35,700 nucleotides of DNA, from contig JAEUUV010000137.1 in assembly GCA_016787285.1 (NCBI GenBank), positions 1 to 35,700 on the forward strand, in the 5' to 3' direction. The notes under the pieces were generated by a model. That model had not been told where the DNA came from. It saw nothing but the letters and a program-made list of their open reading frames with translations, and searched no databases. The stretch comes from Saprospiraceae bacterium (GTDB lineage Bacteria; Bacteroidota; Bacteroidia; Chitinophagales; Saprospiraceae). Positions 1 to 35,700 of the stretch are shown in pieces. Numbering within the stretch: the first letter of the stretch is position 1; each line of letters begins with the position of its first letter. The translations under genes were made by a program, and so were the position numbers.

Positions 1-64
1 GATGCTGCTCGTAGGGCTTGAACGTGACGACGCTGTGCCGTTTTTTCTTTTTTGTCCTGGACAT
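1..64 (-). CDS. N-terminus of a probable IS1182-like transposase (partial)
   Basis: Reading leftward from an ATG at 64, an open frame runs off the window edge and gives 21 residues: a basic start (MSRTKKKKRH) followed by VVTFKPYEQH. The FKPY-x-QH stretch resembles my recollection of the N-terminus of IS1182-family transposases, where a short basic leader precedes a phrase of the type FKPYxQxQ. Only 21 residues are visible and no DDE motif can be seen, so the family call is tentative. A TATCTTTG box lies 4 nt upstream of the ATG. The other possibility is any small basic protein that starts here. Confidence 0.42.
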   Translation of the reverse strand, partial: MSRTKKKKRHSVVTFKPYEQH

Positions 65-68
65 GCCC

Positions 69-76
69 CAAAGATA
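69..76 (-). promoter_or_regulatory. Candidate Bacteroidota -7 box, TATCTTTG
   Basis: On the minus strand TATCTTTG fits TAnnTTTG exactly and stands only 4 nt before the ATG at 64, so any transcript from it would be leaderless or nearly so. No TTTG -33 element is visible at the usual distance. Confidence 0.35.
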
Positions 77-93
77 GCTCGATATTGCGAACC

Positions 94-137
94 ACCAAAA
101 AAAAGACCGCCTCATAAGTGCGACTTATGAGACGGCC
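94..137 (-). terminator. Rho-independent terminator of hppD
   Basis: Immediately after the hppD stop on the minus strand, a 13-bp stem (107-119 with 123-135, one mismatch) closes a 3-nt loop. An eight-T run in the transcript follows (A-run at 97-104 on the plus strand). Position, stem and T-run all fit an intrinsic terminator. Confidence 0.78.
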
Positions 138-146
138 TCCACATAA

Positions 147-1280
147 TCATAATGTTCCGCGGAGTTCCTGCTCGCGCTCAATCGCCTCGAACAGGGCCTT
201 GAAATTCCCTTTGCCGAACGACTTGGCGCCGCGGCGCTGGATAATTTCGTAAAACACCGTCGGGCGATCCTGCACCGGTTTGGTGAACAACTGGAGCAGG
301 TAGCCGTCTTCGTCGCGGTCAATGAGGATGTTGAGTCGCTTGAGGTCTTCGATATTTTCTTCGATGTGGCCCACGCGCTCCAGCACGTCCTCGTAGTAGG
401 TTTCGGGCACGTACAGGAAGTCCACGCCGTTGGCCCGCAATTGGCTCACGGTGGCGATGATGTCGTTGGTCGCTACGGCAATGTGCTGCACGCCTGCCGA
501 GCGGTAGAAGTCGAGGTACTCTTCGATCTGGCTCTTTTTCAGGCCTTTGGCCGGCTCGTTGATCGGGAACTTGATGTAGCCGTTGCCGTTACTGACCACC
601 TTGGACATGAGGGCGCTGTACTCCGTGCTGATGTCTTTGTCGTCGAAGGTGATGAGCAGTTTGAAGCCCATCACGTCCTGATAAAATTTCACCCACTTGT
701 TCATGCCACCGAGTTCGACGTTGCCCACGCAGTGGTCCACAAACTGGAGGCCGACCGACTTGGCCGGGTACACGCTTTTGCGGGATTCGTAGCCGGGCAG
801 AAAGGGGCCGCTGTAATTGCTGCGCTCCACGAGGGTATGGATGGTTTCGCCGTAGGTTTTGATGGCGGCCATGACCACCTCGCCGTGTTCGTCGCGTACG
901 GTTTTGGGGGCAAAAGCACTTTCGGCGCCGCGCTCGAGGGCGGTGTAGTACGATTTTTCAGCGTCGTCCACCCAGAGGGCCAGCACCTTCACGCCGTCGC
1001 CGTGCCGGGCGACGTGGCGGGCGATTTCATGCTCGGGCGACAACGCGGAGGTGAGCACGAGGCGGATTTTGTTTTGCTGGAGCACGTAGCTCACGCGGTC
1101 GCGCACGCCGGTTTCGGGTCCCATGTAGGCGACCCATTGAAAACCGAAGGCAGCCTGATAGTACAGGGCGCTTTGTTTGGCGTTGCCGACGTAAAATTCG
1201 ATGTGGTCGGTGCCGTTGATCGGAAAGGTATCGGCGCCATTCATCGTGGCCGCTGGAGCGGGTTGGGTAAGTATATCCAT
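147..1280 (-). CDS. hppD: 4-hydroxyphenylpyruvate dioxygenase
   Basis: This cytosolic non-haem Fe(II) enzyme converts 4-hydroxyphenylpyruvate plus O2 to homogentisate in tyrosine catabolism. The 377-residue length is normal for the family. Two vicinal-oxygen-chelate halves are visible, the first starting near the DHIEFYVGN phrase (residues 25-33) and the second near LQFVDHCVGNVE (179-190). The expected iron ligands are His183 (FVDHCVGN), His266 (GVQHIAVAT) and Glu345 (FYEIIQR). The C-terminal gating-helix region (GAKSFGKGNFKALFEAIE, 351-368) is intact. Start: the ATG at 1280; an internal Met13 is an alternative. The gene has its own terminator at 94-137 and a possible TACCTTTG box 74 nt upstream. 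No homogentisate dioxygenase or other tyrosine gene is adjacent. Confidence 0.96.
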   Translation of the reverse strand: MDILTQPAPAATMNGADTFPINGTDHIEFYVGNAKQSALYYQAAFGFQWVAYMGPETGVRDRVSYVLQQNKIRLVLTSALSPEHEIARHVARHGDGVKVLALWVDDAEKSYYTALERGAESAFAPKTVRDEHGEVVMAAIKTYGETIHTLVERSNYSGPFLPGYESRKSVYPAKSVGLQFVDHCVGNVELGGMNKWVKFYQDVMGFKLLITFDDKDISTEYSALMSKVVSNGNGYIKFPINEPAKGLKKSQIEEYLDFYRSAGVQHIAVATNDIIATVSQLRANGVDFLYVPETYYEDVLERVGHIEENIEDLKRLNILIDRDEDGYLLQLFTKPVQDRPTVFYEIIQRRGAKSFGKGNFKALFEAIEREQELRGTL

Positions 1281-1353
1281 GACGGTGGGTTGTAGAGAAA
1301 AACTAAGTAAATAATTCGTTTACAGTGCGTTCAAAATCCGGCGAAATAGTCGG

Positions 1354-1361
1354 CAAAGGTA
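1354..1361 (-). promoter_or_regulatory. Candidate -7 box for hppD, TACCTTTG
   Basis: On the minus strand TACCTTTG matches TAnnTTTG in the 93-nt gap between the response regulator and hppD. It would give a leader of roughly 65-70 nt. No TTTG -33 element is seen at the right spacing, so transcription from the upstream regulator gene remains possible. Confidence 0.4.
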
Positions 1362-1373
1362 CGGCAACAAAAC

Positions 1374-2069
1374 TTACCGCACCACCATCTGGTACCCCTC
1401 GCCATGAATGTTCAGTATCTCGATTCCGGGGTCGTCTTTGAGATACTGGCGCAGTTTGCTCACGTACACATTCAGGCTGCGGCCACGCAGTTGGTCGTCG
1501 TCGCCCCACACCCGGCGCAGAGCCGTATCGCGATCAATGATGCCTTGTCCGGCATCGCAGAAATACTGGAGCAATTTGGCCTCAATGCTGCTGAGTTTGG
1601 TTGCATTGCCGGCCAGCGCCAGTTCGCGCGCGGCGGGGTTGAACGTATATTTTCCGATGGCATATTCGGTTTTTTGCGGTTGCAGCCCGGCCTTGCCCCC
1701 GCTCCGCCGAAGCACGACCTGAATACGCAGGTACAACTCCTCCATGCTGAACGGCTTGGTCACATAGTCCTCGGCGCCAAGGTGGAACCCCTTGATTTTG
1801 TTTTCCTTGGCCGCTTCTCCGGTCAGGAAAATGAACGGTACCTCGGGATCAAGACCGCGAATTTCTTTGGCCACCGAGAAGCCGTCCTTGAACGGCATCT
1901 TGACATCGAGAATACACAGGTCGAAGCGGCCTTTCTGAAAGGTTTCCACGCCCTCTACCCCCGAGTGGCATAGAGTGGTTTTCAGCCCCCGGTCGCCGAG
2001 GTATTCGCAAACCAGCGGGCTGAATGCGCGGTCGTCGTCTACAAAAAGCAAATGCGGGTTTTCAGTCAT
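1374..2069 (-). CDS. OmpR/PhoB-family response regulator
   Basis: This two-component transcription factor has 231 residues from the ATG at 2069 (MTENPHLLFVDDD). An upstream in-frame Met at 2090 would add seven residues that do not fit the family. The receiver domain (about 4-122) has the acidic triplet Asp11-13, phospho-acceptor Asp55 (CILDVKMP), Thr83 (FLTGEA) and Lys105 (VTKPF), all intact. The winged-helix domain (about 137-231) has KLSSIEAKLLQYF, the recognition segment RGRSLNVYVSKLRQYL and the wing phrase IHGEGYQMV. No histidine kinase gene lies in the window, so the partner is unknown (orphan). The gene is divergent from the caspase-like gene at 2222. Three 10-bp-phased TACAC boxes at 2141-2165 are a possible operator. 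Confidence 0.94.
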   Translation of the reverse strand: MTENPHLLFVDDDRAFSPLVCEYLGDRGLKTTLCHSGVEGVETFQKGRFDLCILDVKMPFKDGFSVAKEIRGLDPEVPFIFLTGEAAKENKIKGFHLGAEDYVTKPFSMEELYLRIQVVLRRSGGKAGLQPQKTEYAIGKYTFNPAARELALAGNATKLSSIEAKLLQYFCDAGQGIIDRDTALRRVWGDDDQLRGRSLNVYVSKLRQYLKDDPGIEILNIHGEGYQMVVR

Positions 2070-2140
2070 GACAGATCGTTTTCGGCACAAAAGTCCGGTT
2101 TTTACCGCTGGTAACCAAACGCGAGTTTTACGCCCCTTTT

Positions 2141-2165
2141 TACACTTTTTTACACTTTCTTACAC
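2141..2165. promoter_or_regulatory. Possible operator: three TACAC boxes at 10-bp spacing
   Basis: TACAC begins at 2141, 2151 and 2161, each of the first two followed by a T-rich spacer, giving a 10-bp period in the divergent intergenic region. OmpR/PhoB regulators are known to bind direct repeats about one helical turn apart, and such a regulator starts 72 bp away. The link is inference. Confidence 0.35.
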
Positions 2166-2221
2166 ATGCTGAAGCTTCCGGCGGGCAGGTTGCCGGAACT
2201 TTGTTTCAAAATTCCGACGCT

Positions 2222-5191
2222 ATGCGTTTGCTCGCTTTTACCCTGTTTTTTGTGCCTGTAATGCTCTCCGCCCAGCCGCTCCGCCAGGACTGGCAACAAA
2301 CACCCGCAGGCAACACCACCCTGCATGCCGTGCGGGAAGCCACCAACGGCTACATTATTGCCGTAGGCGAAACGACCAGCAAAACCAACGGCGGCTCCGA
2401 CGGGCTGCTGCTCATCGCCGACCACAGTACCGGACAGTTGGTAACCGAACTGCGCCTTGGCGGCTCGAAAGACGACGTGCTGTACGCCGCCGTGCAAACG
2501 TTCGATGGACGATTCCTGCTCGCAGGCGCCACTGAATCGGCGGGCAAGGGCGACAAGGATGCCTGGCTCGTCCTCGTGGACGAGCGCGGGCGCAAGGTAT
2601 GGGAAACCACCCTCGGCACGCCCGGACGCGACGAATGCCGCGAAATGCTGCTCCTGGCCGACGGCGCCGTCCTGCTCGCCGGAATACAGAACGACAAAAA
2701 ATCCGGCGACATCTGGCTGGCAAAAATGGACGGGAAAAAGGTGCTGTGGGAAAAAACACTTGGCGCCGGCGAGTTTGAAACCATCAGCGGCCTGGCGCTT
2801 GCGACCGACGGCGGCTTCGTTTTTTGCGGCAATACCGCCAAAAAAGCAGGAACCGGCGCCGGAGATATTTATTTGGCCAAAACCGACGGCCGCGGCGATC
2901 TGCTCTGGAAAAAATGGTTTGGCGAAGGCGAGTGGGAGGAAGCCCTTGACCTGATCGTAACGCACGATGGCGGCTTTGCCATCGCCGGCCTGACCAAGTC
3001 CAAAGGCGCGGGCGACCTCGACTGCTGGCTCCTGAAAACCAGTCGCGACGGGTTCAAACAGTGGGACAAAACCTTTGGCGGCAAATCGGCAGATATGGCA
3101 AACAGCCTGCATCAAACCCACGACGGCGGTTTTTTGCTGGCCGGCGCTTCGAAGTCCAAACGTATCGGGACCCGTTTCTCCGACGCATATTTTGTGCAAA
3201 CTACCCCGGGCGGCGAACTTCAGTGGGAACAATACCTCGGCGACGACCGCGAAGACGCCATTTCAGCGCTTGCCCCGCTGCACAACGGCAGCATTGTCGC
3301 CATCGGCACTTTCGACGGCGGCTCGGCCCGGCTCATGCGTTTGTCCGACCCCGAATTTTCACGCCTTGCAGCCATTGCCTTGCGCGACGCCGCCACGGTA
3401 GAACTTTCCGAAGCCACCGTGCGTAGTGCCGACGGCACGCTCACACCCGGCGAAAGCGCCTACCTGCACTTTCGGGTTTCCAACCGAACCGACCTTGACC
3501 TGCACGACCTGCGCGTGACCGCCGACAACCCCGAAGCCAATGGATACCTCGCGGTCTGGAGCGCCAACTACTTCGGCGTCTTGCACAAAAACGGCCACCT
3601 CGACGTACGCATTCCCCTGCTGGCAGCCTCCGACCTAAACGACGGCCAACAGCGCTTGCGCATCGGCTTAAGCAGTGGAGAAAAAAGCCTCAAGTCGTTC
3701 GAAACAACCGTCGTGCTGCGCAAACCCAAGCCTGCCACCCTGCTCCTTGCCGATCATACATTCGCCGCCAGCGGATACTCCGACGAGATCGTGTTGAGCG
3801 TTCAGTTTGAAAACAGCGGCGACACCGCCTCGCTCGCAAGCGAACTGCGGTTCGTTTGCCCGGAGGGCATAAAACCTGCCGGCGCCACGATTTTTAAAAT
3901 GGGCGTTCTGGAACCGCATACCCGCAAGGAAGTCAAATTTTCTTTTGTAAAAACACCTCAGTTCACAGCCCCCATGGCCGCCATCGCGTGTGTGGCACTG
4001 GAAAACAGCGTCGAAAAAGCCCGCAAGACTTTCGAGTGGCAAGCAACCGGCAAGGCATCCATTCTGGCTACCGGCCCCATCCTGATCTGGACCGACCCGG
4101 CACCCCACGAAACCGGCAGCAACAAAGTGCGGCGTACCGAGGACCACTTCGAGTTCAAAATGACCGTCGTATCGGCCAAGCCGCTGGAGCCAAAGAATTT
4201 CAAGATGAAAGTCAACGGCGTGGAAACAGAAGGCTCTAAGTTCAACGAGGAAGACCTGTCGCCGCCCAAACGCGAAAACGCCCAGTACACCTACACGTAT
4301 CGGAACAAAATCCCGCTTCAGCAAGGGAAAAACCGGGTGGAAGTAGTGGTAGACGGGCAGGCGTCCGATCATCTGGACGTGGAATTTGCGCCCGAGCGCG
4401 CCAACCTGTTTGTGCTGGCCATCGGCCCTTCGCATGCCGACCTGAAGTACACCGCGAAAGATGCGGCCGATTTTGCCGCTGCATTTGCCGGTCAGGAAGG
4501 ACAACTGTACAACCGCGTGGTAGTGAATGTGCTGAACACCCCGGATAAAACCGATCTCACCGGTATCAAACAGGCGGCCTTCGACCTCGCCTACCAGTGG
4601 GACGACAAGCAGATCAAACCCACGGATGTGCTGCTGGTGTTTGTTTCGTCGCACGGAAAAATCGTGGACAACCGCTTCAAAATTCTGCAAACCGGATACA
4701 ACCCCAAGTACGAACGGCTGGCTGTGGATTTCAAATCGGACGTGCTGGAAATCCTAAACCCCATCAACTGCAAAAAAATGGTGTTCCTCGATGCTTGCCA
4801 CAGCGGCGGCGCCAAGGAAGGTTACGGCGGCCTGAGCCGGGCAGTGGTGGATCTGGCCAAGGCGCAGCCCGGGGTAAGCACCCTCACCTCGTGCGGCAGC
4901 ACCGAAAAATCGTACGAAGACAAGTCCTGGGAAAACGGCGCCTTCACCGAAGCCCTGCTCGAAGCCTTTGCCGACACCGAATGCCACGACGCCGACGGCG
5001 CCTACCGCGCCGACACCAACGGCGACAAAATAATCCGCCTTGGTGAACTGTACGATTTCTTGCGCCGCCGCGTACCGGCGCTCGTACAAAACACCATCCA
5101 GAACGCCCCTACCGGCCAAACGCCGTTCATGCCCGAAAGCCAATTAGACAAAGATATGCCCGTCTTCTGGCTCGGCAACCCCAAAAAATAG
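2222..5191 (+). CDS. Secreted caspase-like (C14) protein with N-terminal repeat domain
   Basis: The protein has 989 residues from ATG 2222. The upstream in-frame Met at 2201 was not used because the signal peptide starts at MRLLAFTLFFVPVMLSAQ. Residues about 25-375 hold repeated units of the type DGGFLLAG...KTDGRGDLLW...FGG, suggesting a propeller-like domain. Residues about 400-700 are beta-rich (NRTDLDLHDLRVTADNPEA resembles alpha-galactosidase NEW3/Ig-like modules). The C-terminal caspase fold starts near FVLAIGPSHADLKYTAKDA. The catalytic His811 (VFVSSHGK) and Cys859 (FLDACHSGGAK) are both present, as is the usual SCGSTEKSYED strand. No T9SS C-terminal domain is visible, so it is probably periplasmic or outer-membrane associated. 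It lies 115 nt upstream of the adhesin gene on the same strand. Known bacterial caspase homologs act in cell death or protein processing; the substrate here is unknown. Confidence 0.9.
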   Translation: MRLLAFTLFFVPVMLSAQPLRQDWQQTPAGNTTLHAVREATNGYIIAVGETTSKTNGGSDGLLLIADHSTGQLVTELRLGGSKDDVLYAAVQTFDGRFLLAGATESAGKGDKDAWLVLVDERGRKVWETTLGTPGRDECREMLLLADGAVLLAGIQNDKKSGDIWLAKMDGKKVLWEKTLGAGEFETISGLALATDGGFVFCGNTAKKAGTGAGDIYLAKTDGRGDLLWKKWFGEGEWEEALDLIVTHDGGFAIAGLTKSKGAGDLDCWLLKTSRDGFKQWDKTFGGKSADMANSLHQTHDGGFLLAGASKSKRIGTRFSDAYFVQTTPGGELQWEQYLGDDREDAISALAPLHNGSIVAIGTFDGGSARLMRLSDPEFSRLAAIALRDAATVELSEATVRSADGTLTPGESAYLHFRVSNRTDLDLHDLRVTADNPEANGYLAVWSANYFGVLHKNGHLDVRIPLLAASDLNDGQQRLRIGLSSGEKSLKSFETTVVLRKPKPATLLLADHTFAASGYSDEIVLSVQFENSGDTASLASELRFVCPEGIKPAGATIFKMGVLEPHTRKEVKFSFVKTPQFTAPMAAIACVALENSVEKARKTFEWQATGKASILATGPILIWTDPAPHETGSNKVRRTEDHFEFKMTVVSAKPLEPKNFKMKVNGVETEGSKFNEEDLSPPKRENAQYTYTYRNKIPLQQGKNRVEVVVDGQASDHLDVEFAPERANLFVLAIGPSHADLKYTAKDAADFAAAFAGQEGQLYNRVVVNVLNTPDKTDLTGIKQAAFDLAYQWDDKQIKPTDVLLVFVSSHGKIVDNRFKILQTGYNPKYERLAVDFKSDVLEILNPINCKKMVFLDACHSGGAKEGYGGLSRAVVDLAKAQPGVSTLTSCGSTEKSYEDKSWENGAFTEALLEAFADTECHDADGAYRADTNGDKIIRLGELYDFLRRRVPALVQNTIQNAPTGQTPFMPESQLDKDMPVFWLGNPKK

Positions 5192-5263
5192 CCCTGAAAG
5201 GGCGTAATACACCAACACAGGGTGTAGCCCTGTGTCATCACACACACAGGGTGTAGCCCTGTG
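5191..5263. repeat. Small palindromes between the caspase-like and adhesin genes
   Basis: A GCCCTGAAAGGGC palindrome starts at the last base of the caspase-like gene (5191-5203). Two copies of CACAGGGTGTAGCCCTGTG follow at 5216-5234 and 5245-5263, 29 bp apart and each able to form a 7-bp stem. The first palindrome recurs twice in the 22.7-kb cluster, so it is a dispersed element. It could act as a terminator or attenuator. Confidence 0.7.
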
Positions 5264-5306
5264 ACATCACACACGCAGGCCACACGGACCTGCGGACATC
5301 ACAGAC

Positions 5307-8300
5307 ATGACCAGAACAATCTTCTTCGCAGCCGTATGCTACATCTGCGGCATACAAATCCTGTCCGCACAATGCCCAACGGGCAATACCGTGCAGGTCA
5401 TCAACAATGCCGGCAACAATGTCAACGGTTCGTTGACCTGGGCGCTCAATTGTCTGAACTCTGTGCCTTCGCTCACGACGGTGACGTTCAATATCCCCGG
5501 CTCGACTCTGATCCAGCCGAGCACCTTGCCGAATATCGGCAAGCCCGGCGCGCTGATTGACGGCAACAGCCAGAATGGTGTGATCGTAGACGGCTCCAAC
5601 CCTGCCGGTGGGCCGGCCAATTGCTTTGTGATTACGGCGCCAAACGTAACCATTCAGGGCCTGACTATCCAAAACTTCATTAGCCCTTCCGGCGGAAATG
5701 CCATTCTGGCAAACGGAAACAACCCTGCTATTTTGGACAACACCATCATGTCCAACCGCACAGGTATCACCACGAACAGTTCCGTGTTGGCATTCAACAT
5801 TAGTGGCAACACCATCGGAGCAAGCGGAACGGGCAACATCACGAACGGCATAAACAATCAGGGCAACCCTGCTGCGGGTGTTATCTCGACGAATGAGATC
5901 GCCCACAACGGCGCGTCCGGTATCACAATTATCGGTGGCACGGTGCTCATAACGGAAAACAGCATTTATTGCAATACAACCTCGGGAATCACCAAGCCGA
6001 CACCTCCTGAATTGCCGGAAATCACCCTCGCTACCACCCAAAGTATTCAGGGTAATGCCCCGGCGAATGCCGAGGTTGAAGTATTCGTTCATTCTACCGC
6101 CGGGTGTGCAGGCGCACCTTGTCAGGGCAAAACCTATGTGGGTACCGCTACTGCATCGGCTTCCGGAATCTGGACGCTCCCCAACCCGGGTATTGTTCCT
6201 GCAGGCAGCTTGGTGACCGCCACGAGCACCATCGGCGGCAATAACACATCAGCGTTTGCTGTCTGCCAATCGGTTACGGATTGTTCAACTTTCATAGCGA
6301 GCATCAACCACACCAATGTCAGTTGCCCCGGAGGGAACAACGGCTCAGCCACGGCCCTGCCTTTCGGAAGCACCATAACGTATCTGTGGAATACCAATGC
6401 CACCACACAAACGATTTCAAACCTCGTGGCGGACACCTACACCGTGACAGTGACCAATCAGGCTACCGGCTGCACCGATAGCGAAAGCGTCACCATCACC
6501 CAACCTTCACCGCTGGGGGTGTCGTTCTCAAATACCAACGTTTCCTGTTTCGGCGGCAACAACGGATCGTCTACCGCCACGGGTAGCGGCGGCACGCCGG
6601 GATACACCTTTGTCTGGAGCAATGGCGAAACCGGACCCACAATCAACAACCTGATCGCAGGCGCTTACATCGTCACCATGACCGATGCCAATGGCTGCTC
6701 TATTGTACAGACAACAACCATTAGTCAACCGGCAACAGCGCTAACAGTCAGCATTTCCAAAACCGATGTCTCCTGCTTCGGCGGAAACGACGGTTCGGCA
6801 ACAGCAACCGCAACCGGCGGAACACCCGGATTCACGTTCCTCTGGAGCAACGGCGCAAACGGCCCGACGGCCAACAACCTCAGCGCCGGCACCTACGTCG
6901 TGACGGCTACCGATGCCAACGCCTGCACCGCCGAGCAAACCGTCGCCGTCGCCGAGCCGCCCCTGCTCGTCGTCACCACCACGGCTACCGACGTCTCCTG
7001 CTTCGGCGGAAACGACGGTGCGGCAACTGCCGTCGCCACCGGCGGAACTCCCGGATTCACCTTCCTCTGGAGCAACGGCACAAACGGCCCGACAGCCAAC
7101 AACCTCGCCGCCGGCACCTACGTCGTGACGGCTACCGACGGCAATGCCTGCACCGCCGAGCAGACCGTCACCGTCGCCGAGCCGCCCCTGCTCGTCGTCA
7201 CCACCACGGCTACCGATGTCTCCTGTTTTGGCGGAAACGACGGTTCGGCAACAGCAACCGCCACCGGCGGAACTCCCGGATTCACCTTCCTGTGGAGCAA
7301 CGGCGCAAACGGCCCCACAGCCAACAACCTCAGCGCCGGTACCTACATCGTGACGGCTACCGATGCCAACGCCTGCACCGCCGAGCAAACCGTCACCGTC
7401 GCCGAGCCGCCCCTGCTCGTCGTCAGTGCCACGGCTAACGATGTCTCCTGCTTCGGCGGAAACGACGGCTCGGCAACTGCCGTCGCCACCGGCGGAACTC
7501 CCGGATTCACCTTCCTCTGGAGCAACGGCGCAAACGGACCGACGGCCAACAACCTCAGCGCCGGTACCTACGTCGTGACGGCTACCGATGCCAACGCCTG
7601 CACCGCCGAGCAAACCGTCACCGTCGCCGAGCCGCCCCTGCTCGTCGTCACCGCCACGGCTACCGATGTCTCCTGCTTCGGCGGCAACGACGGCTCGGCA
7701 ACAGCAACCGCCACCGGTGGAACACCTGGATTCACCTTCCTCTGGAGCAACGGCGCAAACGGACCGACGGCCAACAACCTCAGCGCCGGTACCTACGTCG
7801 TGACGGCTACCGACGGCAATGCCTGCACCGCCGAGCAAACCGTCGCCGTCGCCGAGCCGCCCCTGCTCGTCGTCACCGCCACGGCTACCGACGTGTCTTG
7901 TTTTGGCGGAAACGACGGTTCGGCAACAGCAACCGCAACCGGCGGAACACCCGGATTCACGTTCCTCTGGAGCAACGGCGCAAACGGCCCGACGGCCAAC
8001 AACCTCGCCGCCGGAACCTACATCGTGACGGCTACCGACGGCAATGCCTGCACCGCCGAGCAGACCGTCACCGTCGCAGAGCCGCCCCTGCTCGTCGTCA
8101 CCACCACGGCTACCGACGTCTCCTGCTTCGGCGGCAACGACGGCTCGGCAACTGCCGTCGCCAGTGGCGGAACCCCCGGATTCACCTTCCTCTGGAGCAA
8201 CGGCGCAAACGGACCGACAGCCAACAACCTCAGCACCGGTACCTACGTCGTGACGGCTACCGACGGCAATGCCTGCACCGCCGAGCAGACCGTCACCGTC

Positions 8301-11300
8301 GCCGAGCCGCCCCTGCTCGTCGTCACCACCACGGCTACCGACGTCTCCTGCTTCGGCGGAAACGACGGTTCGGCAACTGCCGTCGCCAGTGGCGGAACCC
8401 CCGGATTCACCTTCCTCTGGAGCAACGGCGCAAACGGACCGACGGCCAACAACCTCAGCGCCGGTACCTACGTCGTGACGGCTACCGATGCCAACGCCTG
8501 CACCGCCGAGCAAACCGTCACCGTCGCAGAGCCGCCCCTGCTCGTCGTCACCGCCACGGCTACCGATGTCTCCTGCTTCGGCGGCAACGACGGCTCGGCA
8601 ACAGCAACCGCCACCGGTGGAACACCTGGATTCACGTTCCTCTGGAGCAACGGCACAAACGGCCCGACAGCCAACAACCTCGCCGCCGGAACCTACATCG
8701 TGACGGCTACCGATGCCAACGCCTGCACCGCCGAGCAAACCGTCACCGTCGCAGAGCCGCCCCTGCTCGTCGTCACCGCCACGGCTACCGATGTCTCCTG
8801 TTTTGGCGGAAACGACGGTTCGGCAACTGCCGTTGCCACCGGCGGAACACCCGGATTCACCTTCCTCTGGAGCAACGGCGCAAACGGACCCGTAGCCGAC
8901 AACCTGCCTGCGGGAACGTACACCGTTACTGCAACAGACGCTGTTGGCTGTACCGCAATACAAACAGCCGCGATTACTCAACCAACCTTGCTCACAGCCA
9001 ATGCAGCGGCAACAAATGTGACCTGTTTTGGTGGCAGCAACGGTGCTGCCTCGGCAACCGGAAGCGGCGGTACCACACCATACACCATCTCGTGGAATAC
9101 CGGCGCAAACGGCCCTTTAATCACGGGCCTGATTGCAGGCATATACACTGCTACTGTCACCGATGGAAACGGTTGCACTGCTGCTCAGTCGGCTACCGTG
9201 AACCAGCCCTCCGCTCTGCAAATCAGCATCATCGCCGCCGACGTGTCCTGCTTTGGCGGCAACGACGGTTCGGCAACCGCAACTGGCAGTGGCGGAATTC
9301 CGGGGTACACTTTCGTTTGGAGCAATGGCGCAAACGGCCCCGTAGCCGACAACCTCAGCGCCGGCGCATTTACAGTAACGGCAACCGATGCCAACGCCTG
9401 TACCACCACACAGACCATTGCCATCACCGAGCCGCCGTTGCTCAACGTGTCGGCAAGCGCCACAGACGAGACCGCCAACAACGCCAATGACGGCACTGCC
9501 ACGGCCATACCTTCCGGGGGTACTCCCGGCTACAATTATATCTGGAGCAATGGAGCCAATACAGCCTCCATCAATAATCTACCACCGGGACTTTACACTG
9601 TCACCGTGCATGACTCGCAGGGGTGTTCTACGTTGGCTATGGTGGTGGTCAATGCCTTTGCGTGCACCGGATTTAGTGTCGGAGTTTCCGGGACAAATGC
9701 CACCTGTAACGGTCTGGCCAACGGAAGCGCCACCGCCAACCCTGTCGGGGGAATGGCGCCACTCAACTATCTCTGGAACACCGCCGCCACCTCGATAACG
9801 ATTAGTAACCTTCCGCCCGGGGTGTACACGGTTACCGCAACAGATGCCTCCAACTGCACCACTGCCGGAACCGCCACCATTTCCCAACCCCCGGTGCTCG
9901 GGGTTTCCATCATCGGAACAAACGCCACCTGCTTCGCCAACAGCAACGGTACGGCTACCGCCACCGGAAGCGGTGGAACGCCGGGCTATACCTTTGCCTG
10001 GAGCAACGGCGCCACAGGTCCCGTAGCCACAGGTTTGCCGGCCGGCGCCTACACGGTCACCGTTTCGGACAATAACGGCTGCACCGCTACGCAGACGGCA
10101 TCCATTTCCCAGCCGCCCGCGCTTTCCGTGAATGTCGGCACAACAAACGCCACCTGCTTCGCCAACAGCAACGGTACGGCTACCGCCACCGGAAGCGGCG
10201 GAACGCCGGGCTATACCTTTGCCTGGAGCAACGGCACCACAGGTTCCGTAGCCACAGGTTTGCCGGCCGGCGCCTACACCGTCACCGCTTCGGACAATAA
10301 CGGCTGCACCGCTACGCAGACGGCATCCATTTCCCAGCCGCCCGCGCTTTCCGTGAATGTCGGCACGACAAACGCCACCTGCTTCGGCAACAGCAACGGT
10401 ACGGCTACCGCCACCGGAAGCGGCGGAACGCCGGGCTACACCTTTGCCTGGAGCAACGGCGCCACAGGTCCCGTAGCCACAGGTTTGCCGGCCGGCGCCT
10501 ACACCGTCACTGTTTCGGACAACAACGGCTGCACTGTAACACAGACGGCTTCCATTTCCCAGCCGTCGCTACTTACCGCGAGCGCAAACGCTACCGGTGT
10601 CACCTGCTCCGGAGACAGCGACGGTACTGCTTCGGCTTCTGGAAACGGCGGCACCACGCCGTACACCATCTTCTGGAGCAACAGCGGAAACGGTCCACTC
10701 ATAACCGGTCTGAGCGCCGGCACATACACGGCTACCGTCACCGACGGAAACGGCTGTACATCTGAAGCCTCGGCTACTGTCGGGTCGCCGCCGCCGCTGA
10801 ATGTGTCGGTCAGCGCTACCGACGAAACGGCCAACAACGCCAACGACGGCACCGCTTCGGCCACGCCCTCGGGTGGTACGCCCGGCTACAATTACGCCTG
10901 GAGCAACGGAGCAAATACCGCCACCATCAGCAACCTGCCCCCGGGCGCCTACACCGTCACCGTACGCGATTCCCGGGGATGCTCGCGCGTGGCTTCTGTG
11001 GTTGTAAACGCATTTGCTTGCGCCGGTCTGAGCGCCGGCATCACCGGACAAAATGCAACCTGCAACGGTCTGGCCAACGGAAGCGTCACGGCCAACCCCG
11101 TCGGCGGCACCGATCCGTACACCTACCTCTGGAGCACAGGCGCCACGTCGAAAACCGTCGGCAGTCTGGCTGCCGGAACCTATACCGTTACCGTCACCGA
11201 TGCCTCGAACTGCACCACCATCGGCGCCACGACCATCGGTCAGCCGCCCGCACTTGCGCTGAGCATCAGCACGACAGATGCCACCGGCGGTCAGAACAAC

Positions 11301-12593
11301 GGTACCGCCACGGCTTTACCCACCGGCGGCACACCTGGCTACCAGTACGCCTGGAGTAATGGTAGCACTACGGCCCAGATCAGCGGGCTGGCGCCGGGCA
11401 CCTACACGGTGGTGGTGCGCGATGCGAACGGCTGCTCCATCACCAGCACCGCCACAGTGGGCAGCAGCGGCACGAGCGGCCCCTGCACATCGCTGCCGCC
11501 TTACGCGCTTTACGCCCCGGCGGAGGTATGCGGAAACGATCCGTTCAACCTGACGGTGGATGACCTGTACCCGGCCCCCGTAGTGCAGTACCGCTGGATT
11601 TTGCCGACCGGCGACACCCTCGTGAGCACGGCGCAGTCCATCACGCTTGTGGCCACTTCGACGGCCTATTCGGGCCAATATTTCGTGATGCGCGACTCGG
11701 CAGGCTGCCGTTCCGTAGCGGTAGGCGGCGCCCCCCTGACGGTGCTCAGTTTGCCGCCGGGAGCAGTATTTGCCGGCAACGACACAACTTCCTGCGCGGC
11801 CGGCGTATCGGTGTTGCGGGCGAAACCATTGACACAAGGTACCGGTAAGTGGGTTTCGCTCACCGGCGCGCGGGTGGATGATGCCAACGCCAACCCGAGT
11901 TCCGCACGTGACCTGAAACCGGGAGCAAATATTTTTGTGTGGCAGGTAAGTCTCGCCGCTTGCGCGCAGGCTGCCGCCGATACGATGGTGTATTTTTGGG
12001 AAACAGCCCCCTCTGCATCCGACGACACGTACACCATCGAACGAGCACAGGATGTGGCGGTCATGGAAGTACTGCTCAACGATGCGCTGGCGGGCATTCA
12101 GGATACCGATGTCACCCAGATCGGCGCCCCTGCTTCCGGCACGCTGGAATACCTGCCGGACACGCGTCGGTTCCGCTACACGGCGGAAGACGGCTACCGG
12201 GGCACTGTACAGTTCCGCTATGTAGTGTGCAACCCAGGTTCGGTGTGCGGTTACGGTTGCGACACGGCTTTGGTCACCATTCAAGTATTGAGCATGCCCT
12301 CGGTTCCCGAGGCGCTGGTCGTAGAAGACCCCGGGGCTAACGGTAAACTGACTATCCGCAACATCAACAGTTTCACCCGTGTGGAAATCAGCATTTTCAA
12401 CCGATGGGGCGACCTGGTTTTTGAAGAAAAAAACTACCGGAACGACAACCCATGGCTCGGTGATTACAACCGCAGCGGCAAGCACCTGCCCAGCGGGGCG
12501 TACTACTATTTTCTGAACGCTTTCGAGGACAACCAGCAGGTGGGCAACACCCAAACGGGTGTGATTCATTTGTTTGACGGGAACGGTAGATAG
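5307..12593 (+). CDS. Giant SprB-repeat adhesin, T9SS type B substrate
   Basis: This is a 2,428-residue surface protein. Residues 1-22 are a signal peptide (ending ILSAQ). Residues about 30-225 resemble a right-handed beta-helix (repeated LDNTIMSNRTG, ISGNTIGASG). From about residue 328 to 2054 there are about 23 SprB-type repeats, each with a core of the form VSCFGGNDGSATATATGG, then FLWSNGANGP, GTYVVTATDANACT and QTVTVAEPP. Ten consecutive copies (about 484-1200) are nearly identical. Residues about 2235-2330 form a cadherin/Ig-like module (LLNDALAG...GTLEYLPD). The end (about 2335-2428, VEISIFNRWGDLVFEEKNY...LPSGAYYYFLNA) is the gliding-motility-associated C-terminal (CHU_C) sorting domain. 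SprB of Flavobacterium johnsoniae is a mobile gliding adhesin; this protein is related in repeat type but not necessarily orthologous. A PorP/SprF gene follows, as expected. Confidence 0.93.
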   Translation: MTRTIFFAAVCYICGIQILSAQCPTGNTVQVINNAGNNVNGSLTWALNCLNSVPSLTTVTFNIPGSTLIQPSTLPNIGKPGALIDGNSQNGVIVDGSNPAGGPANCFVITAPNVTIQGLTIQNFISPSGGNAILANGNNPAILDNTIMSNRTGITTNSSVLAFNISGNTIGASGTGNITNGINNQGNPAAGVISTNEIAHNGASGITIIGGTVLITENSIYCNTTSGITKPTPPELPEITLATTQSIQGNAPANAEVEVFVHSTAGCAGAPCQGKTYVGTATASASGIWTLPNPGIVPAGSLVTATSTIGGNNTSAFAVCQSVTDCSTFIASINHTNVSCPGGNNGSATALPFGSTITYLWNTNATTQTISNLVADTYTVTVTNQATGCTDSESVTITQPSPLGVSFSNTNVSCFGGNNGSSTATGSGGTPGYTFVWSNGETGPTINNLIAGAYIVTMTDANGCSIVQTTTISQPATALTVSISKTDVSCFGGNDGSATATATGGTPGFTFLWSNGANGPTANNLSAGTYVVTATDANACTAEQTVAVAEPPLLVVTTTATDVSCFGGNDGAATAVATGGTPGFTFLWSNGTNGPTANNLAAGTYVVTATDGNACTAEQTVTVAEPPLLVVTTTATDVSCFGGNDGSATATATGGTPGFTFLWSNGANGPTANNLSAGTYIVTATDANACTAEQTVTVAEPPLLVVSATANDVSCFGGNDGSATAVATGGTPGFTFLWSNGANGPTANNLSAGTYVVTATDANACTAEQTVTVAEPPLLVVTATATDVSCFGGNDGSATATATGGTPGFTFLWSNGANGPTANNLSAGTYVVTATDGNACTAEQTVAVAEPPLLVVTATATDVSCFGGNDGSATATATGGTPGFTFLWSNGANGPTANNLAAGTYIVTATDGNACTAEQTVTVAEPPLLVVTTTATDVSCFGGNDGSATAVASGGTPGFTFLWSNGANGPTANNLSTGTYVVTATDGNACTAEQTVTVAEPPLLVVTTTATDVSCFGGNDGSATAVASGGTPGFTFLWSNGANGPTANNLSAGTYVVTATDANACTAEQTVTVAEPPLLVVTATATDVSCFGGNDGSATATATGGTPGFTFLWSNGTNGPTANNLAAGTYIVTATDANACTAEQTVTVAEPPLLVVTATATDVSCFGGNDGSATAVATGGTPGFTFLWSNGANGPVADNLPAGTYTVTATDAVGCTAIQTAAITQPTLLTANAAATNVTCFGGSNGAASATGSGGTTPYTISWNTGANGPLITGLIAGIYTATVTDGNGCTAAQSATVNQPSALQISIIAADVSCFGGNDGSATATGSGGIPGYTFVWSNGANGPVADNLSAGAFTVTATDANACTTTQTIAITEPPLLNVSASATDETANNANDGTATAIPSGGTPGYNYIWSNGANTASINNLPPGLYTVTVHDSQGCSTLAMVVVNAFACTGFSVGVSGTNATCNGLANGSATANPVGGMAPLNYLWNTAATSITISNLPPGVYTVTATDASNCTTAGTATISQPPVLGVSIIGTNATCFANSNGTATATGSGGTPGYTFAWSNGATGPVATGLPAGAYTVTVSDNNGCTATQTASISQPPALSVNVGTTNATCFANSNGTATATGSGGTPGYTFAWSNGTTGSVATGLPAGAYTVTASDNNGCTATQTASISQPPALSVNVGTTNATCFGNSNGTATATGSGGTPGYTFAWSNGATGPVATGLPAGAYTVTVSDNNGCTVTQTASISQPSLLTASANATGVTCSGDSDGTASASGNGGTTPYTIFWSNSGNGPLITGLSAGTYTATVTDGNGCTSEASATVGSPPPLNVSVSATDETANNANDGTASATPSGGTPGYNYAWSNGANTATISNLPPGAYTVTVRDSRGCSRVASVVVNAFACAGLSAGITGQNATCNGLANGSVTANPVGGTDPYTYLWSTGATSKTVGSLAAGTYTVTVTDASNCTTIGATTIGQPPALALSISTTDATGGQNNGTATALPTGGTPGYQYAWSNGSTTAQISGLAPGTYTVVVRDANGCSITSTATVGSSGTSGPCTSLPPYALYAPAEVCGNDPFNLTVDDLYPAPVVQYRWILPTGDTLVSTAQSITLVATSTAYSGQYFVMRDSAGCRSVAVGGAPLTVLSLPPGAVFAGNDTTSCAAGVSVLRAKPLTQGTGKWVSLTGARVDDANANPSSARDLKPGANIFVWQVSLAACAQAAADTMVYFWETAPSASDDTYTIERAQDVAVMEVLLNDALAGIQDTDVTQIGAPASGTLEYLPDTRRFRYTAEDGYRGTVQFRYVVCNPGSVCGYGCDTALVTIQVLSMPSVPEALVVEDPGANGKLTIRNINSFTRVEISIFNRWGDLVFEEKNYRNDNPWLGDYNRSGKHLPSGAYYYFLNAFEDNQQVGNTQTGVIHLFDGNGR
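6758..9000 (+). repeat. Ten near-identical 225-bp tandem repeats in the adhesin gene
   Basis: The phrase around TCCTGCTTCGGCGG recurs every 225 bp at about 6770, 6995, 7220, 7445, 7670, 7895, 8120, 8345, 8570 and 8795. Each unit encodes 75 residues, so copy-number change keeps the frame. Units differ only at a few positions (TATATGG/TAVATGG/TAVASGG, NLSAG/NLAAG, DANA/DGNA), and these variants occur in mixed combinations. Confidence 0.93.
9907..10566 (+). repeat. Second near-identical 225-bp array, three copies
   Basis: Three adjacent SprB units, with cores near 9920, 10145 and 10370, share long identical stretches (NATCFANSNGTATATGSGG). They differ from the first array, indicating a separate amplification within the same gene. 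Confidence 0.85.
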
Positions 12594-12598
12594 TAATT

Positions 12599-12629
12599 GC
12601 TGTCAGACGAACAAGTTCGTGCAGACAGC
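12599..12629 (+). other. Hairpin between the adhesin and PorP genes
   Basis: GCTGTC...GACAGC encloses ACGAAC-AA-GTTCGT, giving a two-part stem of 6+6 bp with a small internal loop. It begins 6 nt after the adhesin stop and has no strong T-run. It could be a processing or attenuation hairpin that lowers downstream expression rather than a full terminator. Confidence 0.55.
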
Positions 12630-12684
12630 CATATACAGCCTGCCACGACAAAATTTCAACCGGTTCATCAACTCAACCTTTACC

Positions 12685-13641
12685 ATGAAAGAAATTGCAC
12701 TCGTTTCCATAGTTATCGCGTTGGCTTCGCCCCTGTTTGCGCAGCAAACACCCTTGTTTTCGGTGTATCGCGACCAATGGGGCGTGCTGAATCCGGCGGC
12801 GGTGTCCAACAACTATTTGCTCAACAAACGCACGATGAGCCTGAGCGGCGCCTGGCACGTGCAGTGGTGGAACATGCCTGTGTCGCCGCGCACGCAGGCG
12901 CTGAGTTGGGAAATGGTGGCCGAGGAACAGAACAGTGTATTCGGGGCGCACATCGTGAACGATCAGACGGGGGCGTTCAGCCAGACAGGTGTTTATGCCC
13001 GCTACGCCTACCGGATCAACATGGGCAACCGCACCGAACAATCGCTGAGCATCGGGCTGAGCGCCGGCGCCGTGCAATACCGCGCCGACCTGACTGAAAT
13101 CGAATTCCCCGACCCCGGCTCCATTCCCGCCGGCAACCTGAACAGCATCCGGCCCGACTTCGGCATGGGTCTTTTTTACCAGTATGCCGACAAGTACTAC
13201 GCCGGCCTGTCGGTGCCGCAAACGCTGGGTTTTCTCGCGCGTTTCGAGCAGGACGAGCAGGCGGTTTCCGTGCGCCGTGTGCCGCATATTTTCGCGGTAG
13301 TGGGCGGTTACTGGAGCACACCGTGGTTAGGCAACTCCACTTCCTTCGTGGAGCCTTCGCTCTGGGTAAAATACGCGCCTGCCGGCCCGATCAACCTGGA
13401 CCTGAACCTGCGGGCACAGATCAGCGAACTCGTGTGGGCGGGCACGGGCGCCAATGTGGGCCTCGGCGTACAGCCCGGCGTAGCACTGCATTTTGAGGCA
13501 GGTTTGTTCTTCGGTGAACAGGTGCAAATGATGGACGGCCAGTTGAAAACCGGTTTTGCGTTCGACCTGCCCGTGACGCAGGGGCTGGGGCGCATATTCG
13601 GTGGTTCGGCAGAGATTGTCGTGGTGTATTCGTGGCGATAA
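12685..13641 (+). CDS. PorP/SprF-family type IX secretion outer-membrane protein
   Basis: The protein has 318 residues from ATG 12685, with signal peptide MKEIALVSIVIALASPLFAQ. The mature N-terminus carries the family phrase PLFSVYRDQWGVLNPAAV followed by NNYLLNK. Alternating beta segments (YRINMGNRTEQSLSIGLSAG, DFGMGLFYQYADKYYAGLSV, PGVALHFEAGLFFG) fit an outer-membrane beta-barrel. PorP/SprF proteins are known to be paired with SprB-like adhesins and to be needed for their export or surface anchoring through T9SS. The gene lies 91 nt downstream of such an adhesin, so that adhesin is its likely client. An upstream in-frame Met at 12574 overlaps the adhesin end and was rejected because the signal peptide starts at 12685. 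The next gene converges with a 3-nt gap. Confidence 0.93.
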   Translation: MKEIALVSIVIALASPLFAQQTPLFSVYRDQWGVLNPAAVSNNYLLNKRTMSLSGAWHVQWWNMPVSPRTQALSWEMVAEEQNSVFGAHIVNDQTGAFSQTGVYARYAYRINMGNRTEQSLSIGLSAGAVQYRADLTEIEFPDPGSIPAGNLNSIRPDFGMGLFYQYADKYYAGLSVPQTLGFLARFEQDEQAVSVRRVPHIFAVVGGYWSTPWLGNSTSFVEPSLWVKYAPAGPINLDLNLRAQISELVWAGTGANVGLGVQPGVALHFEAGLFFGEQVQMMDGQLKTGFAFDLPVTQGLGRIFGGSAEIVVVYSWR

Positions 13642-13644
13642 ACC

Positions 13645-14364
13645 TCAGATTTTTTCCGCAAACCCTACGGCAGCCATCGTCAGGCGGTTCAGTTCGCGCT
13701 GGAGGGCATCGGGGGGCAGCAGGTTAAGGTCGCGCTGTTTCGTCCACTCGGTGTACTGGTTTTGCAGCAAAACGACGGCATTGGTATCGGTTTTTTCGTG
13801 GTCGCGCAGGTAGTCCAGCATGGCACCAAGGCCGCCGTCGGAGGCCAGCAGTTCAAAGGCCTGTATCCGGGGTACGTTGCCGGCGCGTTGGGCAAACTCG
13901 GCTTTTTTCGACACGTACTGCTGCATGATGTTCGCATTCGGACGGAACAACGGCTCTTTCCGGAAATACATCACCGTGAACGCCAGCAACAAACCCGCCT
14001 GAAACGGCAACAGCCAGGTGTATGATTTGGTCAGATACGCTTCGATGCTCATGTTCGCTACGGCCATCGGCAGGGCAAAAAACGTCAGGGCAATGAGCAG
14101 CAGATAGGCCAGGGTGCCGGCGTACACCGCCCGAAACGTGGCCCGCATCAGCACTTTCGAGGGGTTTTTGTTGAGTAATACTGCCGCAAAGAGCAACAAC
14201 ATACCCGGTAGCAACTGGATGAACAGCCAACTCCATGCCTGCATTTCCACCAGTTCAAACTTGCCGTTCAGCGTTTGGACAAAAGCCAGCAAAACCAGGG
14301 CAACGGCAAAACCAAGCCACAGCCACAGCAGTTTTTTTCGGGTATCGGCGAGCAGGATCAGCAT
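13645..14364 (-). CDS. Four-helix membrane protein with C-terminal EAD11-like domain
   Basis: The protein has 239 residues from ATG 14364. An open frame extends further upstream, but only through 51-bp repeats and the neighbouring gene. Hydrophobic helices lie at about 13-31, 45-64, 80-100 and 116-134. After a short basic linker, residues about 165-239 read RIQAFELLASDGGLGAMLDY, then LLQNQYTEWTKQRDLNLL and LQRELNRLTMAAVGF. This is the pattern of effector-associated domain 11 as I know it: an acidic first helix with a small-residue turn, L..QY......R, then a final E.NR....... helix. EADs are described as homotypic adaptors joining sensors to effectors in bacterial conflict systems. The EAD11-pseudoCHAT gene one gene upstream carries the same domain at its N-terminus. 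The membrane part could be a pore-type effector or an anchor; neither is shown. Confidence 0.68.
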   Translation of the reverse strand: MLILLADTRKKLLWLWLGFAVALVLLAFVQTLNGKFELVEMQAWSWLFIQLLPGMLLLFAAVLLNKNPSKVLMRATFRAVYAGTLAYLLLIALTFFALPMAVANMSIEAYLTKSYTWLLPFQAGLLLAFTVMYFRKEPLFRPNANIMQQYVSKKAEFAQRAGNVPRIQAFELLASDGGLGAMLDYLRDHEKTDTNAVVLLQNQYTEWTKQRDLNLLPPDALQRELNRLTMAAVGFAEKI

Positions 14365-14368
14365 AGTA

Positions 14369-14552
14369 CAGTTTTGAGTTTTGAGTTTTGAGTTTTGAGT
14401 TTTGCTTGCCTGCCGAAGCCTTGGCGAAGGCGGGAGTTTTGAGTTTTGAGTTTTGCTTGCCTGCCGAAGCCTTGGCGAAGGCGGGAGTTTTGAGTTTTGA
14501 GTTTTGCTTGCCTGCCGAAGCCTTGGCGAAGGCGGGAGTTTTGAGTTTTGAG
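14369..14552. repeat. GTTTTGA heptamers and three 51-bp direct repeats
   Basis: A run of about five GTTTTGA units (from 14369) leads into three copies of a 51-bp unit starting at 14404, 14455 and 14506. Each unit contains GCTTGCCTGCCGAAGCC and a CCTTGGCGAAGG palindrome, and ends in more GTTTTGA units. The third copy is cut short. The array fills the gap between two genes. There are no unique spacers, so it is not a CRISPR array. The heptamer recurs at 19768 and 35255. Confidence 0.9.
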
Positions 14553-14557
14553 TGGGT

Positions 14558-15790
14558 TTAGAATCCGAGGGCGGGGGCGAGGCCTGATTTGCGGAGGTGG
14601 GTTTTGGCGCTGAACCGGGGCGAGGGGCATTTTTGCACGGGTTTCCGATTGCTTTCGGGCACTTCAAATTCGTACACGAGGGCGGTTACGTCGTAAGCCG
14701 AGGTGAATTTCATGGCGGCAAGGCTGTTGGGCAGGCGGTTGTATCCCTGGTTGAGCCAGGCAGCGGCCTGTTCTTTCGATACCCGTTTCTCGCTGCCGCC
14801 GAAGGGTGCGTCGGTCACTACAAACACAAACATCCGGAAATAGCCTTTTTGCGGCACCACAAGCGCCTTCAGGTAGTCGAGCACGCCGGTAAAACTGCCG
14901 ATGGCCGGATAGTCGAGCCAGCGGGTGCGATCATTTCGCACCGAACCGTCGGCGCCGTTGTATTGCTCCAGTTGCGTGACGGCGGCAAAACCGTTGGGCA
15001 CGGAAAAGAAACTGCGCTGCGTGAACCCTTTGGCCTCAAGTGCAGTGCCCAGCCGGCCTTCCACATCGCCGAGCACCTTGCAGTTTTTAAAAACGGTTTT
15101 CGGCAAAATAGTGCGGGTATTGCAGGCCGGCGGCGGCCAGGGAAAGGCCGGCAATTGTGGCGCCTCGCCGACCTCAATAGATTTCATATCTTTATCATCG
15201 AATGGCAGGTTGCTGCTCACCTCCGTGGTGCGTTCTCCCCGGACATATCCTACGTCCACCGCAGCCCGGCGAAGATCAGGCGGAATGCCGGACGCGGAGG
15301 CTGATTTTGTCAAAAATGCCTCCGTCTCGGCCTTGGGGAAACCGAACAGGTACAGAATAAAGCCCATGAATTCGTCGGCCTCGATCTCTTCGGTTTGCCG
15401 GTTTGCCGGGTCGAAGGTATGCCCGATGACATGGTGCCCGATTTCGTGCGCCAGCACGGCAACTTTTTCCAGATCGCTGCTTTTTTCCAGAAAATCGAGG
15501 CTGTACAGCAGGTACCGCTTGCCGTTGTCGAACACAGCGGCGGCGTTTTCCACATTGGTTTGCACCCACTCGAAGTTGATCTCCGAGTTGCCGTGCGCTG
15601 CGATCCGGCGAATCAGCGAATCGGCTTTTGCCTCTTCAGGAAAGCGGTACAGTTCCTCGTCTATGGCGGTGCCGGAAAAGTTGCAGTGCCGGTCGGTCGT
15701 GATTTCCAGCAGCGTTTGAGCAGACAAGGCGGGACATGCTGCCGTGAGCAACAGCAGTCCAAGAAATCGACAGGTTGGAATGTTGAGCAT
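14558..15790 (-). CDS. Secreted M48-like zinc metalloprotease
   Basis: The protein has 410 residues from ATG 15790; 17 upstream in-frame residues were rejected because the signal peptide starts at MLNIPTCRFLGLLLLTAACP and ends near LSAQ. The zinc site is HEIGHH (His115, Glu116, His119), and the third ligand is likely Glu135 in EEIEADEF, the ExxAD motif of M48 peptidases. The catalytic part spans about 30-165. Residues about 225-400 form an unrecognised C-terminal domain (VFVVTDAPFGG, YDVTALVYEFEVP). A TACTTTTG -7 box lies 24 nt upstream of the start. The gene sits between the two EAD11-bearing genes, and the EAD11-pseudoCHAT gene precedes it on the same strand across a 49-bp inverted repeat. 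A role as a processing protease or as an effector is possible. The substrate is unknown. Confidence 0.8.
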   Translation of the reverse strand: MLNIPTCRFLGLLLLTAACPALSAQTLLEITTDRHCNFSGTAIDEELYRFPEEAKADSLIRRIAAHGNSEINFEWVQTNVENAAAVFDNGKRYLLYSLDFLEKSSDLEKVAVLAHEIGHHVIGHTFDPANRQTEEIEADEFMGFILYLFGFPKAETEAFLTKSASASGIPPDLRRAAVDVGYVRGERTTEVSSNLPFDDKDMKSIEVGEAPQLPAFPWPPPACNTRTILPKTVFKNCKVLGDVEGRLGTALEAKGFTQRSFFSVPNGFAAVTQLEQYNGADGSVRNDRTRWLDYPAIGSFTGVLDYLKALVVPQKGYFRMFVFVVTDAPFGGSEKRVSKEQAAAWLNQGYNRLPNSLAAMKFTSAYDVTALVYEFEVPESNRKPVQKCPSPRFSAKTHLRKSGLAPALGF

Positions 15791-15814
15791 GGTCGGAGGT
15801 CGGTTTAGCACCGG

Positions 15815-15822
15815 CAAAAGTA
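15815..15822 (-). promoter_or_regulatory. Candidate -7 box for the M48-like gene, TACTTTTG
   Basis: On the minus strand TACTTTTG matches TAnnTTTG and ends 24 nt before the ATG at 15790, giving a short leader. No matching -33 TTTG is seen. Confidence 0.42.
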
Positions 15823-15911
15823 CAGTGGGTTTTGGCTGCACTACCGGACATTTTCAAAATCGCCGCACAGACACGCAGACGCGGGATTTTTAAGTATCCA
15901 GACATTTAATT

Positions 15912-16045
15912 GACAAATTCTGCGTGACGTCTGTGCCTTAAGTCTGTGTACGTCTGTGCGAAACTTATTGGCTTCGGCATTGTGCTTAGACTATACCGCA
16001 CAGACGTACACAGACTTAAGGCACAGACGTCACGCAGAATTTGTC
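15912..16045. repeat. Perfect 49-bp inverted repeat with 36-bp spacer
   Basis: Arm 15912-15960 is the exact reverse complement of 15997-16045. The arms contain internal GTCTGTG-type repeats (ACGTCTGTGC, AGTCTGTGTA). The element lies downstream of the EAD11-pseudoCHAT gene and upstream of the M48-like gene. A degenerate related tract (CGCACAGACACGCAGACGCG) lies at about 15865-15885. The stem is far longer than a normal terminator and no open frame is inside. Confidence 0.95.
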
Positions 16046-16068
16046 TCAAATAATTTATACCACCTACC

Positions 16069-16989
16069 TTATTTGCCTTTTTTAGCGGGTTGCTTTTCCT
16101 GCTTTTGCTGCGGGTAAAAATCGTCCGGGGTTGTCGTGTCTTCGGCGCAAAGACCGTTCTGGTACAGAAAATACTTTTGCGATTCCGGACTTAGTCCCAG
16201 TAGGTCGCGGCCCATCTGGAAGGCTTTTTCATAGTTTTTATCCAATGCCAGAGCGGCGTAAAAACCGCTGGAAAAACTGATTGCCTCCTCGTCGCTCACC
16301 ATGCCCCGGATACCGACGGCATACGGAATGACGCGGGAAATCACCTTGGAGAACAGGTTGGAGGTGCCGGTATTGAAAAACACGCACTCGACCGAATCCT
16401 TGAGCATCTTGAACGCCGGCGCTAAAAACTCGTACGGGATCATGTACGACGTGTGCTCGTGCTTTTGCAGCAGGTACACACCCGCCTCTTCCGAAAACCC
16501 GGACATATGGATGATATTTGGTTTCTCCCGGTAGATGGCCTCAAAAAAGGTATCGAGCGTCACGTCGAATTCCTCGGTGATGCTGAATCGGTCGCGGTGG
16601 TTTTTGAAAATTTTGCGGATTTCGAGGTATTCCTTTTCCAATTGGAGGTGCGAGGGGGCGTCCACGGGGTTGGCGGCCAGAAACAGGAGTTTGGTTTTCG
16701 GGCCTTCGTGCTCGGAGTCGCTCGGCATGGCCCCGCCCGACAGCAGTCCTTCCGACTGCATTTGATCAAGCAGGCTCAGGAGGCCGTAGTTTACTTTGGT
16801 GAGTGTGGACATGTGCGAGGAGGCATCTGTCAGGCCCATCGCATAGGCGAAATTGGCCTGCGCATACTGCCCGCTCAGTTGCATCACGCCGTTTTTGATA
16901 TCGCTGTTCCCCGATGCCAGACGCGACATCTGGCTGATGGCTTCCTGGGTTTTTCCTTCCCCGATCAGGCCTTTGATTGTGTTGAGCAT
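16069..16989 (-). CDS. EAD11 domain fused to a catalytically dead CHAT domain
   Basis: The protein has 306 residues from ATG 16989; the 49 residues upstream in frame are not hydrophobic or conserved in appearance. Residues 1-77 match EAD11 (IKGLIGEGKTQEAISQM, VMQLSGQYAQ, LTKVNYGLLSLLDQM). Residues about 98-265 match a CHAT caspase-like domain: KTKLLFLAANPVDAP, LQLEKEYLEIRKIF, PNIIHMSGF, VECVFFNTGTSN, VIPYAVGIRGMVSDEEAI and FSSGFYAALA. In active CHAT proteins the middle motifs read roughly HFSGHG and LNACYS. Here the catalytic His is Phe165 and the catalytic Cys is Gly208. A basic Lys/Gln tail ends the protein. It is probably cytoplasmic, with no signal peptide. It is the second EAD11 protein of the locus. 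A likely non-enzymatic scaffold or sensor role is inference. A near-match -7 box (TACCTTGG) lies at 17025-17032. Confidence 0.85.
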   Translation of the reverse strand: MLNTIKGLIGEGKTQEAISQMSRLASGNSDIKNGVMQLSGQYAQANFAYAMGLTDASSHMSTLTKVNYGLLSLLDQMQSEGLLSGGAMPSDSEHEGPKTKLLFLAANPVDAPSHLQLEKEYLEIRKIFKNHRDRFSITEEFDVTLDTFFEAIYREKPNIIHMSGFSEEAGVYLLQKHEHTSYMIPYEFLAPAFKMLKDSVECVFFNTGTSNLFSKVISRVIPYAVGIRGMVSDEEAISFSSGFYAALALDKNYEKAFQMGRDLLGLSPESQKYFLYQNGLCAEDTTTPDDFYPQQKQEKQPAKKGK

Positions 16990-17151
16990 GGGCTGTTGCC
17001 GGTAATATGGTAAAAAATTGCCGGCCAAGGTAAAACATGCCTGTGAATATCCCGAAGGGTTTATCGCACCTTTGCCCAGACTGCTTCGGCAAAGAAGGCA
17101 AAATCTGTTTTGCAAACACCGTTCAACACCCTGCACTTTTTTTTCTTGCGT

Positions 17152-18123
17152 ATGCGCTATTGGTTTATCTGGACTTTACTCTTGCCCGGCTCCGTGGTTG
17201 CCCAAAAGGTATCCGACATCGAAACCTCCGACATAACCCGCTTCTGGATGGCATATGACAAACTTCCCGAGGCAAAAACCAATCAGGACAGCGTGCGAAT
17301 CATTCAGGAGGAGTACCTCAACAAGGCATCGGCAGGTTTTCGGGAATTCATTCGCCTGCGAAACTTTACGGCACAGGAATACGTGGCGTTGTTGGGTGCA
17401 CACCCCAGGTTTTGGGTTTCCACCAGACCTCTGACGGAAAAAATTGTGCAAAGGGTCCCGGAAATCAATCAGGTATTGGATTCGATGCAAAAGATACTGC
17501 CCGACTTCGAAAGGCCCGGCGTTTGTTTTGCCATCGGTTGTATGCGTACAGGAGGCACCACCACGGAGCGACTCATCCTGATCGGCTCGGAAATTGCGGC
17601 GGCAGACAGTACCACGGACAAATCTGAGGTAAATGCGTGGCTGAAGAGTGTGCTGGGGCAAACCGGCGATATTGTTTCCATGGTGGCGCACGAAGCCGTG
17701 CATACCCGGCAAAAAGGATTTCCATTATTTGAAATCTTTTCGCTCGCCAAACACAAGCGCCTGAATTTGCTGAATACGGCCATCGTGGAAGGAAGCGCAG
17801 ATTTTATTACAGCCCAACTACTTGGACACCATATCAATGCCCGGTTGCACACCTATGGAAGCGCCAACCACTGCCTGCTTTTGCGCGAGTTTTTCAAAGA
17901 CTACGAGGCAAAGCCCTTCGATGTATCCAGGTGGCTTTACAACGGAAACAATTCAAAAGACAGGCCTGCCGATCTGGGATATTATATTGGGTATCAAATC
18001 AGCGAGGCATTTTACAATCAGGCTTCCGACAAAAAAAGGGCGTTGAAGACGTTGCTTCGACGCGGGAAATACAAAAAAGTGTTCCGAAAAAGCAAAATAG
18101 ACGCGAGCAATTGCGTGGATTAA
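17152..18123 (+). CDS. Exported DUF2268-like zinc protease
   Basis: The protein has 323 residues from ATG 17152, with a short signal peptide MRYWFIWTLLLPGSVVAQ. The metal-binding motif is MVAHEAVHTRQ (His180, Glu181, His184), followed by VEGSADF with Glu213 as the likely third ligand. Later the phrase DLGYYIGYQISEAFYNQ (275-291) is typical of DUF2268 predicted Zn-dependent proteases. The protein is probably periplasmic or surface located. It is transcribed divergently from the EAD11-pseudoCHAT gene across 162 bp. A CACCTTTG sequence around 17069-17076 is a one-mismatch -7 candidate. The upstream in-frame Met at 17110 was rejected because the signal peptide starts at 17152. Whether it belongs to the EAD11 locus is unknown. 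Confidence 0.75.
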   Translation: MRYWFIWTLLLPGSVVAQKVSDIETSDITRFWMAYDKLPEAKTNQDSVRIIQEEYLNKASAGFREFIRLRNFTAQEYVALLGAHPRFWVSTRPLTEKIVQRVPEINQVLDSMQKILPDFERPGVCFAIGCMRTGGTTTERLILIGSEIAAADSTTDKSEVNAWLKSVLGQTGDIVSMVAHEAVHTRQKGFPLFEIFSLAKHKRLNLLNTAIVEGSADFITAQLLGHHINARLHTYGSANHCLLLREFFKDYEAKPFDVSRWLYNGNNSKDRPADLGYYIGYQISEAFYNQASDKKRALKTLLRRGKYKKVFRKSKIDASNCVD

Positions 18124-18186
18124 GCGGGTATTCGCATACCGTCGTTCGGGTACGATTTTTGTCCGCTGCATCAACAAACCCGATAT

Positions 18187-18194
18187 TACCTTTG
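18187..18194 (+). promoter_or_regulatory. Candidate -7 box for the REC-AraC gene, TACCTTTG
   Basis: TACCTTTG matches TAnnTTTG exactly and lies 38 nt before the ATG at 18233. The nearest upstream TTTG (18158-18161) is 25 nt away, longer than the usual 17-23. Confidence 0.42.
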
Positions 18195-18232
18195 CCAACG
18201 GCTGTTACTGCCCTGCTCCACTCCGACACATA

Positions 18233-19768
18233 ATGCGCCAACTTGTCCTTTTTGTTCTGCCGATTTTGTTTGCCGGAGGCTCTGCCGCCCTGCAAGCCCA
18301 GACGCGCACCGACTCGCTGGATCAGGCCCTGGCACTCATCGCCGAACTGGTGGAGGCCGACAATTTCGAAGAGGCCCAGGTAGAAGCCGCCAACCTGCGC
18401 GAATACCTGCAACGCCGGGCACTACCCTGCCCCGCCGAATCGGTGCCGCTGTTGCTGAATATTTACCAGAAAAACCGCGATAAAAAGAGCGCGCGTGATT
18501 TCCTCGACGAAGCCCGTGCCGGCGCCCGAAACCAGCCGGACGAATCGGGACGCGTCGAACTGCTGGCTGCACTTGCCGACGGGTATGCCGACTGGAATCG
18601 GCCCGAAAACGCGCTCGCCTGCCTGCGCGAACTAATCGCAACCAAAGACTCCCTCGCCGAGCGCGAACGCCGCGCCGACTTGCTGGCGCTGCAAACACAA
18701 CTCGACTCGCTGACGGCATTACGACGCACCGCCTCCCCCCCGTCTTTGGGAGAGACACCGATACCGCGCACATTTTTGTTGGCAATGGGGGGCGGAGCAT
18801 TAGCCGTCATCCTGCTGCTGCTCTACCGCAACCGACGGGCTGTACGCCGCTGGCGCAAATTGGTGGCCAAACGCGAACTGGAAATAGACTTCCTGCGCTC
18901 CGAGCGGTTTTCCGACACCTTCTCGATGGAGCCGGTAGCGCCCGAAACGAACCTGCCGGTATCACCCGCCGGTTTTGAGCAAACCAGCCACGCTCGTCCC
19001 GGAAACCACCGCCCCGACAAAACGGCCCTGCTCATCGAACCTAACCGGCAAATCGTGCTCTACCTCAAGTCGCTGCTGACCGATCGCTTTGAAGTGGAAA
19101 CAGCAACGACTGCCGGCGAGGGCCTGCTGGCTGCATCCAACCACCTGCCCGACCTCATCGTGTGCGATGCCGTGCTGAACGGCCAAACCGGCATTGACGT
19201 GGTGCGGCAGATCAAACTCGCCGAACGGACCAACCATATCCCGGTGATCCTGCTTACCGAGCGCTACGGCAACGAAGGTAAATTAGACGCCCTGCGCGCC
19301 GGCGCCGACGCCTGGTTTGCCCGCCCCGTACTCGACCGTGAACTCGACTCCTCGGTAACGCTCCTGCTGGATGCCCACCAAAAGCAGCACGCCGAATTCG
19401 CCCGCTTCCTGCACCTGTATTTTTCCGAAAACCGCATCCCCATCGGGGATCCGTTCCTCGCCAAGGTGGTGACGCACATTGAGCAAAACCTGAGCGATCC
19501 CGATTTTATGGCCGACGATCTGGCCCGCAAGATGCAGTTGCACAAGCAGCATTTTTTCAAAAAACTGCACGTCCTCACCGGCAAGGAACCCGCGCAACTC
19601 CTTCGCGAAATGCGGCTGGAAAAGGCCCGGTCGCTGCTCGAAATTCGGGCCGGCACGCCGCAAACCATCGCCGAATTAGTCGGCTTTTCCAGTGCCGGTA
19701 CCTTTGCGCTGGCGTTCAAGGAATATTTCGGTGAAAACACCCTGCTGCTGCGGATGCCGGGGAAATAG
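18233..19768 (+). CDS. Membrane-anchored receiver-AraC transcription regulator without a kinase domain
   Basis: The protein has 511 residues. The N-terminal signal is MRQLVLFVLPILFAGGSAALQAQ. Residues 28-165 are a helical, TPR-like periplasmic segment (EADNFEEAQVEAANLREYL, GYADWNRPENALACLRELI). One membrane helix lies at about 180-198, followed by a basic stop-transfer stretch (RNRRAVRRWRK). A receiver domain spans about 263-380 with Asp312 (LIVCDAVL) and Thr342 (ILLTER). The first acidic pair is Glu269-Pro270 and the usual Lys is Arg364 (FARPV), so the phosphorylation site is partly degenerate. An AraC-type HTH lies at about 405-505 (DDLARKMQLHKQHFFKKL, IAELVGFSSAGTFALAFKEY). The layout resembles Bacteroidota hybrid two-component proteins with the kinase module missing. 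The adjacent GH53 gene converges, so regulation of that gene is possible but unproven. Confidence 0.88.
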   Translation: MRQLVLFVLPILFAGGSAALQAQTRTDSLDQALALIAELVEADNFEEAQVEAANLREYLQRRALPCPAESVPLLLNIYQKNRDKKSARDFLDEARAGARNQPDESGRVELLAALADGYADWNRPENALACLRELIATKDSLAERERRADLLALQTQLDSLTALRRTASPPSLGETPIPRTFLLAMGGGALAVILLLLYRNRRAVRRWRKLVAKRELEIDFLRSERFSDTFSMEPVAPETNLPVSPAGFEQTSHARPGNHRPDKTALLIEPNRQIVLYLKSLLTDRFEVETATTAGEGLLAASNHLPDLIVCDAVLNGQTGIDVVRQIKLAERTNHIPVILLTERYGNEGKLDALRAGADAWFARPVLDRELDSSVTLLLDAHQKQHAEFARFLHLYFSENRIPIGDPFLAKVVTHIEQNLSDPDFMADDLARKMQLHKQHFFKKLHVLTGKEPAQLLREMRLEKARSLLEIRAGTPQTIAELVGFSSAGTFALAFKEYFGENTLLLRMPGK

Positions 19769-19797
19769 TTTTGAGTTTTGAGTTTTGAGTTTTGAGT
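19768..19797. repeat. Four GTTTTGA heptamers at the gene 3' end
   Basis: Starting at the final G of the REC-AraC stop codon, GTTTTGA is repeated four times. The same heptamer is found in the arrays at 14369 and 35255. A further TCGTACTTCGC direct repeat (19843 and 19857) fills part of the gap before the convergent GH53 gene. Confidence 0.85.
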
Positions 19798-19867
19798 TGC
19801 GTGAATACACTCTCATGTAATGACCTCCGCTTACCTCGTAAGTCGTACTTCGCAAATCGTACTTCGC

Positions 19868-21046
19868 CTACTTTCCTTCCAGCAGCCAGCGCATACCGCC
19901 GTCTGGCATGGCGTTGTTTTGAAAATCGAAAAACGCAGCGTGCTCCTGGTGCGAACCCTGCCCCCATGGCGTCCAGCAGGGCGACGACACCCACGACGGC
20001 TCCCAGTACAGTACCCCTGAACCGCCCCGGCGCTTCACTTCGGCGGTCAGGTCGGCCAGCCAGCGGTACTGCGCATCGGGGCTGGGCGGCGCGTAGTCGG
20101 GATGTGTTTCGCTGATGATATTGCTTGCGTTGTCGTTGTGGTCGTTGGTCCAGATGTAGCCGGTTTCGAAGATCATCACCGCCTTGTCCGGGTATTGTTT
20201 GCGCAATTGCTCGATCACGTTTCCAGCCTGAACGATGGTGATCGGTTTGTGCCAGGCCCAGTAATACGACATGCCGATCACGTCGAAGTCGGTTACGCCG
20301 TTGGCGCTGAATGCAGCCATTAGTCCGGGTGTTTTGGATGGATCGGCGATGTGCAGTGCGGAACGGATCGGTTTCCCTGTGTTTTTTTCCGCATCCCGCA
20401 CGGCTTTGAATCCGGCTATGAAAAGCGGGGCGTTGCGTTTCCAGTCCATCGGTACACCGGCGGCATCGTCTTGCGGGGAAAGGACAATCGGGCGGTTGAC
20501 TTCGTTTCCGACTTGCACCATATCGGGCAACAAACCTTCGGTGTTCAGGCCGACGAGGGTTTGGAACACATAGTTGTACACCGAATCTTGCAAGGCGGGA
20601 AGGTTGCCGACCACGGGCAGCCAGGCCGCCGGCGCCAGTTGGCGTTGCGGATCGGCCCAGATATCGGACAAGTGAAAATCCAGCAGCACGGCCATACCAG
20701 CATCTTTGGCGCGCCGGATGCTGCGGCGCACGTCGGCGAGATCGGAGTAGCGTTTGCCCTGATTCAGCGTATCGTACCAGGAGGGCGTGTGCCACAGACG
20801 CAGGCGCACGAGGTTACAACCGTTGTCGGCAAACATCCGGTAGGGGTCTTTGGGCTGGTTATTTTCCCGGTACACCACGCCGCAGTCCTCCATTTCGTTG
20901 GTGTACGACAGGTCGGCGCCCCGGTAAAACTTCGGTTCCTCCGGCGTAGGCGCCGGGGTGTTTTCCTGCGCGCAGGAGATTGGGAGCATCGGGAGCAACA
21001 AGAGGGCGGTTTGAAAAAAACGGTGTAGCATCATGTTTTTGAACAT
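19868..21046 (-). CDS. GH53 arabinogalactan endo-beta-1,4-galactanase, lipoprotein
   Basis: This enzyme cleaves beta-1,4-galactan in pectic arabinogalactan. Of 392 residues, 1-24 are a lipoprotein signal with lipobox LPISC (Cys25), so it is anchored to a membrane. The GH53 phrases are present: FYRGADLSYTNEMEDCG (40-56), CNLVRLRLWHTP (77-88), MAVLLDFHLSDIWADP (118-133), VQVGNEVN with acid/base Glu182, GMSYYWAWH (258-266) and MIFETGYIW with nucleophile Glu294. In-frame Met codons at 21034 and 21031 are alternative starts. The gene follows glycerol kinase by 23 nt on the same strand and is probably cotranscribed, which is an odd pairing. No SusC/SusD genes are present, so this is not a standard polysaccharide utilisation locus. 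Confidence 0.93.
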   Translation of the reverse strand: MFKNMMLHRFFQTALLLLPMLPISCAQENTPAPTPEEPKFYRGADLSYTNEMEDCGVVYRENNQPKDPYRMFADNGCNLVRLRLWHTPSWYDTLNQGKRYSDLADVRRSIRRAKDAGMAVLLDFHLSDIWADPQRQLAPAAWLPVVGNLPALQDSVYNYVFQTLVGLNTEGLLPDMVQVGNEVNRPIVLSPQDDAAGVPMDWKRNAPLFIAGFKAVRDAEKNTGKPIRSALHIADPSKTPGLMAAFSANGVTDFDVIGMSYYWAWHKPITIVQAGNVIEQLRKQYPDKAVMIFETGYIWTNDHNDNASNIISETHPDYAPPSPDAQYRWLADLTAEVKRRGGSGVLYWEPSWVSSPCWTPWGQGSHQEHAAFFDFQNNAMPDGGMRWLLEGK

Positions 21047-21069
21047 TGAACGTGAAGAACGGGCAGGTT

Positions 21070-22572
21070 TTATTCCTCCCAGTCGAAGGATTTTTCCACG
21101 GCTTTGTGCCAGTACATATCGAATAGTCGGCGTTCCTGACTGGAGATTTGCGGTTCCCAGGTTTTGTCCACGCTCCAGTTTTTGCGGATTTCTTTGGGGC
21201 CGCTCCAGTACCCAACGGCCAGGCCGGCGGCATAGGCGGCGCCGAGTGCGGTGGTTTCGATCATTTTGGGCCGGATGACCGGTACCTGCAGCATATCGGC
21301 CTGAAACTGCATGAGCAACTCGTTGACGACCATGCCGCCGTCCACGCGCAGGTTGGCGAGTTTGATGCCGGAGTCCTGTTCCATTGCGCGCAGCACTTCG
21401 AATGTTTGGAAAGCCGTGGCTTCGAGCACGGCTCGGGCAAGGTGTCCTTTATTGACAAAGCCGGTGAGTCCGGCGATAATGCCGCGGGCCGAGGCATTCC
21501 AATACGGGGCGTACAGGCCTGAAAAAGCAGGCACGAAATACACGCCACCGTTGTCGTCCACGGACCGGGCGAGGGCTTCAATTTCGCTGCTGTCCCGGAT
21601 CAGGCCGAGGTTGTCGCGCAGCCATTGCACGAGCGCACCGGCCACGGCCACCGAGCCTTCGAGAGCATAGCGGGGTTTGTCGCGGTCGAATTGGTAGGCG
21701 ATGGTCGTGAGCAAGCCGCATTGGGAAGGCACTATTTTGGTACCGGTGTTCATCAGCAGGAAGCAGCCGGTACCGTAAGTATTTTTTGCTTCACCGGGTT
21801 CGAGGCAGGCTTGCCCGAGCAGTGCTGCCTGCTGATCGCCGATTGCTCCGGAGAGCGGTACGCCGCGCAAAGGTTCGGCAGTTATAGTGGCGAGAAACCT
21901 GCTGCTGGGCACGATTTCCGGCAGCATGTCGGGAGGTATTTGCAGGCGAAGTAAAATTTCATCCTCCCAAGTGCCTTTGAAAATATTGAACAACTGCGTG
22001 CGTGAGGCATTGGTCATGTCGGTGACATGCAGGCCGCCCTTAGGTCCGCCGGTCAGGTTCCAGATCAGGTAGGAATCCATTGTTCCGAACAAGGCAATAC
22101 CTTTTTCAGCGTCGCGGCGCAGGTTGGGAATATTGTCCAGAAGCCAGCGCAGTTTGAGTGCGCTGAAGTAGGTTGCCAGAGGCAGGCCGGTGGTGATGCG
22201 GTACCAGTCATCGTCAATTTCCTGTGCCTGATAGTAGCGCACCAGATCGCCGGTACGGGTGTCTTGCCAGACGATGGCGTTGTAGTAAGGCCTGCCGGTT
22301 TTGCGGTTCCATACCACAGTGGTTTCGCGCTGGTTGGTAATACCGGCAGCGGCGATATCGTCCACCCCTATGCTGCGGGCAATGCGCGCCTGCGCGATTA
22401 CTTCCAGCGTGTTTTTCCAGATTTCCACAGGGTCATGCTCCACCCACCCCGGTTTGGGATAGATTTGCTCGTGTTCTTTCTGACCCGAGGAAACTATCCG
22501 GCCCATTCGGTCAAAGATGATGCAACGGGTGCTGGTCGTGCCCTGATCAATGGCTACAACGTACTTCTTCAT
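21070..22572 (-). CDS. glpK: Glycerol kinase
   Basis: This cytosolic FGGY-family kinase makes sn-glycerol-3-phosphate from glycerol and ATP. It has 500 residues from ATG 22572, where the family start [16 protein letters not shown] is found. The upstream open frame (to 22671) runs through repeats and was rejected. Conserved parts include the phosphate loop DQGTTSTR (9-16), glycerol-binding GITNQRETT (77-85) and VWQDTRT, catalytic Asp246 in [25 protein letters not shown], and the FGGY C-terminal signature around [15 protein letters not shown]. No glpF or glpD is adjacent. A TACATTTG -7 box lies 5 nt upstream of the start, suggesting a leaderless message. The GH53 gene follows at 23 nt. Confidence 0.96.
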
Positions 22573-22577
22573 TCGGG

Positions 22578-22585
22578 CAAATGTA
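22578..22585 (-). promoter_or_regulatory. Candidate -7 box for glpK, TACATTTG
   Basis: On the minus strand TACATTTG matches TAnnTTTG and is followed by only five bases before ATG. Transcription would begin at or next to the start codon. Confidence 0.45.
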
Positions 22586-22625
22586 TAGAAAAAGAGGTTG
22601 AGCGGGTTTAACGGGTTGAGCGGGG

Positions 22626-22845
22626 TGCCTCGGAAAGCCCCGAAGGGGCGCCATATCCAAAAGCAGGGCATCGCCCTGCCGGAGTCCGCGTCTGGATGGA
22701 TAAGCCCTGAAAGGGCGATATAGTGGGCGAAGTAACATCAGGGAAAGACCATGTCGCCCTTTCAGGGCTTCTCTCTTAGAGTATGCCGAAGAGCAGGGCG
22801 ATGCCCTGCTTTCGGATATGGCGCCCCTTCGGGGCTTTCCGAGGC
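22626..22845. repeat. Nested palindromic repeat cluster upstream of glpK
   Basis: Outer arms 22626-22679 and 22793-22845 are nearly exact reverse complements. Each contains smaller palindromes (GCAGGGCATCGCCCTGC and GCCCCGAAGGGGC). Inside, 22702-22717 (AAGCCCTGAAAGGGCG) is inverted at 22755-22770. The same GCCCTGAAAGGGC motif occurs at 5191. No coding frame is credible here. The element resembles dispersed intergenic repeats such as REP/BIME, but the family is not identified. Confidence 0.88.
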
Positions 22846-22847
22846 TA

Positions 22848-22955
22848 CCCCGTTCACCCCGCTCAACCCGTTCAACCCGCTCACCCCGCTCAACCCGCTC
22901 AACCCGTTAAACCCGTTCAACCCGTTCAACCCGCTCAACCCGTTCAACCCGTTAA
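22848..22955. repeat. About twelve 9-bp tandem repeats (AACCCGYTC type)
   Basis: Units such as ACCCGTTCA, ACCCGCTCA and ACCCGTTAA run head to tail up to the 3' end of the 22961 gene. A short inverted remnant of the same units lies at 22599-22625, on the other side of the palindrome cluster. The short frames here ([10 protein letters not shown]) are repeat artefacts. Confidence 0.85.
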
Positions 22956-22960
22956 ACCTC

Positions 22961-25900
22961 TTACTCCCGCTTGAGTGCCAGAATTTTGATTTCCACACGC
23001 TGGTTTAGCCGGCGTCCTTCGGGGGTGGCGTTGGTGGCGATAGGGGTTCGTTTGCCATAGCCTTTGTACGACACACGTTTGGAGTCTATACCTTTGGAAA
23101 TCAGGTATTCGGCGGCGGATTTGGCGCGGGCGGTGGAGAGGCGGTCACAAAATTCGTCGGGTGGGGTGCTGTTGGTATGACCGCCGATTTCGATGACGAT
23201 ATTGCCGTTTTCTTCCATGAAATCGTACAACTCGTCCAGCGTAGGCAGCGCGTCGGTAGTCAGGCTGGCACTATCGGCTTCGAAGCGTAGTTGCTCCATT
23301 TTGATGGTCTGACCGCTCCGAAGCAGGGAAGCGTTAAGTTCGGGTAGAATGCGTTGTTTGATTTCGACGGGCCGAACAACGCTGCACCCGTGCACATCGG
23401 TCACGGTAACGCTGTGCGTGCCGAGTTTGAGTTTGGACGCTGTGGCTTCGGTTTCACCGTTGTCCCAGGCGATCGTATTGGGTGGAGTTCCCCCTTTAAT
23501 TTTCACGGTAGCCTTGCCGTCGGTACTGCGTTCGGTAGTGGCACCAACCACGCGGGTAATTTCGACCGCCAAAGGCTCCGGTGCTTTCACAATGATTGCA
23601 GCCGACTGGGTTGTTCCGGCAGCATCTGTCACCAGCAAGGCATAGGTACCGCCCGAAACATTGGAAATTTCAGAACCTTGCCAGGCCGGGTTGTCCCATT
23701 TGTACTGGTAAGGGGGCTTACCGCCATTTACGGCAACTTTTAGACCCGATTTCTGATCGGCACACAGGATGGTAGCGGTTTCTTCCACGTTAACCGTCAG
23801 GGGCAGGATGTTTTCAGGCACATCAAGACTGAAAGTCACTACACACCCCCGTTCGTCTGTAATACTGACAGTATGCTTCCCGGGGCTTAACTTGGTTGCA
23901 TTACCGGTTGTTTCTCCATTATCCCACAAGAAGGATAATTTTCCGGTACCGCCACGGCCCTCGGCTTTTGCCTTGCCGTCGCTGTTGCCGGTGCTTGCCG
24001 GGGAGACAAGTATTGCAAACGGCAAGATCGCAGGCGGCTCTTTGATCTCGATCATCGCGGAAGCTACCACGCCGGCTGCATCGGTTACGCTGACGATGTG
24101 AACGCCAACACCTACCCCTTCCGGCTGATCGCCGGTCAGGTCTGTGTTCCACTTGAATTTGTATGGGCGTTTGCCGCCGCTGGTATGCACCCGCAGTGTA
24201 GCCTTTTGGCCATTGCACGGAATGGGCGCCAATTCAGTGATATTTGCAGAAAGCGGCAGTATTGCTTCGGAAATGGCTACTTCGGAAACAGCTGTGCAGC
24301 CGTTGGCGTCGGTGACCGTGAACTTGAACGTGCCGGAACCGAGCCGCACGGCGGCGTCGCCGACCTCGTCATTTGCCCAACGAATCTGGTACGGCGGTGT
24401 TCCGCCGGACACGACGGCTTTGGCGCCACCATCGTTTTCGCCGGGCTTGGCCGCTTTTTGTGCCGTAGCGGATGCGCGCACCGGCTCCGGTTCGAGCACC
24501 TGAAAGGCTGTTGAAGTACGCCCGCCACCGGCATCCACCACGACGAGTTGGTAGATGCCCGCTACGACGTTGGTGGGTTGCTGACCTTGTAATCCGGGCT
24601 GCGCCCAAACAAACTGGAAAGGCGGTTTACCACCTCGCACATCCACTTTCAGGCTTGTAGTGCCGCCGGCACAGGTGATTTTTCCCGTTTCTTCGATCCT
24701 TACGGAAAGCGGCAGGACATTTTCCGTAACCTCTACCGTAGCGGTTGTAGAACAACCGTTTGCATCCGAAACTGTAACCGTATGCGTGCCCGGCGCAAGG
24801 CGTTTGGCGCGCTCGGTGGTTTCTTCGGTATCCCAGCGAATCTGGTAAGGGCTGGTTCCGCCAGTTGTTTTGACAGATGCCCGCCCGTCGGCACTGGCGA
24901 TGGCGGCTGCAGCATCAAGTGTGGTAGACGCCGCAAGCGGCTCCGGCTGTTTGATGGTAAACGTGGCGGTTGTTTTTGCCCCGGTTACATCGGTTACGGT
25001 GACGGAGTACACGCCGGCAGGCACATCTTCGGGCTGAAAGCCGCTTAAACCGGCGGCGCTCCACTGAAATTCAAACGGGTTTTTGCCACCGCTGACATTA
25101 ACCTTCAGGCTGCTCTTTTCACCGTTACAGGCAATTTGCCCGGTTTCTTCAATTTGTGCTGCCAGCGGCAGAATGTTTTCGCCGATGATCACTTTGGTCG
25201 TGATCGTGCAGCCGTTGGCATCGGTGACCGTTACGGAATGCTGGCCTGTCGTCAGCCGGGTGGCAGTTTCCGTAGTTTCGCTGTTATCCCAGGCGAACTG
25301 GTAGGGAACGGTGCCCCCCCTCGGAGCAGCGAGGGCCTTACCGTCGGCGGCACCTACTCCGGCTGCCTGCTGTGCGCTGGCCACTACGCTGAGGGCAGAT
25401 GGTTGTGCCACCGTGATACTCGTCACCGTTTTTCCGCCAACCGCATCCACCACGGTGAGCGTGTACGTGCCGGCACTCACGCCGGTGGGCTGGGTACCGC
25501 TGAATTTGGGGTTGCTCCACTCGTACTGGTACGGCTCTTTGCCGCCCGACACCGTGACTTTCAGGATCGTGTTGCCACCCGAGCATGGTATAGGCGTCGT
25601 TTCTTCAATCAAGGCACCGAGCACATCCAGTTTCCGGCCAATGTTCACGTAGGCCGTTGCGGTACAGCCCCGTTTGTCGGTGACGGTCACTAAGCGCGTA
25701 CCTTCGGAAAGTTTGACGGCGGGGTTGACGGACTCGCCATTGTCCCACTGAAACTTGAAGTCGGGCGTACCGCCTTTGATTTTCACTTCTGCCACACCAT
25801 CTTTGGCGCCCAGGCCGCTTTCAATTTTCTTTTGTTCGACCGTAATGGTCATGCGCTTGTCTTCCACCGTTACTTTACCGGACTTTGATTTTCCGGCGGT

Positions 25901-26998
25901 ATCGGTTACAGTCACGGTGTAGGTACCCTGCCCTACCCCACCTGGAGAATCGCCCTTCAACTGGGGCGCCGACCAGGTATAGGTGTACGGGGGTTTCCCG
26001 CCGCTGACTTTCACATGTAGCACCGCATCCTGCCCATTCCCGGTGCACGAAACCTCCTGATCCACCGTGCAATTGACCAGCAAAGAAGATGCTTTGTCCA
26101 CGAGGTAAAGGCCCTTGTCGTCGGTACCAACCCAGACAGCGCCATCCTGATCCACGGCCATGCAGCGGCCGTACTCGCTGGTGTAATATTCGGCGCCGCT
26201 GAAAAACTCGAATTCGTCGGTGAGCAGGTTGTAGCGGCTGATCATGCGCGAGAGAATCCAGAGATTGCCTTCTGTATCCAGGTCAAAATCCTGGGCTTCC
26301 CCTTCGAGCGCTTTTTCCTTGATGTTTATGGCCTGCCAGCGCTGGCCGTTTTGTGCCAGCCAGAATTCGCCGTCGGCCAGCGCGTAGATGTCGGCGCCGA
26401 CCTCGCGGATACGCTGCACATCGTAGCCGTCGAGTTCGGTTTTCCACTTGTCGGGCGTACCCACGAGCAGGCCCTGGTCTGTACCGATCCAGTAGCGCCC
26501 GGATTTGTCCTTGAAAATCGTGTTGACGGTATTCGATTGCAGTTTGGTATTTTCCGAGGTGATTTTGGCCACCAATTTCAGCGCCGGTTTGGTGCCGAGC
26601 AAGTACACTCCATCCGCTTCAGTACCCAGAAAAAGCCGGTCGTTTGCGCTGTCGTAAAAAGCCGCTGTGATTTTCGGCGACGTGTTGAGCACCATTTGCA
26701 GCACTTCGGGCGTCCAGCGCGCGTCGGCATTTCCGCTGTAAAACATGAACGGCGTTTGCTCGCCGGCTCCCAATTCAAATGGCGTGGACAAGTCGCTGGC
26801 CTGCACTTTGTACACCCCGGAGCCGCTGGCGACCCATTTGGTGTTGTCGCTGTCTACAAAAATATTACGTACCGGTGCCGAGCGGCTGACGGCGCCGCAG
26901 CGCGTCACCTGCCGGTCGGAGGATTGTGCAAACAATACGGGAGAAAGAAAAAGGGAAAGGAAAATAAGCCGTGTTTTTCGGTCAAGCAAAATCATCAT
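22961..26998 (-). CDS. Propeller / SprB-like repeat / OmpA-domain surface protein
   Basis: The protein has 1,345 residues from ATG 26998 ([25 protein letters not shown] is the signal peptide; nine upstream in-frame residues were rejected). Residues about 30-310 hold two-component-regulator-type propeller blades ([47 protein letters not shown]). From about 315 to 1200 there are twelve SprB-like beta modules in six alternating pairs. Type A has a Cys start and VSGGKPPYQ; type B has ADGKA...GGTxPYQxxWDN and VTVTDANGC. The C-terminus (about 1215-1345) is an OmpA peptidoglycan-binding domain ([51 protein letters not shown]). It probably sits in the outer membrane or periplasm, tied to peptidoglycan. 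No T9SS sorting domain is visible. A GAACTTTG sequence about 50 nt upstream is a weak -7 candidate. Confidence 0.88.
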
Positions 26999-27129
26999 GC
27001 GGTGCGGTTGATACGATAAATTCAATAAGTCTGGTTTTGGGCGCGCAAAGTTCGGGCGCTGCGCTTCGAGAATGGCACATTAACGGAAAATATGCGGCAG
27101 AATTTTGTAAAAAACCGGTCGGCAAAGTT

Positions 27130-28077
27130 TCAACCGAGTTGCCCTGTCCGCAGTTTCCACACAAACTCGAGGCCTATGCCGCTGGCGATAAAACGCTCTT
27201 TTCGGTTGCCTGTGAGTTTCTGCGTCCAGTCGGTAAAGCCGCCGTCAATGACCGGGAATTCGCAGCCCTGGTACTCCAAAACAATGCCGAACTGCAATGC
27301 CTGATAGTATTCCTGCTGCTGCCGAGGTATTCGGGTAACGAGGACCGGCAGGTCGGTAAAACGGCTCCGAATGCTTTCGGACACCGCCTCGAACAACGGG
27401 TTTTGTTCGGGTTTGGTGTCGAGCGCTTTGAGCGTGATCATCAGGCGCGCATTTTCAAAAATATTGCGCAACATCCGCAGGTAGAGGCTAATATGGGAAA
27501 CGATCTTTTCCTTTTCAAAGGCGAAACTACCGGTATCCCGACCGGAGGAAATCAGGCAGAATACCCCGAAGTGCGCCGTAAATCCGGGAATATGCGTCTG
27601 TGGTGTGCGCAAATGCCGGTGTGCCGCGCACAGGTGCAAGGGAGCGGTCGGGTAGCCCGCAGCCTGCCGGCGCACGCTCGCTTCGAGCGCCAGAATATTG
27701 GTGCAATCCGCCACCACCTCGGTGCCGCGCAGGGCCGACAACACCTTGTGCTGGTGCACGGTAGCCACTGCCGAACAGGAGCCTACCGGCCCGACGGGCG
27801 AAAGTTCCAGCGCTTCGAATCCGGCAGCCACTCCTGCCCGAAGCCACTCCAGTTCAAACTCCCGGAATGAAACGGCATGCACCGCCGAAGGCTTCACCAG
27901 GCGGTTTTTCTTGTACGCCGACAACAGCGCCGCCGGGGTCAGGCCACCGGCTTGCCGGCGATATACCTCCAGTAAAAGTGCACTCAAGTCTGATGGGGAT
28001 AATCGTTCGCAGAGCAGGTCGGGCAGGTCGGGTACTCCGGTTTCCCGGCAAAGACGTTGAAGAAAAAGGTCGTTCAT
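27130..28077 (-). CDS. Conserved protein of unknown function, possibly class II tRNA synthetase-like fold
   Basis: I do not recognise this 315-residue protein with certainty. It has no signal peptide or membrane helix and should be cytosolic. The middle carries a well-ordered stretch, ALELSPVGPVGSCSAVATVH (88-107), then LRGTEVVADCTNILALEA. Near the end, QQQEYYQALQFGIVLEYQG is followed by VIDGGFTDWTQKL and FIASGIGLEFVW. This vaguely recalls the YYTGxxFE, GGRYDxL and GxGxExL order of histidyl-tRNA synthetase-like (HisRS/HisZ) catalytic domains. That comparison is weak, and none of the usual His-binding signatures is certain. The gene lies upstream of the propeller/OmpA gene on the same strand with a 131-nt gap, and is divergent from the small membrane protein. 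Confidence 0.7.
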   Translation of the reverse strand: MNDLFLQRLCRETGVPDLPDLLCERLSPSDLSALLLEVYRRQAGGLTPAALLSAYKKNRLVKPSAVHAVSFREFELEWLRAGVAAGFEALELSPVGPVGSCSAVATVHQHKVLSALRGTEVVADCTNILALEASVRRQAAGYPTAPLHLCAAHRHLRTPQTHIPGFTAHFGVFCLISSGRDTGSFAFEKEKIVSHISLYLRMLRNIFENARLMITLKALDTKPEQNPLFEAVSESIRSRFTDLPVLVTRIPRQQQEYYQALQFGIVLEYQGCEFPVIDGGFTDWTQKLTGNRKERFIASGIGLEFVWKLRTGQLG

Positions 28078-28264
28078 GTGCTGACTTATTATTTTAAAGC
28101 CTGGCTTTCAGGCAGATACAACTCGAACAACTACAGGCCCGCAAAACTTGTCCCACAAAACTCAAACTTTTTTTTCCATGTCTGTAACCTCTCCGAATAC
28201 CCTGCTGTCAGAGTGGCTGTCAACAAACGAAAACCACTCTTTTCATCAACAAAAACAACGAATC

Positions 28265-28627
28265 ATGCACGGAGAAGGTATTATCGCACTGTTTATCCCC
28301 ATCACCCTCGGCCTTGGCGCATTCCTTATGGTATGGGGCGTACGGTACCTCGAAAACAAAGAAAACATGGCCATGATCGAAAAAGGCATGGAACCCATGC
28401 AGCGCCGCCGCCGTCAGGCCGACCCCTCCCGCACCCTGAAAAACAGCCTGTTGTTCATCGGCGCAGGTCTGGGTCTTTTTCTCGCCTTGTTCATCAACAG
28501 AGCATTTAACCTGCAGGAAGGTGAACGCACAGGCGTGTTTTTTGCCCTCATCGCCATATTCGGAGGCATCGGCATGCTCGGCGCATACATGTACGAGCGC
28601 CGGAACCCGCCCGGAAATGCAGAGTGA
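28265..28627 (+). CDS. Small membrane protein, DUF6249-like
   Basis: The protein has 120 residues from ATG 28265; longer in-frame starts from 28148 add non-hydrophobic residues and were rejected. It has three hydrophobic helices: GIIALFIPITLGLGAFLMVWG (split here as residues 5-18 and 19-25), LLFIGAGLGLFLALFI and FFALIAIFGGIGMLGAYM. A cytoplasmic segment lies after the first, NKENMAMIEKGMEPMQRRRR. The combination of an AMIEKGM phrase after helix one and two later helices is typical of DUF6249-type inner-membrane proteins in Bacteroidota, which often lie beside sigma factors or TetR genes. The function is unknown. A terminator at 28651-28689 closes the unit, and the TetR gene follows under its own promoter. 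Confidence 0.78.
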   Translation: MHGEGIIALFIPITLGLGAFLMVWGVRYLENKENMAMIEKGMEPMQRRRRQADPSRTLKNSLLFIGAGLGLFLALFINRAFNLQEGERTGVFFALIAIFGGIGMLGAYMYERRNPPGNAE

Positions 28628-28650
28628 GGGTTGGAGAACACGCCACCAGA

Positions 28651-28689
28651 TGTCCCGGTCGTCGAGCAGACGAGCGGGACATTTTTTTT
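28651..28689 (+). terminator. Rho-independent terminator after the small membrane protein
   Basis: TGTCCCG (28651-28657) pairs with CGGGACA (28675-28681), and an inner TCGTC/GACGA stem pairs around a GAGCA loop. Eight T residues follow (28682-28689). The T-run also supplies the -33 TTTG of the next promoter. Confidence 0.82.
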
Positions 28690-28717
28690 GCATAATCAAA
28701 AACAAGATGTATTTTTG
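28687..28717 (+). promoter_or_regulatory. Bacteroidota promoter of the TetR gene (TTTG-N19-TATTTTTG)
   Basis: TTTG at 28687-28690 and TATTTTTG at 28710-28717 are separated by 19 nt, matching the known Bacteroidota consensus TTTG...TAnnTTTG. The start codon follows 19 nt after the -7 box. This is the best promoter in the window. Confidence 0.75.
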
Positions 28718-28736
28718 CAAGTGATTACTCACTATT

Positions 28737-29297
28737 ATGACAAACAAGGAACTGATTTTACAAACTGCCCTGCGCCTGTTTGCGGAAAACGGGTTCGACC
28801 GCACGCCCACGAGCCTGATCGCCCGTGAAGCGGGCGTGTCGGAGGGGCTGATTTTCCGGCACTACGGCAACAAAGCCGGCCTGCTGGAAGCGATCATCCG
28901 CCACGGCAAAAGTCAGGTGGACGAATCCATGCAACCCTACCGGCGCGGCGCCGACCCACGCGCAGCCATTGTGCTGCACATCCGGGAGTCGTTTCGGCTG
29001 ATTCGGGAAAACATTGCCTTTTGGCGATTAGTGCATCAATTGCGCCAGCAAGCAGCCGTGCAGCAAAACGCCGAATCCCAGATTGAGGCGTTCAAACAGT
29101 CCGTGGTGGGCCAATTAGCCGTGCCGTTCCAGTTGCTTGGCGCGACGCAGCCCATCGAGGAAGCCCTGCTCCTGTTTGCCATCATTGACGGCATCACGGG
29201 GCAATACGTGCAAATGCCCGATGTGTACCCGCTCGATACCATGCAGGAATTTCTCATTCAAAAATACAGCCATGGAAAATTCATGGGTCAACCGTGA
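28737..29297 (+). CDS. TetR-family transcription regulator
   Basis: The protein has 186 residues. The N-terminal HTH is clear: ELILQTALRLFAENGFDRT (4-22), SLIAREAGVSEGLIFRHYGN (26-45), KAGLLEAI. The ligand-binding C-terminal domain is variable (LIRENIAFWRLVHQLRQQ, EEALLLFAIIDGITGQYVQM). It probably represses itself and the downstream hydrolase gene, whose start lies inside its 3' end (26-nt overlap). The inducer is unknown; a hydrolase substrate or product would be a natural guess. It is transcribed from a good TTTG/TATTTTTG promoter. Confidence 0.93.
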   Translation: MTNKELILQTALRLFAENGFDRTPTSLIAREAGVSEGLIFRHYGNKAGLLEAIIRHGKSQVDESMQPYRRGADPRAAIVLHIRESFRLIRENIAFWRLVHQLRQQAAVQQNAESQIEAFKQSVVGQLAVPFQLLGATQPIEEALLLFAIIDGITGQYVQMPDVYPLDTMQEFLIQKYSHGKFMGQP

Positions 29298-30135
29298 CCT
29301 CTACCCCTTCGAGTCGCGCTTTCTGGAGATTGACGGCCACCAAATCCACTATCTCGACGAAGGCTCCGGCGTACCGATCCTGTTTTCGCACGGCACGCCG
29401 GAGTGGTCGTTCGGGTATCGCGATGTAGTGCGCCACATGCGCGGGCAGTTCCGCTGCATCGCACCCGACCTGCTCGGATTCGGGCTTTCCGACAAACCCG
29501 CCGATGCCGACTATTCCGTGGCCGCTCATGCCCGCCGCATGGAGCAATTCATTGAAAAACTGGGCCTGCGCGATTTCCACATGGTAGCCAACGACTTCGG
29601 CTTGTCCATTGCTTTCCAGTACGTACTCCGGCACCCCGAGAACGTGCAGCGCATCAGCCTGTTCAACGGCTGGATGTGGCCCCTCGACACCGACCCGCAC
29701 TACGCCCGACCCGCCCGCTGGATGCGCACCTGGTTAGGCCGGCTGCTGTACCTGCGCTTCAATTTTCCGGTAACGGTGGTCACGCCCGCAGCCTTTGGCG
29801 ACAAAAAGAAACTCACGCCGGAAACCCACCGCCACTACAAACTTGCCCTGCCCGACCCGGAATCCCGCCGGGCCGCCTACGTTTTTTCTGCGGAACTACT
29901 CTACGCCACGGGTTTTTGGGCCGAGCAATGGCGGCAAATCGGTACGCTTGCCCAAAAGCCTTGCCTGATTTTTTGGGGCATGAAAGACAGTTTCGTGCCG
30001 CCGTACGAACTGGAACGCTGGCAAAAAGCGCTGCCCGAGGCGCAGGTCATGCGGTTTGAAAACGCCGGGCATTTTGTGCAGGAAGAAGAGCCGGAAAAAA
30101 TGGCGGAGGCGCTGCGGGTGTTTTTCGGTGCGTAG
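29272..30135 (+). CDS. Alpha/beta hydrolase of the haloalkane dehalogenase type
   Basis: The protein has 287 residues from ATG 29272; upstream in-frame Met codons would lie deep inside the TetR gene. The oxyanion region is SHGTPEWSFGYRD (39-51). The nucleophile elbow MVANDFGLSIA places Asp108, not Ser, as nucleophile, as in haloalkane and haloacetate dehalogenases and some epoxide hydrolases. Asp239 (FWGMKDSFVPP) and His267 (ENAGHFVQEEEP) complete the triad. Residues 135-215 are a cap domain. In classical haloalkane dehalogenases a halide-binding Trp follows the nucleophile; here it is Phe109, so substrate choice may differ. It is cytosolic. The 26-nt overlap with the TetR gene suggests translational coupling and shared control. 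Confidence 0.88.
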   Translation: MENSWVNRDLYPFESRFLEIDGHQIHYLDEGSGVPILFSHGTPEWSFGYRDVVRHMRGQFRCIAPDLLGFGLSDKPADADYSVAAHARRMEQFIEKLGLRDFHMVANDFGLSIAFQYVLRHPENVQRISLFNGWMWPLDTDPHYARPARWMRTWLGRLLYLRFNFPVTVVTPAAFGDKKKLTPETHRHYKLALPDPESRRAAYVFSAELLYATGFWAEQWRQIGTLAQKPCLIFWGMKDSFVPPYELERWQKALPEAQVMRFENAGHFVQEEEPEKMAEALRVFFGA

Positions 30136-30143
30136 GTTTTTTC

Positions 30144-30260
30144 ACCGCAGAGACGCGTTTTTCCACCGCAGAGGCGCGGAGTTTTTCGCAGTTCAAATTA
30201 TAAAATGCAGAGGCGCGAAGGTCTTTTTTCAAAACCTCCGCGCCCCTGCGTCTCTGCGGT
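30144..30260. repeat. Inverted repeat between convergent genes
   Basis: ACCGCAGAGACGC at 30144-30156 is perfectly inverted at 30248-30260. Inside, 30207-30222 pairs with 30234-30249 with two mismatches around a T-rich loop. A further direct copy, ACCGCAGAGGCGC, lies at about 30174. It could terminate both converging transcripts. No gene is seen in 30136-30328. Confidence 0.8.
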
Positions 30261-30328
30261 AAAAATTTACGATGTCTCGCGCCTCCTTACCACAACTCTA
30301 TTCCGCATCGCTGCAGTAAAAAAATCGC

Positions 30329-33300
30329 TTACTGCTTCACAAACGTACTTTCCATGCGGGCATCAGCCGATTGCACCGTCAGGCGGTAGATGCCGGCGGG
30401 CAGTTCGGACACGTCCATCTGGAAGTTGCTGCCGTTGGCTACTTCAACCGATCGCATCAGACGTCCATCGGCCTTGCGTATTTCGGCAAGAACCTGACCG
30501 GCGGGTTTGCCCGTACCGGGTTGAGCCATGACCGTCAGCCAGGTGCTTGTCGGGTTGGGCGAAATAGTCAGTTTGTCTGCTGTTTTGATCGTTGCAAATT
30601 GATCGTTGCAGTCCACTTTGCCCAATTCGAATACATCGTGGCAATCCGGGTGGTTGTGGTCGCGGACAACAAACTCATACTCCGTCAGGTCGTCGCCATC
30701 CAGCGGGCCGAGTATGATGGGCTGCTGCTGGTTGTACGGGAAGGTGCCGTAGTCTTTGCCGTTGCCGACGATGTCGAAGCCGTCGCCGCTGCCGTTTTTG
30801 TGTTCAAACGTCACGAGGGCAAAAAACTGACCGCAAAGGCAAGGTGTTGCTTGCACGTTCAGGTCGTAAATCTCGCAGGGCTTGTTCAGGCAATCGGGCA
30901 CGGCAAATTCTTTTTCCCTGCAACACAGGCTCTGCGAGGAACCGGGCACCAGAAGGCACACCTTGATGTAGTCGTTCGGGCCGCCGTTGGTCGGGAAGTT
31001 GGCAATCGTCAGCGGCAGCGCGCTCAGCGGGAAGGTGCCAAACAGGGCGCCGTTGGCCCACAGCATGAAGTGTGTGCCGGCTCCAGGGTTTTGAACTTTA
31101 AAATTCACGATGGCTTTGAATGTGCCGTCCGCATTACACGGGCCGGTTTCCACTTTCAGGTCGTAAATCTCGCAGGGGCCGGTCATACAATTAGGCACCG
31201 GGAATTCCAGCGTGCGGCAGCAATCTCCGGATGCCCCGTTTGCATTGACCATGCACACTTTGACCACGTCGTTCGGGCCGCCGTTGGTCGGGAAGTTGGG
31301 AATCGTCAGCGGCAGGGCGCTCAGCGGGAACGTGCCGTACAAAGCGCCGTTGGCCCACAGCATGAAGTGTGTGCCGGCCCCCGGATTTTGTACTTTGAAG
31401 TTGACTATTGCTTTGAATGTGCCGTCACTGTTACACGGGCCGGTTTCCACTTTCAGGTCGTATATCTCGCAGGGGCCGGTCGTACAATTAGGCACCGGGA
31501 ATTCCAGCGTGCGGCAACAGTTACCAACGGCACCTGCTGCACTGAGAATGCACACCTTGACCACGTCGTTAGGGCCGCCGTTGGTCGGGAAGTTGGCAAT
31601 CGTCAGCGGCAGCGCGCTCAGCGGGAAGGTACCAAACAGGGCGCCGTTGGCCCACAGCATAAAGTGTGTGCCGGCTCCGGGGTTTTGAACTTTGAAATTC
31701 ACGATGGCCTTGAACGTCCCGTCCGCATTGCACGGGCCGGTTTCCACTTTCAGGTCGTAAATCTCGCAGGGTGCGCTGTTGCAGTCGGGTACGGCAAACT
31801 CGATGGAGCGGCAACAGTCGCCCGGTACGCCGGCGGCATTGACCATACATACTTTGATGTAGTCGTTCGGGCCGCCGTTGGTCGGGAACGGTGCGATAGT
31901 GAGCGGCAGGTCGCTCAGTTTGTAGGTTCCCTGGAGCGCGCCGTTTGCCCACAGCATGAAGTGATCGCTGGTGGGGTTTTCTACCTTGAAATTGACGAAC
32001 ACCTTGAACGTGCCGTCGCTGTTGCAGGGACTAACCTCTACTTTCAGGTCGTAAATCTCGCAGGGCTTGTCGGCACAATCGGGCACATGAAATTCCAGCG
32101 CCTTGCAGCAGTCGGAAGGAATATTGGACGCCGGATTGATCAGGCAGACTTTGATGTAATCGTTCGGGCCGCCGTCGGTGGGGAAGTTGGGTATGACCAA
32201 CGGAAGGGATGTGAGTGGATACACGCCAAGTTGGTTCCCGTTTGCCCACAGCATGAAGTGCGAACCCAGGCCGGGGTTGTGTACCTTGAAATTGACGATG
32301 GCTTTGTAGGTACCGTCGTTGTTACAAGGACCGGTTTCCACTTTCAGGTCGTAAATCTCGCAGTCCAACTGACCGCAATCCGGCGCCTTGAATTCCTTGG
32401 TCAGGCAGCAGGTCGTGGAGGGGCCGGATGCGAGGAACACGCACACTTTCACCACGTCCACAGCATTGCCGCCGGCAGGGAAATTGGAAATTTTCAGCGG
32501 CAAGGCGCTGAAGGGGAACAGACCGAGGAACTGTCCGTTGCCGGCCCACACACCGAACTGGCCTTGTGCGCTCAACGTGCCGAATTTGAGCGAAATCAAG
32601 AAGGTGCCGTCGTTGTTGCAGGGGCCGACTTCCACGTTCAAGTCAAAAATGCCGCAGGGATTTTGGGAGCAATCGGGCGCCTCAAATTCGGCGGTCAGGC
32701 AGCAGGTCGGAGCGGTGCTGTTCAGTCCGAGCAGGCACACTTTCACCACATCTTTGGCATTGCCGCTGGCCGGGAATTTGGCGATCTTCAGCGGTAGTGC
32801 GCTCAGCGGGAAAATACCGAGGAACTTGCCGTTGCCTGCCCATACGCCGAACGCGCCGGGCGTGGGTGAGGAGTTTTTAAAGTTGATGACAATCGAATAC
32901 GTGCCGTCGCTGTTGCAAGGGCCGACATCTACTTTCAGGTCGGAAATCGGGCAGGGGTTCGTGTTGCAGACCGGCGGCTTGAATTCAATAATCTTGCAGC
33001 AGTACTTGACCCCGTTTGGGTTGATCAGGCACACCTTGATCCGGTCTGTAGCATCACCGCTGCGAGGGAAAACCAACTGGAGCGGCAAGGCTCCCGGGCC
33101 AAAGGTGCCGAGGGAGTCGCCGTTTCCGGCCCGTACTTCGAACAGCACACCGGCGCCGGGCGTCGGCAGCGTCAGGTTGAAATTGAGGGTGATTTTGTAG
33201 GTTTTTGCGTCAATACAGTCGCCCACGTCCACCTTAATGTCGCCGATACCGCAGTCTTTGTAAAAACAGGCCGGCACGTTGAATTCAAGTGTGCGGCAGC

Positions 33301-34186
33301 AGGTGTTACTGATACAAATTTTTACAGCGTCCACATTGAGGCCGCCCCAGGGGTAATTGGCAATGGAAATCGGTAGAGCGGCGTAGGCAAAGCGGCCGAG
33401 GAAGGCGCCGTCGGCGGCGTACACGTTGAACGAATCGGTCAGAGCGACTCCGGGCGACTTGAAGTTGAGCACCAATTTGTAGGTGCTGTCGGAGGTGCAT
33501 TCGCCTGTCTCAACGCGCAGGTCGTTGATTTGGCAGGGCGTGGGCGGGCAGGTCGGCGCTTTGAATTCGTGGACGCGGCAGCAGTTCGGGTTGTCGTTGA
33601 TGCAGATTTTGATTTTGTCCACGGCCCCGCCGCTTGCCGGGAAGTTCAGCGAAACGGGCAGTTGATTCAGCGGAAAATGTCCCAGATACTGGCCGTTGCC
33701 GGCCCATGCTTCAAACAGGGAGTTGGTAGCGCCCGCCACTTTGAAGTCGAGTTTGATTTTGTACTGGCCGTTGGGCAGGCAATCGCCCGTTTCGACCTTG
33801 ACGTCGTAGATTTCGCAGGGCGCAGACTGGCTGCAATCCGGGGCTACGAATTGTTTGATCGCGCAACAAGGAGGCGAGGCGGGGCTGTTTCCAGCCATAC
33901 ACACCTTTACGTAGCCTCCAAGGCCGACCGCAGGGAAATTGGAAATCGTGAGCGGAAGGTCACTCAGGTGGTAGGCGCCAAGCGATTTACCGTTACCGAC
34001 GAGTGTGAATTCGCTGCTCGGCGGGTTTTGCACCTTGAAATTCAGTTTCAGGGTGTACGTGGTGTCGGAGGTACAGGGACCGGCTTCGACAACCAGATCG
34101 TAAATTTCACAGGGGGCGTTTTGTGCGGCCAGCGGGAAGGCAAGGGCCAGAAGCAGAAGGAGTGAGAGAAGGTTCGGGATGCGCAT
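30329..34186 (-). CDS. Giant secreted protein of twelve Cys-rich repeats, T9SS type A substrate
   Basis: The protein has 1,285 residues. Residues 1-21 are a signal peptide (LLSLLLLLALAFPLAAQ). It then has twelve tandem modules of about 95-99 residues. A typical unit reads PCEIYDLKVETGPCNSDGTF, then NFKVQNPG, FMLWANGALYGTFPLSALPL, FPTNGGPNDVVKVCM and DCCRTLEFPVPNC. Each full unit has six Cys, which suggests disulfides. The first six modules are diverged and modules 9-11 are nearly identical. The twelfth lacks the CC pair (DCHDVFELGKVDC). The end, about 1205-1285 (LTISPNPTSTWLTVM, GRLMRSVEV, LPAGIYRLTVQS), is a type A T9SS sorting domain, so the protein should be surface-attached or released. 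I do not recognise the repeat as a named family; an adhesive or structural role is inference. Confidence 0.9.
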   Translation of the reverse strand: MRIPNLLSLLLLLALAFPLAAQNAPCEIYDLVVEAGPCTSDTTYTLKLNFKVQNPPSSEFTLVGNGKSLGAYHLSDLPLTISNFPAVGLGGYVKVCMAGNSPASPPCCAIKQFVAPDCSQSAPCEIYDVKVETGDCLPNGQYKIKLDFKVAGATNSLFEAWAGNGQYLGHFPLNQLPVSLNFPASGGAVDKIKICINDNPNCCRVHEFKAPTCPPTPCQINDLRVETGECTSDSTYKLVLNFKSPGVALTDSFNVYAADGAFLGRFAYAALPISIANYPWGGLNVDAVKICISNTCCRTLEFNVPACFYKDCGIGDIKVDVGDCIDAKTYKITLNFNLTLPTPGAGVLFEVRAGNGDSLGTFGPGALPLQLVFPRSGDATDRIKVCLINPNGVKYCCKIIEFKPPVCNTNPCPISDLKVDVGPCNSDGTYSIVINFKNSSPTPGAFGVWAGNGKFLGIFPLSALPLKIAKFPASGNAKDVVKVCLLGLNSTAPTCCLTAEFEAPDCSQNPCGIFDLNVEVGPCNNDGTFLISLKFGTLSAQGQFGVWAGNGQFLGLFPFSALPLKISNFPAGGNAVDVVKVCVFLASGPSTTCCLTKEFKAPDCGQLDCEIYDLKVETGPCNNDGTYKAIVNFKVHNPGLGSHFMLWANGNQLGVYPLTSLPLVIPNFPTDGGPNDYIKVCLINPASNIPSDCCKALEFHVPDCADKPCEIYDLKVEVSPCNSDGTFKVFVNFKVENPTSDHFMLWANGALQGTYKLSDLPLTIAPFPTNGGPNDYIKVCMVNAAGVPGDCCRSIEFAVPDCNSAPCEIYDLKVETGPCNADGTFKAIVNFKVQNPGAGTHFMLWANGALFGTFPLSALPLTIANFPTNGGPNDVVKVCILSAAGAVGNCCRTLEFPVPNCTTGPCEIYDLKVETGPCNSDGTFKAIVNFKVQNPGAGTHFMLWANGALYGTFPLSALPLTIPNFPTNGGPNDVVKVCMVNANGASGDCCRTLEFPVPNCMTGPCEIYDLKVETGPCNADGTFKAIVNFKVQNPGAGTHFMLWANGALFGTFPLSALPLTIANFPTNGGPNDYIKVCLLVPGSSQSLCCREKEFAVPDCLNKPCEIYDLNVQATPCLCGQFFALVTFEHKNGSGDGFDIVGNGKDYGTFPYNQQQPIILGPLDGDDLTEYEFVVRDHNHPDCHDVFELGKVDCNDQFATIKTADKLTISPNPTSTWLTVMAQPGTGKPAGQVLAEIRKADGRLMRSVEVANGSNFQMDVSELPAGIYRLTVQSADARMESTFVKQ
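30882..31773 (-). repeat. Three near-identical 297-bp units in the Cys-rich gene
   Basis: GGCCGGTTTCCACTTTCAGG recurs at about 31141, 31438 and 31735, a period of 297 bp or 99 codons. Units 9-11 of the protein differ at few sites. Boundaries are approximate. Confidence 0.85.
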
Positions 34187-34281
34187 GGTACATGCTGTTT
34201 GATTGGTGAACGGAAAGTAGAGTAATCGGCGGATTAAACTTGCCGGTAGGATACGGCGGCACGAAGATACGCTTCCCGGGA

Positions 34282-34304
34282 TGCCAATTTTTTACATTTT
34301 GGCA
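34282..34304 (-). terminator. Weak hairpin after the DUF2279-like gene
   Basis: TGCCAA (34282-34287) pairs with TTGGCA (34299-34304) six bases beyond the stop at 34310. The stem is only 6 bp and no T-run follows on the minus strand, so termination is uncertain. Confidence 0.3.
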
Positions 34305-34309
34305 AGATT

Positions 34310-35356
34310 TCAGAAAAACAAGGGGTGAAAACGCAGGTCTCCGCGATCGGTAAATTCGAGGGTGGGCGCCGGTATTTTGATGATGTTGATGGCTCCCGCC
34401 AGCGTGCGCAAAAAGCGGTTCCGGATGCCGAGGCGCGTGAGGTCTATGTCTAACGACAGGTAAAACTGCCGGGTACGCGGGTATTTTGCCGGATCGAGGC
34501 GGTAAATGTCGCAGTCGGGGCCTTCGCAGTTGCGGTTGCCTTTCCACTCGTAGCCTTCGCCGACGAAAATGTTGTCGGCGCCCATGCCCACGGCTACATT
34601 GAGCCAGCGGGGCAGCCAGGTAGCGCGTTCCTGGAAAAACGCCCGCGGGTTGACGGATGCCCACACGGTGAGCGCATTGTAGTTTTTCAAAAAAAGGCTG
34701 ACCGGTCCGGTGCCATACAAGGCGTTGGAGCGTTGTTGCAAGGTGGTCCAGCCGTCGCTGCCGGCGGGGCTGACCGGGTAAATGCGCTCCGCGGGGTACG
34801 AATTCGGCCAGGCGCTCATTTTCATGGTGATACGCTGTTCGCCCCAGCCCAACTCCTGCGCAAGAAACATCCCGGAGCCGAGCATGTTGAAGCCCATGTC
34901 GCTCCACGAAAAGCCCCACTGCGACGAAAAACCATCGAACATTTCCAGCGAGGTCATAATCAACTGGCTACCCGCAAAACCGAGCCAGGCGGACGTGCGC
35001 GGCTTGATACCTGTCCAGCGGGCGCCGGCAAAAATCCAGCGGCTTTCGTTGTACGACATGAGCCAGTGCCCCATTTTATCCATCTGGTTCCACTCGCCGA
35101 GGTCGTTGAAGGTGTGGAAGGTTTTGGAGGGGTAGTTGGCGTACCAGTCGTTGTGCAGGGAAATCATGGCGGCGCCATACAGCACCGTGCCGGTGGCAAG
35201 CCCGGCCCAGAGGCGGGGTTTGTGCAGGCTGTCGGCGGGCTGGAGGGAAAAGAAGTTTTGAGTTTTGGGGGTTGAGTTTTGAGTGGGGGGGACGGGCTGG
35301 GCACGCAGGGAAACGGCCAGCAGGAGCAGGAAGCACAGCGGAAAAATTCGTGGCAT
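34310..35356 (-). CDS. DUF2279-like exported protein
   Basis: The protein has 348 residues from ATG 35356, with signal peptide MPRIFPLCFLLLLAVSLRAQ; an in-frame Met at 35383 is an alternative. The mature protein starts with a low-complexity stretch (PTQNSTPKTQNFF) encoded by GTTTTGA-type repeat DNA. The body has features of DUF2279 proteins: FNDLGEWNQMDKMGHWLMSY, WLGFAGSQLIMTSLEMFDGF, WGFSWSDMGFNMLGSGMFLAQ and, at the end, LSLDIDLTRLGIRNRFLRTL with INIIKIPAPTLEF. Helical pairs followed by beta segments suggest an envelope protein. The function is unknown. It lies 124 nt upstream of the Cys-rich protein gene on the same strand. Confidence 0.78.
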   Translation of the reverse strand: MPRIFPLCFLLLLAVSLRAQPVPPTQNSTPKTQNFFSLQPADSLHKPRLWAGLATGTVLYGAAMISLHNDWYANYPSKTFHTFNDLGEWNQMDKMGHWLMSYNESRWIFAGARWTGIKPRTSAWLGFAGSQLIMTSLEMFDGFSSQWGFSWSDMGFNMLGSGMFLAQELGWGEQRITMKMSAWPNSYPAERIYPVSPAGSDGWTTLQQRSNALYGTGPVSLFLKNYNALTVWASVNPRAFFQERATWLPRWLNVAVGMGADNIFVGEGYEWKGNRNCEGPDCDIYRLDPAKYPRTRQFYLSLDIDLTRLGIRNRFLRTLAGAINIIKIPAPTLEFTDRGDLRFHPLFF

Positions 35357-35395
35357 ATTTTCAAAAAACAGCAAGAACCGCACCGAAAAAGCATC

Positions 35396-35428
35396 AAACC
35401 TTCCAGGTTTTAAAAACCTGGAGGGTTT
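35396..35428. repeat. Palindrome between the dgkA-like and DUF2279-like genes
   Basis: A 16-bp arm (35396-35411) is inverted at 35413-35428 with one mismatch, around AAACCTTCCAGGTTTT. It lies 27 nt downstream of the dgkA-like stop on the minus strand and may serve as a terminator, though it lacks a T-run. Similar short palindromes are common between genes in this phylum. Confidence 0.75.
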
Positions 35429-35455
35429 ACCGCCCGATGAAAAAAGTGTCGTTTA

Positions 35456-35700
35456 TCATCTTGAATTCACCACCCAAACCCACAGTTTCGGCAAAAAAAT
35501 CACTGTTCCTACGACTGCCGCCCCAATGGTCGCCACCAACACCGCCCCTGCAGCCGCATCTTTCACCTTTCCTGCTAACGGATGGTACTCGGGCGAAACC
35601 AAATCGGTCAGGTATTCCAGCGCCGTGTTCACTGCCTCCAGCGCGAGTACGAGTGCCATGCACAAAACGGCTGCCAACCACTCCATCCGGGAGATTTCCA
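35456..35700 (-). CDS. dgkA: Diacylglycerol/undecaprenol kinase, DgkA family (partial)
   Basis: Only the C-terminal 80 or so residues are visible; the frame stays open to the window edge, so the Met at 35686 is probably internal. Visible family features are ISRMEWLAAVLCMALVLALE followed by AVNTALEYLTDLV, in which the ExxNTxxE segment is the DgkA active-site motif. Next come HPLAGKVKDAAAGAVLVATI with the conserved KDxxAGAV, and a last hydrophobic helix. DgkA-family enzymes are small trimeric inner-membrane kinases that phosphorylate diacylglycerol or undecaprenol. Which lipid is used cannot be told from this part. Confidence 0.9.
   Translation of the reverse strand, partial: EISRMEWLAAVLCMALVLALEAVNTALEYLTDLVSPEYHPLAGKVKDAAAGAVLVATIGAAVVGTVIFLPKLWVWVVNSR

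What the first reader, a model, noticed from the sequence alone, without database searches (positions are those of the whole stretch)
13645..16989. Candidate two-part EAD11 signalling system linking a membrane protein to a dead CHAT protein
Two genes separated by one share an EAD11-like domain: C-terminal in a four-helix membrane protein (residues about 165-239) and N-terminal in a CHAT-like protein (1-77). EADs are described in bacterial conflict systems as homotypic connectors between sensors and effectors. The arrangement suggests that the cytoplasmic CHAT-like protein docks on the membrane protein, which could be the effector. An exported M48-like protease lies between them. I know of no characterised system with this composition.
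Basis: partly seen in the sequence, partly recalled or inferred. Interest (0 to 1): 0.82.

Follow-up and report, generated by a model that had tools for sequence, protein, structure and literature searches.

The report
Periplasm-to-EAD11 membrane relay module
The two EAD11 domains are real, but the membrane protein's true partner is the exported protease-like gene beside it, and together they look like a relay that connects the cell envelope to a large internal network of suspected immune effectors.

Summary
Pfam EAD11 scores above its cut-off on both proteins (31 and 44.3 bits, cut-off 26). The CHAT-like domain has lost both catalytic residues. The interpretation needs correcting. The genome has 24 EAD11 matches over the cut-off, so two lying about 3 kb apart is not unusual (P about 0.29). 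The dead-CHAT gene is not linked to the membrane protein elsewhere: in the stretches fetched, a second EAD11 gene lies near only 1 of 14 loci of the EAD11-bearing membrane protein, this window. The constant unit is gene A, a secreted, mostly M48-like protein with a conserved C-terminal domain X, followed at once by gene B, the four-helix membrane protein: adjacent in 15 of 15 loci. In one genome B carries an intact CHAT domain fused in place of EAD11. Genomes with B carry more EAD11 matches (mean 23.5, n 11, against 10.7, n 31). Best reading: A-B relays from periplasm to cytosol, with a CHAT protease or the EAD11 network (SIR2, TIR, kinase, iSTAND and others) as output. The neighbouring dead CHAT is at most one client.

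The parts
13645..14364 (-). Gene B: 239-aa protein with four TM helices (about residues 12-134) and a cytosolic C-terminal EAD11
   Evidence: orthologues
13654..13866 (-). EAD11 domain of gene B (residues 167-237)
   Evidence: Pfam PF19964, 31 bits, cut-off 26; EAD11 listed (E up to 0.1) in 10 of 10 B proteins of alignment A1
14370..14576 (.). Tandem repeats (7-bp and 51-bp units) between A and B, running into the 3' end of A; the A-B gap is 193 bp here, -4 to 261 bp in the 14 other loci
14558..15790 (-). Gene A: 410-aa secreted protein, M48-like N-terminal domain plus conserved C-terminal domain X
   Evidence: immediately 5' of B, same strand, in 15 of 15 loci
14561..15154 (-). Domain X, the constant secreted domain (no Pfam family found; no credible solved relative by sequence)
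   Evidence: Alignment A3; searches
15434..15448 (-). HEIGH zinc motif of gene A
15905..16052 (.). Long palindrome (RNA fold of 15881-16070: -104 kcal/mol), a dispersed element giving 62 matches in the genome, most places counted on both strands; separates the CHAT-like gene from gene A
16069..16989 (-). EAD11 plus degenerate CHAT-like protein (306 aa); possible trans client of the EAD11 network, not a conserved partner
16756..16983 (-). EAD11 domain of the CHAT-like protein (residues 3-78)
   Evidence: Pfam PF19964, 44.3 bits
16204..16707 (-). CHAT-like region (about residues 95-262), catalytic His and Cys replaced by F and G

Best explanation
Genes A and B form a two-gene transmembrane relay, often with a second M48-like gene, C, alongside. 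A is exported; its domain X and, in most members, an M48-like protease act in the periplasm on envelope or substrate cues. B spans the inner membrane four times and holds its output domain in the cytosol. In 14 of the 15 loci the output is EAD11, an adaptor expected to bind other EAD11 proteins and so recruit or cluster the cell's EAD11-tagged effectors (SIR2-like, TIR, trypsin, kinase, iSTAND and others here). In one distant relative the output is an intact CHAT protease domain fused directly. The EAD11/dead-CHAT protein beside it in this window is one possible client, acting if at all as a scaffold, decoy or brake. Shown: domain content, gene order, conservation, zinc motif in most A proteins, catalytic loss in the CHAT. 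Inferred: topology, periplasmic sensing, EAD11-EAD11 binding, recruitment, and a role in defence or cell death.
For: A-B adjacency, same strand, gap -4 to 261 bp, in 15 of 15 B loci: 12 in 11 of 42 genus genomes, L100, G143 and G385; gene order. The loci were found with B alone, so adjacency was not selected for. EAD11 listed in 10 of 10 B proteins of A1 (E up to 0.1) and in L104 (44.4 bits). The 4TM of L105 was found with a profile that lacked it, over the TM part only (E 8.6e-9), and its C-terminus is Pfam CHAT (4.4e-11) with both catalytic motifs intact; its neighbour matches gene A's X region (27% over 202 aa, E 1e-17). C-in topology by charge sum in 14 of 14 B proteins. EAD11 matches per genome: 11 with B mean 23.5, 31 without mean 10.7, p 1.8e-5; without counting B's own 3e-5; same among genomes of 5 Mb or more (11 and 18) 0.001. 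EAD11 fusions in this genome include SIR2_2 x4, TIR x2, trypsin, kinase, iSTAND, EAD7, TPR x2. HExxH in 12 of 15 A proteins.
Against: No binding, localisation or phenotype data. The EAD11 count correlation is not corrected for kinship, and G030, G032 and G033 have 23, 26 and 31 EAD11 matches without B. The zinc motif is HAISH in L076 and not found in L104 and L105, so proteolysis cannot be essential to the relay. A full-length A also occurs without B at 5 loci (L138-L142). No B locus outside the window has a second EAD11 gene in the stretch fetched, so the clients are unproven. The direct CHAT fusion is a single locus. The module is narrow: domain X in 6 of 395 class genomes, the window's own included. 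PADLOC gives nothing for B or the CHAT-like protein and, for A, peptidase_U41 (2.8e-6, about 50 residues at the zinc motif) and RmrA (0.0036).
Confidence: 0.55

Rival explanations
1. One reading: a private pair in which the cytosolic dead-CHAT protein docks by EAD11 on the membrane protein, which is the (pore-like) effector.
For: Both carry EAD11 and lie on one strand with 1.7 kb between the genes; a 4TM-CHAT fusion exists in L105; the dead CHAT is under purifying selection (dN 0.25, dS 1.62).
Against: A second EAD11 gene nearby is unique to this window (1 of 14); of 37 genus genomes B is in 9, the dead-CHAT orthologue in 3, both only in G000; EAD11s unlike; palindrome between; B's conserved neighbour is A.
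Confidence: 0.1
2. A-B(-C) is envelope quality control or housekeeping proteolysis (BepA-like), with EAD11 only tuning it; not a defence relay.
For: The only solved chains matched by gene A's profile at E up to 0.1 are five BepA sequences, weakly (best 0.03); of three C-type proteins put to Pfam one pairs M48 with TPR and one with TSP_3 and an FGE-type domain.
Against: The output domains of B, EAD11 or CHAT, are those of conflict proteins; patchy presence (11 of 42 genus genomes); link with EAD11 number.
Confidence: 0.25
3. EAD11 in this lineage is a general docking domain, so neither the pair nor the A-B module is specific to immunity.
For: EAD11 is found in 40 of 42 genus genomes, up to 31 matches each, fused to many different domains.
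Against: iSTAND, EAD7, SIR2 and TIR fusions and an nSTAND1/AbiGi cluster look conflict-type (the roles of SIR2, TIR and AbiGi in defence are recalled).
Confidence: 0.1

Closest known systems
EAD-coupled conflict networks (Kaur et al. 2020, PMC7159879; abstract and passages read)
   Same: Small terminal non-enzymatic domain shared by many proteins of one genome; one copy on a core component; the same kind of effector (CHAT) directly fused in another lineage
   Different: Core here is a secreted X protein plus a 4TM protein, not MoxR-vWA, GTPase-GAP1 or NucA-trypsin; EAD11 does not occur in that main text
EACC1-caspase membrane two-gene system (same paper, passages)
   Same: Two genes, membrane-associated component, caspase-like protease link
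   Different: EACC1 has one TM helix with alpha+beta ends and a caspase in the second gene; here four TM helices, C-terminal EAD11 or CHAT, and a secreted partner gene
CHAT proteases: solved chain 8tl0 (a SAVED-CHAT by recall) and TPR-CHAT of Craspase (PMC9729208, passages)
   Same: The CHAT region aligns to 8tl0; TPR-CHAT did not come up in these searches and is compared by family name and dyad only
   Different: Window CHAT lacks the His-Cys dyad; no SAVED, TPR or CRISPR context was seen at it
BepA / M48 periplasmic proteases
   Same: Secreted HExxH protein of M48 type; one gene C examined has M48 plus TPR
   Different: Weak similarity (E 0.03); domain X and the 4TM partner are absent from BepA (recalled)

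Membership tests
EAD11 (PF19964) | Pfam score over curated cut-off | tested here: met
   31 and 44.3 bits against 26
EAD-coupled system | Domain at protein terminus, several copies per genome on varied effector or signalling domains | tested here: met
   24 over cut-off; fusions
EAD-coupled system | EADs of adjacent genes are closest to each other | tested here: not met
   B and dead CHAT: 14% identity, rank 8 of 23 and 17 of 23
EAD-coupled system | Same effector fused directly to the core in other genomes | tested here: met
   4TM-CHAT in L105, one locus
EAD-coupled system | Homotypic EAD binding | not testable with these tools
CHAT protease | Pfam CHAT match | tested here: not met
   No hit for the window protein; relatives L040, L041, L105 hit
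CHAT protease | His-Cys dyad | tested here: not met
   F and G in the window protein; lost in 3 of 3 orthologues
M48 peptidase | HExxH with downstream Glu | tested here: met
   HEIGHH...EADEF
M48 peptidase | Pfam score over cut-off | tested here: not met
   19.7 against 20.3 bits
EACC1 two-gene system | Single-TM EACC1 plus caspase gene | tested here: not met
   Four TM helices; description from passages of PMC7159879

The most novel reading that the evidence does not exclude
A-B is a previously undescribed class of bacterial transmembrane immune receptor: a secreted X-domain sensor or protease, a four-helix transducer, and an exchangeable cytosolic output that is either an adaptor (EAD11, recruiting caspase-like, SIR2 and TIR effectors) or a caspase-like CHAT protease itself. 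That would be a bacterial counterpart in layout of animal death receptors.
Probability: 0.35. Interest if true: 0.85.

Novelty: new variant of a known kind. Interest (0 to 1): 0.6.

Why it matters
Kaur et al. already inferred that some EAD-linked systems work near the membrane or face the cell wall (passages). A conserved pair of a secreted protein and a four-helix protein with an EAD11 or CHAT output would give such a network a defined input from the periplasm. It would make a prediction testable: that envelope events such as phage entry can trigger EAD-tagged effectors. It also points to a secreted domain (X) without a Pfam family.

Tried and rejected
One search used a wrongly guessed accession (PF19959 is EAD4); it found nothing and was replaced by PF19964. 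Rejected: that nearness of the two EAD11 genes shows a pair. Rejected: that B co-occurs with EAD11-CHAT proteins in general: of 37 genus genomes, B in 9, any EAD11-CHAT in 8 (G004 a fragment, G023 two fragments on separate contigs), both in 3, Fisher p 0.37. The G010 match to B (E 8.4e-4, partial, one stop) was dropped; one search finds no B in G010. L096, L098, L099 and L101-L103 were taken to be contigs already held (equal contig lengths) and not counted twice; L097 equals L175. A guess that the iSTAND-EAD11 gene would sit beside MoxR and vWA genes was looked at only as the starts of a greedy ORF list, with no family search; that list even shows a wrong-strand ORF over the iSTAND gene, so it settles nothing. 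Promoter and terminator scans gave no more than shuffles. Profile searches of solved structures with A1 and A3 gave nothing useful. E-values of L105 and L104 are circular, since both were in those profiles; searches are the independent evidence. In one search twelve minus-strand loci were translated on the wrong strand; corrected. A script stopped on an error and was replaced.
Full report
What was checked. Pfam EAD11 scores 31 bits on B (residues 167-237) and 44.3 bits on the CHAT-like protein (residues 3-78), cut-off 26. B has four hydrophobic segments, as do 14 of 14 B proteins tested (of 15 known). Summed K and R are higher on the N-terminus, middle loop and C-terminal side than on the two other loops in all 14, although single loops tie in L071, L074, L075 and L100. 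So EAD11 should be cytosolic. This rests on hydropathy and charge, not on a trained predictor.

The CHAT-like protein. It has no Pfam CHAT hit, but it aligns to the solved CHAT protein 8tl0 (E 0.0035; the profile A5 that includes it gives 2e-27). It also aligns to L040 and L105, which do hit Pfam CHAT. Where CHAT proteases carry a His-Cys dyad (passages of PMC9729208), the window protein has F and G, and its two orthologues L038 and L039 have Y and G. Other EAD11-CHAT proteins vary: L040 keeps both, L042 keeps only the Cys. The window gene is still under purifying selection (dN 0.25, dS 1.62 against L038; dS is high). It looks like a pseudoenzyme, not a decaying gene.

Is the pair more than chance? 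The genome carries 25 EAD11 matches at E 0.01, 24 over the cut-off (one of these, L024, scores 24.5 bits, under the cut-off, when its protein is scanned). Placing 24 points at random in 5.56 Mb gives at least one neighbouring pair within 3.3 kb in 0.29 of 5000 trials. The two EAD11s are 14% identical, at the 28th percentile of the 276 pairs in the genome; by score the CHAT's EAD11 ranks 8th of 23 for B's, and B's ranks 17th of 23 for the CHAT's. A palindrome of about 148 bp that recurs across the genome (62 matches, most places counted on both strands) lies between the CHAT-like gene and A.

What is conserved. B was sought with its sequence in 60 relatives, with a profile in 395 class genomes, in the genome-contig collection by one conserved peptide pattern, and with the 4TM part alone in 42 genus genomes and 13 of another family. 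Fifteen B loci resulted: 12 in 11 of 42 genus genomes, L100 (a contig not recognised among the held genomes), G143 (L104) and G385 (L105). In 15 of 15 a gene with domain X lies immediately 5' of B on the same strand, with a gap of -4 to 261 bp (gaps depend on the start codons chosen). In 11 of 15 a second M48-like gene, C, sits in the same run: directly after B in nine, before A in two. In L071 it lies about 2 kb off on the other strand. In the window, L104 and L105 none was seen. The window genome keeps a C orthologue on another contig (L143, 68% identical to that of L066).

Domain X. A's C-terminal 200 residues (alignment A3, 17 sequences) are the constant part. The N-terminal part carries HExxH in 12 of the 15 A proteins: HEIGH in 11 and HEVGH in L067, which that script's pattern missed (seen). 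It reads HAISH in L076. L105 has HEAT repeats instead, and L104 no recognised domain. Domain X also occurs without B: five full-length A loci in the genus (L138-L142) and four loci in another family (L155-L158; L158 has what look like MORN repeats, by eye). Domain X was found in 6 of 395 class genomes, the window's own included. In nine A proteins only metallopeptidase families appeared at E up to 0.1, and L104 and L155 matched no Pfam family. No solved chain matched X credibly.

The fusion. In G385 the 4TM protein (L105 8218-9303) was found by the profile A1, built without it, over model positions 11-148 only, E 8.6e-9. Its C-terminal part is Pfam CHAT, 43.2 bits against 24, with intact catalytic motifs. 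It overlaps by 4 bp the end of a gene for a HEAT-repeat protein (signal-peptide-like start, by eye) whose C-terminus matches gene A's X region, 27% over 202 residues, E 1e-17. So the same membrane domain takes either EAD11 or a CHAT domain as its cytosolic end. This matches the published EAD principle, that effectors recruited through an EAD in one genome are fused directly in another (passages of PMC7159879, and PMC8195603). It is one locus. L041 (G046) is another protein with N-terminal TM-like helices (by eye) and a CHAT domain, but no A or B was found in that genome.

The dead CHAT is not B's conserved partner. In 37 genus genomes searched with both proteins, B occurs in 9, the dead-CHAT orthologue in 3 (G000, G007, G009), both only in G000. 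G007 and G009 also lack A. With a home-made EAD11 profile, a second EAD11 gene in the fetched stretch was found at 1 of 14 EAD11-type B loci, the window (the other stretches are 7 to 18 kb, some cut by contig ends).

The network. EAD11 occurs in 40 of 42 genus genomes, up to 31 matches. B-bearing genomes have 17-31 (mean 23.5, n 11), others 0-31 (mean 10.7, n 31); Mann-Whitney one-sided p 1.8e-5. After removing B's own domain it is 3.0e-5, and of these, among genomes of 5 Mb or more (11 and 18; rounded sizes), 0.001. G030, G032 and G033, without B, have 23, 26 and 31, so B is not required for a large repertoire. Kinship was not corrected for. Of the 24 EAD11 proteins over the cut-off in the window's genome, Pfam adds SIR2_2 to four, TIR to two, trypsin with a sub-threshold TIR match to one, a protein kinase, iSTAND, EAD7, an FGE-type domain, HATPase_c_4, DUF4384 and CarboxypepD_reg to one each, and TPR to two. 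Six show EAD11 alone, and the last two are the window's B and dead CHAT. One contig holds SIR2-EAD11, an nSTAND1 gene, two EAD11-TIR genes and an AbiGi gene together.

How it most likely works. A is exported and B carries the signal or the recruitment platform across the inner membrane; B's EAD11 gathers EAD11-tagged effectors at the membrane, or its CHAT cuts a target directly. What A senses is unknown. A weak resemblance of its profile to the periplasmic protease BepA (E 0.03) makes envelope damage or entry of foreign material a reasonable guess, no more. The dead CHAT could be a scaffold or competitor for the same platform. All of this paragraph is inference.

Novelty. Searches of the held papers for EAD11, effector-associated domains with CHAT, metallopeptidase and periplasmic terms, and related words listed no paper that, from titles and abstract starts, describes this module. 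Of the papers found I read only the abstract and passages of PMC7159879 and passages of PMC8195603 and PMC9729208; most subscription papers and all preprints are outside that library. The principle (EAD coupling) is known; the secreted X plus 4TM core with EAD11 or CHAT output appears new.

Noticed in passing
G000 and genus genomes: EAD11 is hugely expanded: 24 over cut-off here, up to 31 matches in a relative, above the 22 EAD1 proteins called a record in PMC7159879 (passage)
   Followed up: partly
L107 (G000:C81) 7318-13719: Cluster of SIR2-EAD11, nSTAND1-FGE, EAD11-TIR, AbiGi and EAD11-TIR genes, looks like a defence island
   Followed up: partly
window 15905-16052: Dispersed palindrome with many copies in the genome; the nine best other matches outside this spot are 81-88% alike
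   Followed up: partly
window 14370-14576: Tandem repeats (AGTTTTG and a 51-bp unit) between A and B, reaching into A's 3' end
   Followed up: no
L158 7573-9189; L105 4190-8221: Domain X fused to MORN-like (by eye) or HEAT repeats instead of M48, so X looks like a mobile secreted domain
   Followed up: partly
window 17152-18123: Divergent neighbour of the CHAT-like gene matches GldB_lipo and the DUF2268 protease family
   Followed up: no
window 5307-13641: 2428-aa repeat-rich protein followed by a PorP/SprF gene, as in type IX secretion pairs (pairing recalled)
   Followed up: no
L041 (G046): A protein with N-terminal TM-like helices and an intact CHAT domain, with no A or B found in that genome
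   Followed up: partly
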